A DNA stretch of 62,822 nucleotides from positions 1 through 62,822 of the forward strand of contig JANQPU010000093.1 of NCBI GenBank assembly GCA_028285315.1, in the 5' to 3' direction. This stretch comes from Acaryochloris sp. IP29b_bin.176. Lineage in GTDB: Bacteria > Cyanobacteriota > Cyanobacteriia > Thermosynechococcales > Thermosynechococcaceae. Of this stretch, positions 1-62,822 are shown in pieces. The notes beneath the pieces are model-generated. The model was given only the letters and a program-made list of their open reading frames with translations, ran no database searches and was not told the DNA's origin. Numbering within the stretch: the stretch's first letter is position 1; each line of letters opens with the position of its first letter. The position numbers and the translations under genes were made by a program.

Positions 1-448
1 TTGAATTTGTGCATAATGCTAGAAAAAGGGGGAAAGCCTTGATGAGTAGCCTATTAGGCACCTTGCTTAGCTAACTCCCTGAAACACCGATTGAGCCAAG
101 ATTTATATAAAGAACTATAAACCAGGCATAAAAGGGTGAACTGGCATAGATGATGCCAATAGGGTTTAATTCGTATACTAGTTCACAGATTATTATGTTT
201 CTATAAAATTAAATTAATACATCTGGTGTGATTAGAGTGAATTCATTTTCAGTACCCTTTGAGGATTTTCTGATTGCCAGCATAGTATGTAAAATGCAAG
301 TAAATAAAAGAAATATCTCTGTTCTCTCTCTTGGAGTTTGTAATACACTAATTCTGAAGACTTACTCCCCAAATATTAAGTGACTCTAATTCTATGAAAT
401 AGTTATCTTTGTGTCTTGCAATTCTGCTAATCAATTAACAGGGCAACT
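1..448. other. AT-rich intergenic region
   Basis: No open frame, tRNA or clear hairpin was recognised here. The stretch is strongly AT-rich compared with the core genes further right and leads into the P450-like gene at 449. No HIP1 site was seen in it. Confidence 0.5.
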
Positions 449-1672
449 ATGAGTCTATTGATTTGCCTTTCGAACCGTCTTCAAATTCTGCTATTGCAGC
501 ACCCTTGTGCTTTGACTGCAATGATTCTGAGATTCTTTTATGTAGTAGATGTACTCAGTTATAGTATTGTTACTCCCCAGAAATTTCTAGGTAAACGACA
601 ACAACTTTTAGGGCAAAACTTTGCAGCTTTGGGTAGGATTATTATTGGTGAATATAGCCTTGCTGCAAAATTTATTGCAGAACCTCAGCAGAGAGAACCT
701 TATATAGGTCGTTTTCGATGTATACCCAACCGATTTTCCAAGCATTTTTTGCTTTTTCTTTCTGACAAGGAAGTTAAGGGTGATAATGCTCATTCAAAAG
801 CGAGATCAGCCATTTTGAATGTCGTATTTAAACCAGCCTTTGATAATACTGAGTCCCCAGAAGCTAAAGACCTCTTGGATCAATTAGCCACTATTGCCCA
901 TACTCATGGAAATCCTCCAGATTTAGATGAGATTAGCGATGATATCCAACGCACTGTTATCCAGTACATAATGTTGGTTCTGTTAGAAGCGAAGCCTTCT
1001 CCCCATCAAATATCTTCTCTTAAAACTCTATTCTTCTCTTCAAAACCGAGGGAATCATTGCTGATCTCAAAGGTGAAACCCTTAGCTCCTTCTGCTAAGC
1101 GATTGAAAGAGGTTGAACGATTAGAAGAGATCGCTCTTAACCTTATTGAGAACTCTCCTGTTGTTAGTAGATACAAGCCGACCAATGAACATGATTTAAG
1201 TCGAACAGAACTCAGTACTTTACTACTGCAAGCCATCGCAATTGCAGGATGTCTAGGTAGTGAGAGTTTACTCCGGTCCTTATTAACCAAGGTTCCACAC
1301 GATCTGGAGATCGACGTGGACAATCGTCTTGAAGTGTTACGGGTTGTTTTAGAAACGGCTCGTCGGCACTCTCCAGTGAATAACATCAATATCATCACCC
1401 AGACAGAAACAGAAGTGACGATCAATGACAGAAAACGTAAGTTTCCCAAGGGTACATTGTTCTCCGCGAACATCGGGTTGGCTAATCTAGACGATACGGT
1501 CTTTAAGAACCCCTTAGACTTCAATCCCCATCGAGACAACCTATTGGCAGCACTTAGCTTTAACTCTGTGGGTGAAGCAAAGCGGCGTGAGTGTCCAGGG
1601 CGCAGTATTGCAGAAAAAATGGGTTCTGATTTATTGGTCGCATTGCGATGCAAAACTGTTAAGAGCCATTGA
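449..1672 (+). CDS. Divergent cytochrome P450-like protein
   Basis: The 407-residue product has the landmarks of a cytochrome P450, a haem-thiolate monooxygenase. An ExxR motif (E302-T-A-R305) is followed by a proline-rich turn, then a typical stretch with 'FPKGT', 'DDTVFKNP' and 'FNPHRDN', and finally a Cys-ligand loop with CPGR at C382-R385. The Cys loop lacks the usual FGGG lead. An HSKAR segment near residue 115 may be the C-helix. The family usually has 400-500 residues, so this is close to full length, but the tail after the Cys loop is short. The true start could be a later ATG (521). It stands alone beside an IS remnant in AT-rich DNA, suggesting horizontal origin. Substrate unknown; CYP74-like activity is possible but not shown. 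Confidence 0.6.
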   Translation: MSLLICLSNRLQILLLQHPCALTAMILRFFYVVDVLSYSIVTPQKFLGKRQQLLGQNFAALGRIIIGEYSLAAKFIAEPQQREPYIGRFRCIPNRFSKHFLLFLSDKEVKGDNAHSKARSAILNVVFKPAFDNTESPEAKDLLDQLATIAHTHGNPPDLDEISDDIQRTVIQYIMLVLLEAKPSPHQISSLKTLFFSSKPRESLLISKVKPLAPSAKRLKEVERLEEIALNLIENSPVVSRYKPTNEHDLSRTELSTLLLQAIAIAGCLGSESLLRSLLTKVPHDLEIDVDNRLEVLRVVLETARRHSPVNNINIITQTETEVTINDRKRKFPKGTLFSANIGLANLDDTVFKNPLDFNPHRDNLLAALSFNSVGEAKRRECPGRSIAEKMGSDLLVALRCKTVKSH

Positions 1673-1762
1673 TTCTTCACAACGTAGCTCAGCTTGCCAG
1701 ACTTTGAAGTGTAACAATCTCTTCTAATTAAGTAATTAGAGGCTCATTGATTATGTCTCAAC

Positions 1763-2053
1763 TCATATCTTGCACCAAGATAATTGGAGGTCCAATCCCA
1801 GTTGCTGCATGCGAGGTCTGAGTTGTTCGACATCAGTTATCAACGTCATCACCAGTAAATGGGGGAACCACCACTCCATCGCTAGTCGGGCAGCTTGACC
1901 CCATTCAGGCAAGCCTGATATGGCAGTTGTTAGATAAGCCCAATGAGCTAACAAATAGGCAATCATCGACAATACCAACCAGCGATACACTCCTGTCCGT
2001 GTGCCTTGGGCAAATCGATCTAAACTAAACCGATGCTTGGTTGTCTTGAACCA
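1763..2053 (-). pseudogene. C-terminal remnant of an IS4-type transposase
   Basis: Reading the minus strand from a stop near 2054, the open frame begins with 'WFKTTKHRFSLDRFAQGTR' and continues through 'YRWLVLSMIAYLLAHW'. These are typical of the C-terminal end of IS4-superfamily DDE transposases, around the last catalytic region and the hydrophobic helix after it. No start codon, N-terminal or central domain is present, so this is a fragment of about 97 codons. No terminal inverted repeat was found around it. The call rests on recognising the motif style and not on alignment. Confidence 0.6.
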
Positions 2054-2409
2054 TCATCTCAGTTAACCCACCTTTCAAGTGGACCCTTTCATTAGAAAGC
2101 AGCTGGACCTAAATTGTGTGGGCTTGCAATTTGATACCTAATATCGCAACAATTATTGAAATTATTTCTCAATAGAAATGCCAGTTGTTGATAAAGTATC
2201 TTGTGAGCCATACATTAACTGCTTCACTTTCTTCTAGAGTCCTTAAACGGACTGTATTTTGGTGAATCAAGCGCTCTCAATAACAGGGCAATAGGATTTC
2301 CGACTGAGCTCTTACCTCATGAAGAAGTTGGTGCTGAGCAAGAAGTCCATCAAGCGAATTACGCTGCAAACTCCCCTATCGGGAGAATTTATTTAAAGGC
2401 GATTTCTGT
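2054..2409. other. Intergenic region
   Basis: No gene is supported here. It separates the transposase remnant from the membrane-protein cluster and should hold the promoter for the gene at 2410; no clear -35/-10 pair was picked out. Confidence 0.4.
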
Positions 2410-3021
2410 ATGCAACAACCGATTGATTTAAAACCTGTAACTTTCCCAAAAACAAAAGATATTGCCACAATCTGCGTTTATGCATTGGGCCTGCTATCAG
2501 CAGGCTTGTTTCTATTTTTGCCTGTTGTCAATATTCTGAGCCCCAGTCCTTGGCAGCGATCGATGGGAGTGATTCATGGAGTTGCCGCTCTCTTAGCAAC
2601 TGTTGTGATTGCATATGCGGGGCATCTAGCATTTCCCTTATTGCGGGGGTCTCATCGAATATTGTCACAAGTTCGCACCGTGATCTTTTGGGCCTCGTTT
2701 ATCGCTTTTTTAGCGATTGCTTCTGGCAATTGGGCCTATATGCGATATCGAGCGCCGCTAGGGGGTGCCCGCCGCTGGATTTTGGAGAATACACCGTTAG
2801 TTCACTACTTATTTATGGAGTACCACAAATTTATAGTGCTGTTTACCCTGCCGTTAGGTGTAGCTTCAGCCTGGGTGTTGTGGCAATACGGCGATCAAAT
2901 TATGGAGCGTCAGCATCGTGTGGTTCTGTCCGCTACCTGCATCGTCATGATGGCCATGATGTTCTTTGCCATGGGTGGGTTTGTTAGTGGGCTCAATGTA
3001 GCCCGTATTCACAGTTTGTAG
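2410..3021 (+). CDS. Uncharacterised five-helix membrane protein with conserved-looking histidines
   Basis: The 203-residue protein has about five hydrophobic helices (roughly residues 18-40, 52-76, 90-112, 133-155 and 172-195). Several histidines sit in or beside helices ('GVIHGV', 'YAGHLAF', 'HYLFMEYHKF'), a pattern that could bind haem b or a metal, but no family is recognised. It is the first of three closely spaced membrane genes (gaps of 18 and 28 bp), so an operon is likely. A function in electron transfer is only a guess from the histidines. Confidence 0.7.
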   Translation: MQQPIDLKPVTFPKTKDIATICVYALGLLSAGLFLFLPVVNILSPSPWQRSMGVIHGVAALLATVVIAYAGHLAFPLLRGSHRILSQVRTVIFWASFIAFLAIASGNWAYMRYRAPLGGARRWILENTPLVHYLFMEYHKFIVLFTLPLGVASAWVLWQYGDQIMERQHRVVLSATCIVMMAMMFFAMGGFVSGLNVARIHSL

Positions 3022-3039
3022 TTCAGCCACTATTAACCG

Positions 3040-3495
3040 ATGAAATCAATGTCACAACCGCTCTATCTCAAAGTGGGGAATTGGCTTAAACAATTTCCCC
3101 AATCTATTGCTACCGGAGCTTCAGAGGCCCCAACTGTATCTGGACCTGCTGCCGCTGCTCTCCTGAGCGCTGCATTTAGCTGCTTTTTATGCATGGTGAA
3201 TCAACACTTAACGGTCTTATTTAAGGGTTGGAATGCCATTGTTTGGTCCTTAGGGGACTGGATTCCGGGGAGTCGCACTTCTGATCAAGTTTATGGAGAA
3301 ATTGGCAGCTATTCTGGCAAGGAAACCATCATGCTTGTCAGTTGGCTCTTGAGTTGGGTGATCCTATATCAGCTCTGGAAAACGCGGAATATTCGCGCGA
3401 GCAGCCTATATGGAGGTCTGATCTTTTTTCTGGTGGCTGCCACTGTTATGAATTGGCATCCGATTTTCCCGTACTTACCTTTAATGCCCCATTAA
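3040..3495 (+). CDS. Uncharacterised membrane protein
   Basis: The 151-residue protein has about three transmembrane stretches (residues 34-56, 92-111 and 118-140) and a polar region between the first two. It starts 18 bp after the preceding membrane gene and ends 28 bp before the next, so the three are probably cotranscribed. A second in-frame ATG at 3049 is an alternative start. Histidines lie near the first helix ('NQHLTV') and at the C terminus. No known family is recognised. Confidence 0.65.
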   Translation: MKSMSQPLYLKVGNWLKQFPQSIATGASEAPTVSGPAAAALLSAAFSCFLCMVNQHLTVLFKGWNAIVWSLGDWIPGSRTSDQVYGEIGSYSGKETIMLVSWLLSWVILYQLWKTRNIRASSLYGGLIFFLVAATVMNWHPIFPYLPLMPH

Positions 3496-3523
3496 CGATA
3501 TTCTTTGAGGTTCTATCAACACT

Positions 3524-3730
3524 ATGCAAACTCAGATAAAGATCTCCTCAACTCGCTTAACAACACGCTCCATGCATAAGTATGTGATCTTTGGTGTGGG
3601 AATTTGGATGGTTTTTATAGGCACATTTGCGATCGCATATGTCCGAGTCAGCCATAGTCAACCCTTTGTAGGGGAGCCTTTTCAGTCCTTATCACCCCAT
3701 GAAACCCAAAAGCCCGAGTCTTCCTATTAG
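3524..3730 (+). CDS. Small single-pass membrane protein
   Basis: This 68-residue protein has one hydrophobic helix around residues 20-42 after a basic N terminus, with a polar C-terminal tail, so it is probably anchored with the tail outside the cytoplasm. It closes the three-gene membrane cluster. The small size and position suggest an accessory subunit of whatever complex the two larger proteins form; this is inference only. Confidence 0.5.
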   Translation: MQTQIKISSTRLTTRSMHKYVIFGVGIWMVFIGTFAIAYVRVSHSQPFVGEPFQSLSPHETQKPESSY

Positions 3731-3861
3731 ATCTCGGTGTGCTGCTTGCCTTTTGGCCAACAGGGTGAGGTGTCATGAGGAATCAAAGGTGAACGGTTAT
3801 TTTTTTCACGTTTATCTGAAGAGGATTAGTTCGGCTTATATCTATCCATATAGATGATTAG

Positions 3862-3898
3862 TTAGTATTAATTGATATTAATTCTCAATTAATACTAA
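3862..3898. repeat. Perfect 14-bp AT-rich inverted repeat
   Basis: TTAGTATTAATTGA (3862-3875) is repeated in inverted orientation at 3885-3898, with a 9-bp spacer. The arms match exactly. It lies in the 394-bp gap between the small membrane gene and the YwiC-like gene. It has no T-run typical of a terminator, so an operator for a dimeric regulator is as likely as a transcript-end hairpin. The rest of the gap (3731-4124) holds nothing else recognised. Confidence 0.6.
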
Positions 3899-4124
3899 GG
3901 TGTTGTTGGATCTAATCGGTTCCAAACTCTTCTAAAACAAGTGGGTTGCCATATCCCTCGATGAGGTGACCTCACTGGTCATGAAACCTGATTCACTTGA
4001 GCCGTGCTAACAAGGGAAGTCATAGATCCTGGCTCCCCTTGTTTTTTTGTGATCTGAAAGCTGGTTGTCCCGCTTTGAAGATAAATGCAGTTGATCTTCC
4101 CTCATTGTTTTGTTTCTCATTCAG

Positions 4125-4905
4125 TATGCACGCTTGGTATCGCCCCACTTTTGCACCAGAACATGGTGCTTTGCTGGTTTTATTGGGCTCCTTGCTTTCT
4201 GGAGCCGCCTTAGCCCAGACTTGGTCATTAGACACAACTTTGGCTTGCTGCTGTGCGGGTTGCGCTTTGCAAGCAGAGCATCCATTCATTGTCCAACTCA
4301 AACAGCGACGAACGTGGAAACCTCGATATTTAGTTTGGGCTGGTATCTATGGAGGGTCTAGCTTAGCTATCGCCATCTATCTAGCTGGTCAGACCCCAAT
4401 ATTGATCGGGTTGTATCTATGCGGTACAGCTGCGCTGATCCTAGATGCGATCGCAGTGCTGAGGCATCAACAGAAATCAATCGCGAATGAACTGGTCATG
4501 TTTGCTGCCATCTGCCTGTCCACGCTGTTGGCCTATGGCGCTACCACAGGTATCTTGACTACCCAAGCATGGGGCCTATGGATCTTGAATTCATTATTTT
4601 ATGCCAGCGCTATTTTTACGATTAAGCTTCGCAAAACTAAAACAAATGATCTGAAGCCTGGCTTAATCTTCTTGGGTATTGCAGTTCTGATCACCCTGGG
4701 ATTGTTCTATCGCCAATGGCTGTTGCCATTAACCGCCCTGACCTTTGCAGTGGCCTTTTTGAAGTTTGCCGTAGTTATTTGGCAACGAGACTGGTATACC
4801 CAATGTCGCTTCGAACATTTTGCCCGGTTTGAAACCTATTTCACAGTGGCCTATGTCTGCCTGGTGACGTTGACGGTGTTACCACCAACCTTGCCTAGTG
4901 CATGA
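4125..4905 (+). CDS. YwiC-like membrane protein
   Basis: From ATG 4125 the product is 259 residues and starts 'MHAWYRPTFAPEHGALLVL'. The R-P-x-x-x-P-E-H-G-A signature near the N terminus matches the YwiC-like family of polytopic membrane proteins, followed by about seven to eight hydrophobic helices. The frame is open back to 3997, but that extension is polar and poorly conserved in style, so the later ATG is preferred. In Bacillus subtilis ywiC lies in the narK-fnr region, but its biochemical role is not established. Here it stands between a small membrane cluster and a ferredoxin gene on the same strand. Confidence 0.65.
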
Positions 4906-4958
4906 ATGGAGCATCAGCTCTTTATAGAACATAGCTGCTTTCGTTTAGGAGATGTGTG

Positions 4959-5261
4959 ATGACAACCTACTACCAAGTCACTTTAGTCAATGAAGAGAAG
5001 GGCCTCGAAGAAACAATTGAGGTTCCAGACGACGAATATATCTTGGATGTCGCTGAAGATAATAGCCTCGATCTGCCATTTTCCTGTCGGGCGGGAGCTT
5101 GTTCCTCTTGTGCTGGCAAGGTACTAGAAGGCACGGTCGATCAAGCCGATCAATCCTTCCTAGATGATGACCAAATTGGGGAAGGCTATGCCCTACTCTG
5201 TGTCACCTATGCCTTATCGGACTGCATCATTATGACCGATCAAGAGGAAGGGCTGTATTAG
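4959..5261 (+). CDS. Plant-type [2Fe-2S] ferredoxin
   Basis: The 100-residue protein is a soluble one-electron carrier of the photosynthetic ferredoxin family. The cluster-binding pattern is visible: C-R-A-G-A-C-S-S-C (about residues 41-49) and a fourth Cys near residue 79 in 'LLCVTY'. The acidic surface and length match the family (about 97-100). ATG 4959 follows an AGGAG box at 4948-4952; a GTG directly in front (4956) is in frame but less likely. It differs from the classic PetF in its N-terminal '[19 protein letters not shown]', so it may be a secondary ferredoxin for a specific pathway. The gene is 53 bp downstream of the YwiC-like gene. Confidence 0.9.
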
Positions 5262-5330
5262 AGCAATGGAGTGATCGATATGAAATCCTCGGCAAGAGAC
5301 ATAACAGACTGAACCAACTGGAGAACTCAA

Positions 5331-6965
5331 TTAAGACTTACGAATCGTCCATAGTGGGAACTGCTGCGTTTTGGTAATCTGGACACCTTCAATCCCTTTA
5401 CCGCTGAACGCATATTCCTTGCGCTGAACCAGGGGGATATAGGGAATATCTTCAGCTAGAATCTCCTGGACCTGGGTCAAAATAGTCTGGCGTTCTTGAT
5501 CATCTTGAGTTTGGCGCTGTTGCTCGATCAGTTGATTCACTTTGCTGTTGTAGTAAAAGGAACCAAGAGAGCGGCTAGCGCCTTCTTCACAGCCCGTGGC
5601 CTCAGTTCCGTTGCTGCAAGACAGAAAAGGCTGAATATAGGTATCAGGGTCAAAAAAGTCAGGATACCAATTAACTAAATAGGAGGGATAAATCCCTTTC
5701 GACAAGCTGTTGTTGCCAACGGTAGATTCCACCCCTTCTAATTTCAGCTTGAGAATCCCTTGAGAGCGTTCTTCAACGACGGCTTTTATCAAGTTAGCGA
5801 TCAGCCGCCGAGCAACATAATTCGATGGATACCACAGGTCCAAGGTAAGCGGTTTTTGGGCAGAATAGCCTGCAGCCGTCAATAGCTGACGGGCTTGAGC
5901 CGCATCCCCATCACCATATTTGCTTTGAAATACAGGTCGAGCTGCATCGAACGTACTAGGAATGAGGCTATAGAGGGGCTCTGCTTGTCCCTGGAAAACC
6001 CGTTCTTTGATCAAGGGTCGATCTACGAGTAGGGCAATCGCCCGTCGAACCGTTGCCTGATCTAACGGTTTCTGCTTCACGTTCAACACCATATGCGTGA
6101 CGGCATTGCCCTTGGCCTCAATCACTTGCCAGCCAGCCGACGATGCTTCTACCTGTAGACGTTGAATTTGATCCGTTTCTAGGCCTTGATAGCCAACGTC
6201 AATTGCGCCAGTTTGAAACTGGTTAAAGAGGTTAGCGGGGGTCGATAAGAGCTGTAGATTGATGCCTTGATTGGCAGGCTTTGCTCCCCAATACTGATCA
6301 AACACATCTAAGCGGATAAAGTCGCTTTTATAATCAACCAGTTTGTAGGGGCCAGTTCCTACAAAACTTTTGGGTTTAAAGGCACCGGGACCAATGGAGT
6401 AAGCTTGCGGTGAAACCGCACAAGCCCCGAAAAAGGTCAACAGAGCAGGTAAGGCCGCAAAGGGCTGGTTGAGGGTAATTTGAAGTTCATCGTCTCTAGA
6501 CGCTTTCACTTCTGAAATCGGCTCAGCCAGCAAGAAGGATGGTTGTCCGCCATTTTCCATAAACCGCCGCAAGGAAAAAGCCATAGCCTCGGCATTAAAG
6601 GGGGTGCCATCGTGAAACAAAACCCCTTGCCGCAAGGGAATCGTGTACGTAAGGCCATCCTCGCTGACAGTGGGCAATGCGGTTGCTAAGTGTGGCTTCA
6701 GCGTGGTGTTGTCTAAGTCATAGCTATAGAGGGTTTCCCCCATGTTGTAGAGCAATGTTGCGGGGAAGAGTTCATAAGCATCCGCCGGATCAATTGTCCG
6801 AATCTTGGCGGTGCTACCCAAGATAATTCGACCATCGCCCGAATGGGCAGGCAAGTCAGACGGACGGGGGCTACAACTGAGAACCAGGAACACGGCCAGA
6901 CAAAATAGCCCAATCCACTTGCGAGAGGGCTTATGGCGCTGGAATCGGGTTGCGATCGCTTTCAC
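5331..6965 (-). CDS. ABC transporter substrate-binding lipoprotein, family 5 (peptide/nickel type)
   Basis: The 544-residue protein belongs to SBP_bac_5, the binding proteins of peptide, nickel or opine ABC importers. The N terminus has basic residues, a hydrophobic stretch and a lipobox (LVLSC, Cys near 31), so it should be a lipid-anchored periplasmic protein. The family signature is clear: 'DPADAYE', 'LRQGVLFHDGTPFNAEAM' and 'VGTGPYKL'. Start is GTG at 6965; the beginning of the gene overlaps a HIP1 octamer. No permease or ATPase genes are adjacent, so it is an orphan component. The substrate cannot be told from sequence. Confidence 0.9.
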   Translation of the reverse strand: MKAIATRFQRHKPSRKWIGLFCLAVFLVLSCSPRPSDLPAHSGDGRIILGSTAKIRTIDPADAYELFPATLLYNMGETLYSYDLDNTTLKPHLATALPTVSEDGLTYTIPLRQGVLFHDGTPFNAEAMAFSLRRFMENGGQPSFLLAEPISEVKASRDDELQITLNQPFAALPALLTFFGACAVSPQAYSIGPGAFKPKSFVGTGPYKLVDYKSDFIRLDVFDQYWGAKPANQGINLQLLSTPANLFNQFQTGAIDVGYQGLETDQIQRLQVEASSAGWQVIEAKGNAVTHMVLNVKQKPLDQATVRRAIALLVDRPLIKERVFQGQAEPLYSLIPSTFDAARPVFQSKYGDGDAAQARQLLTAAGYSAQKPLTLDLWYPSNYVARRLIANLIKAVVEERSQGILKLKLEGVESTVGNNSLSKGIYPSYLVNWYPDFFDPDTYIQPFLSCSNGTEATGCEEGASRSLGSFYYNSKVNQLIEQQRQTQDDQERQTILTQVQEILAEDIPYIPLVQRKEYAFSGKGIEGVQITKTQQFPLWTIRKS

Positions 6966-7031
6966 AATACAACCCCTTGACGGCCACCCTCTAAGGTAAA
7001 AGCCTTCAGGTTGATTTCAACCCCGATAGTT

Positions 7032-7559
7032 CTACTCACAATACAAGGTATCCCGTGTATCTCGTCCTGTTACTGGATTAGTGCCTTGGGCAATCGCACA
7101 TAACATTTCCATCGTGTCATCTCGCAAATCAACATCTGTAAAATCTGCACCATCAATAATGGCTTTGCGAAATTCAGCATTGAAGGCAAACGCTCCTTCT
7201 AGATTGGCATTGGTGAGATTGGCACGGGCAAATCTGGCACTATCTAAGGTGGCAACGCTGAGGTTAGCCCCTTCCAAATTGACATCTTCTAGGTTAGCTG
7301 CAAAAAAGCTGACCCCCCGTAAATCACTATGGCTAAAATTGCTGCCTCGTAGATCAGCCTTAGTAAAGCTGGCATCGGTTAAATCGCGATTGGAAAAATC
7401 AGCATTCAATAAAATCTCTTTGTTATACACATCTGCCCAGGCAGTAGGTAGCCAGTGGGTTAAACTTAAGATCACCAGGACTCCTGCCAACACACAACGC
7501 TGCAAGATGCGCCTCAGTTGGGGAAAACGGATAGAGAAGTTTGAATCATTCATTTTCAT
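7032..7559 (-). CDS. Exported pentapeptide-repeat protein
   Basis: The 175-residue protein has a basic N terminus, a hydrophobic segment (about residues 23-40) ending in an AWA-D cleavage-like site, and then tandem A(D/N)LxX pentapeptides from about 50 to 145 that should fold into a right-handed quadrilateral helix. The C terminus has two Cys in 'LCAIAQG' and 'LYCE', as in thylakoid-lumen pentapeptide proteins. It is probably lumenal or periplasmic. Function of this family is unknown. ATG at 7553 is an alternative start. It is divergent from yraN. Confidence 0.8.
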
Positions 7560-7662
7560 AATTCTTGTCTATTATTCGGGAATTAACGACGCCATCAGGG
7601 ATGACAAAGCCATATAGTCTATCCTTATGATCCTATCGGACTCTTGCCTGCTTGACGGAAAT

Positions 7663-8187
7663 ATGACCTCACCTTCTCAACCTCGTCCCGGTCGATGGCT
7701 CCAAACTGCTCAAGTGGGAGAGTGGGGTGAGCAACTGGTCTGTCGGTGGCTCACGCAACAACATTGGCAAATCCTAGAGAGACGATGGCATTGTCGGTGG
7801 GGCGAAATCGACATTATTGCTAGATCTTGCTCCTCCAGCCGAGATGCACAAAGTGGTGCTGATCGCTTGGCCTTTGTGGAAGTTAAAACGCGTCAGTCTC
7901 GAAATTGGGATGCGGATGGTCGATTGGCAATTACGCCGCAAAAACAACAGAAACTGTGGAAAACAGCCCAAATTTTTTTAGGGAAGCATCCCGATCTATC
8001 CGAGCTATTCTGTCAATTTGATGTGGCTTTGGTGCAGTGTAACCCAACCTCAGAGCTTGCTCCCTCAGCTCAGGTCAATATCCATGATGTGTTGCAAGCT
8101 TCTACGATTGACTTCAGTCGCCCCATCCAAGTGGGGGCATATCAATTCTTGTTGCTGGATTATATTGAATCAGCGTTTACGCTGTAA
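7663..8187 (+). CDS. YraN (UPF0102) endonuclease-like protein
   Basis: The protein has the UPF0102/YraN pattern: G-E-x-x-A/V-x-x-W-L in the first helix ('GEWGEQLVCRWL'), then W-G-E-I-D-I-I-A, then F-V-E-V-K-T-R, the D-x(n)-E-x-K arrangement of a Holliday-junction-resolvase-like fold. The family is about 120-150 residues; from ATG 7663 this one is 174. The frame extends to 7627, but that part is not family-like. It is predicted to be cytoplasmic. The biochemical role of YraN is poorly known. Confidence 0.8.
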   Translation: MTSPSQPRPGRWLQTAQVGEWGEQLVCRWLTQQHWQILERRWHCRWGEIDIIARSCSSSRDAQSGADRLAFVEVKTRQSRNWDADGRLAITPQKQQKLWKTAQIFLGKHPDLSELFCQFDVALVQCNPTSELAPSAQVNIHDVLQASTIDFSRPIQVGAYQFLLLDYIESAFTL

Positions 8188-8340
8188 GGCATTTATGAGT
8201 GTTCGCCTGTCTCTTCAGACGGATGTTCCAGGCCATTCAAACGGTGCTGCTTAATCCTAGTCCAGCCATCTTGGCCTGGAGTATGGGGTGTTGGATTGGG
8301 ATTAACTCAGATCGCTAGGACTGGTTGGTGATCCCCTTAA

Positions 8341-8378
8341 GGGATCTTTTTGTTATGTATTCATAACAAAAAGATCCC
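8341..8378. terminator. Perfect 17-bp hairpin, possible bidirectional terminator
   Basis: The arm GGGATCTTTTTGTTATG (8341-8357) is followed by a 4-nt loop and its exact complement (8362-8378). The arms contain a T5/A5 tract. It lies 150 bp after yraN and 130 bp before the DUF4912 gene, in a 322-bp gap with no gene. The stem has unusual internal T-run placement, so a terminator is probable but not typical. Confidence 0.55.
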
Positions 8379-8509
8379 CAAATATACTTACTTTTCGTTA
8401 ATTGTCGATATTTACTGGCTTTTGAGCCTTGACGAACTTAGTGATCTCGGACATATTTGTTAACAAAGCGATCCCCAACTAGTTATATTTACTCAAGGTT
8501 AACTGTGGA

Positions 8510-9790
8510 ATGACGCTCTCAACTAGTCCGTTACCCTTCGAGGTCTCTGCTGATATGTCTCCAGATCAATTGCCTTTAGAACAGATGACTTTGCGTCAGC
8601 TTCGACGTGTCGCCAGCCGTTATGGTGTGTCCCGCTACAGCCGGATGCGCAAAGACCAATTACTTGAATCGATTCGAGTGGCTCAACAAAAAGCATCGAT
8701 ACCCTCAACCATGGGCCACCAAAGTAGTCCCGATTTATCCGGCACTTTACCTGCTCAAGAACGGGTAGAAGCTGCGAAATTTGAAGTCGGCCAGGAGGAT
8801 GCTGTGGAGTTAGCATCCATTGATGCCGAAATTAATGACTTACCTGAAGGATATGGTGAAACTCGTATCGTGCTGATGCCGCGCGATCCTCAATGGGCGT
8901 ATACCTATTGGGATATTCCCAATGACCATAAGGTGATTTTGCGAAATCAGGGAGGACAGCAACTCGCGCTTCGCCTCTATGATGCAACCGATATTGACTT
9001 GGCCTACCAAGTTCCTCACAGTGTCCAGGAATATCCCTGTGATGAACTTGCTCGGGAATGGTATCTGCCGCTACCCGTTAGCGATCGCGATTACGTCATT
9101 GAAATTGGCTATCGCTGTGCCGATGGTCGCTGGCTCGTTTTGGCTCGTTCTGCACCAGTGCATGTGCCCCCCACCTACCCCTCTGACTGGGTGGAAGATC
9201 AGTTCATTACGGTAGATTGGGATATGGAGCTACGGGGTAAACAGCTGGCGACCCTGGTGCCCCCAGAGAAGAAGCCTGTGGAAGCTGCTGCGGATAACAG
9301 TATCTATGATCAAGTCTTTGGGATGGCTGAAGGAGTTGAGGCTCTGCGTGTTGCGGGTTCTCTCTATGGTTCCATGCAGCAGGTTCCTGTGCATGAGTCT
9401 GCCCTCAGCTCTTACGTCTTTCCCTCTGGGGTGGGTCTCTGGGCTATTCCGACGGCGTCCGGTCTCAATATGTCTGGCGTCGGTTTTTCGGCCTCTGCTC
9501 CCCCCATTCGCCCTCGCCAGTTTTGGTTAGTGGCTGATGCCGAGCTGATTGTCTATGGTGCAACGGAGCCCGATGCCACAGTCACCATTGGGGGCCAGCC
9601 CATTCAACTCAATTCGGATGGCACCTTCCGCTTCCAAATGTCGTTCCAAGATGGTCTGATTGATTATCCAATTATGGCCGTGGCTGCAGATGGTGAGCAG
9701 AATCGGTCCATCCACATGAAGTTTACTCGGGAGACCCCTGAGCGCCGAACCAACACCAAGGAAGAAGCTGTTTTGGAATGGCTCGTCTAA
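8510..9790 (+). CDS. DUF4912 protein with an N-terminal Rho-N/SAP-like helix pair
   Basis: The 426-residue protein starts with a short segment like the Rho N-terminal or SAP helix-extension-helix ('LRQLRRVASRYGVSRYSRMRKDQLLESI', about residues 28-56 in total). A DUF4912 domain follows ('PRDPQWAYTYWDIP', 'LRLYDATDID', 'WYLPLPVSDRDYVIEIGY', about 115-230). The C-terminal third holds a second beta-rich repeat (about 340-405) that looks Ig-like. DUF4912 proteins are widespread in cyanobacteria with no known function. It is flanked by strong hairpins on both sides (8341 and 9821), suggesting a monocistronic unit. Confidence 0.8.
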   Translation: MTLSTSPLPFEVSADMSPDQLPLEQMTLRQLRRVASRYGVSRYSRMRKDQLLESIRVAQQKASIPSTMGHQSSPDLSGTLPAQERVEAAKFEVGQEDAVELASIDAEINDLPEGYGETRIVLMPRDPQWAYTYWDIPNDHKVILRNQGGQQLALRLYDATDIDLAYQVPHSVQEYPCDELAREWYLPLPVSDRDYVIEIGYRCADGRWLVLARSAPVHVPPTYPSDWVEDQFITVDWDMELRGKQLATLVPPEKKPVEAAADNSIYDQVFGMAEGVEALRVAGSLYGSMQQVPVHESALSSYVFPSGVGLWAIPTASGLNMSGVGFSASAPPIRPRQFWLVADAELIVYGATEPDATVTIGGQPIQLNSDGTFRFQMSFQDGLIDYPIMAVAADGEQNRSIHMKFTRETPERRTNTKEEAVLEWLV

Positions 9791-9820
9791 CTTACGCCTT
9801 CTCGTAAAAATACGACTCAT

Positions 9821-9858
9821 GCAACAAGGCTGGAGCTTTAAAGCTCCAGCCTTGTTGC
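9821..9858. terminator. 38-nt perfect palindrome after the DUF4912 gene
   Basis: GCAACAAGGCTGGAGCTTT is followed directly by its exact reverse complement. It begins 30 bp after the stop of the DUF4912 gene. The long GC-containing stem would form a very stable hairpin. There is no T-run directly after it, so it may act as a transcript 3' stabiliser or a terminator aided by other factors. Confidence 0.55.
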
Positions 9859-10028
9859 TGTCTAGGGCATGTGACGACAGGGGCAAATACTGGAACTTCA
9901 TAGGTAAAGAAAACTGCAACAGAGTAGTGATCCCCGAATCGGCTGGCTTGTAGGGTCCAGTTTGTTCCCAGGGCAAACTAAGGATAAAGCGATCTTAGGT
10001 TGTTCGCAAAAACGGGGATGCACCGTCA

Positions 10029-11621
10029 GTGAAGCTGCTCAATAAGTACTTTAAGTTCAATCAATCGTCCGCACCGACACAGAGCCACAAATCTGGCATT
10101 CAAGTTGGCCAATTCTTAATCGATCGCTACAAGCTGGTGGAGTTGGTGGGAACTGGTGCAATGGGGAGTGTTTACCGAGCCCAAGATCAGCTGCTTGGGG
10201 ATGTGACGGTAGCCGCTAAGTTTCTGACTCATACCTTGTATAATGATGCGATCGCAGCTCGCTTTGCGAGAGAAGCGCGGATTGGGGCTCTGTTGGGCCA
10301 TCAAAGTCTCAATATTGTGCGAGTATTGGACTATGGTTTGCATGAGGAGCACACGCCGTTTTATGTCATGGAGTTTATGCAGGGGCAAACCCTGGATGAC
10401 CTAATTGGCGCAGGGCGCATCCCTTTAAATCGCTTTATTCACATCATGACCCAGGTTTGTGCGGGATTGAAGTGTGCCCATCAAGGCATCAATATTGAAG
10501 GTGAATTACATCAAGTGATTCATCGAGATATTAAACCCAGCAATATTTTTCTGATCAAAGATGCCAGTTTAGGGGAACTTGCCAAACTCCTGGATTTTGG
10601 GATTGCGGACTTTTTAAGTAGCCAGGCTGAGGAGATGCGATCGCATTCTTTTGTCGGAACGGTTGCATATGGATCACCTGAACAGTTCTCGGGTGCCGTC
10701 ATCGATGCGCGGTCTGATATCTATAGTTTGGGAATCACCATGTTCGAAACCCTGACTGGCTACTTCCCGATTATGGCTGAAGCCAACACAATTGAAAGTT
10801 GGGCTCAGGCGCATCAACAGCTCCCTCCTCAGCGATTACGGGATGTCGATCCGACCCTGAAAATTCCTGCGGCCCTGGAAGACTTAATGATGAGTTGTCT
10901 GGCCAAATCCCCTGAGCAACGGCCCCAATCTGTTACCGAAATCCTCAAGACCTTAAAAAGCATCACTCATCAAGGATCTGGATCGAGCCAACCTTTGGTT
11001 GACCCATCATCCATTGACTTAACCTCAATTACCCCCCAAGAGCATACTCAACGAGCCAACCTAACGATTGCTGAGCAAACACAAGTTGTTTTTTGGTCCA
11101 TTGAAGATCTAGCCTGGCGGGCATCCTGGCCAGACAATAAACCCATTGCCAATATTGTGTTTGCACAAACGATTCAATCCCCTGATCAAGAGGCAGTAGG
11201 CTTGTGGGTGATGTTAACCAAACAAGAAATTGAGCAGCGATCTCTCAGCAAGCGCCATAGTAATTTTCTCTGTACCTTTACCCCTCATCCTGCCATCCTT
11301 TGGATCACCACCCTATTTGATCGACAACAAGGTCCTCGGTGGCTTCCCTGCTACATCGATCTTAAGGATCCCAAGGGACAACACATCACCCAGTTGCTGA
11401 GTGAGATGGGATATTATCTGCTGATGTTTTTTGACTCATCCAACCCAGGTCAGCCTGTGAGTGTCGTTACTATTAAGATTCCACAACGCCAATGCCAACT
11501 GCTCAAAGATTGTTTATCTAGAGCGAAACAGACGACCGCGACAGGCACTTTGGTCGATAGTAAGCAGCTCTTGAAACAAAAATATCAATCCGTAAAGCAA
11601 AAAATACTCGCAAAACTCTGA
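10029..11621 (+). CDS. Serine/threonine protein kinase (Hanks type)
   Basis: The 530-residue protein has a complete kinase domain at about residues 33-315: a glycine-rich loop (GTGAMGSVY), AAKF with the ATP lysine, catalytic H165-R-D-I-K-P-S-N and D189-F-G, then a GTVAYGSPEQ activation-segment end. The C-terminal 200 residues have no recognised domain and no clear membrane helix, so it is probably soluble. It starts at GTG 10029; no ATG is suitably placed. It is about 400 bp from the oppositely oriented methyltransferase. Its target cannot be predicted. Confidence 0.9.
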   Translation: MKLLNKYFKFNQSSAPTQSHKSGIQVGQFLIDRYKLVELVGTGAMGSVYRAQDQLLGDVTVAAKFLTHTLYNDAIAARFAREARIGALLGHQSLNIVRVLDYGLHEEHTPFYVMEFMQGQTLDDLIGAGRIPLNRFIHIMTQVCAGLKCAHQGINIEGELHQVIHRDIKPSNIFLIKDASLGELAKLLDFGIADFLSSQAEEMRSHSFVGTVAYGSPEQFSGAVIDARSDIYSLGITMFETLTGYFPIMAEANTIESWAQAHQQLPPQRLRDVDPTLKIPAALEDLMMSCLAKSPEQRPQSVTEILKTLKSITHQGSGSSQPLVDPSSIDLTSITPQEHTQRANLTIAEQTQVVFWSIEDLAWRASWPDNKPIANIVFAQTIQSPDQEAVGLWVMLTKQEIEQRSLSKRHSNFLCTFTPHPAILWITTLFDRQQGPRWLPCYIDLKDPKGQHITQLLSEMGYYLLMFFDSSNPGQPVSVVTIKIPQRQCQLLKDCLSRAKQTTATGTLVDSKQLLKQKYQSVKQKILAKL

Positions 11622-11747
11622 TGTTTAGAAGCAGCCCCACATCAATTTTGCGGTGAGTGCGGGGTGAGTGAGATCGCACAACAATTCTCTTCAAGCACCA
11701 GGATATACCCATTCACTGGGTTGTCGTATTACAAACCATAACCGTCT

Positions 11748-12371
11748 CTACGGTGTCTTCTTCGCCACAATAAACACGGCTTTGCCTTTGTCTGGTTGCC
11801 ATTGATAGTCCAGCTCGAAACCAGCACTGGTCAAACTATCCACCAGTTCTTGCATTGTGAAGACCTTGACTAACGGGAACAACCCTAAGAACTTGCCAAT
11901 CGGGGCAATCCACTTGAACCACGCCATCATATCCCCCAGACATATCGTACTGGTGACGAAAATACCGTCAGGTTTCAGCAGGTTATAGACCTTGGTGATA
12001 ACGGCTTCTTTATCCTCCAGCAGGTGCAAAATACTCAGACCTAAGACGGCATCGAAGGTTTGATCGGGGACATTCAACTCATCAATACTAGCTTGTTCAA
12101 ATGTAACGTTATTGATGTTTTGAGCAGTTGCTTTCCCCTGTGCTATAGCAATCATATTCGCCGAGAAATCAATGGCTCGAATGTGCTTTACGAAAGGCGC
12201 ATGGATAATAGCCGTTGATCCAGTCCCACAGCCAATTTCCAAGAGTTCCATGCCCGACTGTAAGTAGTCTTGCGTGACTTGCAGCTTTTTCTGATAAGCT
12301 GCTTCATCTGCAATAGGCTGTTTGGAATAACGGTCAGCAATTTTATCCCAAAACTTTGTTGACTGCTCCAT
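11748..12371 (-). CDS. Class I SAM-dependent methyltransferase
   Basis: The 207-residue protein is a Rossmann-fold methyltransferase. Motif I is LEIGCGTGS (about residues 44-52), the acidic motif II is 'IRAIDFSANM' with D near 69, and motif IV is 'FDAVLGLSILHLL'. After 'LLKPDGIFV' a region rich in hydrophobic residues and W-F-K-W follows, as in small-molecule or ubiquinone-type methyltransferases. The substrate is unknown. It is convergent with the kinase at 10029. Confidence 0.85.
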   Translation of the reverse strand: MEQSTKFWDKIADRYSKQPIADEAAYQKKLQVTQDYLQSGMELLEIGCGTGSTAIIHAPFVKHIRAIDFSANMIAIAQGKATAQNINNVTFEQASIDELNVPDQTFDAVLGLSILHLLEDKEAVITKVYNLLKPDGIFVTSTICLGDMMAWFKWIAPIGKFLGLFPLVKVFTMQELVDSLTSAGFELDYQWQPDKGKAVFIVAKKTP

Positions 12372-12859
12372 ACCCGTTCCCCTTTAATTTTCTGGAGATC
12401 ATGGCAAATTGCCGACAGCAGATAGCTGCTGCTCTTATTCTAAATCCCCTACTAATCGTGATCACATCGATTCACTAATCCCTAAGGTCCTGATTCGGCT
12501 TCTGAATTTTTTCTGGAGATCCCAGCCTAGGAACGCGATAGTACAGATATAAAATCGATTTCCCATCCTGTTTGCACTACTCGTTGTCAGAATGGAAAAG
12601 CCATTGCCACTCACAGCTACAGCACTAATCAAGCTTGCGATCGCATCAGATGAGAGCATTTTTGCCGCCAACCCCTCATCAAAGCTGCTCATCACAACGG
12701 GAAAAATTGGGATTGTTCGCCTAGCCATCGTGACAGTCATCACCTATCCCTTCAGCTCGTATCACATCTTGACTTGCACCCGATCACGGCTATTCTCACC
12801 TATCCCATTCAGCATAGATAGCATCCAGTACAACCCTCCTCTGATCCTGGCATCCTGTT
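12372..12859. other. Intergenic region with overlapping doubtful ORFs
   Basis: Two mutually antisense open frames occupy about 12462-12900, but neither has a ribosome-binding site, domain or convincing composition. One HIP1 site lies near 12640. I do not call a gene here. Confidence 0.4.
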
Positions 12860-13045
12860 ATGAATCGGCAAACTCGACTTATTCAATATTTGCAAGATGA
12901 ACTCGCGCTTCCCCAGGATGCACTTTCCTTAGCCTTACGATTTCAAGACCGAACGGCTACACAGATCCCAATCATCCTATGGCAGTATGGCTTAGTGAGC
13001 ATTGAGCAACTAGACCAAATCTACGACTGGCTGGCTTCCGTCTAA
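12860..13045 (+). CDS. DUF2949 family small protein
   Basis: This 61-residue protein starts 'MNRQTRLIQYLQDELAL' and has the pattern of DUF2949, a small all-helical family found in cyanobacteria ('LPIILWQYGLVS.EQL' style core followed by a Trp-Leu C terminus). It is predicted to be soluble. Family function is unknown. It is followed by about 370 bp without a recognised gene. Confidence 0.7.
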   Translation: MNRQTRLIQYLQDELALPQDALSLALRFQDRTATQIPIILWQYGLVSIEQLDQIYDWLASV

Positions 13046-13418
13046 CTATCTGTCCCCATATGGGTTACTTGCAGCCTGGTACCACACTACAACCCATTGT
13101 CCCAATTGAGCAGTGGGGGCAGAGTTGATCGTGTCACTACTGTGCCTCGGCCTGCTGCATTGAGTCATTTCCGCTCGTCTTCTGCAATCACCCAAACGCC
13201 GACTAGCTCTGTTAAGTTTTTCTGAAAAACGTTCCGGCAGGCAGGCACCTGCGTTAAGCTTGCACCCAAAAATGCTCTCCCCTCATATTGCTTCACTCCC
13301 CAACAATATTTGAGCTAGAGTATACCTTTTGCAGATTGAGGCCAGTGATCGTTGACTGCCCAATCTCACTCGAAAAACAGATCTCGCAAGCACAACTCAA
13401 AATCAAACAGGCAGAGTG
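13046..13418. other. Intergenic region upstream of a kinase gene
   Basis: No gene or RNA was recognised. It must contain the promoter for the kinase gene at 13419; no strong -35/-10 pair is obvious. Confidence 0.4.
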
Positions 13419-14690
13419 ATGAGCACGTTAGCCAATCGCTACAAAATTATCAGAAATCTCGGTGCAGGTGGGTTTAGCAAAGCCTATTTAGCGAAGGATT
13501 TACAGCGAGATGATCACCGTCGATGTGTTGTTAAAAAGCTGGCACCTAAATCCGATGATCCCTTTACGCTGAGAACCGCAAGACGCTTGTTTCGGACAGA
13601 GGTTAATGTTCTCAAAAAGCTAGGCAACCATGACCGCATTCCCCAACTCTATGTCTCCTTTGAAGAGGATCGACAGTTTTATTTAGTGGAGCAATATATT
13701 GCGGGTCAGGGCCTCAGTCGAGAGCTAACTTGGTGGCACTGGACCGAAGCCAAAACTGTGGCTTTTTTGCAGGACATCTTGGAAACTCTGGCGTTTGTGC
13801 ATCGCAAACAGATCATCCATCGGGATATCAAACCTGAAAATTTGATCAGACGCGATCGCGATCAGCGTATCGTGCTGATTGATTTTGGTTCTGTCAAACA
13901 ACACCAGCCTTCAGCCCAAACTGCCATTGTGGGTACTCAGGGCTACATGCCCCCCGAACAGCTTCTAGGCAAACCGCGTCTCAATAGTGATGTTTATGCT
14001 GTAGGCATGATTGCATTGCGCGGTCTCACAGGGATTGATCCTGCCAAAACGGCGTTTCCCACAGACCCCGATACAGGTGAATTCCTCTGGCAACATAAAA
14101 CCAATGTCAGCCCTGAACTTGCCCAAGTCCTCAACAAAATGGTCTGCCAAGATCATCGTTACCGCTATCCTTCGGCTCAGGAGGCATTGCAAGCGGTTAG
14201 TCAACTCAGTGAAGTCTCTGCTCCTACCAGACGTCGTCTTCTGCAAGCTGCAGGTCTAAGCTTCATGGGATTGCTGGGAACGGGCATGGCTTATCCCGCC
14301 CTCAGCCAGGAACTCCCCAATCGCAAATCGTCATCGCCTTTCCCTACTACTGACAAAACACCTAAGAATGGGACAATCGCAGAGCCCCCCCCTCATGAAG
14401 GGTCAAGGGCAGTACCCCCTAACGAAAAAGAATCACCACTGGCTTCGTCTACCTTAGCTACTGCCCCCAAACGCCTTGACAAGCAAGAACTATTGCGTCG
14501 ATATGGCTCCTATAACGAGTGCCGCAAAGTGGCGACAGCCAATGGCATTAAATTTTCAACCACCCCGACTTGGGATAAGTTGGTCTATGCCTTTAGCTAC
14601 TCCGAGGCCCTGCAAGAAATTAGCCAGGTCTATCTCAAGACCTATCCTAACCCAGCCCTAGCGGGCATCACTGTGGAGCTGACGTTATAG
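13419..14690 (+). CDS. Serine/threonine kinase with an internal twin-arginine-like anchor
   Basis: The 423-residue protein has an N-terminal kinase domain (about 8-255) with GAGGFSKAYLA, VVKK, catalytic H134-R-D-I-K-P-E-N and D155-F-G. After it, residues 271-273 are R-R-R followed by a hydrophobic stretch ('LLQAAGLSFMGLLGTGMAY') ending in ALSQ, which looks like a Tat signal or a single membrane anchor. A Pro/Ser/Lys linker and a small C-terminal domain (about 350-423) with one Cys follow and would lie outside the cytoplasm. Start is ATG 13419; GTG 13416 is in frame. The 3' end overlaps by 6 bp the convergent protease-SUMF1 gene. Confidence 0.88.
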   Translation: MSTLANRYKIIRNLGAGGFSKAYLAKDLQRDDHRRCVVKKLAPKSDDPFTLRTARRLFRTEVNVLKKLGNHDRIPQLYVSFEEDRQFYLVEQYIAGQGLSRELTWWHWTEAKTVAFLQDILETLAFVHRKQIIHRDIKPENLIRRDRDQRIVLIDFGSVKQHQPSAQTAIVGTQGYMPPEQLLGKPRLNSDVYAVGMIALRGLTGIDPAKTAFPTDPDTGEFLWQHKTNVSPELAQVLNKMVCQDHRYRYPSAQEALQAVSQLSEVSAPTRRRLLQAAGLSFMGLLGTGMAYPALSQELPNRKSSSPFPTTDKTPKNGTIAEPPPHEGSRAVPPNEKESPLASSTLATAPKRLDKQELLRRYGSYNECRKVATANGIKFSTTPTWDKLVYAFSYSEALQEISQVYLKTYPNPALAGITVELTL

Positions 14691-16211
14691 CGCTGAACAA
14701 ACGACTCGAAATCCCACATCATAGGTGAGAAATCCAGACTCATTGTAGTTGCGGAAAGCAGAGCGACAGGTACTCGGGGTTGCGGACATGGATCCACCTC
14801 GCAATACTCGACGAGAATCCCCTTCAGCGACCCACGCACTTCCATTAGTAGGCGCACCATCGTAGTTCTCGTGCCAAGTGTCCTGACACCACTCGCTTAC
14901 ATTGCCATGCATATCATGGAGACCAAAGGCATTTGCCGGGAAGCTCCCTACTCCCACGGTTTTTCTGCGGTATTGCCCTCTGGGACCCCCGCCATAGGCA
15001 TGTACGCCCCAGTAATTGGCTAACTCCGGCGTAATGGTTTCTCCCATATGAAATGGCGTTGTAGTGCCCGCTCGACAGGCATACTCCCACTCTGCTTCGC
15101 TGGGTAAGCGATAGTCCCGCCCTGTTTTCTGAGAGAGTTGTTTGCAAAAAGCAACGGCATCCTCCCAGGACACATTATCCACAGGCCGACTCAATGCCTT
15201 TTCTCTAGAAGGATTTGAGCCCATAATTGCCCGCCACTGGGCTTGGGTAACTTCAAATTTCCCCATCGAAAATGCCGGAACTGTGACCTGATGTTGGGGG
15301 CCTTCGTTACTCTCTCTTTCCAGCTCCTGGGCTGGAGAGCCCATTTTGAAGGTTCCGCCGGGGATGCTGACCATTTCCAGGGTCACACCCTCCCCCAAAC
15401 TGTCTTGAAAAACAGGGACTTTTCCCTCAGTTCGCTTCACAATTTTGCCTTGGGGATTGACCTGAACATAGGCAAAAGACATATCCAATGCGGATAATGT
15501 AGCGGTCTTATCTGTTGACAATTGCTTCAGCGAAAATAGCGATACTGCGGTGTCAATAGGAATGGCCAAATTAAACCCTGACTTGACCGCGACATCCCCC
15601 ACGGTTTGACCTTCTGCCCGTCCGTGAATACCTGCCAATTGGCCTAATCGGTTGAGCACAGGCCCGCCACTCATACCGGGTTGGGTAACGGCGGTATAGG
15701 TAATACCATAGCCCCCATCTTGACCCCCAATCGATGTCACTTGTCCGGGTGAAATCGTATATCTGGGTTGGGTAATTGCCAGCCCCGGTAGCGGGAAACC
15801 TGCCACAAAGACTTCATCCAGCTCACCTAAGGCATTCTTCTCTGCCAATTGAGCGATCGCATAATTCGTGTTGCTTTTGATAGAGAAGAGGGCTAGATCT
15901 ATCGTCCCGCCTGACTGGATCGCAGAAGTATCAATAGGGTGCTGCTGGCCATCAAAGGTCTCGATGTAAGCTTCTTCGCCTGGATTAGTGTCTTTCAGCA
16001 CATGACCTGCCGTCAAAACATAGTAGGTATTCCCAGCCTTACTCACCAGCACGCCGGAACCAGAGGTGCCTTGAGTAACGACCCGGACGGTGATCTTTTT
16101 AGCCAGCGTTTTCAGAGTTCGGCGATCTTGGGCCCATAGTGAGTGTTGCCAAACCCCTATGGACATTAATGTCCCACCAAACAGTAAAAATTGCCTTCTT
16201 TTGATTCCCAT
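14685..16211 (-). CDS. Exported trypsin-like protease fused to a SUMF1/FGE-like domain
   Basis: The 508-residue protein starts with 'KRRQFLLFGG', a Tat-like signal. A trypsin-like serine protease domain (about 38-215) follows, with the triad visible as H70 (TAGHVL), D105 (TIDLAL) and S181 (GMSGGP). A formylglycine-generating-enzyme-like domain (SUMF1, about 265-508) carries 'GGTFKMGS', 'PVDNVSWEDAVAFCKQ', 'RLPSEAEWEYACRAG' and 'RVLRGGS'. Of the two active-site Cys of true FGE only the second appears present (STCRSAF), so sulfatase maturation is unlikely. It is probably periplasmic. It is convergent, with overlapping 3' ends, with a kinase that has its own Tat-like segment. Confidence 0.88.
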   Translation of the reverse strand: MGIKRRQFLLFGGTLMSIGVWQHSLWAQDRRTLKTLAKKITVRVVTQGTSGSGVLVSKAGNTYYVLTAGHVLKDTNPGEEAYIETFDGQQHPIDTSAIQSGGTIDLALFSIKSNTNYAIAQLAEKNALGELDEVFVAGFPLPGLAITQPRYTISPGQVTSIGGQDGGYGITYTAVTQPGMSGGPVLNRLGQLAGIHGRAEGQTVGDVAVKSGFNLAIPIDTAVSLFSLKQLSTDKTATLSALDMSFAYVQVNPQGKIVKRTEGKVPVFQDSLGEGVTLEMVSIPGGTFKMGSPAQELERESNEGPQHQVTVPAFSMGKFEVTQAQWRAIMGSNPSREKALSRPVDNVSWEDAVAFCKQLSQKTGRDYRLPSEAEWEYACRAGTTTPFHMGETITPELANYWGVHAYGGGPRGQYRRKTVGVGSFPANAFGLHDMHGNVSEWCQDTWHENYDGAPTNGSAWVAEGDSRRVLRGGSMSATPSTCRSAFRNYNESGFLTYDVGFRVVCSAL

Positions 16212-16394
16212 ATCCCTGAATTTGCCCTAATGGTGGCTGACAATAGACATTGCGCGGGAGCTATGCTGTCCGGGAGCTACGCTGTCTCAATTGCTTGTGG
16301 CTTCACTATTCTATGCCAACAAGCCGCTCAACCTGCTATCAGTAGTCATTGGAGCGACTTCTGAGGTCAAACAGTCAGTCCCCGCAAAGCTTGC

Positions 16395-17612
16395 TTACAG
16401 CATTTGAGCTAACCGCTCTAGATGTTGCTGAGCTTGGCTGTAGTACTTAAATTGCTGTTCATCCCGTCGGAATTCCGAAGTATGGACCCTGCGACATCCA
16501 TTCTGAGTTCTTCCTCCATGGACTTTATGCAGTAATTCGTGGTACATTACAAACTCAATAACATAGTTGGGCAGCTTGTCAGAGTCGAGACTTAAACTCA
16601 TCACCACTCGATCACAACTAGGCTCATAATGACCAAATTTTCGGTTACTGTAGACCTTGCTCCAGCATAGACGGGGTTTGCCCACGCGCAGGTTGAAGTA
16701 CGCCTGATTCACGCTCACAAAAACATCATCCAGGTTATAAACATTCCCCTGAGCAGTGTTTCCGAGATCGTCTACCATTAGATCCAACGCTAACAGCAGT
16801 TCTGAAAAGTCTTCGGATAGAGAGTACTCCTTAATAAGGGTCGATGTTTTGGGGGTCTTACCCCACAGAATAGAGTCAACGATGGCTTGGATGACATCAG
16901 TATTGGCAAGAATAAATCCTTCATTGATCTTGATTGTGGGTTGAGGACCCCTCAAGCGGCAGCGATATAGGGCTGCCATCGGCGTAAATTCAATCATCCG
17001 ATCATTCAGGCTGCTGACTCGACTCGCGCTACCCTCTAGAGAATGTTTCTGGTTTGCAAGGGTTCGTTTCAGTAAATCTGTTGCTCGATAAACAGCGCTA
17101 GCATGCAGGTGTAGATGGTCCTCATGCTGCAAAAATTTCATCCAGCCATAAACGGTCTTGGATTGTTGAGTTAAGTTCGCTGGCGTTGCCCCTTGGTCCG
17201 CACATAACTGCTCAATTTTGGCCGTCCGTTGTTCAAGCTGTTTGATCAGCAGGCGCTCAATTTTTGTCTCTAAGGGGTTCAAGCCAGCGATTTGGCGCTG
17301 AAAGGACTGTTGCTGACGACGAATCTGTCGAATGGAGATTTCCATATGACCATTCGGAGCCCCTTGCATCCCTGAATTGGACTCAACGATCGGTAAATGC
17401 TTGAGATCAACCCCTGTCAAAAATTGGTAAGCATTGCGAGAAGGGACAGGTAGTTGACAGGGTTGAATGCCTGCTCGGGCACAGATCTGCTCTGTAGCCT
17501 GAAGAGTTCCCTTCACATACTGCTGAAATGAAGAAACTTCGTGAGTTGGAATGCCAATTTTGAGCTGGTCTCTAACTCGATTAGACGCTTTTACGAGTCC
17601 TCTAATTCGCAT
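16395..17612 (-). CDS. SprT/M48-like zinc metallopeptidase-like protein
   Basis: The 405-residue protein has a zinc motif H358-E-L-L-H near the C terminus, preceded by 'YEPSCDRVVMSLSLDS' and a Trp-Ser-Lys block, as in SprT-like and YgjP-like putative metal-dependent hydrolases. The third ligand may be the His in the 'VHTSEFRRDEQQF' segment. The N-terminal half is helical and charged with no recognised domain. No signal peptide or membrane segment is present, so it is probably cytoplasmic. No substrate can be assigned. Confidence 0.65.
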   Translation of the reverse strand: MRIRGLVKASNRVRDQLKIGIPTHEVSSFQQYVKGTLQATEQICARAGIQPCQLPVPSRNAYQFLTGVDLKHLPIVESNSGMQGAPNGHMEISIRQIRRQQQSFQRQIAGLNPLETKIERLLIKQLEQRTAKIEQLCADQGATPANLTQQSKTVYGWMKFLQHEDHLHLHASAVYRATDLLKRTLANQKHSLEGSASRVSSLNDRMIEFTPMAALYRCRLRGPQPTIKINEGFILANTDVIQAIVDSILWGKTPKTSTLIKEYSLSEDFSELLLALDLMVDDLGNTAQGNVYNLDDVFVSVNQAYFNLRVGKPRLCWSKVYSNRKFGHYEPSCDRVVMSLSLDSDKLPNYVIEFVMYHELLHKVHGGRTQNGCRRVHTSEFRRDEQQFKYYSQAQQHLERLAQML

Positions 17613-17831
17613 AAATGGCCTGTCAGAATAGACATGAGCAGAATAGCAGAAACCTGATTGTCATACCTTATGAAAAATATTTTTCACGCTGTTATTCTGC
17701 ATGCTTGCGTGTTTGTTTAAGAGCCATAACATGTCCGATTATCACCGCCTTTAATTTTTAAGAAATACGAAGATATCTTCCTATTGAAAGTATTTTGGGG
17801 TACTACCTCTACAACAGCTATTTGTGGGGAA

Positions 17832-18653
17832 ATGATAATGGTGACTCAATATGCTCAATATGATAGTCTTCATTACTATCTAAAAGAGATAGGACGATTT
17901 CCTCTCCTCTCTCATGAAGAAGAAATTCAACTCGCTCGGCAAGTGCAGTCTGGCAACCCTCGAGCCAAACAAAAGATGATCGAGGCTAATTTGCGCCTTG
18001 TGGTTTCAATTGCTAAAAAGCACCAGAATCGAGGGTTACCCCTGCTCGATTTAATTCAAGAAGGCAACCTGGGCCTGAGTATTGCGGTTGATAAGTTTGA
18101 GCCGGAGCAAGGCAATCGGTTTAGCACCTATGCGTACTGGTGGATCTTGCAAGGGGTAACCCGTTCATTACAAAACAAAGGTCGTGTAGTGCGATTGCCT
18201 GTCAAGCATTGGCAAGTCGGCAATCAAATTAAACGGGCTCGCCATCAACTCAGCCAGGCCCTGGGCCGGGAACCAACCATGGCCGAAATTGCAGAAGAGA
18301 TGGATATGGATCTGCCACGGTTGAAAAAGTATCTCCTCAGCTTGCAAGAGACGGTATCCTTAGACAAGTTTGTGGGAAATGAACAAGATACAACCTTGGG
18401 AGACCTCATCGAGGGGAACGACTCCACCCAGTCATACTTAGATCTGCTGTTACAGGATGAGGAATTGTCTGGATATTTGGCTTTGCTGGATGATCGGCAA
18501 CGATTTGTGATTAGTGAGCGCTATGGATTAGAAGATGGCAAACCCAAGTCGATGGAGAAAATCGGCCAACAGTTGGGCATCAGCCGTGAACGCGTTCGAC
18601 AGATCATCAAAAAGGCGATGAAAACTTTAGAGAAATCTGCCTTATCTGCCTAG
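17832..18653 (+). CDS. Group 2 RNA polymerase sigma-70 family factor
   Basis: From ATG 17832 the product is 273 residues. Region 1.2 ('[21 protein letters not shown]'-like), region 2 ([31 protein letters not shown]), region 3 and a region 4 helix-turn-helix ([19 protein letters not shown]) are all visible. The N-terminal region 1.1 of the primary factor is missing, so it is a non-essential group 2 type (SigB/C/D/E class). A GGGGA box at 17826-17830 suits ATG 17838 or 17832; the open frame starts earlier at 17784. It is convergent with recA. Confidence 0.92.
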
Positions 18654-18655
18654 GC

Positions 18656-18679
18656 AAAAAAAGAGGGCATGGAATACCC
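18656..18679 (-). terminator. Rho-independent terminator of recA
   Basis: On the minus strand GGGTAT and ATGCCC pair around a 3-nt loop, followed by TCTTTTTTT. It lies 39 bp beyond the recA stop and just after the sigma gene's stop. Confidence 0.7.
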
Positions 18680-18717
18680 ATACCCCGATCTGTATCTGTT
18701 GAGTTCTGTTGTGAAAA

Positions 18718-19779
18718 TTAGGCAGCCTCTTCGTCTTCCTCCACTTCCACAGATGTAATGGAATTGGCAGAGACTGCAGCTCCCAACTCCAATCGCTGAC
18801 GCACCTGCTGTTCCACGCTTTCGGCAAACTCGGGGTTATCGGCAAAATATTGAATGGTATTATCCCGACCCTGACCGATATTATTGCCGTCATAGCTATA
18901 CCAGGCCCCCTTGCGGACGATAATATCGGTTTCTTCCGCCAAATCCACAAGGCACCCCAAGGTAGAGATGCCTTGGCCAAATAGAATGTCAAACTCAGCA
19001 ATGCGGAAGGGCGGCGCGACTTTGTTTTTGGCTACCTTGACCTTAGCTCGGATGCCATACATATCAGTCCCTTTCTTCAAGGTTTGGATGCGCCGGATAT
19101 CCAGACGGACGGAAGCATAGAACTTGAGGGCGTTGCCGCCAGTGGTGACTTCTGGGCTACCGTAAGTAACGCCAATCTTTTGGCGAAGCTGGTTGAGGAA
19201 GATCACGGTGCTGCCAGACTTGCAAATATTGCTGGTGATCTTGCGTAAAGCTTGGCTCATTAGGCGGGCTTGCAGACCCATGTGGGAGTCGCCCATGTCG
19301 CCTTCAATTTCAGCACGGGGGGTGAGGGCGGCAACAGAGTCCACAACTACAAGATCGACGGCACTGGAGCGCACCAGTTGATCGACAATTTCTAAGGCCA
19401 TTTCACCGGAGTCGGGTTGGCAGACCAGTAACTCGGAAACATCTACACCTAATGCACCTGCATAGATGGGATCTAGGGCATGTTCAGCATCAACAAAGGC
19501 GGCTACCCCACCTGTTTTTTGAATTTGTGCGATCGCATGTAAGGCAACGGTGGTTTTACCCGAACTTTCAGGGCCATAGATCTCAATGACGCGGCCCCGA
19601 GGCAGTCCACCACCCAAAGCCAGATCTAAGGTCAAAGCACCACTAGAGATGGTTTCGACCTGCATGCGGGTGGCGTCACCCAAGCGCATAATCGACCCTT
19701 TACCAAAGGTGCGCTCCACATTTTTCAAAACCAAGTCCAGGGCTTTTTGCTTTTCTGATGATTCAGTGATTGTGGCCAT
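18718..19779 (-). CDS. recA: Recombinase RecA
   Basis: RecA forms ATP-dependent filaments on single-stranded DNA, catalyses strand exchange and triggers LexA cleavage. The 353-residue protein has Walker A at G69-P-E-S-S-G-K-T76, Walker B '[12 protein letters not shown]', 'NQLRQKIGV' of loop L1 and '[17 protein letters not shown]'. Length is normal for the family, and the C terminus is acidic as expected. The start ATG is 19779. A LexA-like box lies 39-52 bp upstream, and a damage-repair gene set runs divergently from it. Some Acaryochloris genomes carry several recA copies, so this may not be the only one. Confidence 0.97.
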
Positions 19780-19817
19780 ACATCTCTCCAGAGATTTGGG
19801 GGTTGTTTGACTAATAT

Positions 19818-19831
19818 AGTATAATTGTACT
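19818..19831. promoter_or_regulatory. LexA-like (SOS box) site between recA and the SRAP-dinB genes
   Basis: The 14-mer AGTATAATTGTACT lies in the 109-bp gap between recA and the divergent gene at 19889. On the minus strand it reads AGTACAATTATACT, which fits the cyanobacterial LexA consensus RGTAC-N3-DGTWCB with one mismatch. Position 39 bp from recA and 58 bp from the other gene suits control of both directions. Confidence 0.55.
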
Positions 19832-19888
19832 ATTAATGTGTCAACTCGGCATAATTGTAAAAATTTACCTCCAGCACGGGAGGCTGCA

Positions 19889-20092
19889 ATGGCAAGAGAG
19901 ACCCTTACTGAACTGATTGGGTTTACGGGCGATTGGCTCGTGGGTGTGTCCTATGCCCTGGATAGGGGGTATCAATGTTGGGTGATTACCCCGGAGCGGC
20001 AAGTTCATACGGATGGTGAGTATTATGAAAGTCATCTGATGGCTTTGGCTACAGGTCGTTTCCTTGTTGAACATTCCTTGGAGGTGGAGTAG
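19889..20092 (+). CDS. Small conserved-type hypothetical protein of the damage operon
   Basis: The 67-residue protein begins '[19 protein letters not shown]' and contains several Trp and Tyr residues. ATG 19889 follows a GGGAGG box (19878-19883), so this start is preferred to an earlier frame opening at 19838. No family is recognised. It ends 2 bp before the SRAP gene, so the two are translationally close and probably coexpressed from the LexA-like promoter shared with recA. Confidence 0.65.
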
Positions 20093-20094
20093 TT

Positions 20095-20745
20095 ATGTGT
20101 GGTCGATTTGCCCTCACGGCAACCCCGGACGAGATCGCCACCGCCTTTGGCCTCCAGAATGTACCGCCCTTCCCACCCCGCTACAATATTGCCCCCAGCC
20201 AGCCCGTCGCTGTGATTCGGCAGTTGCAGCATCAGCCCCGCGAATTTCGGCTGATGCAATGGGGGTTAATTCCCAGTTGGGCAAAGGATCCGAGCATTGG
20301 CAATAAGCTGATTAATGCCCGGTGTGAAACGGCTCATGAAAAGCCCTCCTTTCGCTCGGCGATCAAGTATCGTCGCTGCCTGATTCCAGCAAGTGGCTTT
20401 TATGAATGGCAAAAAGTAGATAAGAACACCAAGCAACCCTATTATTTCCGCATGCAGCAGCCCTTTGCCTTTGCGGGGCTGTGGGAGTCCTGGAATGATA
20501 TTGAAACCTGCATTATCCTCACCACCCAGCCTAATAAAGTAGTGGCCCCGGTTCACCAACGAATGCCGGTGATTATTGCCCCCGAAAACTACAAGGTTTG
20601 GCTAGACTTTGATCTTCAAACTCCCAGTCATCTATTTCACCTGTTCGATCCTGATTTGGTCCAAGATCTATCCGCTTTACCCGTAACTACTTTAGTGAAT
20701 AGTCCGACGGTGGATCGGCCTGAATGTATTGAGCCGATGCTGTAG
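20095..20745 (+). CDS. yedK: SOS-response-associated peptidase-like protein (SRAP, YedK/HMCES family)
   Basis: SRAP proteins crosslink covalently to abasic sites in single-stranded DNA and so protect them. The 216-residue protein has the invariant start M-C2-G-R-F, which exposes the catalytic Cys after Met removal. It also shows 'RYNIAPSQ', 'NARCETAHEKPSFRS', 'SGFYEW' with the active Glu, and 'HQRMPVI' with the catalytic His. Length is typical (about 220). It lies between a small gene and dinB in a compact run divergent from recA. Confidence 0.93.
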   Translation: MCGRFALTATPDEIATAFGLQNVPPFPPRYNIAPSQPVAVIRQLQHQPREFRLMQWGLIPSWAKDPSIGNKLINARCETAHEKPSFRSAIKYRRCLIPASGFYEWQKVDKNTKQPYYFRMQQPFAFAGLWESWNDIETCIILTTQPNKVVAPVHQRMPVIIAPENYKVWLDFDLQTPSHLFHLFDPDLVQDLSALPVTTLVNSPTVDRPECIEPML

Positions 20746-20761
20746 CTACTGGCAAAAGACG

Positions 20762-21829
20762 ATGCGAAAGATCCTGCATATCGATATGGATGCTTTCTTC
20801 GCCTCCGTGGAGCAGCGAGACAACCCTCGATTGAGAGGCAAACCTGTCGTCGTTGGCGGACGCCCAGAACAGCGAGGCGCAGTGGCCGCCGCCAGTTATG
20901 AAGCCCGCAAATACGGGATTTTCTCCGCCACGCCTTCGCGGGTGGCCGCCACCAAATGCAAAAACTTGATCTTTGTTGCCCCCCGCTTTGAGGTTTACCG
21001 CCAGGTTTCTCAGCAGATTCGCACCATCTTTCGTCAATTTACGGATCTGGTGGAACCTGTTTCCCTGGATGAAGCCTATCTGGATGTGACGGAGAACAAG
21101 GCCCAAATGGACTCAGCAATGGCGATTGCCAGAGAAATCAAGCGTCTGATCCATCAAGAAACGAACTTAACGGCTTCGGCAGGGGTGTCGATTAATAAGT
21201 TCCTGGCCAAAATGGCGTCGGGATTGGATAAGCCCAACGGCCTTTCCCTGGTGGCCCCGAATCAAGCTGAACCCTTTGTCCAGCAGCTCCCCATTGAAAA
21301 GTTTCACGGCATCGGTAAGGTCACTGCTGCCAAAATGCACCACCTGGGAATTCAAACGGGTTCGGAGTTGCGTCAGTGGTCTGAGCCTGCGCTGGTGCGT
21401 CAGTTTGGCAAGATGGGCCACTACTACTACGGCATTGCTAGGGGCAAGGATGAACGCCCGGTGATCGCCAATCGGATTCGTAAGTCAATTGGAGCCGAGA
21501 GAAGCTTCTTCCCAGATATTGCGGGATTGCCCGTTTTGATGGAAGAACTGGATGCGATCGCACATATGGTTCACCTGCGATTAGCTGAAAATCAGCGATC
21601 TGGCTATACCCTGACCTTGAAAGTGAAATATTCCAACTACCAACAAATCACCCGCAGCCGCACAGTAGATAATCCGCTATATGAAGTGGATGAAATTTTG
21701 GTGTTAGGGAATGAGTTGCTACAAACCCATGTAGATGAACAACAGGCGGTGCGGCTATTGGGACTGACGTTAGCCAATCTTGTAGACAAGGATCGCAGTC
21801 CCAAACAGTTATCGATTGGATTTATCTAA
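20762..21829 (+). CDS. dinB: DNA polymerase IV (Y-family)
   Basis: DinB is an error-prone translesion polymerase. From ATG 20762 the product is 355 residues, close to the family's usual 350. The catalytic acidic residues are D8 ('HIDMDAFFASVE') and D103-E104 ('SLDEAYLDVT'); 'AGVSINKFLAKMASGLDKPNG' and the helix-hairpin-helix 'FHGIGKVTAAKM' follow, then a little-finger domain. The gene starts 16 bp after the SRAP gene, so it is the last of a probable three-gene damage operon. No beta-clamp motif was clearly picked out at the C terminus. Confidence 0.95.
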   Translation: MRKILHIDMDAFFASVEQRDNPRLRGKPVVVGGRPEQRGAVAAASYEARKYGIFSATPSRVAATKCKNLIFVAPRFEVYRQVSQQIRTIFRQFTDLVEPVSLDEAYLDVTENKAQMDSAMAIAREIKRLIHQETNLTASAGVSINKFLAKMASGLDKPNGLSLVAPNQAEPFVQQLPIEKFHGIGKVTAAKMHHLGIQTGSELRQWSEPALVRQFGKMGHYYYGIARGKDERPVIANRIRKSIGAERSFFPDIAGLPVLMEELDAIAHMVHLRLAENQRSGYTLTLKVKYSNYQQITRSRTVDNPLYEVDEILVLGNELLQTHVDEQQAVRLLGLTLANLVDKDRSPKQLSIGFI

Positions 21830-21875
21830 GTCTGTTTGATACAGTCCCTACAAAAACAAAGGAAGGTGATTCTCA

Positions 21876-22259
21876 GTGTCTAATCAACCCAAATTCGAAG
21901 CAGCGTTTCCGTTTCAAGAGGATGTATTGGCCCTTCCAGTGGTCGATCTTGATGCAACTGCAAATTGGTATTCCCAAGCCTTTGGCATGGTAGAGGTGGA
22001 GCGCAAAGATCAGCCTAATCCCACCGTTATTTTAGAAAGAAACGAGGTGCGAATTGGTTTCGCCATCAATGGTGGAGATGCTTCTCAAGACGGTGCTGCA
22101 ATCCTGGTCTCCAATATTCAGGGCATCAAATCAGAATTGGAAGCAAAGGGTGTGGAGATAGGGAACTGGCGGGTGGATGAGCGGGATGGTAAAAAATTCC
22201 AGGTGTTCTTTGTTGTGGCACCAGATGGGCTCTGCTATTGCTTCAATGAGCCTATTTAA
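21876..22259 (+). CDS. VOC-superfamily (glyoxalase/bleomycin-resistance-like) protein
   Basis: The 127-residue protein has the single betaalpha-beta-beta-beta style of the vicinal oxygen chelate fold: 'VVDLDATANWYSQAFGM' near the N terminus and a C-terminal 'FFVVAPDGLCYCFNE' with a possible Glu metal ligand. The start is GTG 21876, with an AAGGTGAT box upstream. Its substrate cannot be predicted. It lies just before the retron locus and after dinB; it may be part of neither. Confidence 0.75.
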   Translation: MSNQPKFEAAFPFQEDVLALPVVDLDATANWYSQAFGMVEVERKDQPNPTVILERNEVRIGFAINGGDASQDGAAILVSNIQGIKSELEAKGVEIGNWRVDERDGKKFQVFFVVAPDGLCYCFNEPI

Positions 22260-22437
22260 CACTCTGAAAAGATATGGAGAAAATCAGCAGGTCGGCTATA
22301 CCCTAACAACATGAAAGTAGCTCTTATTAACCTATCAGCAGGAGGGGTATATAAAAGCATACGTTAATTGTGCTGCTCTAGTTAAAAATCATGACATTAA
22401 TCAAACAGTTCAATCAGCATCATTTACCTTAATACTT

Positions 22438-22568
22438 GGACTTGCAAGCAGATTTTATGTCATGCTTCGTGACACTTGAAAATAATGCTGCAGGCTATGC
22501 TTTTGGTACTTCCTAAGGTGACTATGGTTTACATAGGTTCGTGCTCGCAAAGGAGTGCTTGCAGGTCC
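22438..22568 (+). ncRNA. Predicted retron msr-msd ncRNA (Ec67/Eco2-like)
   Basis: The a1 arm (22438-22450, GGACTTGCAAGCA) pairs with a2 (22556-22568, TGCTTGCAGGTCC) over 13 bp with one G-U. The base after a1 is G22451, the predicted branching guanosine, followed by ATTTT. A msr stem TGTCA/TGACA lies at 22458-22462 and 22470-22474; a CTATG/CATAG stem (about 22522-22536) may belong to msd. The A-A-G-G-A-G just before a2, and GATTT after a1, match the Ec67 ncRNA as I remember it. The reverse transcriptase starts 22 bp downstream. The RNA would be template and primer for msDNA, linked 2'-5' to G22451. Confidence 0.75.
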
Positions 22569-22589
22569 CACCACTACAATCAATCTTAA

Positions 22590-24349
22590 ATGTCTGAGTT
22601 ACAGAAGTTACGTGATGCTCAAACTATCGCTGATGTTGCACACATCCTTGGCTTCAAAACTAAAGCATTGTCCTATATTCTTTATAAAGAGTCTGACTCC
22701 AGTAAATACAAAGAATTCGATATTCCTAAAAGATCAGATGGAGTACGTTGTATTTCAGCTCCTCAGGATAGGCTAAAGCTGCTTCAAAAGCGATTGGCAG
22801 ATCTTTTGCAAAATTGCTTGGATGAAATCAATAATAATGCGGCTAGCAAGAATCAAGCAAAACCATATGATCAGGTTGCTCATGGGTTTAAACGTCGGCT
22901 ATCTATCTGTACTAATGCGAAAAAGCATCGAAATAGAAGATATGTATTTAATGTTGACTTATCAAACTTCTTTAGCTCGATTCATTTTGGACGTGTTCGT
23001 GGCTTTTTTATAAAAGATAAGCGATTTCTCCTAAAAACAAAAGTCGCTACGATTTTGGCGCAGATCGCATGTTTTAAGCAGAGCCTTCCTCAAGGCAGCC
23101 CTTGCTCTCCTGTAATCTCCAACTTGATAGGCAATATATTAGATTCGCACTTGGTAAGGTTAGCAGCCCAGACAGGTTGTACCTACACTCGGTATGCAGA
23201 CGATCTCACTTTCTCCACAAACAAGCGTCATTTCCCATCGAGTATTGCAATCCAGCGTGATGATGACAAAAATGTTTGGGTGCCGGGTCCAGAACTATTA
23301 CGTTTAGTAAATCATTCAGGTTTTGAAATTAATCCAAAGAAAACCCGAATGCAATACCATGGCTCAAGGCAAGAAGTCACCGGCCTTGTTGTTAATGAGA
23401 AAATTAATGTCCGGCGTGAATATAGACACAATGTACGAGCAATGGCTCATCACCTATTTACAAAAGGAAATTTCCTATTACCAACATATTGCAAAAGCGA
23501 GAATGGTGATTACTCTATAGAGATGAAGCCAGGAACTTTGAATCAGCTGCATGGAAGACTCGGCTTTATTGATAGCATTGATCGATACAATCTAGAAAAG
23601 CTCCCTAAGGTGGAAAAAAAGCAAAAGGAGACAATATATCGAAGGTTTCTTTTCTATAAAGAATTGTATATTGCGCCTAAACCTGTACTTATCTGTGAGG
23701 GATGGACTGATTATGTATATATTGAAAATGCACTGCGGCAATTAGCTTCTAGTTATCCTTCTCTTGTGTTACTAGATAGAAGTGGAAAGGCTACTTTTGC
23801 CATTAACGTTTTAAGTTTGGTACAAGCCATACTGCTGAAATAATTGGAATCAGTGGGGGAGTCGGAGGCTTCAAAAAATTTATACCGTTGTATAAACAAG
23901 AATTTGAACACTTCTTCTCACCTGGCATGAAGGAACCCGTTATTCTGCTAGTCGATAATGATAAAGCTGGAAAAGAGGTTCTTGGTGCTATTCACAACAA
24001 TATATCCAGAAAAGATAGAAAAACAAAAAATAAGATAGATAACATGCAGCCATATATCCACGTTTATCGCAACCTCTATCTCGTTTTTACTCCGCTTCAA
24101 GAAGGGAAAACTGAATCCCAAATTGAGGATCTCTTTGATACCTCAACTTTAAACATGGAAATTGAAGGTAAGAGATTTAATCGTTCCGATGATAAGGCAA
24201 CAGCAACTACTTATAGCAAGGCGGTGTTTGCTAGAAAAGTTGTCGAGGAAAATTCATCTTCCATCAATTTTGAAGGGTTTATACCACTTTTAGACCGACT
24301 GATGAAAGTTATTGAAAGTCATTATGCACAAAGAAAGGAAAATAGATAA
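22590..24349 (+). pseudogene. Retron reverse transcriptase-Toprim fusion (Ec67/Eco2-like), one frameshift
   Basis: The first frame (22590-23843) holds a full reverse transcriptase: 'VFNVDLSNFFSSI', 'LPQGSPCSPVISN', Y202-A-D-D and the retron-specific V263-T-G. It then enters a Toprim domain (VLICEGWTDYVY, E370). The frame breaks near 23808-23813, in a T4 run, where about one base is missing; the other frame resumes 'RFKFGTSHTAEIIGISGG' and 'ILLVDNDKAGKE' (D456-x-D458 after correction). Corrected length is 586 residues, equal to the Ec67 enzyme from memory. Such fusions make msDNA and use the Toprim part as an anti-phage effector. Locus is AT-rich and lacks HIP1 sites. Confidence 0.85.
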
Positions 24350-24402
24350 CAGGTAAAGGTTGTTTTTATCCTGTTCAATATATTCACACTTAAAATAACC
24401 TG

Positions 24403-24492
24403 AGTTCGGGATAAGCTAAAACCCTTATTCTTGCGTAGGCTGAAACCTGCATTCTTTGTAGAAGAGCCTCAAAAATGGGCTTAACCCGAACT
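24403..24492. repeat. 90-bp element bounded by 14-bp inverted repeats
   Basis: AGTTCGGGATAAGC (24403-24416) is repeated inverted at 24479-24492 with one mismatch. The 62 bp between hold no gene. It lies between the retron gene and an IS4-type remnant, so it may be a solo pair of IS ends or a MITE-like relic; a long hairpin terminator is an alternative. Confidence 0.45.
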
Positions 24493-24519
24493 GGGGTTAA
24501 AATACTAACGTGGCTATAA

Positions 24520-24768
24520 CGACAGGTTGAGTTTGCCCTGCGGCAAGAGAAGAGTGCCTATGTCCAACTCAACGGTGAACTAGACTATCAACCCCTCAAA
24601 AACAGAAGATTTGCGCCAATACAGAAAGGCTCCTTTCGGTATGTCTATTGGGGAAAACGAGACCAGTTGGGACCGTTTAACTTCGCGTTTTACTGGAAGC
24701 GACAGTATCGGGGACAAGGTGAAAAAGACCCTCTGCCCCAGATCCGTTCAAGTTCTATTGAGTACTGA
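24520..24768 (+). pseudogene. Internal fragment of an IS4-type transposase
   Basis: An open stretch of 82 codons with no start contains 'FALRQEKSAYVQL' and 'GPFNFAFYWKRQYRGQG', which resemble the central part of IS4-family transposases of cyanobacteria. N-terminal and C-terminal parts, including the last catalytic residues, are missing. It belongs with the inverted repeat at 24403-24492 as debris of one or more insertions next to the retron. Confidence 0.55.
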
Positions 24769-24800
24769 ATCCAATTTTGAGAATATTTCACTGCCAAAGC

Positions 24801-25136
24801 CTATGGAGTTGTAGGCGACGCATACAGACGAGGAGGCATAATTTCCGAGTTGCGACGGTATTCAGCCAAATATTGCTCTAGAACAACGAATTGAGCCAAA
24901 TTGAGGCTGTAATAAATCCAGCGGCCTTCATGGCGGGTATGGACTAATTCCGCATCTTTGAGGACCTTTAAGTGAAACGATAGTTTGGACTGATTGATAT
25001 CTAGGGATTCACATAACTCACCAACACAGAGTTCTCGGTGGCGTAAAAGCTCTAAAACGTGGGTGCGGAGAGGGTCCGCAAGGGCATGGAAACCAGCAAA
25101 AACTAATTCGGGAGAGGTAGAGCAGACGTGTTGCAT
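24801..25136 (-). CDS. ArsR-family winged-helix transcriptional regulator
   Basis: The 111-residue protein has a winged helix-turn-helix ('ELCVGELCESLDINQSKLSFHLKVLKDAELV', about 36-66 in pattern). The 'ELCVGELC' segment has two Cys in the position of the ArsR/SmtB alpha-3 metal motif (canonical ELCVCDL). Additional Cys and His near the N terminus ('MQHVCSTSP') could add ligands. It is likely a metal- or redox-sensing repressor. It stands alone with no adjacent metal transporter, and its targets are unknown. It resembles regulators of the arsenite type but could equally sense other metals. Confidence 0.85.
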   Translation of the reverse strand: MQHVCSTSPELVFAGFHALADPLRTHVLELLRHRELCVGELCESLDINQSKLSFHLKVLKDAELVHTRHEGRWIYYSLNLAQFVVLEQYLAEYRRNSEIMPPRLYASPTTP

Positions 25137-25238
25137 CAGAGGAAGACGAAGGTTAGGTGAATCGTGAGCATCTAAATAAGAGGGGAACCGATTCGTAAAT
25201 TAAGAAACTATACCTATTGTAAAATACTCTTTGACATG

Positions 25239-26060
25239 TTAGGACAAGTCATTCATTTGGTCGAGTAGTTTGTTCACCAAAGAAATATGTTCAGGAGAAG
25301 GATTTTGAGCTAAGAAATCTTCTAAATCTTGTCGGGCTTCAGACCAACGGCCTACATGATAGTACAAGATACCCCGATCTCGCAGCTCACCATAGCACTT
25401 CGGATCAACCAGCAAAATTTGCTCAGAGATGTTGAGGCATTTTTCGAGCTGGTTGTCATTTAAGTAAATTTGCTTGAGGTTAGTGAGCAGTCGAATGAGA
25501 AACTGCTGTGAATTGACCACGCTAAAGAATTCAGGTCTCAGTTCCATCGGATGACCAAACACTTGCGTGATGCGATCGCAACAGTCTTGCTCAAATAACA
25601 ATTCCCCCTGATAGAACGGATCCACATAGATATTCATATCGTCCCGACTAGGGCGAATGAGAAAATGCCCCGGAAAGTTAATCCCCACCATTGGGAAATT
25701 AAGCCGGCGGGCGATCTCCATATAAACCAGCGACAGGGTAATGGGAATGCCTAGTCGTCGCTCCAAGACATCATTAAGGAAGCTATTGCGGGGATCATAA
25801 TAATGTTGGGTGTTACCAATGAAGCCTAGATCCTCGTATAAATATCGATTGAGGGTTTGCAGCACCTTTAAGGGGTAAGGATCTGAGGGCAATTGTTCTT
25901 CAACTTCCATTGCCATGGTATCCAGCGCATTCAGGTACTCAGCGACATCCAAAGACGGATATTCCTCTTGGGCAATATAGAGTGCTGCCGCAGCCAAATC
26001 AGGCTCAGACGATTGGCGGAGCAAATGATAGAGCTGCTGACGAGGGACAGGAAACTTCAT
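25239..26060 (-). CDS. SirB1-like transglutaminase-core/TPR protein
   Basis: The product from ATG 26060 ('MKFPVPRQQLYHLLRQ') is 273 residues; the open frame extends to 26102 but the extra residues are not family-like. It has the SirB1 pattern: 'YDPRNSFLNDVLERRLGIPITLSLVY' and 'GINFPGHFLI', a transglutaminase-like core, then a tetratricopeptide-like C terminus ('ILLVDPKCYGELRDRGILYYHVG'). It lacks a signal peptide. The function of this family is unknown; a scaffolding or protein-maturation role is an inference. Confidence 0.8.
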   Translation of the reverse strand: MKFPVPRQQLYHLLRQSSEPDLAAAALYIAQEEYPSLDVAEYLNALDTMAMEVEEQLPSDPYPLKVLQTLNRYLYEDLGFIGNTQHYYDPRNSFLNDVLERRLGIPITLSLVYMEIARRLNFPMVGINFPGHFLIRPSRDDMNIYVDPFYQGELLFEQDCCDRITQVFGHPMELRPEFFSVVNSQQFLIRLLTNLKQIYLNDNQLEKCLNISEQILLVDPKCYGELRDRGILYYHVGRWSEARQDLEDFLAQNPSPEHISLVNKLLDQMNDLS

Positions 26061-26345
26061 CGTATTCTTGATGTTACCTCGTAATTGCCGTAAACAAGTC
26101 AATTACCGGATCTTTACTGGAATTTATACCCAGGCATGGGCCAATACAGGAGAGAAGCAAACCTAGCTACTCACTCCAAACTGCATGGGTCTCTGCCCAG
26201 CCGTTTTCCTTGGATGTTTAAGATCATGCCAAAATAAAAGAATCAGGAAAGTCACTCCCACAACGTTAACGTTGTGATAGGTGACCGATTAATCAACCCT
26301 CCAAGGAATACCCATTTTCTGTACTAAGTCCATTTAGGTTCTGTT

Positions 26346-28274
26346 TTGATTCAGCTCTTGTTTGAAAAATTCAGAAAAATTATTGTGAGTTGGTGGGCCG
26401 ATTCCAACATTCAAACGCGGCTAATGGTCGCTGCGACCCTGGTAGTGTCCTTGCTCATGAGTGCCCTGACGTTTTGGGCAGTCAATAGCATTCAGCAAGA
26501 TGCTCGCCTGCAAGACAATCGGTTTGGCCGGGACTTAGGCTTACTCTTATCTTCCAATGTGGCTCCTTTGGTAGCGGATCACAATTATGGCGACTTGGCC
26601 AAACTATCGCGCGAGTTTTATAGCCGGACCTCTAGCATTCGCTACATGATCTACGCCGACGAGGAAGGCAGCATCTATTACGGCATCCCCTATTCCGAAA
26701 CTCAAGTCAATAGCTCATTGACCCTCAGGCGGTTGATGCAGCTCCCTGAGAATTTTAACCCCACTTCAGGATCGGTGATGGTACGGGAACATTCAACCCC
26801 AGATGGCGAAGTGACCGATGTTTTTGTGCCACTGTTGCAGGATGAGCAGTATCTGGGGGTGTTGGCCATTGGCATTAATCCCAACCCCGCAGTGGTCACT
26901 TCATCCCACTTAACTCGTGATGTCACGATTGCTGTCTTCATCACGATTTGGGTGATGGTGATCTTAGGGGCAGTATTTAACGCTCTGATCATCACCAATC
27001 CAATTAAAGAACTCGTCGTGGGCGTGAAAACGATTGCATCTGGTAACTTCAAGAAGCGAGTTGACCTCCCTTTTGGTGGGGAATTAGGGGAACTGATATT
27101 CAGCTTCAATGATATGGCTGAACGTCTTGAACGCTATCAAGAGCAAAATATTGAGGAATTGACCGCCCAGAAAGCCAAGCTGGAAACCCTGGTTTCGACC
27201 ATTGCTGACGGTGCCGTGTTATTGGATACGGACTTAGCCGTGATTCTAGCTAACCCCACGGCTCGACGGCTATTCAACTGGGATAGTGAGGTCGTCAGCC
27301 AGAACGTCCTAAACTACTTACCAGAACCCGTACAAATTGAGTTAACCCGTCCTTTATATCAAAGTGCCGCTGGGCAAGAGGGCAGTGAATTTCGGATTAC
27401 CCTCACTGGACCAACCCCCAGAACCGTACGCATCTTGCTGACCACTGTGCTCGATCAACAGCGAGAGAAAGTCAAAGGGATTGCGATGACGGTTCAGGAT
27501 ATTACTAGAGAAGTGGAACTCAACGAGGCCAAGAGTCAATTTATTAGTAATATCTCCCATGAATTGAGAACACCCTTATTCAATATCAAATCTTTTATTG
27601 AAACTCTCCATGACTATGGAGATGATCTGAGTGTAGAAGATCGCCAAGAGTTTTTGGATACCGCCAATCGTGAAACCGATCGGTTGACTCGCCTCGTCAA
27701 CGATGTACTAGATCTGTCCCGCTTGGAGTCTGGCAAACAATATCGCTTTGAAGCCGTTGATCTGCTCCAACCTGTAGAGCAGACCTTAAGAACTTATCAA
27801 CTCACGGCCCGTGATCAGGGGATTGAACTCAAGCATGACATTCAGGCGAACCTGCCGCCCATCTGGGGGAATTATGATTTGCTGCTGCAGGTGTTAACCA
27901 ACTTAATTGGGAATGCCCTGAAATTTACCCTCAAAGGTGGGAAAGTTATGATTCGAGCTTACCCAATAGACGACCACAAACGTCAAATTCGGGTAGAGGT
28001 TGCCGATACGGGGATTGGGATTGAACCCGATGATCAAGCGGCTATCTTTGATCGATTCTACCGGGTAGAAAATCGGGTCCATACCTTGGAAGGAACGGGA
28101 TTAGGGCTTTCCATTGTCAGGAATATTCTGGACAAACACCATGCAAGTATCAATCTGATCAGTGAGTCTGGAGTGGGTACGACGTTTTGGTTTGACCTCA
28201 ACATTTATCGTGAAGACTTAGCCAAGCGGGCCGCAGATACAGCAGACTCTCTGGAAATGCCTGCACAGGCTTAG
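26346..28274 (+). CDS. nblS: Sensor histidine kinase of the NblS/Hik33 type
   Basis: NblS/Hik33 is a conserved cyanobacterial kinase that responds to high light, nutrient and cold stress and signals through RpaB. The 642-residue protein has TM1 (about 25-47), an extracytoplasmic sensory region, TM2 (about 195-218), HAMP (about 218-270), a PAS domain (about 280-390), HisKA with H405 in 'SHELRTPLFNIKSF', and HATPase with 'NLIGNALKFT', 'DTGIGI' and 'GTGLGLSIV'. The start is TTG 26346. Length and domain order match the family. It is convergent with a phycobilin lyase gene 6 bp away, consistent with a link to phycobilisome control. Confidence 0.85.
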   Translation: MIQLLFEKFRKIIVSWWADSNIQTRLMVAATLVVSLLMSALTFWAVNSIQQDARLQDNRFGRDLGLLLSSNVAPLVADHNYGDLAKLSREFYSRTSSIRYMIYADEEGSIYYGIPYSETQVNSSLTLRRLMQLPENFNPTSGSVMVREHSTPDGEVTDVFVPLLQDEQYLGVLAIGINPNPAVVTSSHLTRDVTIAVFITIWVMVILGAVFNALIITNPIKELVVGVKTIASGNFKKRVDLPFGGELGELIFSFNDMAERLERYQEQNIEELTAQKAKLETLVSTIADGAVLLDTDLAVILANPTARRLFNWDSEVVSQNVLNYLPEPVQIELTRPLYQSAAGQEGSEFRITLTGPTPRTVRILLTTVLDQQREKVKGIAMTVQDITREVELNEAKSQFISNISHELRTPLFNIKSFIETLHDYGDDLSVEDRQEFLDTANRETDRLTRLVNDVLDLSRLESGKQYRFEAVDLLQPVEQTLRTYQLTARDQGIELKHDIQANLPPIWGNYDLLLQVLTNLIGNALKFTLKGGKVMIRAYPIDDHKRQIRVEVADTGIGIEPDDQAAIFDRFYRVENRVHTLEGTGLGLSIVRNILDKHHASINLISESGVGTTFWFDLNIYREDLAKRAADTADSLEMPAQA

Positions 28275-28280
28275 CCGTAT

Positions 28281-28904
28281 TTACCAACCTAACCAGGAAT
28301 GAGAGGAATGAGTAGGCATTAAATCAGGCTGTTCACTGGTATTTACGGTTGCTAACGTGGATTCATTCGACGGCTGGTCACTGACTAACTTTGACTCTGC
28401 ACAAAAAGACGTGGTATTAAAACCGCCAAAGCTTTTCACTGTGGTGGTCCGTAGCCGTAAGTTCGGATTTGCGAACCAAAACCGTTCTTGAGAACTCATG
28501 GTTTCATATTCAGTGGTTAAGACTAAGCCGCTTTGGGCATCCATCTGATATTGACTCACAACAGGAATACTCTCTGCATAACCACGTTCTCGTAGCAACT
28601 GGCCTGAGCTGGCATTGCCTGCCTGCGGAACCAAGACCAACACCGTTGACCCGCGATGGGGGGTGTCGTCATCCTGATCCCAAGCCATCGCCCCCTGCCA
28701 TTGGACAAAACAACCCCCAATGGCAAGTTGGGGTTGAACATGATGTAGCTGGCAGATTTCAATGACTTTCGAGTCTTCAGGAGCTAAGACCTGAACCTGG
28801 ATTTCCGTATTCCCTGACTCAGACCGTCGCAGGAGTAAATGGTGGGTAATGCGATGTGATCGCCATAAGCCTTCACTTAATTGAAAGAATTCTAGGGCAT
28901 TCAT
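28281..28904 (-). CDS. cpcS: CpcS/CpeS-type phycobiliprotein lyase
   Basis: This lyase family attaches phycocyanobilin to a Cys of phycobiliproteins. From ATG 28904 ('MNALEFFQLSEGLWRSHR') the product is 207 residues. The beta-barrel family signature is clear: 'FFQLSEGLW', 'GGCFVQWQGAMAWDQ', 'LLRERGYAE', 'ERFWFANPNLRLRTTTV' and 'FGGFNTTSF'. The longer frame (to 28943) adds residues not seen in the family. It is soluble and cytoplasmic. Its 3' end is 6 bp from nblS, on the opposite strand. The exact chromophore site and subgroup (CpcS-I, -III or CpcU) cannot be decided by eye. Confidence 0.85.
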   Translation of the reverse strand: MNALEFFQLSEGLWRSHRITHHLLLRRSESGNTEIQVQVLAPEDSKVIEICQLHHVQPQLAIGGCFVQWQGAMAWDQDDDTPHRGSTVLVLVPQAGNASSGQLLRERGYAESIPVVSQYQMDAQSGLVLTTEYETMSSQERFWFANPNLRLRTTTVKSFGGFNTTSFCAESKLVSDQPSNESTLATVNTSEQPDLMPTHSSHSWLGW

Positions 28905-28960
28905 AATGGTGCTTGCTGGAACAGGGTTGAGGTGGATGTCCAATCAGTCAAGAATTTGAG

Positions 28961-31273
28961 TTATTCCTCTTCCCCTTCATTGGGGCTGTCATCCTCATCG
29001 TTTCCATTATTCACCTTGATGGGAGGTTCGGTGACCTCGTCTTCGGGGGCCTCACTACCGCCACCGACCACAATTAAGTCAATTTGTTGGCGATAGTAAT
29101 CTACGCTCTTCACTTCAACATCAACGCGATCGCCCAAGCGATACTGACAGCGATTCTTGCGACCGACTAACGTCTGTTGACGAGACCGATATTCATACCA
29201 ATCGTCTTTGAGGGAGCTGACATGAACCAATCCCTCGACCATCAAGGTTTCGATACGGACAAAGAACCCGTAGGACTGAATCCCAGTGATAATCCCTTGT
29301 AAAACTTCCCCCGTATGGGTTTGCATTTGCTTGGTCTTTTGCAAGCCCGTAAGGTCTTGGCACGCTTGCCGAGCCAGTTCGGATTGCTCATTCAAGTGTG
29401 GGATAGCATTCGTGATCAAGGCTTCTAAGTGTCGCTGTGTTTCGGGCGGTAAGACATTCCAGCTAATCTGCCCGTGACAAGAACTATGATTTAAGTCGAC
29501 TCGTTCCTTGGCCCGAGAAGTCCGCCGATCACGCCCTTCAGTCAAAACAGCATGCAAAATGTGTTGGTTGAGCAAATCACTATATCGATTCAGAGGAGAC
29601 GTGAAGTGCCCATAATTATGAACCAGCGCCAAACCAAAATGGGGGCCTGAGACAGCACTATACTGCACTGGCTTTAAGGTTGTTTGGAGCAGCTCAAAGA
29701 GAATGGCAGACATTTCTGAAGATTGAAAGGTCTGGCTAAAGGTCTGGAAATCCTGGGGTTGAACCGTATCTTCCTGCTGCAAACTCAAAGATAGTTGGAT
29801 ATTGTCAGCAAGTTTGAGGAGATCTTGGAGATCTTGAGCTTCTGGTGGGGCTTGGATTTGATAGACTCCGGGAACGGCTAACGCTTGGAGATGAGACAGA
29901 ACAAGTTGATTGGCGAGGATTAAGAGATCAGCCACGAGGCTGTGGGTCTTGGTTGGTGGCGGTAGAATAACTGCACCTAAATCTCCTTCGTCACCGATGA
30001 TTTGGGGGGGAGAGGCTGACAAATACAAGTCAAACCCTCCCCGCTCATAACGCTGCTTTTGTAGGATCTCGCTCACCGTCTGAAACAGCCCAATAGCCTC
30101 GACCAGGGATTGATCTTGAGTGCTTTCTCCTTCCAGGATGTCCTGCACTTGCTCGTAGGCCAAGTGCTGATCGACATGAATGACGGAAGGCTGGATTTCA
30201 AATTCTAGGATTTCACCCTCAGCATTGAGGGTAGCCAACACAGAAAAGGTCAGGTGATCCTTGCCAGCGGTGAGGGCACCAATGCGCTCAATACAAGTCT
30301 CTGGGAAGAGGGGGAGAACGGTGTCACCTAGGAATATGGAGGCACTGCGTTGACTGGCCTGTCGTTCGATGGGAGAGTCGGTATCGAGATAGTAGACTAA
30401 GTCGGTGACATGAACGCCAACCCGCCATTTGTTGCCTTTGAGTTTTTCGACGGAAAAAGCATGGTCAAGTTGGGTGGAATGGGGAGTGTGATCGCGAATC
30501 GTAAACGTGGGTATCTTTTGCAAGGTCACTCGTTTCTTTTGATCGGCTTTTCGCAGCTTCTTCGGCAGGGCCTCTGCTGCTTCTAGTACGTCCTCAGGAA
30601 AGGATCGGGGTAAATCGTACTTACAAAACACTAGTTCAGTGTCAGCTGCAGATTGAGCATCGCTGCCTAACACTTGGGTAACCCGGCCGAGGGGTGACAG
30701 TTGTCCCAATGGATAGCGGACAATCTCAACATGCACGAGCTGATCAATGGCTGCTTCTAAGTCTGGTCCATCTGCTTCTTGCTGGAGGACTAGTTCAAAC
30801 AAGAGTCGATCGTCGAGCGGAACGGCTCGATATTCCCCAGCTTCCGTTTTTTTGACTCTGGCAATCACGGAAGGGTTGGATCGTTCCAGGATCAACCGCA
30901 CTTCGCCTTCTGGGCTGCGGCGACGTCGCCCTTCTTTGGTGACTTTAACGAGGACGCGATCACCATTCCAGGCAGTATTCAGTTGGCTTTCTCGAATATA
31001 AATATCTTCTGTATCATCTTGATCTTGAATGGCAAAGCAGAACCCTTTACTGGAACAACGGAGTTTACCTTCAACAACCCCCTCTTCTGGCAGACGTTTA
31101 TACTTCCCCCGTTCTTTGGAGAGGATACCGACTTTCTCAAGGGCTTCTAAGGTGATTTGAAGTTGTCGAACACTATCAGATTCCTGACAATCTAATTTTT
31201 TTTCTAAAGCTTTTGGAGCGAGTAATTTATCATCTGCAAAGTTGTTCAGCAGAGTACTAATCGAAAATTCCAT
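28961..31273 (-). CDS. rnr: RNase R/RNase II-family protein with altered catalytic motif
   Basis: The 770-residue protein has cold-shock-like N-terminal domains ('GKLRCSSKGFCFAIQ'), an RNB domain (about 270-600) and a C-terminal S1 domain (GIITGIQSYGFFVRI). The family is a processive 3'-5' exoribonuclease. The catalytic block usually reads D-x5-D-F-D-D-A; here it reads D-HTPHSTQ-L-D-H-A, so at least two metal-binding aspartates look replaced (by Q and H). The later 'SPLNRYSDLLNQHIL' also differs from the usual R-R-Y-x-D-L. It could be a divergent or inactive RNA-binding member. The C terminus is acidic. Confidence 0.85.
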   Translation of the reverse strand: MEFSISTLLNNFADDKLLAPKALEKKLDCQESDSVRQLQITLEALEKVGILSKERGKYKRLPEEGVVEGKLRCSSKGFCFAIQDQDDTEDIYIRESQLNTAWNGDRVLVKVTKEGRRRRSPEGEVRLILERSNPSVIARVKKTEAGEYRAVPLDDRLLFELVLQQEADGPDLEAAIDQLVHVEIVRYPLGQLSPLGRVTQVLGSDAQSAADTELVFCKYDLPRSFPEDVLEAAEALPKKLRKADQKKRVTLQKIPTFTIRDHTPHSTQLDHAFSVEKLKGNKWRVGVHVTDLVYYLDTDSPIERQASQRSASIFLGDTVLPLFPETCIERIGALTAGKDHLTFSVLATLNAEGEILEFEIQPSVIHVDQHLAYEQVQDILEGESTQDQSLVEAIGLFQTVSEILQKQRYERGGFDLYLSASPPQIIGDEGDLGAVILPPPTKTHSLVADLLILANQLVLSHLQALAVPGVYQIQAPPEAQDLQDLLKLADNIQLSLSLQQEDTVQPQDFQTFSQTFQSSEMSAILFELLQTTLKPVQYSAVSGPHFGLALVHNYGHFTSPLNRYSDLLNQHILHAVLTEGRDRRTSRAKERVDLNHSSCHGQISWNVLPPETQRHLEALITNAIPHLNEQSELARQACQDLTGLQKTKQMQTHTGEVLQGIITGIQSYGFFVRIETLMVEGLVHVSSLKDDWYEYRSRQQTLVGRKNRCQYRLGDRVDVEVKSVDYYRQQIDLIVVGGGSEAPEDEVTEPPIKVNNGNDEDDSPNEGEEE

Positions 31274-31750
31274 GCAACTTGTAGTCCTTCATTGTGGCTA
31301 GGGCCCAGCTTTCACTCAGTGCCAATCTCTTTATCGTTCTAGCCATGTTACCAAGGGCATCTGTTCCCTCGGAGTGAATAGCTGGAGAAGATTTAGCATA
31401 AGCAAAATCGCTTAGGCTACTCATGCCCATGCCCATCACCATCTCAGCTCACGGCCCCTTAAGCAATGGTCTAGCAAACCTAAATGGGCAGAGAATGCTA
31501 ACTAGAAACGGATCAAGTTTTGTAATGATGACCCATTTTTTGCGATCGCAGCATTGATTCTGAGACGTTAATGGAACTGCAACAGTACAGTTAGAGCATT
31601 GAGTGCTTGAGTGTGACAACCTGAAGCGCCCTATGAACATTGTATGCTCTCTTGATCGTTCCTCACAGTGGAGCAACTGTCAAACAAAAACTGCTCATTA
31701 TCGACTGATTCCAGCATTCAAGTTGGTCAAATGTGGATCATCGCAGCCGA
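31274..31750. other. Intergenic region
   Basis: No convincing gene; a HIP1 site is near 31543. The minus-strand genes rnr and phoU lie on its two sides, so it should carry the rnr promoter and the end of phoU's transcript. Several short open frames here look like chance. Confidence 0.4.
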
Positions 31751-32422
31751 TTAACGCTGTCCCGTCACCACAAAAGCTACCCTCTGCCCAATGTTAGTGG
31801 CATGATCTGCCATCCGCTCCAAGGAGCGAATCACCAACATAGATAGCAGCAAAGGCTCCGTGGGACCAGAAACAGATTGGCTGGCTAGTACGCCATACAG
31901 ATGGTCATAGCAATCATCAACCGCATCATCTTCGACTTTGACCTGTAACCCTGCCTCTGCATCGAGTTGGGTTAATGCCGATAAACTGAGGGACAACATA
32001 CTTTGGCAAAGTTCTGACATATGTTCGATCTCTGGCATGTAAGCAGCCACTGGATAAGGAAATAGCTTAACCGCAACTTCACCAATATCTTCTGAATAAT
32101 CTCCGATCCGCTCTAAATCACGAATGAGCTGCATGAGGGCACCAATTAACCTTAAGTCACTGGCCACGGGGGACTGCAAGGCAATCAGTTGCAGACACTG
32201 CACTTCAATTTGCTTATAAAGCCGATCAATTTCCTTATCTTGTTTGGCAAGCGTATCTACCACCGATAAATCGCGACTGAAGAGGGCCGTGTGAGCAAAA
32301 CGACAGGATTGCTCAACTAAAGCTCCCATCCGTAAGACATCCCCTTGGATAGTTTGCACTTGTCGCTCAAACTGGCTGCGAATAGGTTTAGTCACGCTGG
32401 GTAAGGTAGATTGAATTAACAT
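31751..32422 (-). CDS. phoU: PhoU family phosphate-regulation protein
   Basis: PhoU is a dimeric three-helix-bundle protein that links the Pst transporter with the phosphate two-component system. The 223-residue protein has the two PhoU domains with the metal-binding-like pattern ('EIDRLYKQIEVQCL', 'LRLIGALMQLIRDLERIGDYSEDI', 'RSLERMADHATNIG'), repeated as E/D-x-x-x-D in each half. Length is standard. No pst genes are nearby, so it acts in trans. The start is ATG 32422 on the minus strand. Confidence 0.92.
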   Translation of the reverse strand: MLIQSTLPSVTKPIRSQFERQVQTIQGDVLRMGALVEQSCRFAHTALFSRDLSVVDTLAKQDKEIDRLYKQIEVQCLQLIALQSPVASDLRLIGALMQLIRDLERIGDYSEDIGEVAVKLFPYPVAAYMPEIEHMSELCQSMLSLSLSALTQLDAEAGLQVKVEDDAVDDCYDHLYGVLASQSVSGPTEPLLLSMLVIRSLERMADHATNIGQRVAFVVTGQR

Positions 32423-32886
32423 TTCTTTATTATTTACTGATTCAAAATTTTTTATGTTGTCTTGTGACTTATATTCACGGACTTAAGTTACCCAATCATG
32501 CCAAATCAACATCCATAAAAGACAACAACATGGAAATAGAAAAAATCGGCCCTTACAAACCACTGCTTGTTGCGATCAAAGTATGGGATCTGAATAGTTT
32601 TCTTTACCCAAGTTAGGTAGCCTGAGCGGTTTTCTCTACCCAAGTTAGAGTCACTATGGCAACCCCATATACAAACCATCCCATCTAGAAAGAGATAGGC
32701 TGATGGCCAACGGATCACCTAAGATTAGAGTCTAAGCAAAATCTGAGCGTTTACTGAGTTGTTCAAAGCACACTTTAAACTCAATGCTATTCAGCATAGC
32801 TTGCCAAAGCATATTGATGAGACTAAGTTTTGCGGACATACTAACGTTAAGCTCATTCAATCGAGATGATTGCTGGGAGGCAGTTT
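32423..32886. other. Intergenic region
   Basis: Divergent promoters for phoU and the gene at 32887 must lie here. No pho box (CTTAACCT-like triple repeat) was recognised. No gene, tRNA or strong hairpin was seen. Confidence 0.4.
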
Positions 32887-33582
32887 ATGTACTCGCAGTT
32901 CCGGTCTCAATATCCCATGGGGAGTCTCACCTCTGAGTTACTGAAGGCCGAGCCAGACCATTATGTTGTTCGCGCACTCATTCAAGTGGGGGAAACCACT
33001 TTAGCGACTGGATTATCAGCGGCTTCTACGGTTGAGGAAGCGGAAGATCATGCTCGTGCTCGTGCCTTAGTTGTTTTGGGCATAGAGGCTGCTACCTTTG
33101 AAACTCAGGCTCACTTAATGGGCGACAAGGATCCAGCTCGACTTCAACCTGCATCTTTATCAGAAGATTTACAAGCAATTGCCAACCGAGCCCTCGATGC
33201 TGCACCTGAGTGGGACGATACCGATCCCAGTTTGCACATGTCGGAAATGTCAGTACCAGAGTTTGTAGAGGAAGAGACTCCTCCACGACGATCCACAAAT
33301 GGAAACCGTCGGAGTAAAACGAAACCCACGACTCAAAAACGCAAGCCCGCTCAGCCCTCTTCATCCGATCTGTCTGCCCTAAACTCGCCAATGGATCTGT
33401 CAGATATCATTGCTCAAACCGATGTGGAGTTGAAGCGTTTAGGGTGGACGAGCACCCAAGGGCGACGACATTTGCAACAAGCCTACAATAAGCGCTCTCG
33501 CCAACATCTGACGGATCAGGAATTGCTGGAATTCCTAGATTTTTTACAATCTCAAGCCAATGTAGATGAAGCGCCCTTTTAA
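32887..33582 (+). CDS. Hypothetical cyanobacterial protein
   Basis: From ATG 32887, after a GGGAGG box, the product is 231 residues. The N-terminal 75 residues look like a small folded domain ('YVVRALIQVGETTLATGLSA', 'AEDHARARALVVLG') resembling a dsRBD-like fold. A Pro/Ser/Lys-rich linker (about 130-165) and a C-terminal helical part ('LGWTSTQGRRHLQQAYNKRS') follow; this tail looks like the DNA-binding-module style seen in replication proteins. No family name can be given. It is predicted to be soluble. Confidence 0.65.
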   Translation: MYSQFRSQYPMGSLTSELLKAEPDHYVVRALIQVGETTLATGLSAASTVEEAEDHARARALVVLGIEAATFETQAHLMGDKDPARLQPASLSEDLQAIANRALDAAPEWDDTDPSLHMSEMSVPEFVEEETPPRRSTNGNRRSKTKPTTQKRKPAQPSSSDLSALNSPMDLSDIIAQTDVELKRLGWTSTQGRRHLQQAYNKRSRQHLTDQELLEFLDFLQSQANVDEAPF

Positions 33583-33792
33583 CAAGAAATGTTAAGTTTT
33601 TAAATCGGATTCCCAACTTTTCCCCCTGGAGTTAGAAAAGAATCTGAAAGTTGTGTGCAAGAGTAAATTAAGCATACTAGGGTGTAAGAGTGAATCTTTA
33701 TTGTTAGATTCTAAGAGAGCGTTACTTAACGTTCCCGATATAACCCAGAATGTGAGTCGGCAAACGAGTTTAGGGCAATGGAAGAAAAACGC

Positions 33793-34407
33793 ATGAGCGA
33801 GCAAAACCCTTATGAAATCCTGAAAGTTGCTGAAAATGCCTCTTTCGAAGATATCCAAAATGCCCGAGACCGCATAATTGCACAGAATCAAGAAGATGAG
33901 AAATGCCGACAAGTGGTAGAAGCAGCTTATGACTCTGTGTTGATGGATCGCTTGCGCAAGCGTCAAGAGGGCAAAATTAAGGTCCCAGAAGGGATTCGAT
34001 TTGCAGAGCGTTTGGCAGAGAAAAAGCCCTCTAAGCTCAGCATGCCCCAGCTCAACCCCTCTCCCAACTGGCTACAGCAAGCGCTTGATCAGCCGGATAT
34101 GCAAGAAGTGACAATTGTCGGGGCTTGCTATACTGCCTTAGCTGGGTTTGCACTCTTTTCTCAGTCTGTTGATACACTAGCGTTTCTGTTAGCGCTGGGT
34201 GTAGGTTTCAGTCTGTACTGGTTGAATCGCAAGGAACAAAAACTAGGACGAGCTTTATTGTTAACCTTGGCCGCGTTAGCAACGGGTGCGCTCATCGGCT
34301 CGGCGCTATTACAGACAGGCTTGCAAACAGACCCTGTCCAACCCCAAGCCATTCTGAGTTGTGTAATGTTCGTAATGTTGTGGTTGGTTGATAGCTTTTT
34401 GCGGTAA
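33793..34407 (+). CDS. CPP1-like J-domain membrane protein
   Basis: From ATG 33793 ('MSEQNPYEILKVAENASFE') the product is 204 residues. The N terminus resembles a J-domain without the HPD tripeptide; a basic linker and four hydrophobic helices (about 105-200) follow, the architecture of the CPP1 family. In plants CPP1 is a chaperone-like protein that stabilises protochlorophyllide oxidoreductase in plastids. A related role in chlorophyll synthesis is an inference here. ATG 33778 in the same frame is another possible start. Confidence 0.8.
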   Translation: MSEQNPYEILKVAENASFEDIQNARDRIIAQNQEDEKCRQVVEAAYDSVLMDRLRKRQEGKIKVPEGIRFAERLAEKKPSKLSMPQLNPSPNWLQQALDQPDMQEVTIVGACYTALAGFALFSQSVDTLAFLLALGVGFSLYWLNRKEQKLGRALLLTLAALATGALIGSALLQTGLQTDPVQPQAILSCVMFVMLWLVDSFLR

Positions 34408-34532
34408 AGATAGCTTGCCTGCGTAAAGATTGTGGTCCAGTGCGTCTGACTGTGTCGGCAATGTGTCACCACAGTTGCATGGCCTGTCCTACACAGCAAT
34501 ACCTGAGCGGCAATTAAGCATTCAAGAATAGC

Positions 34533-35045
34533 CTACGGTTGCTCCAGGCTGACAATGCTGCCATCGGGGAAAATGGTTTCGTCTAAAATGGCTTCTTCTA
34601 GAGCCTCAGATTTAATTTGAGCCCCTGACAAATCCGCTCCAGTCAGATCGGCTTCTCGCAAATCCGCTTCTGTCAAATCGGCTTCCCGTAAATTGGCACC
34701 GCGCAAGACCGCTTGGAAGAGAACGGCGCGTTTGAGATTGGCCCCTCTGAGGTCAGCACCCGAAAAATTAGAGCCAGTCAATAAGGTATCGCTCAGATCC
34801 GCGTCCTTAAAATTGGCTCCTGTTAAATCTCCAGCAATGAGCCCAGCTGCCTTTAAATTGGCTTGGCAAAACGATGTGCCAATAAAAGTGGCCCCATGCA
34901 GAATAGTGTTGCTCAAATTGGCGTTAGCAAAAGAGGCATGGGTTAACTCTTGTAGGCTGAGATTGCAAGCCTCTAGATCTAAATTATTGAAGGAACGGTG
35001 GCCTTCAGCATATCGCTGTAAAATGTCGAGATTAGAGACAGTCAT
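34533..35045 (-). CDS. Cytoplasmic pentapeptide-repeat protein
   Basis: The 170-residue protein is made almost entirely of A(D/N)LxX repeats from about residue 25 to 152 ('ANLREADLTEADLREADL'), predicting a quadrilateral beta-helix. There is no signal peptide, unlike the pentapeptide protein at 7032. Both ends have short non-repeat caps. Functions of this fold range from DNA-gyrase mimicry to scaffolding; nothing in the context decides. It is convergent with the CPP1-like gene. Confidence 0.8.
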   Translation of the reverse strand: MTVSNLDILQRYAEGHRSFNNLDLEACNLSLQELTHASFANANLSNTILHGATFIGTSFCQANLKAAGLIAGDLTGANFKDADLSDTLLTGSNFSGADLRGANLKRAVLFQAVLRGANLREADLTEADLREADLTGADLSGAQIKSEALEEAILDETIFPDGSIVSLEQP

Positions 35046-35200
35046 ACTTGATTCAGTCGCTCAGACGTTTCTACATTGTCAGCATGCCCATTTTGTTCTG
35101 GGGAGAGTCAGCCTTGGTGGAATTGATGATTGATCCGCTGAGGCGATCGCATCATAAAGTCTATCCTTCTTACTCCAGACCGATCTGAGATGAGGGAGAT

Positions 35201-35428
35201 TCAGTCTGAGCTACTAACGCTTTCGCCCGTCAGTTGGGCATAGGCGATATGAGTACTCTGTACCTGGTACCAATTCAGAAAGAGGCGAGCGAGTCCCAAG
35301 GCAATCTGTGAGCGATGGTGGTTGATCAAAAAGCGAAGTAGCGGCGATAGCGTTTGTTCATTCAACCTGCCATTTGCAGTGAGAAGCCCCCAGAGTAAAC
35401 GATGCCAGATGGTCATTTGAATCATCAT
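35201..35428 (-). CDS. Small hypothetical protein
   Basis: The 75-residue product is helical ('MMIQMTIWHRLLWGLL', 'LSPLLRFLINHHRSQIALGLARLFLNWYQ') with no recognised domain. It begins 6 bp after the end of the glycosyltransferase gene on the same strand, which supports a real coupled gene. It contains several His and Trp residues. No function is proposed. Confidence 0.45.
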   Translation of the reverse strand: MMIQMTIWHRLLWGLLTANGRLNEQTLSPLLRFLINHHRSQIALGLARLFLNWYQVQSTHIAYAQLTGESVSSSD

Positions 35429-35434
35429 TTTTAC

Positions 35435-36142
35435 CTATATTGTGTGGTGTTTGAGGTAGAACTTGGCCCCCATCCGACCCCGCTGTTGTTCCTGTTTAAT
35501 TAATTGAGGCAGGTGATCAAGGGTAAATGGTGGATGCCAGTGATAGCCGATTGCTGCGGGTGCTTTGATCAGCTTGAGACCAAGCTTGCGGAGCCGTACG
35601 CCTAACTCTAAATCTTCCCAACCATATTGCTGAAAACTGGGGTCAAAGCCTCCGGTAATCTCTAGCCAATGGCGGGCAATGGCGACATTCCCAGTGGCAA
35701 AATAGGCAGCTGAATAATCTGAGGGTTTATAGGGTTCAGAGGTTGGATCCACGAAGTTATGGGTTTGAATGACGCGGCCATAGGTGAACAGTCGATCATG
35801 CCTCAGCCTTTGTTGGGCTTGCTCTAGCGCTTGGGCATGGGCTTGTAAAAAGTGCTCTGTGACGACTAAATCGCTATCAATGAAAATGATGGTATCGCCT
35901 TGGGCCATTTGTAGACCAAGATTACGGGCTGCTGCTGGACCTTGATGGGATTGGCAAGCATATCGAAGATCAGGGAAGGGTCGATCTTGTAACCAAGGGA
36001 CGGTATTGTCTGTAGAGCTGTCATCAGCCACAATCACTTCATAGGTATGTGGGGAGGTCAAGTGTTGATGGGATAGGGCTACCAAGCATTTTTGTAAAAT
36101 GGGCAGCCGATTATAGGTTGGAATGACAATGCTAAAAAACAA
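35435..36142 (-). CDS. Family 2 glycosyltransferase
   Basis: The 235-residue protein is a GT-A fold transferase of the GT2 group: 'FSIVIPTYNRLPILQKCL', then 'VIVADDSSTDNT', the metal-binding 'FIDSDLVV' (DxD) and 'GGFDPSFQQYGWEDLELGVRLRKLG'. The final 'GYHWHPPF' fits the nucleotide-sugar acceptor end. It lacks membrane helices. The substrate is unknown; it might work in extracellular polysaccharide or cell-wall synthesis. Immediately downstream is a small gene at 35428. Confidence 0.88.
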   Translation of the reverse strand: MFFSIVIPTYNRLPILQKCLVALSHQHLTSPHTYEVIVADDSSTDNTVPWLQDRPFPDLRYACQSHQGPAAARNLGLQMAQGDTIIFIDSDLVVTEHFLQAHAQALEQAQQRLRHDRLFTYGRVIQTHNFVDPTSEPYKPSDYSAAYFATGNVAIARHWLEITGGFDPSFQQYGWEDLELGVRLRKLGLKLIKAPAAIGYHWHPPFTLDHLPQLIKQEQQRGRMGAKFYLKHHTI

Positions 36143-36195
36143 GCTGTGACTCTCTGGGCTACTGGTGTTTAAGATAGCTTGCGAGAAGAGGCAGA

Positions 36196-36975
36196 TTAAG
36201 CGGTTTTGACGAATCGGATCAGGTCACGGACTTGATTGAGGAATTGACCGTCTTCGCTGAGTTGTGCGATCGCAGTTTCCGCATCCTTCGCCAACTGATC
36301 ATGCGCCACTTGATTACTGACTTTTAGGGTTTCGAGGGTCGTCGTTACCCGATTGAGATCTTGGCGAACTGCCTCCCACTGGCGTTGTTGCCCACTTATC
36401 CAGGAGGTTGGATCTTCTAGATTGATGCGTTGAATGAGGCTCTCAGTTCGCTTTTCCTGCATTGCGACCCGGCCTCTCAACTCCAACACATCTTCGCGAG
36501 GATACTTGCACTGGCGCTGAATCATCGACAGCCGCTTGGCAAGAAACTGGTAAGCTCTGATGCTAGGGCGTAACACCGTCAGTAATAAAGCGGCAATAGA
36601 GCCGAAGTAGCCAATAGTGCTGATTTGCCAGCGGGCCAAAAGGAAAAGGCCCACTGCCGATAATCCATGTAAGGCTAACGCTACCCATAAACTTCTACGA
36701 CCAACCAGGCCAGCATAGCGGCGCTGTTCTGGATCAATAGCAATTCCTTTTTCTAGGGATAGGGTAAGTTCGGCGATGACTTCCCTCGCTTGAAAATGAA
36801 TATTCCAAGGCACGGTTGTAATTGCCATCAGCCAGCCAAAAATCGCGATACCAATCACCCAATCCACTAGACTACCAGTGGGAATGCCGACCCAATTGAC
36901 CATTCCCAGTCCGGCTAAGACGAGTAGAATCAGGGCTACCAGCAAACTAAATGCATATTGCAGAATATATTTCAT
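36196..36975 (-). CDS. Membrane protein with coiled-coil tail
   Basis: The 259-residue protein has about four hydrophobic helices (residues 8-28, 36-56, 92-113 and 118-138) followed by a charged, heptad-patterned C-terminal region (about 165-250) likely to form a coiled coil in the cytoplasm. No family is recognised. It lies between a glycosyltransferase and a Coq4-like gene on the same strand, with a 52-bp gap to the latter. Cotranscription is possible. Confidence 0.65.
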   Translation of the reverse strand: MKYILQYAFSLLVALILLVLAGLGMVNWVGIPTGSLVDWVIGIAIFGWLMAITTVPWNIHFQAREVIAELTLSLEKGIAIDPEQRRYAGLVGRRSLWVALALHGLSAVGLFLLARWQISTIGYFGSIAALLLTVLRPSIRAYQFLAKRLSMIQRQCKYPREDVLELRGRVAMQEKRTESLIQRINLEDPTSWISGQQRQWEAVRQDLNRVTTTLETLKVSNQVAHDQLAKDAETAIAQLSEDGQFLNQVRDLIRFVKTA

Positions 36976-37027
36976 GGTTGTGTCCCTCCATTCTTAAGGA
37001 TGCGGATAGTCGGGGAACTCTCCTGGA

Positions 37028-37687
37028 TTAGCTGGAGATAATGCCTAGCTCTTGTTGCCATTGCTGTAGAGGTTTGTCCCATTGTTCTTCCCATTTCTGA
37101 GACAACAAGGGCTGAGTTCGGAGTCCTAACTGGTAGCCCTGCGAAATGGTTGGCAGTAGGGTTGCTAAAGTATCCGGGGTTTTCAACAGGGCTTTGAGCA
37201 ATCCAAAGGTGAGGAGCACTAGCGCCATGGGGCGGCGCGTTTGGGCTAGTTCAAAGGCTTTAAGGCCCAATTCTCCGGCGACGTCGGTACCAAATTCAGT
37301 GATCAGGTGCCAAATATCGTGGGTTTGTCGCAATCGCAACAGGATGTAGCTGGCATCGTCTTGGACTGCGATCGCACGATAAAACTCCGGGTCAAATCCT
37401 GCCTCCGTGAGAGCGGCTGCATAGCAATAGCCCAGAGAGTCTTGGGGATATTGCAGCAGTGCGTCTAGATCTGGCGAGGGGGCAATATAACGGTCTTGTA
37501 CCAACTGGGCGGTATTGGCATCGGTTTTGATAAAGTCCACGGCTAACTGCATGGCTTGGGTGCCATAGAGTCCATCTTCAATGTCATAGACCGATTCGGT
37601 ATTGCTGGGATTGCGGAGGAGCGAAAGGATGCCTTTGCTGACGCTGAGGGCATTGCGAGAGGTTGTTAGGGGGTGAGTCAGAAGCAT
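37028..37687 (-). CDS. Coq4-family protein
   Basis: The 219-residue protein has the Coq4 signature 'RLRQTHDIWHLITEFGTDVAGELG', including the HDxxH...E metal-like pattern. Coq4 organises the ubiquinone-biosynthesis complex in mitochondria and has an oxidative decarboxylase role; cyanobacteria make plastoquinone, so the role here is open. No membrane helix is clear. It is followed on the same strand by the YiaA-like gene upstream and by the coiled-coil membrane gene downstream, and may form an operon with them. Confidence 0.8.
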   Translation of the reverse strand: MLLTHPLTTSRNALSVSKGILSLLRNPSNTESVYDIEDGLYGTQAMQLAVDFIKTDANTAQLVQDRYIAPSPDLDALLQYPQDSLGYCYAAALTEAGFDPEFYRAIAVQDDASYILLRLRQTHDIWHLITEFGTDVAGELGLKAFELAQTRRPMALVLLTFGLLKALLKTPDTLATLLPTISQGYQLGLRTQPLLSQKWEEQWDKPLQQWQQELGIISS

Positions 37688-37731
37688 GTTCCAAGTCCTT
37701 TAATAATGAGTTGAATGAGATCACAAAGGGG

Positions 37732-38028
37732 CTAAACCACTTTGTTATAGGGGTCATGCTCGGCCAGTAGTTTTTCTAACTTGGCCTCATCCAGACGGCT
37801 GAGTACCCGCTTCGACTCTTCCACATCGCGGATGGTTTTGGACAAGCTAATCGTAGAACCGATGGAAAATAAGGTGCCCATCCCCAAATACCCTTTCATC
37901 CAGGGGTTGACAGGCATATAGACAATGCCAATGGCAGTAGCGGTAATGGAGACGGTGAAGGAAATCCAGGTTTGGGCAATCCAGGCACTGGTATGGACGG
38001 TGGGGGTAATGTACTTTTTGTCACTCAT
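37732..38028 (-). CDS. YiaA/YiaB-like inner-membrane protein
   Basis: From ATG 38028 ('MSDKKYITPTVHTSAWIAQTW') the product is 98 residues with two hydrophobic helices (about 14-35 and 42-62) and a charged C-terminal tail, the YiaAB family pattern. Function is unknown in any organism. A good GGAGG box precedes the ATG on the minus strand. The open frame extends to 38064, but that extra part lacks support. It is 44 bp upstream of the Coq4-like gene. Confidence 0.75.
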   Translation of the reverse strand: MSDKKYITPTVHTSAWIAQTWISFTVSITATAIGIVYMPVNPWMKGYLGMGTLFSIGSTISLSKTIRDVEESKRVLSRLDEAKLEKLLAEHDPYNKVV

Positions 38029-38159
38029 GATGGCCTCCTCAGGGCTTAATTGGATTAATTGCATTCTGGCTGCTGTTTCGGTGAGGCCACAATGACTGTT
38101 GTGTAGGGGTTTGAAGCAATATCAGCGTCAAGCACTATACTGAAGTAGGGTGAAGTGAG

Positions 38160-39185
38160 GTGAAGGGCGTGAATACTGAGGATCTGGATCAGTGGTGGTC
38201 CCCGGACCAGCAACAGCAAACCGTGGGGCAATTGATTCAGCGGGTCGGTCTGACGCGGATCCGGGCTGAGAGTTTTGTCCGCCTGTGGATTTATGTTTTA
38301 GTCCAGGAGCAGTTAGAGAAAAATTCATGCTTGCGACCTCCCCTAACCGAACTGGTACTGCCTTCCCAGGCCGTGATGTGTACTCATCGACAAGCGGCAG
38401 AACTGTTTTACTTTGATAAGGATCAGGGTAGCGATCGCGCGGCTGGGATGATGCTGGATAAGCTAGCAGCGCTCGGTCTGATTCAGAAGCAGTTTGACGG
38501 TAATACTACTTGGATTGAAATTCAGCCGATGCCGGAAGGGTGGAATGCATCCGACGAGACAGTAGAGCTAAAAACCGATGACTTTGATCCTCGCTGTGAT
38601 GCTATTCCAGTCGCTAATTTGCTGGCCCGTAACTATAACTGGATGAACCGTAATTCTGAGACGGCCCCACACCGAATTACGCAATTACTTAGACAATGGG
38701 CACAGCAGTATGGAACAGGCATGAGAGTGCTACGGCAGGTCAATACGCTGAATCCTGTAGGCTTTTATTTGCTCTATCCGACAGATAGTGAATCCGATGT
38801 CAATTTCTTCTCAGCACCCAGTAAGGGCCTGCATCTGAGTACTTTGACTGAAGTAGATCCATTCCAAATGGCAATGCCGGATGATCCAAACTGTATGTCG
38901 GTTTTCGTGCGGAGTTGGATGATTGATCCGCTCTATTGGGACCAGTATCAAATCCCGTTTCTGATCGATACGCAGGAAACCTTACGGCGGATGCAGCAGG
39001 ATTTCCCCAATCTCTGTGATTTACACACTTTGGTGATTCATCCCATCTACGAAAAAATGGGGGTGATGTTGGGATTTCAAAAGACGAGTCTAGATTCAAC
39101 GAGCTCGATGTATTGGATGTACCGCCCTTTGGATCGATTTTTGGCCTTGGATGTGCAAATGCTAGAGTCAGACGCCCAGCAGTAG
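38160..39185 (+). CDS. Hypothetical cyanobacterial protein
   Basis: The 341-residue product has a helical N-terminal half ('VGQLIQRVGLTRIRAESFVRLWIYV', a possible helix-turn-helix region) and a C-terminal half ('VFVRSWMIDPLYW', 'TLVIHPIYEKMGVMLGF') in the style of an acyl-CoA N-acyltransferase fold. No family is assigned. The start is ambiguous: GTG 38160 is listed, with GTG 38169 also possible. It ends 58 bp before argG on the same strand. Confidence 0.7.
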   Translation: MKGVNTEDLDQWWSPDQQQQTVGQLIQRVGLTRIRAESFVRLWIYVLVQEQLEKNSCLRPPLTELVLPSQAVMCTHRQAAELFYFDKDQGSDRAAGMMLDKLAALGLIQKQFDGNTTWIEIQPMPEGWNASDETVELKTDDFDPRCDAIPVANLLARNYNWMNRNSETAPHRITQLLRQWAQQYGTGMRVLRQVNTLNPVGFYLLYPTDSESDVNFFSAPSKGLHLSTLTEVDPFQMAMPDDPNCMSVFVRSWMIDPLYWDQYQIPFLIDTQETLRRMQQDFPNLCDLHTLVIHPIYEKMGVMLGFQKTSLDSTSSMYWMYRPLDRFLALDVQMLESDAQQ

Positions 39186-39243
39186 CAATCTGACCTTTAA
39201 CCCTGCATAATAGGGAACGCAGTTTTGCAGGAAAAAAGCGATC

Positions 39244-40452
39244 ATGGGGCGCGCTAAAAAAGTTGTGTTGGCCTATTCCGGGGGGGTCGATACCTCCGTT
39301 TGTATTCCGTATCTCAAGCATGAATGGGGTGTTGAAGAAGTCATCACCCTCGCCGCTGACTTAGGCCAAGGGGACGAGCTGGAGCCCATTCGCAAAAAAG
39401 CCCTAGATGCGGGAGCTACCCAATCCTTGGTTGCCGATGCCACCCAGAGCTTTATTGCCGACTATGCCTTTCCCGCCATTCAGGCCAATGCCCTCTACGA
39501 AAAGCGATATCCGTTATCGACTGCATTAGCCCGACCCTTAATTGCCAAACTACTTGTAGAAGCTGCTAAAACCCACGGCGCTGATGCGGTCGCCCATGGC
39601 TGCACGGGGAAAGGCAATGATCAGGTGCGGTTTGATGTGTCGATTGCCGCCCTCAATCCCGACCTCAAAGTCCTAGCGCCTGCCCGTGAATGGGGTATGA
39701 GCCGCGAAGAAACGATTGCCTATGGCGAAAAGTACGGAGTGCAATCGCCCGTTAAGAAATCGTCTCCCTACAGTATTGACCGCAACTTGCTGGGACGGAG
39801 TGTGGAAGCAGGTCCCTTGGAAGATCCTTGGGTGGAGCCTTTGGAAGAAGTCTACGATCTGACCCAAGCGATTGCCAATACGCCGGAACAGCCCGAGTAT
39901 GTCGAGATTGACTTTGTCCAGGGTATTCCCACCCAACTCAATGGACAGGCCCTCAGTCCTGTGGCCCTTGTAGAGCAGCTTAATCAAGTGGTTGGTAAGC
40001 ATGGAGTCGGCCGCATCGATATGGTGGAAAACCGCTTGGTCGGCATTAAATCCCGCGAAATCTATGAAGCTCCTGCACTGTTAGTTCTTATCCAAGCCCA
40101 CCAGGAACTGGAGAGCTTAGCCCTGACGGCAGATGTCACCCATTACAAGCGGGGCATTGAAGAAACTTACAGCCAACTGGTCTATAACGGCCTTTGGTAT
40201 AGTCCGCTCAAAGATGCCCTAGACGCCTTCATTCAACAAACCCAAAAACAAGTGACGGGCACAGTAAGAGTCAAGCTATTTAAGGGATCCGCAACCGTCG
40301 TGGGCCGCCAATCGCCTCACTCCCTATATACGCCTGACTTAGCGACTTATGGGGCTGAGGATTCCTTCGATCACAAAGCAGCGGAAGGATTTATCTACGT
40401 TTGGGGTCTCCCCACGCGGGTGTGGTCGCAGCAACAGCGGTCTGGCAGCTAG
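39244..40452 (+). CDS. argG: Argininosuccinate synthase
   Basis: ArgG joins citrulline and aspartate with ATP to form argininosuccinate in arginine synthesis. The 402-residue protein has the PP-loop '[12 protein letters not shown]', '[13 protein letters not shown]', '[17 protein letters not shown]' and '[15 protein letters not shown]'. Length is typical for the family (about 400). ATG 39244 is the only suitable start. It stands alone among genes unrelated to arginine synthesis, as is usual in cyanobacteria. Confidence 0.97.
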
Positions 40453-40657
40453 AGTGGGTTGTCCCTTTTTTATTGCTGAAAAATAGATAGAATAAGGTTT
40501 TTCATAGCTTTCATTCGAGTGACAAGTGCCATATTTTCCATCACCAAAGTAGTATGTTGTTGGTGGTTGGTCGCCAGTTACTCGTTTAGCGATGAGACAG
40601 TATGATTGATATCCTCCAAACCCTGCTTCCGATCACTATCGTGACGATCAAGCTTAG

Positions 40658-41461
40658 GTGTTTGTGAAATCCTTACTGGCCTGGACGGGATTCTATATTT
40701 GGAGCCGTCGCTTAATCGCGGCCCTATTTTTAGGCGGGCAGGTTGTGGTGCACTTACTCAGAGGCAAGGTTCATCGTCGCAATACGATTGAGCAAATGGC
40801 AATTGTAGGGCCAGAGTCTCTCCTCGTGGCCCTCCTAACAGCTAGTTTTGTGGGGATGGTGTTTACCATTCAAGTCGCTCGGGAGTTTATTGCCTTTGGT
40901 TTGGTGCAAACCGTGGGTGGGGTATTGGCCCTCGCCCTCACCCGAGAACTGGCCCCCGTGCTGACGGCAGTGATTATTACGGGTCGGGTTTGCTCTGCTT
41001 TTGCGGCTGAAATTGGCACCATGCGAGTCACAGAACAAATTGATGCCCTGCAAATGCTGGATACTGATCCGGTCGACTATTTGGTTGTGCCTCGATTGCT
41101 GGCCTGTACCTTAATGCTACCGATTTTGACCTTGATTTCCTTAGTGGCAGGGGTGACGGGTGGGATGGTAGTTGCATCGGCCCTATATGATATTCCTTAC
41201 AGTGTTTTCTTAGATTCAGTCCATAGCTTTTTGGATGTTTGGGACATTTGGAATTCCATGATTAAAGCCGCGATTTTTGGGGGCATTATTGCCATTGTTG
41301 GCTCTAGCTGGGGTTTAACCACCTATGGCGGCGCAAAGGGGGTGGGGCAATCCACCACAGCGGCGGTGGTGACGGCACTGGTCTCTATCTTTATGACTAA
41401 CTTTTTCTTGTCCTGGGTGATGTTCCAAGGGTCGGGTGGCACAGCTCTACAAAACTTGTGA
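40658..41461 (+). CDS. MlaE-type ABC transporter permease
   Basis: The 267-residue protein is the permease of MlaFEDB/TGD-like lipid-transport systems, which move phospholipids or glycolipids between membranes. The family signature 'VGPESLLVALLTASFVGMVF', 'ALTRELAPVLTAVIITGRV', 'AAEIGTMRVTEQIDAL' and five hydrophobic helices are clear. The start is GTG 40658, with a second GTG 6 bases further on. In plants the homologue is TGD1. No ATPase or MCE-protein gene is next to it; DUF3119 follows 50 bp later. Confidence 0.9.
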   Translation: MFVKSLLAWTGFYIWSRRLIAALFLGGQVVVHLLRGKVHRRNTIEQMAIVGPESLLVALLTASFVGMVFTIQVAREFIAFGLVQTVGGVLALALTRELAPVLTAVIITGRVCSAFAAEIGTMRVTEQIDALQMLDTDPVDYLVVPRLLACTLMLPILTLISLVAGVTGGMVVASALYDIPYSVFLDSVHSFLDVWDIWNSMIKAAIFGGIIAIVGSSWGLTTYGGAKGVGQSTTAAVVTALVSIFMTNFFLSWVMFQGSGGTALQNL

Positions 41462-41511
41462 AGCAGAACCCCTTAGAATGGAAATCAGTTTGCTGAAAAT
41501 ATGAACGTGAA

Positions 41512-41898
41512 ATGGCTGTTTCTCAGGTTTCTAACACAGAATCAACGGTAGTTTTGACGCCTCGCTATTGGGTGCCGATTGGGGTTGCGATCGCAGGCAT
41601 TGCGTTAACCTTCCTTACCCCCTGGGCCGGTCTTCCTGTCATCCTGCTCGGGAGCTTCTTGGGATTCCAGGCTGCCACCGTGCAAGTTCAATTTACAGCT
41701 ACGGCCTTTGAACTCTATCGGGGCGAGAAGCAACTACGCCAGTTTCCCTTTGCCGAGTGGCAAGATTGGCTGATTTTGTTTCCTCCCGTTCCCATCTTGT
41801 TCTTCTTCAAAGAGGTCAAAAGCATTCACTTCATGCCCATGCTCTTTGATGCCCAGACGCTGTTGACCTGTCTAGAAGAGCGGTGCCCCAGATCTTAA
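41512..41898 (+). CDS. DUF3119 family membrane protein
   Basis: The 128-residue protein has two hydrophobic helices (about 21-55) and a C-terminal domain with 'FELYRGEKQLRQFPFAEWQDW' and 'FPPVPILFFFKEVKSIHFMP', the DUF3119 pattern, which is restricted to cyanobacteria and plastids. Function is unknown. Its position after an MlaE-type permease gene suggests a link with lipid traffic. A HIP1 site lies inside the gene near 41587. Confidence 0.8.
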   Translation: MAVSQVSNTESTVVLTPRYWVPIGVAIAGIALTFLTPWAGLPVILLGSFLGFQAATVQVQFTATAFELYRGEKQLRQFPFAEWQDWLILFPPVPILFFFKEVKSIHFMPMLFDAQTLLTCLEERCPRS

Positions 41899-41946
41899 AG
41901 TCTTCTGCTCATCGGCCATAGTTTTACTGATTCAAGTGGATTTAAC

Positions 41947-43041
41947 GTGACTGATTCTTCCGGTATCACTACCAACAACACCCCCTCTGTGGAACAACTC
42001 CAAAAGGACGCTCAAACCCTCCGCGCTGAGATTGCTGAACTACGGGGAACCAAAGCCAAGCTTTTAGAACAGCAACTCTCAGCTACTCAAACAGCCCTAG
42101 AACGATTTGCCAACGATCATCTCAAGACCCTGGAAGAGCGTAAACAAACTCTACAAATTGCCGTCGATCAGCTAGAGCGTCGCCAAGAACGAGTCCAGGC
42201 CGAAATGCGCCAAAGTTTTGCGGGCGTGTCTCAAGATTTAGCTATTCGGATCCACGGTTTTCATGACTATCTAGTCACTAGTTTGCAGGATCTAGTCCTT
42301 GCGGCTGAAAAGCTAGAACTCGCGCCCAAAGAAACGCCCAAACCTCAGGCACCATCCTCTCAGACACCGCCTGCGCCCCGTCCCAAAGCTGTATCGGAAC
42401 AGCGATCGCGTTCTGCCTCCCCTCGGCAGTCTCGTCCCCCTCAACAGCGTTCTGCGCCGCCTCAGCGATCTGGCCCTCAATTTGCGACTCAAGAATTTGC
42501 GGAAGAGACCCGACAAATTCGCCAGATTCTCGACCAATACCGCACCAATCCCAACTACTACGGTCCCCCCTGGCAGTTACGCCGTACCTTTGAGCCGATT
42601 CATGCCGAACGGGTAGCGAGCTGGTTTTTTACCTTTGGCGGACGAGGGGCCTTGCGAACCTTAAGTAGCCGCCTTCAGAATATTCTGGTGGCCTCTGCCA
42701 CGATCTCAATTCTGCGCCAGCTCTATGGCAGCAGTGTACGGACCTTGATTTTGGCAAACTCGCCTGAGCGGTTAGGGGATTGGCGGCGAGGTCTTCAAGA
42801 TTGTCTAGGCATTGACCGCTCCGATTTTGGCCCAGAGCGAGGCTTAATTTTATTTGAATCCCCCGATGCCCTGGCTCAAAAAGCCGATCGGCTCGTCAAG
42901 GAACAACAGCTACCCTTCATTCTGATTGATGATGCCGAAGAGGAAGTGAGTTTATCAATTCTGCAGTTTCCGCTCTGGTTAGCCTTTGCGCCAGAACCGC
43001 AGCTTCGTAAAGAACGGGCGACCTTTGATTGGTTTGAATAG
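41947..43041 (+). CDS. DUF3086 family protein with coiled coil
   Basis: The 364-residue protein starts at GTG 41947. An N-terminal coiled coil (about 18-85) is followed by a Pro/Gln/Arg-rich linker (about 130-180) and a DUF3086 domain (about 185-364) with 'PNYYGPPWQLRRTFEPIHAERV' and 'WFFTFGGRGALRTLSSRLQN'. The family is cyanobacterial with unknown function. It lies between DUF3119 and mreB on the same strand. Confidence 0.8.
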   Translation: MTDSSGITTNNTPSVEQLQKDAQTLRAEIAELRGTKAKLLEQQLSATQTALERFANDHLKTLEERKQTLQIAVDQLERRQERVQAEMRQSFAGVSQDLAIRIHGFHDYLVTSLQDLVLAAEKLELAPKETPKPQAPSSQTPPAPRPKAVSEQRSRSASPRQSRPPQQRSAPPQRSGPQFATQEFAEETRQIRQILDQYRTNPNYYGPPWQLRRTFEPIHAERVASWFFTFGGRGALRTLSSRLQNILVASATISILRQLYGSSVRTLILANSPERLGDWRRGLQDCLGIDRSDFGPERGLILFESPDALAQKADRLVKEQQLPFILIDDAEEEVSLSILQFPLWLAFAPEPQLRKERATFDWFE

Positions 43042-43192
43042 AGGGACTGATTGATTCACTGAAGTGGGAAAAAGACCGCTAGACTAAGCAAGGAATTGAG
43101 TGATCACACAAGGGTTGAACCTGGCATTTCTTTAAACAATATCGGGTGTTTTATCTGCATTAGAGATACAGGTGTCTTGGAGGTATTAGGAT

Positions 43193-44221
43193 TTGGGTCC
43201 GTTAAATCATCTATCCCACGGCATTGGCATTGATCTTGGAACTGCAAATACCCTCATCTTCCTGAGTGATCAAGGCATCGTGCTGCGCGAACCGTCTGTG
43301 GTTGCCTTGGATCAAGCGAATCAAACTCTGCTGGCGATTGGGAGTGAAGCAGAAGCCATGTGGCGGCGTAATCCCGCTAGCATTGATGTTAACCGTCCCC
43401 TCTCGGATGGGGTGATTGTGGGATTTGATACCGCTCGCTTAATGCTCAAACACTTTATTCAGCAGGTGCAGAAGGGACAAACGCTGCTGTACCCTCGGGT
43501 CATCATTAGTAGCCCCGTCGGATCCACCAGTATTGAAAAACGGGCCTTATCCGAAGTGGCTGCCCAAGCAGGAGCGAGGGAAGTCTATCTGATTGATGAG
43601 CCCGTTGCCGCAGCCATTGGTGCCGATCTGCCTGTAGAAGAACCGATTGGCAATATGGTGGTGGATATTGGCGGCGGCACTACGGAAATTGCAGTAGTGA
43701 GCTATATGGGGACAGTGGTGACAGAGTCGCTACGGGTGGCAGGCAACAAGTTTGACGACATCATTTGCCGCCATGTCAAAAAGAACCATGACCTATTAAT
43801 CGGAGAGAGAACGGCTGAAACCGTCAAAATAAAAATTGGGACGGTCTATCCCCATCCTGAGCATGATGAGGCCACGGTCGAAATTTCCGGTCTCCGGCTG
43901 CTGTCGGGTTTACCAGGTAGCGTAGTTTTGCAAGGATCGGAAATTCGGGAGGCGTTGTCGGAGTCCTTGAATCGGATTGTTTCCGCGATTAAACGCGTCC
44001 TGGAAAAGATCCCCCCAGAGTTGGCCGCAGACTTAATTGATCGAGGCATTGTAATTACGGGCGGCGGGGCCAAGTTGCGAGGACTGGATGCCCTGATTAG
44101 CTATGAAACGGGCCTAGTGGTGCATGTGCCGCCTGATCCCCTCAGTTGTGTGGCCCTGGGGACGGGTAAGGTCTTAGAAAATTTCAAAACCTTAGAACGG
44201 GTTCTGCAAAAACGCCTCTAA
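43193..44221 (+). CDS. mreB: Rod-shape-determining protein MreB
   Basis: MreB is a bacterial actin that directs lateral cell-wall synthesis. The 342-residue protein has the actin-fold nucleotide motifs: 'GIGIDLGTANTL' (phosphate 1), 'VVDIGGGTTEIAV' (phosphate 2) and 'GIVITGGGAKLRGLDAL' (adenosine). The start is TTG 43193, preceded by GGAGG at 43179-43183. No mreC or mreD follows, so it may be a second copy or a stand-alone gene. Length is normal. Confidence 0.92.
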   Translation: MGPLNHLSHGIGIDLGTANTLIFLSDQGIVLREPSVVALDQANQTLLAIGSEAEAMWRRNPASIDVNRPLSDGVIVGFDTARLMLKHFIQQVQKGQTLLYPRVIISSPVGSTSIEKRALSEVAAQAGAREVYLIDEPVAAAIGADLPVEEPIGNMVVDIGGGTTEIAVVSYMGTVVTESLRVAGNKFDDIICRHVKKNHDLLIGERTAETVKIKIGTVYPHPEHDEATVEISGLRLLSGLPGSVVLQGSEIREALSESLNRIVSAIKRVLEKIPPELAADLIDRGIVITGGGAKLRGLDALISYETGLVVHVPPDPLSCVALGTGKVLENFKTLERVLQKRL

Positions 44222-44279
44222 CCCCTGCAGCTTGGGCCACTAGACGTGAAACAATAGGAGGTAAGCGCATTCAGGATGG

Positions 44280-44969
44280 TTGATTTTCCCTATGGCTATC
44301 TGGCTAATTTGTAACGGTGTATTGTTAATCGCGGCCTACTTGTTGGGTTCTTTTCCCACGGGCTATTTGCTAGGTAAAACCCTGCAGGGTATCGATATCC
44401 GGGAGCATGGGTCTAAATCCACGGGGGCCACAAATGTCTTGCGGACGTTAGGTAAGGGACCCGGCTTAGCCACGTTGGTGGTGGATATCCTCAAAGGGGC
44501 AGGGGCAGTCGCGCTGGTGCGGTTGGCCTACGCGAACGCCACGTTTTTGAGTCAAGCGCCTGAGGCGACAGATACGGCTTTATGGCTGTCTTTGCTCGTG
44601 ATTATGGCAGGGCTGATGGCTATTTTGGGCCATAGTAAATCGATTTGGCTCAACTTTACGGGTGGGAAGTCCGTAGCGACTGGGTTAGGGGTGCTACTGG
44701 TGATGAGCTGGACGGTGGGTCTGGCTGCTTTAGGGATTTTCGCTTTGGTGGTATCCCTATCACGGATTGTCTCGCTTAGCTCGATGAGTGCGGCAGTTGC
44801 TCTACCGATCCTGATGTTTGTCGCTAAACAGCCCTTGGCTTACATTCTCTTTAGCATTGCGGCAGGTGTTTATGTGGTGTGGCGGCATTGGGCGAATATC
44901 CAACGATTGCTGGCAGGTACTGAACCCCGCTTGGGCCAGAAGAAAGCTGTATCTACTGATGCCACATAA
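44280..44969 (+). CDS. plsY: Glycerol-3-phosphate acyltransferase PlsY
   Basis: PlsY transfers the acyl group of acyl-phosphate to glycerol-3-phosphate, the first step of phospholipid synthesis, in the membrane. The 229-residue protein has the motifs 'LLGSFPTGYLLGK', 'REHGSKSTGATNVLRTLGKG' and 'ILGHSKSIWLNFTGGKSVATG' and about five hydrophobic helices. The start may be TTG 44280 (after an AGGA box) or ATG 44292. It is convergent with the GHKL-nuclease gene and marks the edge of the core block. Confidence 0.95.
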   Translation: MIFPMAIWLICNGVLLIAAYLLGSFPTGYLLGKTLQGIDIREHGSKSTGATNVLRTLGKGPGLATLVVDILKGAGAVALVRLAYANATFLSQAPEATDTALWLSLLVIMAGLMAILGHSKSIWLNFTGGKSVATGLGVLLVMSWTVGLAALGIFALVVSLSRIVSLSSMSAAVALPILMFVAKQPLAYILFSIAAGVYVVWRHWANIQRLLAGTEPRLGQKKAVSTDAT

Positions 44970-45005
44970 ACTGGAATTGCGAATCACAAAAAATTTGCTT
45001 TTTCT

Positions 45006-47009
45006 CTATATTCCAAGCTTTTGGAAGAAGATCTTATTCCTCATCTGAGCATCCTTGAGTACCTTGTCCCAACTCAGTACTTCAATGTACAGCTTGATAT
45101 TCCCAATCCAGTTATACCAACCTAAACTATCTGGCATTGGCGTAAAATTCTTTTCATCATGAAGCCACTTTTCAACTTTGGAAGTTAAATCGCAGACAAC
45201 ATACCCGTAAAATGGTGTATTTTGTGCAACGAGTATCTTCCTGCCTGCAGGTGTTTTATACTCCCCAGCCCTAATTTTGTTTGCGTAACGCACAATCTGT
45301 GAAACAGGATCTTCTTTGGTTGAAGGATTCACAAAATCATCCCTTTGAGGTCTTTTAAATTCAAAGATTGAAACAGGATTGCTTGCCTCATTATCACCAC
45401 GAAATAGGATACGCTTATCGAAAATAAGCAAGTCCGTGCGATCCGAGTTGTTACCTTTGAGCCGTCCTTCAGAAGATACAAAATTGGTAAAATTCAAGCG
45501 CTCATCAAGAATCCAAAGATTATGCTCTTCAAAGGTTGTAGAGTCTGTATCACCATATCGAGGAAAGATAATGTCATGCACAACAGCTTCAGAATTGTAA
45601 GCACCTGTATCATCGACTTGGAGACTTCTGTCGAAAATATCTAGAATATTGCGCCTCAACGCAATGTAATGAACAAGATCATTTTTGCTCGTTTCAGATA
45701 TTTTGCTGACAATGTTGTGAACGTCTTCTTTTAAACTGGCTGAATTACTTTCTGCTAGCAGCCTTGTAACATCTTTCTTGATCTGAATCTCTTGTGTAAG
45801 CTTCTCTTCCTGCAATCGAAGTTCAATTTCTTCATTTGAAGGATTATAGGGCATTCTTTCCAAATTAATGTTTTTCAGTAGACTCTTATGCCAAGGTGCT
45901 TCCTCATCTACATATGTTTGGAAACGTTCTCTTTTCTTCTCCTGTCGTAATTTGATATCTAGTCCAACAGCTTCTTTTGCAATGTCTGCTGCTCTATACT
46001 CGATATCGGTTTGTGATATTCCAAAGAGAAGATCATTCTCCATTTGGAATTCAAATCCACCACGTTCTAGTGAAACATGCTGATCTAAGTACTGGCTAAA
46101 TACATAAGCTTTGACAATATAGTTCTTTCCTCTTCCACTATCTGAATTGTTAGTATTTTCGTAGAATTCATTGCAAAACTCTGGTACGTATTTTTGCAGA
46201 GATGAACCAGATACTTCACGTCTATGAGCAACAAGACTAATCTTACTACTTTGATTTTTAGGCGAGTAAAGCTTAAAAGTTCGCACCAAAAATGTTTCTT
46301 CAGAGGTAGTGCTATTTACTAAAAAATTATTCTCTCCTTCAGAAATTTCCTTAATCAAACCAGATAGCTCATTATTGAAAAAGTCATTTAGCAAAATTGA
46401 GTGTGCCCCATTCTCCTCAAGCAACATTATTTTGGGGCAGTTATAATCACTCGATATAAAATATGGAAGGAGCTTTTCAGCTAAGTTCCTAGCAATCGTT
46501 TTTAATCTCTTGTCAACTGCATTAGGTCTTTTGAGTTCCTCAAGTAAAATACTACTTCCCGGCTCCTTTTTCGAGGTATTAGAGATCTTCTCATTTACAA
46601 TGATATCTGTCTTCTTGCCCATTGAGAACTTGCGACTTTTGAAGCTGTCTTGTTCCCTATACACACTCTCTACATGTAAGTTCTCAAAATATTTCAGACA
46701 GGTGAAACGGCCAAAACCTTTACCACCTTCCTTTATCTTCAAGTCAGAGTAAAGTGTGTCAAAAGATTCACGGTGTTCGTCGGTAAATCCAATGCCATTG
46801 TCTTGGATTTCAAAACTTTGAACCGGAGGAAGACTACCATCACTTTCAAGCTGCGGTGAACGAATAACCCGTATTTTTACCTCCCCATCTGCTCTGTCGC
46901 TGCTTTCAATTGCCTGAATCGCATTAACAACCATTTCAACAATCGGCGTATAAACTGTCGTGCTTGCCTTTATATTCTCGATGGCTCTTTTGATATTGAC
47001 ATTACTCAT
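45006..47009 (-). CDS. GHKL ATPase fused to a probable PD-(D/E)XK nuclease; candidate defence protein
   Basis: The 667-residue protein begins with a Hsp90/MutL-like GHKL ATP-binding domain: N-box E25...N29, D70-N-G-I-G74 and the lid 'GGKGFGRF' (95-102). A long helical middle (about 370-480) follows. The C-terminal part has D526, then E550-F-K552 ('IFEFKRPQRD'), the D...ExK pattern of a PD-(D/E)XK nuclease. Such fusions occur in prokaryotic conflict systems, but I recognise no named system with exactly this layout. AT-rich, no HIP1 site, and wedged between plsY and a toxin-antitoxin pair, so probably acquired. Cytoplasmic. Function is inferred. Confidence 0.7.
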   Translation of the reverse strand: MSNVNIKRAIENIKASTTVYTPIVEMVVNAIQAIESSDRADGEVKIRVIRSPQLESDGSLPPVQSFEIQDNGIGFTDEHRESFDTLYSDLKIKEGGKGFGRFTCLKYFENLHVESVYREQDSFKSRKFSMGKKTDIIVNEKISNTSKKEPGSSILLEELKRPNAVDKRLKTIARNLAEKLLPYFISSDYNCPKIMLLEENGAHSILLNDFFNNELSGLIKEISEGENNFLVNSTTSEETFLVRTFKLYSPKNQSSKISLVAHRREVSGSSLQKYVPEFCNEFYENTNNSDSGRGKNYIVKAYVFSQYLDQHVSLERGGFEFQMENDLLFGISQTDIEYRAADIAKEAVGLDIKLRQEKKRERFQTYVDEEAPWHKSLLKNINLERMPYNPSNEEIELRLQEEKLTQEIQIKKDVTRLLAESNSASLKEDVHNIVSKISETSKNDLVHYIALRRNILDIFDRSLQVDDTGAYNSEAVVHDIIFPRYGDTDSTTFEEHNLWILDERLNFTNFVSSEGRLKGNNSDRTDLLIFDKRILFRGDNEASNPVSIFEFKRPQRDDFVNPSTKEDPVSQIVRYANKIRAGEYKTPAGRKILVAQNTPFYGYVVCDLTSKVEKWLHDEKNFTPMPDSLGWYNWIGNIKLYIEVLSWDKVLKDAQMRNKIFFQKLGI

Positions 47010-47099
47010 AGCAAGCTCATCGTTGTTAACTGGAAGTGATTTGGATTAAGATAGTAGTAATTATATACTAGTAAGCTGTCTGATAGCTTGGTTCCACAA

Positions 47100-47540
47100 C
47101 TATTCCAGCAACACTAACGGATTAGTACTTGCTAGATCCTGAAATCGATTGAAGTCTCGATCTGCAGTCCAAAGTGTAGAAACACCATGCAATTTACATA
47201 AAGCGGCAATGCGAGCATCATGCACCTGGGGACCTTTCACTCGGCTAATTTCTAACAAACTACTCAGTACTTCCCAATAGCCGAGCCCTTCACCTAACAA
47301 ATGTAACGTTGGGGATTCCAACCAGCAATTAATCTGCGCTCTCGCATCTTCAAACGGGGTAGGTGGATCATAAATACGAGGATGAGTGACAATAGCAAAA
47401 AACTCATGAATACAAGGCCAAGGAATTGCCCAAGGTGTCTCAGCTTCTGCCAACTCCGTGAGACATCGGTCAGCCGCAAGATGCCATTCTGAATCTTCTC
47501 GATGGGCATAAACCAAAATATTGGTATCTACCGCGATCAT
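47100..47540 (-). CDS. vapC: VapC-like PIN-domain toxin
   Basis: PIN-domain toxins are Mg-dependent RNases that cut tRNA or rRNA. The 146-residue protein has the acidic residues of the active site: D5 ('AVDTNILVYA'), E46 ('HEFFAI'), D108 ('VHDARIA') and D127 ('TADRDF'). It starts by a 4-bp overlap with the upstream antitoxin gene, the usual toxin-antitoxin organisation. All residues needed look intact. Confidence 0.88.
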   Translation of the reverse strand: MIAVDTNILVYAHREDSEWHLAADRCLTELAEAETPWAIPWPCIHEFFAIVTHPRIYDPPTPFEDARAQINCWLESPTLHLLGEGLGYWEVLSSLLEISRVKGPQVHDARIAALCKLHGVSTLWTADRDFNRFQDLASTNPLVLLE

Positions 47541-47785
47541 CCACCCCGACCTTCATAAATACTGTCGCGAATGGAATTCCAATCTCCCTCAACCTTGCCC
47601 GCCTGGAGTCCATTTCCACGAAACGTATGTTTTCGCAATTTGAAGGGAGATCTACTTTTAGCATGAGTCTCCAAAAATTGCCTTAATGCAGCTTCTAGAA
47701 TACTTTTAAGCGTTCCTTGCTGCTTTGCTGCTAGCTGTTTGGCTTGCAATAAAAGTGTGTCATTAATATCTACAGTGGTTTTCAT
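47537..47785 (-). CDS. vapB: VapB-like antitoxin
   Basis: From ATG 47785 ('MKTTVDINDTLLLQAKQLA') the product is 82 residues. The N terminus has the ribbon-helix-helix pattern of VapB antitoxins ('TTVDINDTLLLQAKQLAAKQ'); the C-terminal part should wrap the toxin. The longer frame to 47797 adds MGAH. Its 3' end overlaps vapC by 4 bp. It probably represses its own promoter with the toxin, binding the inverted repeat just upstream. Confidence 0.82.
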   Translation of the reverse strand: MKTTVDINDTLLLQAKQLAAKQQGTLKSILEAALRQFLETHAKSRSPFKLRKHTFRGNGLQAGKVEGDWNSIRDSIYEGRGG

Positions 47786-47840
47786 ATGGGCACCCATATT
47801 GTATTGCCCATCTATACAGGCATTGCTTACAATTTATCAA
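47786..47840 (-). promoter_or_regulatory. vapBC promoter and operator-like inverted repeat
   Basis: On the minus strand TTGATA (47835-47840) and TATAGA (47811-47816) form a -35/-10 pair 18 bp apart. An inverted repeat ATGGGCA (47786-47792) / TGCCCAT (47805-47811) lies between the -10 box and the vapB ATG. It fits an autoregulatory operator. Prediction by eye. Confidence 0.45.
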
Positions 47841-47861
47841 AAATGGCAGCCAATTTTCTCC

Positions 47862-49805
47862 CTACCCATCCACTCTTGTACGAAAACGGAACAATCCATA
47901 GGACTCATTTGGGGCTCCTGCTCCAGTTGAGTCTGGGAGATTCGGGAGATTCGGCATGCCTGTTCCAGAACTGCCTGTTAAATTGAGGACGAACACCCCG
48001 TTCTCATTTGGGCCTGACAAATTGCACTCACTCGGTATCGCTGTATTTGGGGCGACAAAATGAGCGCGATCGCGACTATCATTCGCCGCCGTTAACGGTA
48101 AGACTGCACTGGTTCCTAGCTGAAATTCGGCATCTCCACCGGAGGCAAATGGAATCAATTGGAAGGTTTGGAAGGGCTGCAAGCGATCGCAAATGGTTAC
48201 ATCAAAGGCCGGACGCCCCCCTGCATTCAAGAAGTAAATCGTATATTCAATTTCATCATCCGGTCGGACAACCCCAGCATTGAAGGCCCCTTTCAAATAA
48301 TCACTCGGCCAACCTACCTCATTATCATTGGCGCTGACATCATCAACAAACTGATTCAAGGCGGTATTGTCGTTGGGGTTAAAATCCCGGTTGCCATTGA
48401 TAGCCGTAACTCGTTTGACTAGAACGATTTTAGGAGGCTGGCTTGGGAGGGTTGTTGTTTTGGTAACAGATAAGGTTTTGTTATTGGCCGGATCGACTTG
48501 CTGATCCATAAAGGATGTAGCTTGAATTTGAGTGACATCAGATGGACCAGCACCCGCTTGGGGCGTTACCCGCAAAATCAAATTTTTGGATTGATTGGGG
48601 TTCAAAATACCTGTATCCAGTAGGCCATCACCATCGGTATCAGTTAGGGGAATACCGCCTGCATCTAGCAACTGGACGGTATAGTTGGCACTGGTTCCAA
48701 CGGGATTGAGGTTAATAATATCGGTAGTTATAAATTCATTTGTGACGGTGAAGGGATGGTCTACAGCTACGCCAACCGTCGTCGTCAGCGTTGTATCGGG
48801 GGTAATCGTAAAATCACCGGCCCGCATAGGCGGTTCGTTATACAGGACCAGGCGATCTCCCGGCCCGGTATTGGCCTCAACAATCATTTGGTTATTGCGG
48901 GAGAGGTTATTCACCGTCAATCCCCATAACCCAGCATCGGAGAGGGTTAACCCTGGGATCGTATCGCCCCCCGTATTCAGATTCCCACTACCATTCCAAG
49001 CTTGGTTGGGAGAGCTAGTTCCAGCGATAGTGGACCCATTGGGCCGAGTGTAGGTCAACGTCCCATTACCATCGATATCAAAGTTGCGGAGAAACAGACT
49101 CTCGGTTCCAGGTCCCACTAAAAAGTAAAACGGAATCGTTAAGGTCCCACTCAAGCCATGTTGAACCGTTCCCTGATACTGACCGACTAAACCTTGGAAT
49201 GCAGAGGATAAGCCAGGAGCATCGGGAATATTAATTCTAAAGCTATTGTCATCATCATTGAGATCAGCGGTGTTATCACCAAAGATCGGACTGGCCCCAG
49301 CTTCACTGGTAATTTGGTAAGTGCCAGGGGTAGAAATGGTGAATGTAACGGTGGTGTTATTGGGGCTGCCATCCACGACCGGATTGACAATTTGCGATTG
49401 TAAAACCGTATTCCCATCCGCTGTCCGGAGTTGGAATCTAGTTGGGTCACTCCGCCCCGTGACTTCATCAATGGAGCCCCCGCCAGCGACACTCTCTGCA
49501 TCTTCAATCCTGACCGTTACGCTTCCCCCCATCGCAGCAATCATTTCGGGGGTGATATCGACGACAAATCGATGAATTTTATCCGTACTAGTAGTGACTG
49601 TACCGTTGCAACTGCCGTTGCTCCCAGTGCCTTTAGTGGTGTACCAATCGCCAATATTCGCACAGCGGAGGGGGCCACTGGTTTGAAAATGTAGGCCGTT
49701 TGTAACCGGTAGGGTTGTGGCTGTGGCTTTTGGGGTTGCAGCAGTCCAAGTCAGTAGGGACAGGCCCAGTCCCAAAGCACATCGAAGTTGTTGTCTCTTG
49801 TGCAT
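47862..49805 (-). CDS. Large exported protein with DUF11-like repeat
   Basis: From ATG 49805 ('MHKRQQLRCALGLGLSLL') the product is 647 residues. A signal peptide (cleaved near 'ATPKATA') is followed by beta-rich, Gly/Asn/Thr-rich domains with Asp-rich loops ('TADLNDDDNSF', 'TDTDGDGLLDTG') that look like Ca-binding repeats. A DUF11-like segment ('DDEIEYTIYFLNAGGRPAFDVTICDRL') lies near the C terminus. It is predicted to be outside the cell or cell-surface attached. No membrane helix other than the signal. Family function is structural or adhesive by inference. Confidence 0.75.
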   Translation of the reverse strand: MHKRQQLRCALGLGLSLLTWTAATPKATATTLPVTNGLHFQTSGPLRCANIGDWYTTKGTGSNGSCNGTVTTSTDKIHRFVVDITPEMIAAMGGSVTVRIEDAESVAGGGSIDEVTGRSDPTRFQLRTADGNTVLQSQIVNPVVDGSPNNTTVTFTISTPGTYQITSEAGASPIFGDNTADLNDDDNSFRINIPDAPGLSSAFQGLVGQYQGTVQHGLSGTLTIPFYFLVGPGTESLFLRNFDIDGNGTLTYTRPNGSTIAGTSSPNQAWNGSGNLNTGGDTIPGLTLSDAGLWGLTVNNLSRNNQMIVEANTGPGDRLVLYNEPPMRAGDFTITPDTTLTTTVGVAVDHPFTVTNEFITTDIINLNPVGTSANYTVQLLDAGGIPLTDTDGDGLLDTGILNPNQSKNLILRVTPQAGAGPSDVTQIQATSFMDQQVDPANNKTLSVTKTTTLPSQPPKIVLVKRVTAINGNRDFNPNDNTALNQFVDDVSANDNEVGWPSDYLKGAFNAGVVRPDDEIEYTIYFLNAGGRPAFDVTICDRLQPFQTFQLIPFASGGDAEFQLGTSAVLPLTAANDSRDRAHFVAPNTAIPSECNLSGPNENGVFVLNLTGSSGTGMPNLPNLPDSTGAGAPNESYGLFRFRTRVDG

Positions 49806-50797
49806 AGATGTAGGAGATGTTGTTGTCCGTGTGATGGCCTCCGACCTACGGCCATCGCAACCCAGTTCCAAAACTTGAGCAGCCAAAATCTAGGCATCAC
49901 AAACTGGAGCTGATATACCATCAGCTAGACAGTTCTATTTACCTGGCAGAAAGCTTAGGTTAAAAAACTAGGTTTATAAAATGACTTAAAAAGAACTGGA
50001 AGTTCAGTTCTAATCCCTCTGTAGTCGCGCATCTCGATATCTCATGGCAGATATTATTGTCTGCTTGGGGTATTTTGATGTAGCTACTTCTAGTATGCTC
50101 AATATATCTGGTGATCAAATCATAGAAAACACTGATTTTACTATGATTACAAATAATTTTTTGACCACGGATAGCAAACTTATCTATTCACGGCATCCCA
50201 AAAAATACGTAATTTCATAGCAGAAATTGCGTTGCTCTGTAACTCCGTGCATTCTTCGCTACAGAGCTATAGGAGGAATATAAATTATATAGGTCATGTT
50301 GCCTGACGTCTTGTCTATCCTAATCTGTGGCGATATAACAGATCCAATCTAGAGGGATATAGAAGGAATAAGCGATAAGGATAGGACAATACAGACTATC
50401 GACCTGGAGTCAGAAATCAGCTCTATGTGACTCCCTAACAGTATGGCGGTAGCTTGTATAGAAATAGGTTTTATTTGTGTCTTAAATACGTATATCTTTG
50501 ATTGCCGAATCTAAAGAGTGATAAATGAATGGAGTGTCTGTTCGCTCATTGTAGATTCAGCGGCATACCTTGCATCGAACCGAGGATATCCGAAATTCGT
50601 TTTTCTTTGACGAAATGGGACTTAGTAGAGTGACAGTGAGGATAGTCCATAGAATGCAATCAGAGCAACCAATATGGGCATCACTTAGCGTATCAGGGAT
50701 GTGCTCATATCTCGATGTTAGTCAATCAGGTCTGACACTTTCAAACAGTCTGTTCAAAACCCCATTGCGCTGTAAAGCCTTGAGCGATTACGGATCT
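49806..50797. other. Intergenic region of about 1 kb
   Basis: A long AT-rich gap. A 79-codon open frame at 50570-50809 has no ribosome-binding site or family and is not called. No tRNA, hairpin terminator or IS end was recognised. It should carry the promoter of the exported protein. Confidence 0.4.
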
Positions 50798-51925
50798 TTA
50801 AACGGATAATCGAGCTGAAATTTCTAAGGCTCGGCGATGAGCCACTTTTTCCCAGGTATAGCATTGGGCTCTTTCTCGCGCTGACTGTCCCAACTTTTTT
50901 CTCAGTTCAGCGGAATGACAGAGTGTTGTTAAGGCTTCGATCCAGTCATCATCTTGCTGGGGGGCAATTACAAAACCATCTATACCATCCCGAACAATGC
51001 CTCCAGACCCCATGGGTGAGGCTAAAATCGGTAGCCCATGAGCCATTGCTTCATAAACGACCAGCGGACTTCCCTCTTCAAAACTAGGCATCACAAAAAA
51101 ATCAGCGTGTCGATAAGCATCCGTATAGTTGAGGGTAAATCCCACATGTTGGACCGTAGGCAGAGCAAAAAGATGGCGACAAGTTTGCTCAATAGCTGGA
51201 TCAATCGCGCCAAATAATGTTAATTGAGCTTTGAGATTGGCTTTTTCCCACCATTGCAATAATCGATGTGCCCCTTTCCTCACGCAAATTCTGGCTAAAA
51301 ACAGAACATTGATTTGCTCAGAGCGATGCTCGGTGATGCCGAGCTTTGGAAAACGCTTGGGTTCCCAACCATAACTGGTATCGATCAGTTTTTCCGCTTC
51401 GACTCCCGCTTCTAAAAAGGACTTCCGCATTTCAGGGCTGGCCACAAAAATATAGTCTGCTAACTTCAGTTCTGAAGACTCATGGGTAATATCTGTAGCG
51501 GTGATTTCGTGTTGAGGTGGCACGCCTAACCTCTGACTTTCCTGATCGAGAATTGATTTAGCGTAACCGACATGGGTATTGATTCTTTCTAAAAAAATTG
51601 GTTTATGAGCCGCTTTCGTTTTTTGTAAGACTGAGAGCGAAACCCCAGGCCAGATAAACGCTGCATCGTAGGTGTTGAGGCTGCGCAAAAAGGTTTGCTG
51701 AGCAAAATGACGAGGGCCAGCTTCCCATCGGTAGACTAGGGGTTTAATCCATCTAGGTACCGCTTCGATAACATTTGCACTCCTTAAGGAAGGCTCACAA
51801 CTGGGAACGATCAGGGTGGCCTGTAGTTCTGGCCTTTGCCAAGCTGAACAGATAGAGTAGAACGCATGATTGACGGCCTGGTTTTGGCAATGGAACGGAT
51901 ACAAACAACTCAGCCGGTGGGTCAT
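50798..51925 (-). CDS. Family 4 glycosyltransferase
   Basis: The 375-residue protein has the GT-B layout of GT4: N-terminal half with 'FIWPGVSLSVLQ' and 'VASPEMRKSFLEAGVEAEKL', and the C-terminal donor half with 'INVLFLARICVRKGAHRLL' and the signature 'FVMPSFEEGSPLVVYEAMAHGLPILAS' followed by the Gly-rich 'GIVRDGIDGFVI'. Substrate is unknown. It might act in polysaccharide synthesis. It is flanked by intergenic regions on both sides. Confidence 0.9.
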   Translation of the reverse strand: MTHRLSCLYPFHCQNQAVNHAFYSICSAWQRPELQATLIVPSCEPSLRSANVIEAVPRWIKPLVYRWEAGPRHFAQQTFLRSLNTYDAAFIWPGVSLSVLQKTKAAHKPIFLERINTHVGYAKSILDQESQRLGVPPQHEITATDITHESSELKLADYIFVASPEMRKSFLEAGVEAEKLIDTSYGWEPKRFPKLGITEHRSEQINVLFLARICVRKGAHRLLQWWEKANLKAQLTLFGAIDPAIEQTCRHLFALPTVQHVGFTLNYTDAYRHADFFVMPSFEEGSPLVVYEAMAHGLPILASPMGSGGIVRDGIDGFVIAPQQDDDWIEALTTLCHSAELRKKLGQSARERAQCYTWEKVAHRRALEISARLSV

Positions 51926-52244
51926 GTTGGCAAATTAAAGATTTACGGTCGCATCCTCAGGGTGTTCGTTTTAGCCCCTGCGTCAATAATAACGGGCCAA
52001 GGCTTTACGCATTGACAGAAATACAGCTCAAGGCCCAGTGGATTGTAGGCCTACAATCTATCGACAGGCTCAGCATGACATGGGCCAGCAACTGAATCTC
52101 TTGCCTACGAACTGCATTATATTGGCAAAGGCTAAACCTGAAGATCATCGCTTGGATCCAATTCTAGAAGAGAGTCGGTTGGAGCCAGTGATCTTACCCA
52201 CAGGAGCCTATCAGCGGGTTTGTATCAGTCCCTGTTGATCTGAA
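51926..52244. other. Intergenic region
   Basis: A 66-codon open frame at 52038-52238 has no family or strong ribosome-binding site and is not called. It separates two minus-strand genes. Confidence 0.35.
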
Positions 52245-53771
52245 TCAAGCCCCAAGCGAAGAATCTCCTGGCAGCGTTACCAGTGGTTTAGGGCTCATGA
52301 GCTTTTGGAGATCTAGATGAGCTGCAATAGCGTCTGTCACCTGATCTAACATTTGGTTGCGATAGACTTCATAATCTGGAATGTCAATGGATAGAAGCGG
52401 CAGGTTTTTCTGGGCTCGCAATTGATTCAACCAAGCTCGCCGCCAGGGACCATTGTTAAATAACCCATGTAAGTAGGTGCCCAGTGTGTATTGACTGGCG
52501 ACACCTAGGTCTGGATCATCAAACCAGATTTGTACAGCTTCTGGATGCAACACCTCGGTTTGTCCTTGGTGAATCTCATAGCCTCTTACCGTTCTTGCTT
52601 CTATGGATAGCGATGACGCGTAGGTTGGTAAAATCATCTGAACTTGGCGTTGGCGAGTGATCTTTTCTCCGGTCATGGTCGTTTTGAGCGGGAATAAGCC
52701 TAAGCCGAGAAACTCACCCGGTTTGCCTTCCGTACCAGTGGGATCTGCGAGGGTTTGACCCAGCATTTGAAGACCACCGCAAATGCCTAAAACCATGCCA
52801 CCTGCTTGGCTATAGGATTGAATCTGAGCTGCCATACCGGAGGTCTGGAGATGCTGCAAATCTGCAATGGTGGTCTTGGAGCCGGGGAGGATGACGGCAT
52901 CCGGTTGCCCCAAGGATTGATGAGGCGTGACGAACTGTAGACGAACGGAGGGTTCTGCTTCCAGGGGGTCAAAATCGGTGAAATTGGAGATTCGAGGGAG
53001 ACGAATGATGGCAATGGTCAGCTCGGCATTGGGTTTAGTCCGACGCCGTTCAAATAGGCCTAAAGAGTCCTCGGCGGGCAGAGCGTGTTCTAGCCAAGGA
53101 ATTACCCCAACTACGGGGATGCCGGTCCGTTCTTCCAGCCAAGTAATACCGGATTCCAAGAGCGATCGCTGTCCGCGAAACTTATTAATGACAAATCCTT
53201 TAATCAGGGCGCGCTCATCGGAATCGAGCAGTGCTAAGGTACCGACGATATGGGCAAAGACGCCACCGCGATCAATATCTGCAACTAACAGCGTAGGGGC
53301 ATTTAGATGTTTAGCGACCCGCATATTGGTGAGGTCTCGGTGCTTGAGATTAATCTCAGCGGGACTACCGGCTCCTTCGCAGACAATCCAGTCAAATTCT
53401 TGCTGGAGCGTGGCTAATGCTTCCTTAATCGCGTGCCAACCTCGATCAAAATAATCCCGGTAGTAGTCGGCGGCCTGGGTTTTACCGACGGCTTTGCCAT
53501 TGAGAATCACCTGGGAGGTCATATCCCCTTGCGGCTTCAGCAAAATGGGATTCATTTCGACCCGAGGTTCGAGCCCTGCGGCCCAGGCTTGTACAGCTTG
53601 GGCATGGCCGATTTCATCGCCAGCATCGGTGACATAGGCATTCAGCGCCATATTTTGCCCCTTAAAGGGGGTGACCCGATAGCCTTGGCGTTTGAGGATC
53701 CGACAAATGGCGGCGGCCATGATCGATTTTCCGGCATGGGAGGTGGTTCCGACCACCATGATGGCATCCAT
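52245..53771 (-). CDS. cobQ: Cobyric acid synthase
   Basis: CobQ amidates four carboxyl groups of adenosylcobyrinic acid a,c-diamide in cobalamin synthesis, using glutamine and ATP. The 508-residue protein has an N-terminal dethiobiotin-synthetase-like ATPase ('GTTSHAGKSIMAAAICR') and a C-terminal glutamine-amidotransferase domain with the nucleophile Cys in 'GICGGLQMLGQ' and the His in 'YLHGLF'. From ATG 53771 the start overlaps the stop of the Npun_F0494-type gene as TAATG, so translation is coupled. It is the only cobalamin gene here. Confidence 0.96.
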   Translation of the reverse strand: MDAIMVVGTTSHAGKSIMAAAICRILKRQGYRVTPFKGQNMALNAYVTDAGDEIGHAQAVQAWAAGLEPRVEMNPILLKPQGDMTSQVILNGKAVGKTQAADYYRDYFDRGWHAIKEALATLQQEFDWIVCEGAGSPAEINLKHRDLTNMRVAKHLNAPTLLVADIDRGGVFAHIVGTLALLDSDERALIKGFVINKFRGQRSLLESGITWLEERTGIPVVGVIPWLEHALPAEDSLGLFERRRTKPNAELTIAIIRLPRISNFTDFDPLEAEPSVRLQFVTPHQSLGQPDAVILPGSKTTIADLQHLQTSGMAAQIQSYSQAGGMVLGICGGLQMLGQTLADPTGTEGKPGEFLGLGLFPLKTTMTGEKITRQRQVQMILPTYASSLSIEARTVRGYEIHQGQTEVLHPEAVQIWFDDPDLGVASQYTLGTYLHGLFNNGPWRRAWLNQLRAQKNLPLLSIDIPDYEVYRNQMLDQVTDAIAAHLDLQKLMSPKPLVTLPGDSSLGA

Positions 53772-54148
53772 TAGACGGGCAGGCGTGTCCAGCGCTGGCA
53801 CAGGTTTTGGATGCGGTCTGACAGAGAGGGCTTAGGGATATCCTTACCCTGATACTGCCATTTATCAATCAGTTGACGGCCCAAGGGGGTGAGGCGAAAA
53901 CTGTCTGTCAATCCTTGACCATCCACTTCTCGGCGCAGGAGACCAACCTGGATGAGCCACAGTAAGATGTCTTCAGCTTGGCGCTCCGATAGGGTGGTTT
54001 GGGTATAACCTGCGATTACCCCATTGCGATCGCACATCTCTGAAAGGGAGACACTCTGCGATCGCATGGTCGCCAACAACTGCATCGTCAACGGACTGCA
54101 GGCTACAGCCCGGACAGCGCGGTTAATCGTAGAACGGGGATAATGCAT
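53771..54148 (-). CDS. Npun_F0494 family protein (winged-helix-like)
   Basis: The 125-residue protein has a helical pattern with 'AEDILLWLIQVGLLRREV' and 'FRLTPLGRQLIDKW' that suggests a winged-helix DNA-binding fold. It resembles the cyanobacterial Npun_F0494 family, of unknown function. Its stop overlaps the cobQ start (TAATG), so both genes are translated together. A link with cobalamin control is inference. Confidence 0.7.
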   Translation of the reverse strand: MHYPRSTINRAVRAVACSPLTMQLLATMRSQSVSLSEMCDRNGVIAGYTQTTLSERQAEDILLWLIQVGLLRREVDGQGLTDSFRLTPLGRQLIDKWQYQGKDIPKPSLSDRIQNLCQRWTRLPV

Positions 54149-54187
54149 AAATAGAGCGGGCAGACTATTCCTTAACTGTAATCGGGA

Positions 54188-55435
54188 TTAGGGGGAAGAT
54201 AATTCAGAATTGGTTGGATCACTGGTCGATGGACCCCCCTCAGGCGCAACGAAGGCTGTGGGTAAGCCTTCCGTCAGAACTTCGGCCTCTTCCTTTGCCG
54301 GGGTCGGAGTTGGAACTGTAGCCTTGGGTTCAAGCTGTTGTTTGGCTGCTTGCCAGAGGGCTTCAAGTTCTTCAAAGGTATGTTCTGCTAGGGGCTTGGT
54401 GGTTTGCGCTTCAATGGTGGCGATCCGGTCAATCAGCTTCCTGTTGGTACTGCGAAGGGCTGAGGTGGGGTCAAGTTGACACCAGCGGGCCACATTCACC
54501 AGGGTAAAAAATAGGTCACCCAATTCAGAGAGTTGGTGCTCCGTATCACCTTGCAACAGAGATTCCTGAAACTCAGCCAGTTCTTCGTAGAATTTGGTCC
54601 AGACATCGTTGAGATCTTGCCATTCTAGCCCTGCTGCGGCTGCTTTCTCGGACAGTTTTAATCCTGCCATTAGGGGCGGTAAACTCCGCGTGTACCGCTT
54701 CATTTTGTCACTCAAGGCTTGGGGTTTATCGGCAGATTCACCTTTTTCTGCAGCTTTGATTTCTTCCCAATTCGCACGCACTTCTTCCACATTGTTGGCT
54801 TTCCCGTCGGCAAATACATGGGGATGACGACGGATCAGCTTTTTGGTGATACCTTGGGCAATTTCTTCTAGACTGAACTGGTCTTGCTCACTGGCAATTT
54901 GGGCTTGCAGCACCACTTGCAGGAGTAAATCCCCTAACTCTTCAGTAATGGCTTCGGGGCTACCAGACTGAATAGCATCGATGGTTTCGTAGGCTTCTTC
55001 AATGATATAGGGAGTAAGGCTTTGAGGCGTTTGTTCTAAATCCCAAGGACAGCCCCCCTCGGGTGATCGCAACTTGGCAACCACCTCTACCAGCTGTTGC
55101 ACAGCGATCATGACTGCCGACACTTGGGCAGGCAGATAGACATTGACCGGGTAAGAAATGCCCTTCTTTTCGCCAATTTGTGCCAGGGTGGTATGCGAGA
55201 GTTGTGAGTCTTCGGCTGCCAGTTCTCCCACAATACTGACGGGATAATTCAGGGGAAACACAGCCTGCAAGGCGGCATGCAACGTTCGCATAACGGAGGC
55301 AGATCCAATCTGAGTAATCAGTACTGGAACATGGAGCTGGACACCCTCAGCCAGAACACTGGCTGCCGTGACAATTTGCAATCTGGCGGGAGCTTCGGGA
55401 CTAGGCATGGCATCACGAACGTGGGAGCTACCCAT
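54188..55435 (-). CDS. mazG: Nucleoside triphosphate pyrophosphohydrolase MazG
   Basis: MazG hydrolyses nucleoside triphosphates to monophosphates and helps control aberrant nucleotides. The 415-residue protein has a MazG domain with the EExxE...ExxD pattern ('IIEEAYETIDAIQ', 'ITEELGDLLLQVVLQ') at about 165-200 and a second domain with 'LSELGDLFFTLVNVAR' at about 305. The N-terminal 140 residues are extra compared with E. coli MazG and resemble a degenerate methylase-like domain. The C terminus is a Glu/Pro/Thr-rich tail. Start ATG 55435. Confidence 0.92.
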   Translation of the reverse strand: MGSSHVRDAMPSPEAPARLQIVTAASVLAEGVQLHVPVLITQIGSASVMRTLHAALQAVFPLNYPVSIVGELAAEDSQLSHTTLAQIGEKKGISYPVNVYLPAQVSAVMIAVQQLVEVVAKLRSPEGGCPWDLEQTPQSLTPYIIEEAYETIDAIQSGSPEAITEELGDLLLQVVLQAQIASEQDQFSLEEIAQGITKKLIRRHPHVFADGKANNVEEVRANWEEIKAAEKGESADKPQALSDKMKRYTRSLPPLMAGLKLSEKAAAAGLEWQDLNDVWTKFYEELAEFQESLLQGDTEHQLSELGDLFFTLVNVARWCQLDPTSALRSTNRKLIDRIATIEAQTTKPLAEHTFEELEALWQAAKQQLEPKATVPTPTPAKEEAEVLTEGLPTAFVAPEGGPSTSDPTNSELSSP

Positions 55436-55513
55436 ATGATGCGTTATTTACCAGTCATATAGCCAGTAATTAAAGTGAAGTCCTTAAGCTGGCTAGCAGA
55501 GATACTGAAATCT

Positions 55514-56029
55514 CTAGGGTTTATGCCGTTTGCAGGTAGATTTGCAAAGTGATCCTAGGCCATCACTGATGGCATGACTCATGGCCCCTAATTCCAGACC
55601 GAGTAGGACAGCCAGTCCTTCAGGTAGATATTGCTTGCTGTGTTGTTCCGCCTGTTGGAGGATGCTCTGGCTATCCACAGGGATACCCCAAATCTGGGTC
55701 AGCAGTACTCCCATCAGCGCAGTTCCAATCCCCAGCCATACTCCCAAATACGCCAATCGCAGTACAGTGCCAATAATGGGGCCATGAGATAACCAAGAAC
55801 GATGATGCAATAGTTTTTGATAGGGTAACCAGATCACTCTCAAGCATCTCCACCGTTTGTACTGCACGGAGTAAATATCAAGATCGGGACCGAACATCAA
55901 CCCGCTGAATAAAAAGGCTCCGCTCAGGCTCAGGGTTAGGCTTGCACTCCGGCTGAAAACCAGAGTAACAATGGTGATACCGGGAAGCATCCCTAAGGTA
56001 ATTTGGTCGTGGGTGCGGCCAGAGGGCAT
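55514..56029 (-). CDS. DUF2227 family putative metal-binding membrane protein
   Basis: From ATG 56029 ('MPSGRTHDQITLGMLPG') the product is 171 residues. It shows the DUF2227 pattern: His near the N terminus, 'GPDLDIYSVQYKRW', and the 'LLHHRSWLSHGPIIG' block, with several hydrophobic helices and a basic C terminus. The His/Asp set resembles metal ligands of the LmbE/YfhO-like metal-dependent hydrolases. Function is unknown. The longer frame (to 56053) adds residues not typical of the family. Confidence 0.75.
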   Translation of the reverse strand: MPSGRTHDQITLGMLPGITIVTLVFSRSASLTLSLSGAFLFSGLMFGPDLDIYSVQYKRWRCLRVIWLPYQKLLHHRSWLSHGPIIGTVLRLAYLGVWLGIGTALMGVLLTQIWGIPVDSQSILQQAEQHSKQYLPEGLAVLLGLELGAMSHAISDGLGSLCKSTCKRHKP

Positions 56030-56134
56030 GGGGAAATCGGGACAAAGTTGCAACCATTATGCTGGATTTGTTGAATTGGTGGGTAAATCTGGCAGCGGTC
56101 TGCTACAATACATTCTCGATTACTGCGATCGTAA

Positions 56135-56216
<82 letters not shown>

Positions 56217-56326
56217 AAACTTAATCCTGGTGAGGCTTTTGGGAACCTTGGACAACCCCTAAAAGCTACATTCTATTGTCAATAAGCATCAGAATATAGG
56301 CCGTTTGGGTTGTTTGGGGCTGTAAT

Positions 56327-56348
56327 TTTACCCCGAAATTTACCCCGA
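56327..56348 (+). repeat. Paired TTTACCCCGA sites near attL
   Basis: TTTACCCCGA occurs at 56327-56336 and 56339-56348, 12 bp apart, directly in front of the integrase ATG (56349). The same pair with the same 12-bp spacing is found inside attR at 62566-62587. They fit arm-type binding sites of a tyrosine integrase. Confidence 0.65.
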
Positions 56349-57038
56349 ATGAAAGTCACAATTGAATCACATTATTGAATCACATTATGGAAGGCTGAGG
56401 CTTAGGTGGCGATATCAGGGCAAGCGATACACCATGGCCGTTGGAGTGTCTGACAATGCCACTGGACAAGCACTGGCCCGACAGAAAGCAGCTCAAATTG
56501 AACTTGATATCAGTCTCCCTGCTGGATATTTTGATAAAAGTTTACTGAAGTACAAGCCCAAAATTTTGGGGAAGACAGCCACAGAGTTAAATTGCCCTGA
56601 GCTGTTTGAGCGATATACCAAATTCGTTTCCAAGGACAAGGCTCTGCATCCTGGCTCACTGTTCCGTTATCGGGGTGCTTTGTCCCACCTCAAGAAAAGG
56701 CTTGATAGGCCAGCTCATCAGGTGAATGAGCAAATGCTGGTAACTTTGCTTCATCTTTAGTCGAGCACGTCAGCAATCGCACAGCAAAGGAGTATATCTG
56801 GCTGATCATGAATTGCTGGGGTTGGGCTCGGGGAAAGTATCACGTTCAAGCAGAGAATCCCTGGCCATCCCAAGTGAAGCGGATTAAACCTCAACCACGG
56901 CAAAAAGTGAAGCCATTTTCTACTTCAGAGATTACCGCTATCTTAGAAGCATTCAGAAATCACCCGAAGCTTGGAATTACGATCGCCGCCTGCTTCACGC
57001 TGCCTCTGCTTTGCCAATGTTTCAAGCTCGTCAAATAG
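56349..57038 (+). pseudogene. Tyrosine-type integrase, multiply disrupted
   Basis: ATG 56349 starts MKVTIESHYGRLRL when a 13-bp tandem duplication (ATTGAATCACATT at 56361-56373 and 56374-56386) is removed; as it stands the frame stops at once. The arm-binding domain follows ('YQGKRYTMAVGV', 'NATGQALARQKAAQIE'), then a core-binding domain. A 1-nt loss near 56748 breaks the frame again; the sequence resumes as 'EHVSNRTAKEYIWL' and 'VKPFSTSEITAILEAFRNHP', and diverges after that. The catalytic domain (R...HxxR...Y) is missing. It is adjacent to attL, as expected for an integrase of such an element. Confidence 0.75.
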
Positions 57039-57408
57039 TGGCCCAATCTCAACGCCAATTGCTACTTTTTGAGAGCTGGTTAGTTTTGTCCGCTATATCC
57101 TTACTTAGGCTGGGAATAATGACCTTAAATCAACTTGCAATATTTACTCGTGGTTTATCGTTCAATCACGAGTGTTTTCTTTGTTATAGGATTTCTAGGT
57201 TACTGAACAGTCATTCCCAGTAGATCGCAAACATCATCAATTTGCAGGTAAATAGATCTCCTTTTTAGCGGGAACCGTGAAGACAAAGATCTATGTATTG
57301 CTCAATGACGGTATGTTTTTAAATGTCGCCACGCTCTGATATAAAAGTAGGCTCAATATGCGTTTCAGGGAGGTGAATGATTGAAAGAGGTCACAAAGCT
57401 TACTGAGC
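57039..57408. other. Gene-poor stretch of the element
   Basis: No real gene was recognised between the integrase remnant and the zinc-ribbon ORF; the short open frames look like chance. Sequence is AT-rich. Confidence 0.4.
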
Positions 57409-57615
57409 CTAAAAGTATTTCTGGCGATTTGCAAAATGCAATTCATTCCTGGATTGAGCGATACCCAAGAATCCGTAGAATCTGCACCCACAAGACTTAC
57501 AGCGATAGGGTTGAATCTTAAACAGCAGAAGCACATTTTCATGGAATCCCCTGAGTCGGGAACGTACAAGATAACGACTCCTACATCTACGACAACGCTT
57601 AACCACAGCTCTCAC
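57409..57615 (-). CDS. Small zinc-ribbon-like protein
   Basis: The 68-residue product has C-R-R-C and, 24 residues on, C-K-S-C-G-C, with basic residues between ('RLRGFHENVLLLFKIQPYRC'), the pattern of a small zinc ribbon with a C-x2-C...C-x2-C ligand set. Similar short proteins occur in cyanobacteria, often with an attached membrane segment that is not visible here, so it might be a partial gene. It lies inside the tRNA-Val element. Confidence 0.45.
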   Translation of the reverse strand: MRAVVKRCRRCRSRYLVRSRLRGFHENVLLLFKIQPYRCKSCGCRFYGFLGIAQSRNELHFANRQKYF

Positions 57616-57820
57616 CTTGTTTCTTGGGATAAGGTAGTCTCAACGAGTATTGTGGCTGTTTATAACAGAAATGGTAGTAGTTTGTAAGACATTCCTGTAA
57701 ATTTTATTGGGGGATCTTGAATCCCATAAATATTATTTGATCTCAAAAAAAACAGCTTCTACATATCTATTTATTCATTTGCACAATCCCTTCAGCCTTG
57801 GCAATCAAATCCTTCCACTA

Positions 57821-58225
57821 CTAAGCAGCTTCTCGAACGTTCTTCACGGTAGGCTTGATACCCTTACTAGAGCCCCGATGCTTGTCGAGGATTTGCTTAG
57901 TGAGTTCAGTTTGGGCTTGGTGGGTGGTAAGCCAGGGCTGTAAGTGTTCGACGTCGAACACTACATCAGAAATAGCTTCAATGTGTCCTTCATCTAACAA
58001 CTCGTCGAACACTGCTTTTTTAGTAACTTCCGGTAGTAACTCATGCCACTTGCAGCGATAAACAACTTGCTTACGACTGCACCCCTTCGCATCTGCAATC
58101 TGCTGCTGAATCCACCCCTCTTCCTTCCAGAGACGATGGTATTCTGCCCAGATGTCGAGAATGGGGACGGCTGCGTGATACTCGTCGTTCTCGTTGTCTT
58201 CACAATGAGCAGATTTCAGGCAATC
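57821..58225 (-). pseudogene. Start-less ORF with ParB-like/HTH features
   Basis: A 134-codon open frame on the minus strand lacks any plausible start near its beginning and follows a stop at 58226. It reads like the middle and C terminus of a protein: 'LDIWAEYHRLWKEEGWIQQ', then a helix-turn-helix-like 'QQQIADAKGCSRKQVVYRC', then 'LQPWLTTHQAQTELTKQIL'. The style recalls plasmid ParB-like proteins and phage regulators. It is probably a 5'-truncated gene of the element. Confidence 0.45.
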
Positions 58226-58297
58226 CTATAGATCATCTACCCTTGTTCTGGACGGGGCCTAAATTGGGTTTTGCCTTGACATTTTTAATAACAATCA

Positions 58298-58762
58298 ATG
58301 AAAACCAATCACAAGCCACCCCCACCGCCAAGCCCTCTCAATTCATTGGTCGATATCGACCAAGTCAACATTTATTTGCTGCTGGCGGGTGCTGTTCTCT
58401 GTGTTGTTCTACTTTGGCAAATAAGCTTGAGCTACCTCATGCCAATTTTTGGCATGTCAACGGCGTACTTTGCCGCTCAAAAAGGCCGAAATCATAGAAA
58501 ATGGTTTCTGTACGGGGTTTTGATTTTTATCGTGGCCTTGCCCCACGCTCTCAAAACCTACTCTAAAGCTGATCCCTACAAGAAAATTCTTAAGCTATTC
58601 TGGCGCGACTCTTGGTTACTCTGGGCGGGCCTTACTGGTTTACTGGTAGTGCTTTGTCTGACTTTAGGGAATTTTCGCTTTCATGGGACACTCGGCTACA
58701 CGATAGTGCCGACGACACTAGGTATGACCCTGCTTTCTTGGTACCAGTACAAACACACTTGA
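58298..58762 (+). CDS. Hypothetical membrane protein of the element
   Basis: The 154-residue protein has a Pro-rich N terminus and about four hydrophobic helices (residues 25-47, 68-83, 105-123 and 130-150) with a basic loop between. No family is recognised. It is cargo of the tRNA-Val element, 57 bp before a zinc-ribbon gene on the same strand. Confidence 0.55.
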   Translation: MKTNHKPPPPPSPLNSLVDIDQVNIYLLLAGAVLCVVLLWQISLSYLMPIFGMSTAYFAAQKGRNHRKWFLYGVLIFIVALPHALKTYSKADPYKKILKLFWRDSWLLWAGLTGLLVVLCLTLGNFRFHGTLGYTIVPTTLGMTLLSWYQYKHT

Positions 58763-58819
58763 CTAGCCTGAGTCAAACTAGGGAGAAAGCGGTAATCGCT
58801 TCAGTGATTCTCAACAGCG

Positions 58820-59023
58820 ATGAACAACGAATCTCACTACAACGGCGACTTCATAGCCCCAATCACTGATCGTCTTACCCAAGAACAGAAACTTGAGCTA
58901 CTGGATGGGCAACCCCTGTTTACTGGTCGATGCCCTAACTGTGAGATGCCGTTGAAAGAGACTCAATCGCCAAGGGTTCACTGGGACTGTGATGCATGTG
59001 GTCAGAAGGATGATTCTGTTTAG
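58820..59023 (+). CDS. Small zinc-ribbon protein
   Basis: The 67-residue product has a helical N terminus and then C-P-N-C and, 19 residues on, C-D-A-C-G, forming a zinc-ribbon. No known family can be named. It lies between two membrane-protein genes on the same strand within the element. Confidence 0.55.
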   Translation: MNNESHYNGDFIAPITDRLTQEQKLELLDGQPLFTGRCPNCEMPLKETQSPRVHWDCDACGQKDDSV

Positions 59024-59107
59024 ATCTGCTTAGATTGGCATAATTTAGGGCTGGGTTAGAGATAACTATCAAGTTATCTCTTATTTCAGTGTTTTAATGA
59101 GGTTTGA

Positions 59108-59584
59108 ATGATTTTCTTAGCCCAGACTCCTAGCCCTAGCCCTACTTCTGAAGCTGCAGCGTCACCAATAAGTGGAACTGAATCGATTCTGTGGTTCTCA
59201 GTAGGTCTACTCATTGTTGTTTTATTGGTCGGTCTTTTTTACATACTCAGGATGCTTTTCAAGCCACCTGTCCCTACAACTATCGAGAACAGAACCCTTA
59301 CGTTCGCATCAATGTTTCTTTTGGGGTTATTTCTAGTGTTTATGCAGTCTATGGCAATTTATTACTTTGCGGATGGCACGGCAGCTGCAGGGAAAGACAT
59401 ATTTGACGCATGTAAGACAATCCTCCCTCCTATCATTTCCTTAGTGATTGGTTATTACTTCGGCAAGACGGAAAAGGAAGACCTAGAGAAAATACAGCAC
59501 CAGAATATTTCTGATAACCCAGATTCAGATCCAAGCGATCAAGGCTCAGGTTTGAATGACGCAGCTCCTGAGGGACAACCTTAA
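59108..59584 (+). CDS. Hypothetical membrane protein with acidic tail
   Basis: The 158-residue protein has hydrophobic helices at about 28-48, 64-86 and 103-118, then a charged tail ('EKEDLEKIQHQNISDNPDSDP'). The N terminus is Ser/Pro-rich. No family is recognised. It stands immediately before the IS630 insertion and may have been followed by further cargo originally. Confidence 0.55.
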   Translation: MIFLAQTPSPSPTSEAAASPISGTESILWFSVGLLIVVLLVGLFYILRMLFKPPVPTTIENRTLTFASMFLLGLFLVFMQSMAIYYFADGTAAAGKDIFDACKTILPPIISLVIGYYFGKTEKEDLEKIQHQNISDNPDSDPSDQGSGLNDAAPEGQP

Positions 59585-59685
59585 CCATATCGATCACTAT
59601 TCCTGAGGAGGTTTTCACAGCTTCTTTACGGTTGATTGGCAAGGTGTGATTAGAGATAATATAAAATCCGTTTAATCATGCGATG

Positions 59686-60270
59686 TTAAGCCACTGCTTC
59701 TAACCACCAGTGAAACCCGGTCAGCCCCCGGACAAAGTCTTGCTGCTGCGTCAATACCCGACACCGATGGGCCGTTATCGCCTCCAGTTCATCAAGTGAC
59801 TCAAAACTGCGGTTGGCAATCGCTTCATTCGTCAGGGGCCACAGACGCTCTGCAGGCTGCAGTTCCGGTGACTTCGGCGGTAAAAACAGTAGATGAAGAC
59901 CCTCTGGAATTGTGAGGCGAGGTGTCGTGTGAAATGTCGCTTGATCCACCACCAACAGCACTCGTTTGCGAGGACCTAACTCGAAATGCTCCGCAAAATC
60001 GACTAGCATTTGCTCGAAAATCGACCAGTCGAGCTTCGGGACAATCCACCAATACGTCTCTCCCGACGTTGGCTCGACAAACCCCACTAACCATAGCCAC
60101 TGATATTTCCAGTTGACTGGGGCGATAGGCACCTCACCCCACGGCACCCACACCATCCGATTGACTGGATGGAGTCCTAGACGATGTTCATCTTCGGCCC
60201 ATACACTCACCTGAGCTTTTGGATAAGTGCGCTTTAGCGCTTTGACTTCTTTGGAGAGTTTTTTTGCCAC
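59686..60270 (-). CDS. IS630-type transposase, DDE part (orfB)
   Basis: The 194-residue frame carries the catalytic DDE core: D in 'VWAEDEHRLGL' (about residue 25), D in 'VLLVVDQATFHTT', and E in 'SPELQPAERLWPL'. It has no independent ribosome-binding site, and it is expected to be made by -1 frameshifting from orfA at a run of seven A (60259-60265), which gives A-AAA-AAC on the minus strand. All three acidic residues are intact. Confidence 0.85.
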   Translation of the reverse strand: MAKKLSKEVKALKRTYPKAQVSVWAEDEHRLGLHPVNRMVWVPWGEVPIAPVNWKYQWLWLVGFVEPTSGETYWWIVPKLDWSIFEQMLVDFAEHFELGPRKRVLLVVDQATFHTTPRLTIPEGLHLLFLPPKSPELQPAERLWPLTNEAIANRSFESLDELEAITAHRCRVLTQQQDFVRGLTGFHWWLEAVA

Positions 60271-60746
60271 GCCGCTTGCTCGTCTGGGTCACTTTGAGTA
60301 TGGCAAGGGCGTGGGCGACACCGACGCATCTCTAAGGCTTTGAGATACTCCCAGCCACGCTGTGGATAGACTGGACGCCCGAGCAACTCGCTCATCCACT
60401 GAGCGACTTTTGGCCCATCCCACAGGTCACCATCAAGGGGAGCTTCCTGAAGCGCCTGCAGCAGTTGGGCTTGCTCAACGTCATTGAGCATTGGCGGTTT
60501 GCCACGGTTATGGTGACGCTGATCTCCTAAGACGGCTGGGCCGTGCTGGTTATACTGACGCACCAGCTTGTAGAGACGGTCGCGGCTGTAGTCGGTCAGT
60601 TCACAAACTTCTTTGCTGGTGCGACCTTGAGCGAGCAGCCAGATCATCTGATAGTGAGACCGTTCTATGCCATCAGTAGCTTGACGATAGCGATCGCGCA
60701 GTTCTGGGACTGATAGATGTTCTGCTATTTGGAGTCGTCGAGGCAT
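60234..60746 (-). CDS. IS630-type transposase, helix-turn-helix part (orfA)
   Basis: The 170-residue protein has tandem helix-turn-helix segments: 'QGRTSKEVCELTDYSRDRLYKLV' and 'GPKVAQWMSELLGRPVYPQRGWEYL'. It overlaps orfB by 37 bp; the zero-frame codons at the overlap include AAA-AAC, the slippery pair for -1 frameshifting. It ends 'SPKKSKR' if no shift occurs. The full protein from the shift would be a single transposase. Confidence 0.85.
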   Translation of the reverse strand: MPRRLQIAEHLSVPELRDRYRQATDGIERSHYQMIWLLAQGRTSKEVCELTDYSRDRLYKLVRQYNQHGPAVLGDQRHHNRGKPPMLNDVEQAQLLQALQEAPLDGDLWDGPKVAQWMSELLGRPVYPQRGWEYLKALEMRRCRPRPCHTQSDPDEQAAWQKNSPKKSKR

Positions 60747-60891
60747 CGCAAAAATGTGTAATACAACTCCTAAAGTATGCCTTTAAAAGCGGATTTCATA
60801 TAAGTCATCGCTTCACAAGAAGCGAAAGTCTCTCGCCCTGGAAAGTCCCCTCTTTCTGGGGCTCCTTAAAAGAGGCGCGAAATGCTTGCTT

Positions 60892-60927
60892 CCCCCAGTA
60901 GTCACCCACTGTTGGGGGATTATTTTT
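60892..60927 (+). terminator. Hairpin with T-run
   Basis: CCCCCA (60892-60897) pairs with TGGGGG (60913-60918), with extra base pairs inside, followed by ATTATTTTT. It lies between the IS630 end and the next hairpin and may terminate transcription from the IS630 side. Confidence 0.5.
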
Positions 60928-61019
60928 GTCCAAGCTCAATGAAAAAGATATTCTCAAGACTGTGTAATCGTGATTAAAACTGGGCACACTGACCAAGATT
61001 GACCATCATCATGAATTAC

Positions 61020-61056
61020 ACCCGTGGAGTAAACGGTTCACCCACGGGTGTTTTTA
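61020..61056 (+). terminator. Rho-independent-like terminator
   Basis: ACCCGTGG (61020-61027) pairs with CCACGGGT (61042-61049), followed by a G and five T. The stem is perfect and GC-rich. Confidence 0.65.
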
Positions 61057-61088
61057 TCACTATATTTGACATTAACTACGTGCACACA

Positions 61089-61120
61089 AAACCCCACCAG
61101 ACAATCATCTAGCGGGGTTT
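61089..61120 (-). terminator. Hairpin beyond the gene at 61154
   Basis: AAACCCC and GGGGTTT pair across a 17-nt loop. Read on the minus strand it ends in GGGGTTTTGTG, and it lies 34 bp after the stop of the minus-strand gene at 61154-61528, so it may terminate that transcript. Confidence 0.4.
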
Positions 61121-61153
61121 CACGTTTTAAGACGGATTGCGCAGCTATTGGGG

Positions 61154-61528
61154 TTAGTCGATGGACAGCATTAGCCCGCTAGCACTCTTGACCTGAGTGG
61201 GATTTGGACGCCCAGCCAACATTCTTTCTGGTAGTTCAGGGGCCGTGGTGCCATAGGTAACAGCAGGCTCAAGCCTCTGGTTCATGGCAGCGAGCATTGA
61301 TGCGTTAGTGCGATCGCAAATTTGATTCACATGGCGCTTGTAATCAGCCAGGTCAACCGCTGCCTTATCAGCAGTGTCCCTCGCTGGCCCGTGGGTTCTT
61401 AGGGTGTACTGCGCCCTGAACCCATCAGGGCATTTCTGAATATAGCCAAGTGTTCTGGTGCCTTGATAGGCGATGAATCGATTATGGTTGCGGGAACTTT
61501 GAACAATAGTGATAGCTGAATGAGACAT
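61154..61528 (-). CDS. Hypothetical protein of the element
   Basis: From ATG 61528 ('MSHSAITIVQSSRNHNRF') the product is 124 residues, basic, with no membrane segment and no recognised domain. A GGTGAAAC box lies upstream on the minus strand. The C terminus is 'RPNPTQVKSASGLMLSID'. It contains a HIP1 site near 61313, unlike most of the element, so it may have a different origin. Confidence 0.5.
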   Translation of the reverse strand: MSHSAITIVQSSRNHNRFIAYQGTRTLGYIQKCPDGFRAQYTLRTHGPARDTADKAAVDLADYKRHVNQICDRTNASMLAAMNQRLEPAVTYGTTAPELPERMLAGRPNPTQVKSASGLMLSID

Positions 61529-61768
61529 AATAGTTTCACCTCTTACGGGGTAGCAGGGCATCGTGTAACTTTGGACGGTTAGGGCGATGCCTTGTGTTTA
61601 TATGCTTATATTGTACCCGGTTAACTGGGTTGTACACACCTACAGTGGATTAGTATTTTCGCTGTTAACCATGAAGTCACATAGCCTTTTGTTATTACAT
61701 CCCTGTTATCTGGGGTAAAATACTATTGAATGTGATAGTTGCTCGACTTAGAGCTTGAGCTTTCAGTT

Positions 61769-62014
61769 ATGCCAAAGAAGAAGGGGACGCCAGGGGGGAA
61801 TCCCAACCCGGTTCAGACAGCAGAATTTCTTGCCAAGCGATTCAAGGCTGATGATGTGCCTGAAGGAGTCAAGCTTCAGAAGAGTTTGACTGCCGTAAGA
61901 CTACCTGAAGATATAGCTGCCCTGATTGACGGGTTAGGCAAAGAGAAACCCGTTTGGCTTCGACGGGTAATTACTGACGCGGCCAAGCGTGAGTTATTGG
62001 GTGGTGAGGGATGA
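61769..62014 (+). CDS. Small basic hypothetical protein
   Basis: From ATG 61769 ('MPKKKGTPGGNPNPVQTAEF') the product is 81 residues, with a basic N terminus and a helical C-terminal half ('LPEDIAALIDGLGKEKPVWL'). The last part resembles ribbon-helix-helix or CopG-like proteins ('VRLPEDIAALIDGL'), suggesting a small DNA-binding protein. It overlaps the next gene's start by 4 bp (ATGA). Confidence 0.55.
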   Translation: MPKKKGTPGGNPNPVQTAEFLAKRFKADDVPEGVKLQKSLTAVRLPEDIAALIDGLGKEKPVWLRRVITDAAKRELLGGEG

Positions 62015-62265
62015 CCGAGAGACTTGACCGCATTGAGGCATTGGTCGAGCGAAATGCTGAGGCCATACAGGCTAATCAGCAAGCTTTCGCTGAGATGAAC
62101 CAATCCATCACTGAAACCCAGCGGCAATACCGAGGGATGGTTCAAGCAGTTTCTGCTATGGCTGATGCCCACCGAGAGTTTATGCAGCGAACAACTGATC
62201 GACTAGATCGCATTGAGAAGATTGTTGAATCTAATGCAAAGTCGATCCAAGCACTATCTGATTAA
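62011..62265 (+). CDS. Coiled-coil hypothetical protein
   Basis: The 84-residue protein is a continuous heptad-repeat helix with two copies of a RLDRIE-x-V-x-x-NA motif ('RLDRIEALVERNAEAI' and 'RLDRIEKIVESNAKSI'). Its ATG overlaps the preceding gene's stop, so translation is coupled. It shares the motif with the next gene and is probably its paralogue without the membrane segment. Confidence 0.6.
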   Translation: MTERLDRIEALVERNAEAIQANQQAFAEMNQSITETQRQYRGMVQAVSAMADAHREFMQRTTDRLDRIEKIVESNAKSIQALSD

Positions 62266-62280
62266 TGAAGGGGGTGAGGG

Positions 62281-62544
62281 ATGACCACTGGTCAGCCTGA
62301 CAGGTTGGATCGGATTGAGGCATTAGTAGAGCGAAATGCTCAAGCTATTGCCAAGCTTGAATCCGATTTAGAGAAGAAATCGGACCAGTGGGACGAGCGG
62401 TATTTTCAGCTCACCAGGGACACCTTGGGCACAGCTAAAACCATAATCGTTACCGCTGGAGTGGTGGTGATTTTCTCGCCAGTTCTTCAGGCTTTGTCAC
62501 CAGCGATTGAAAAAATTGTTGTCAAGTTATTAGGAGGTGAATAA
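62281..62544 (+). CDS. Coiled-coil protein with C-terminal membrane helix
   Basis: The 87-residue protein begins with 'RLDRIEALVERNAQAIAKLE' in a coiled coil, followed by a hydrophobic helix at about 53-74 ('TIIVTAGVVVIFSPVL'). It shares the LDRIEALVERNA motif with the gene before it, 15 bp upstream. Together they look like a small coupled operon for a membrane-tethered coiled-coil complex. Their role is unknown. Confidence 0.6.
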   Translation: MTTGQPDRLDRIEALVERNAQAIAKLESDLEKKSDQWDERYFQLTRDTLGTAKTIIVTAGVVVIFSPVLQALSPAIEKIVVKLLGGE

Positions 62545-62565
62545 TAGCCGTTAACCGCCAATAGT

Positions 62566-62587
62566 TTTACCCCGATTTTTACCCCGA
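62566..62587 (+). repeat. Paired TTTACCCCGA sites near attR
   Basis: TTTACCCCGA occurs at 62566-62575 and 62578-62587, with the same 12-bp spacing and orientation as the pair near attL. Confidence 0.65.
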
Positions 62588-62645
62588 CACTTTATTGAGA
62601 ATCTCCAGAATCCTCATTCAGAAAGCATTGCAGCTATAAGTGAGT

Positions 62646-62701
62646 CTTCGTTTACACCGAAGATGTCGGCGGTTCGAGCCCGTCATCGCCCATTGGCTGT
62701 A
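62646..62701 (+). repeat. attR: right 56-bp direct repeat of tRNA-Val 3' part
   Basis: An exact second copy of 56161-56216 that lacks the 5' half of the tRNA, so it is not a functional tRNA gene. It marks the right end of the integrated element. Confidence 0.9.
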
Positions 62702-62822
62702 CGGCAGTCCTAAGCCTGTAAGGGTGGCACTGTTCATTTCAGGGTTACAGATCTAGTCCACAGTTGAGCGACATCAAGACATTTTGAGATCTTGGGTATG
62801 ACGATCAGGGATACTCAAACAA

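Follow-up and report, generated by a model that had tools for sequence, protein, structure and literature searches.

The closest described relative of the locus considered here is the retron Ec67/Eco2. According to PMC12405507, Eco2 is a self-inhibited trimer of RT-Toprim and msDNA, in which Toprim is an RNase that provides the anti-phage activity; DenB probably triggers this complex. The same paper gives rG15 as the branching base, rG52 as the last copied template base and 67 bases as the length of the msd, and places a stretch containing D331-R332-Y333 at the trimer interface; the R332A substitution abolished anti-phage activity. For Ec67 itself, the review PMC6868368 gives CAGA around the branching G, in agreement with the preliminary description of the present DNA, which puts the branching G of Ec67 directly after a1. 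Cyanobacterial retrons have been described before. In the same review, putative RTs from Nostoc and from Trichodesmium fall into one group with myxococcal RTs, and PMC9716671 mentions a retron RT for an Antarctic cyanobacterium. A word search of PMC12548924 found neither cyanobacteria nor Toprim, and a literature search that covered part of the literature found no description of an Ec67-type retron in a cyanobacterium. The locus described here adds a member to a retron type that was already known.

The locus lies in a 62.8-kb stretch (62,822 nucleotides) of Acaryochloris sp. DNA, the whole of which is referred to as the window (Table 1). Judged from its sequence, the interval 22438-22568 almost certainly encodes the msr-msd ncRNA belonging to a retron of type I-C (Ec67/Eco2-like). 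Ec67-type ncRNA features are seen upstream of an RT gene, namely paired a1 and a2 arms, the branch G, an msr stem and GAG before a2. The preliminary description had listed these elements and direct reading of the sequence finds them at the same coordinates: the a1/a2 helix comprises 13 pairs, 12 of them Watson-Crick and one G-U, G22451 comes right after a1 and is followed directly by ATTT (22452-22455), the halves of the msr-like stem (22458-22464 and 22468-22474) enclose a 3-nt loop, and AAGGAG stands directly 5' of a2. The RT gene is also downstream as had been said, at a distance of 21 nt (a2 ends at 22568, the RT ATG is at 22590) instead of the 22 bp first given. The sequence blocks that had been ascribed to Ec67 are real, for the Ec67 locus (L120, the protein of which matches PDB 9i2f and 9lm3 over 586 residues) carries GCAGATTT and GAAGGAGTGC at the same places. 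Ec67/Eco2 and the window have in common the ncRNA layout, the branch G within CAGA, the ATTT, the 3-nt msr loop, a GAAGGAG-type block and the RT-Toprim family.

Table 1. Features of the retron locus, in window coordinates
Feature	Position	Strand	Basis
a1 arm	22438..22450	+	pairs with 22556-22568; first R1 model position; covaries in homologues
predicted branch-point G (2'-5' priming), equivalent to Eco2 rG15	22451	+	inferred for the window
msr stem-loop, 7 bp, 3-nt loop	22458..22474	+	sequence; helix 2 covaries
predicted msd template, 68-nt cDNA (its complement)	22487..22554	+	mapped from Eco2 via L120 2099-2165; inferred
AAGGAG block, 5' of a2	22550-22555	+	direct reading
a2 arm	22556..22568	+	pairing; R1 match
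ORF1, 417 aa: whole RT domain and Toprim start (E370, D374)	22590..23843	+	NF038237, RT-Toprim_I-C, RVT_1, PDB
ORF2, other frame: rest of Toprim (DND motif, E matching Eco2 E515)	23888..24349	+	both family models continue here

Taken by itself, the arm pairing is unusual, but only moderately so. Its score is reached by 1 of 300 dinucleotide shuffles and by 2 of 640 window tiles (among them those on the minus strand that overlap the feature). Folding 22430-22575 as RNA gives a z of -2.04, with 5 of 200 shuffles equally good. The case therefore rests on the comparison with homologues. In Rfam, no retron family matches in the window at the gathering cut-off or at the loci of Ec67, L033 and L042; at Ec67 itself Rfam 15 gives no family match at all (E up to 1). 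A covariance model, R1, was built separately from 40 Ec67-type ncRNAs, without any cyanobacterial sequence and without Ec67. Its source was an arm search of 88 loci, 59 of which have, upstream of an RT, an arm pair of at least 10, a G after a1 and GAG before a2; these 59 include L099 and L115, probably of another type, whereas L040 and Ec67 fall outside them. The alignment underlying R1, A2, holds 40 of the 59, the omitted loci being the window, L033, L038, L041 and 15 more, mostly from Bacillota.

In the window R1 gives one strong match, on the plus strand at 22438-22568 with exact ends (93 bits, E 3.5e-23); the sole other match up to E 10 scores 10.5 bits. R1 also recognises Ec67 itself (75.6 bits), as well as L041 (96.4 bits), L040 (85.5) and L033 (82.7). 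When run on the loci other than L003-L031, it matches 65 of the 67 chosen as likely Ec67-type (E up to 0.01), whereas the 27 loci taken as other types, as a group and not individually classified, yield two weak matches (L115, 25.1 bits; L117, 19.4 bits). Among 80 loci on viral contigs that carry relatives of the RT, 50 likewise have a match. The comparison by covariance model proposed in the preliminary description thus has an independent model matching the interval and Ec67 alike, and together with a neighbouring RT of the Ec67 RT-Toprim family this upholds its reading of the interval as the msr-msd template of a retron.

The second comparison proposed there, whether related loci preserve the arms, points the same way. 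Over the 20 pairs of A2, 95.6% of cells are paired, as against 76.2% in shuffles and at most 42.6% with a slid partner. The a1/a2 and msr helices covary, with a score of 0.727 versus 0.328 in shuffles, none of 500 being as high, and 18 of the 20 pairs change on both sides, a count that 22 of 500 shuffles reach. The arms are therefore kept with two-sided changes, and as far as sequence conservation goes the pairing holds. In 65 rows fitted to the model, an alignment that leans towards the structure, pairing is 96.4% and covariation 0.823. GAG before a2 is invariant in all 40 A2 rows, from loci picked with GAG. Although Ec67 itself has no Rfam 15 match, a model of Ec67-type ncRNAs can be good enough to detect members in different phyla.

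These data bear on the view that the pairing is due to chance, or is a leader structure merely regulating the gene. The one shuffle in 300 that attains the arm score speaks for it, but the E-value against an independent model, the covariation, and the branch and GAG blocks conserved across phyla make it scarcely credible; nor was a terminator-like site found at the locus. A promoter scan found no promoter-like site upstream of a1, its single site lying within the ncRNA and being no more than shuffles yield.

If the interval is the ncRNA of an Ec67-type retron, the ends of its msDNA can be predicted by homology. In L120, Eco2 rG15 corresponds to 2062, rG52 to 2099 and the other msd end to 2165, the A of GGAG. 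Their probable counterparts in the window lie at G22451, at G22487 (which follows AAT) and at A22554. By analogy with Eco2, a1 would pair with a2, and the RT would prime from the 2'-OH of G22451 and copy from A22554 to G22487, giving a 68-nt cDNA. The fused Toprim RNase would then be held inactive by the RT-msDNA complex; once freed by a trigger from a phage, it would degrade RNA. The predicted window cDNA, folded as DNA, is no better than shuffles (z 0.13). The corresponding values are 0.05 for Ec67, -3.24 for L041 and -0.62 for L040, the L040 interval being misplaced by one base at one end and by two bases at the opposite end. In alignment A3, 64 of 65 rows have G as the branch base, and in A4 all 50 rows do (rows not de-duplicated). 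The ncRNA of L040 (2843-2978) has A at this position, the sole exception among the 115 model-aligned rows.

The protein encoded by ORF1 scores 569 bits against NCBIfam NF038237 (retron_Ec67_fus; cut-off 450) and 575 bits against PADLOC RT-Toprim_I-C, the best of 66 PADLOC families. It carries Pfam RVT_1, and among PDB entries it is most similar to the Retron Ec67 protein (E 6.5e-94). YADD is kept, as are the counterparts of Eco2 F46, R56 and K66, while R70, R184 and R264 of Eco2 are replaced by K, H and E. Unlike Ec67/Eco2, the window protein has no counterpart of the trimer-contact stretch with D331-R332-Y333. Given these replacements, that of S513 (see below) and the absence of the contact stretch, a trimer like that of Eco2 may not form from this locus.

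The Toprim effector of the window, unlike that of Ec67/Eco2, is frame-broken, a feature that the preliminary description does not mention. A break near 23.81 kb divides it between ORF1 and ORF2, so that this assembly lacks a full RT-Toprim fusion ORF and Toprim is encoded across two frames. The NF038237 and RT-Toprim_I-C matches continue from ORF1 into ORF2, and counterparts of the Eco2 Toprim catalytic residues E374, D378, D460, D462 and E515 are present across the two pieces. Eco2 S513 is Q in the window and in L040. No counterpart of Eco2 K562 was placed in the residue comparison, position 562 of the translation used being D. Compared with L040, dN/dS is 0.13 for the part preceding the break and 0.18 for the part following it, so both parts were under selection until recently, or still are. 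For the RT, dN/dS is 0.09-0.13. In L040 the gene is unbroken (585 aa), hence an intact copy exists.

The frame break may reflect decay or an assembly error, and both are possible. With a real break, msDNA may still be produced from the locus but without the effector step, as in a recently decayed member of the type; if the break is an assembly error, the locus would be an ordinary intact retron. More drastically, the locus could be a dead relic that makes neither msDNA nor defence, as the split Toprim and other broken copies (L228 in the RT, L033 in three ORFs) might suggest. We consider this rather unlikely. RT and ncRNA are intact, the dN/dS values of the RT and of the part after the break imply that any break is recent, and the coverage of two relatives' contigs (10.6 for L040, 5.8 for L041) makes an assembly error possible. 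It is distinctly improbable, though less so than the frameshifting discussed next, that the lineage keeps RT and ncRNA and loses Toprim, as an msDNA maker without toxin and possibly in a complex that differs from the trimer of Eco2, the contact loop being absent. Both frames look selected, as would be expected if the ribosome shifted frame in a programmed manner to yield an RT-only product besides the fusion. However, L040 has one unbroken frame and L228 is broken elsewhere, therefore a frameshift site is not kept, and no canonical slippery heptamer was found by eye; such frameshifting is very improbable.

Further cyanobacterial MAGs carry the same ncRNA, which adds to the preliminary description. 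They are L040 (Oscillatoriales SM2_2_1), L041 (Leptolyngbyaceae RM1_406_9) and L228 (genome G555), with RTs 75-82% identical to that of the window, among the matches listed, and with agreeing cassette ends. They differ from the window in that L040 has the unbroken gene and the A at the branch position, L041 is cut by a contig end, and L228 has its frame break in the RT, not in Toprim. L228 and L041 share 99.4% identity across 1992 bases. The scan of genome contigs for relatives lists at least 80 loci. With one copy lacking the branch G and two frame-broken, the four cyanobacterial copies are natural variants with respect to the requirements of msDNA synthesis. The Ec67 type is now placed in cyanobacteria with predicted, testable cDNA ends.

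In a quick RT tree of 60 rows with SH-aLRT support only, the window, L040 and L041 make up one set (98) and a Chitinophagaceae MAG comes next (99). The wider group is mostly proteobacterial, and Eco2 is elsewhere in the tree. The tree was computed without L033, L039, L057, L060, L089, L091 and L107, and of the loci from L094 on it includes L096 and L114. NF038237 has a match (E up to 0.001) in 116 of 386 genomes sampled from the phylum, the window's own genome being the only one above the cut-off; the strongest of the others cover the RT part alone. R1 matches 1 of 146 sampled phylum genomes and 4 of 388 sampled class genomes, namely the window's own, G555, G559 and G573. G559 and G573 are probably the same MAGs as L041 and L040, respectively. 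At 4 of 388 sampled class genomes, the Ec67 type is rare in cyanobacteria. Outside this lineage, the L033 copy of the retron (2489-4245), split into three ORFs, is on a Caballeronia plasmid.

The contig is cyanobacterial: a nearby NblS exceeds the equivalog cut-off, and a genome of the same genus shows 81% identity to 17079-22285. Homology to L040 extends over 22437-24346 and to L228 over 22437-24340, no flank being included in either case; L041, cut by its contig end, begins at the same base. On the right, a flank common to five same-genus genomes starts from 24795-24808. As homology to these relatives is limited to the cassette, without their flanks, the retron is a compact cassette in a variable gap, and horizontal transfer is its likely source. 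G386 was considered as an empty insertion site and rejected, its left flank matching up to 22285 and its right flank lying elsewhere, which gives no clean insertion. Just downstream of the retron is a repeat (24396-24500) of some 104 bp whose ends are inverted repeats. It occurs at 23 other places in the same genome, in either orientation, and one copy is present in the stretch taken from G386; it looks like a MITE. The L228 retron (1624-3371) is flanked by short ORFs that resemble toxin-antitoxin genes, their translations having been judged by eye.

Other cyanobacterial retron RTs, those of L098, L103 and L104, have RT-Protease_XI or RT-TIR_XII as their nearest PADLOC models. Like the window, these loci have an inverted-repeat element upstream of a retron-type RT; unlike it, they have no R1 match, and the protein match stops within the RT, among the matches listed. 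An inverted-repeat element different from that of the window recurs upstream of the RT in L097, L098, L100, L103, L104, L106, L108 and L110 and bears a GTTGATCCTGC-like block. Its hosts are Nostoc-type cyanobacteria, Chloroflexota and one Rhizobiales MAG, and the RTs of L098, L103, L104 and L110 are nearest to RT-Protease_XI. This GTTGATCCTGC-like element is probably the ncRNA of another retron type.
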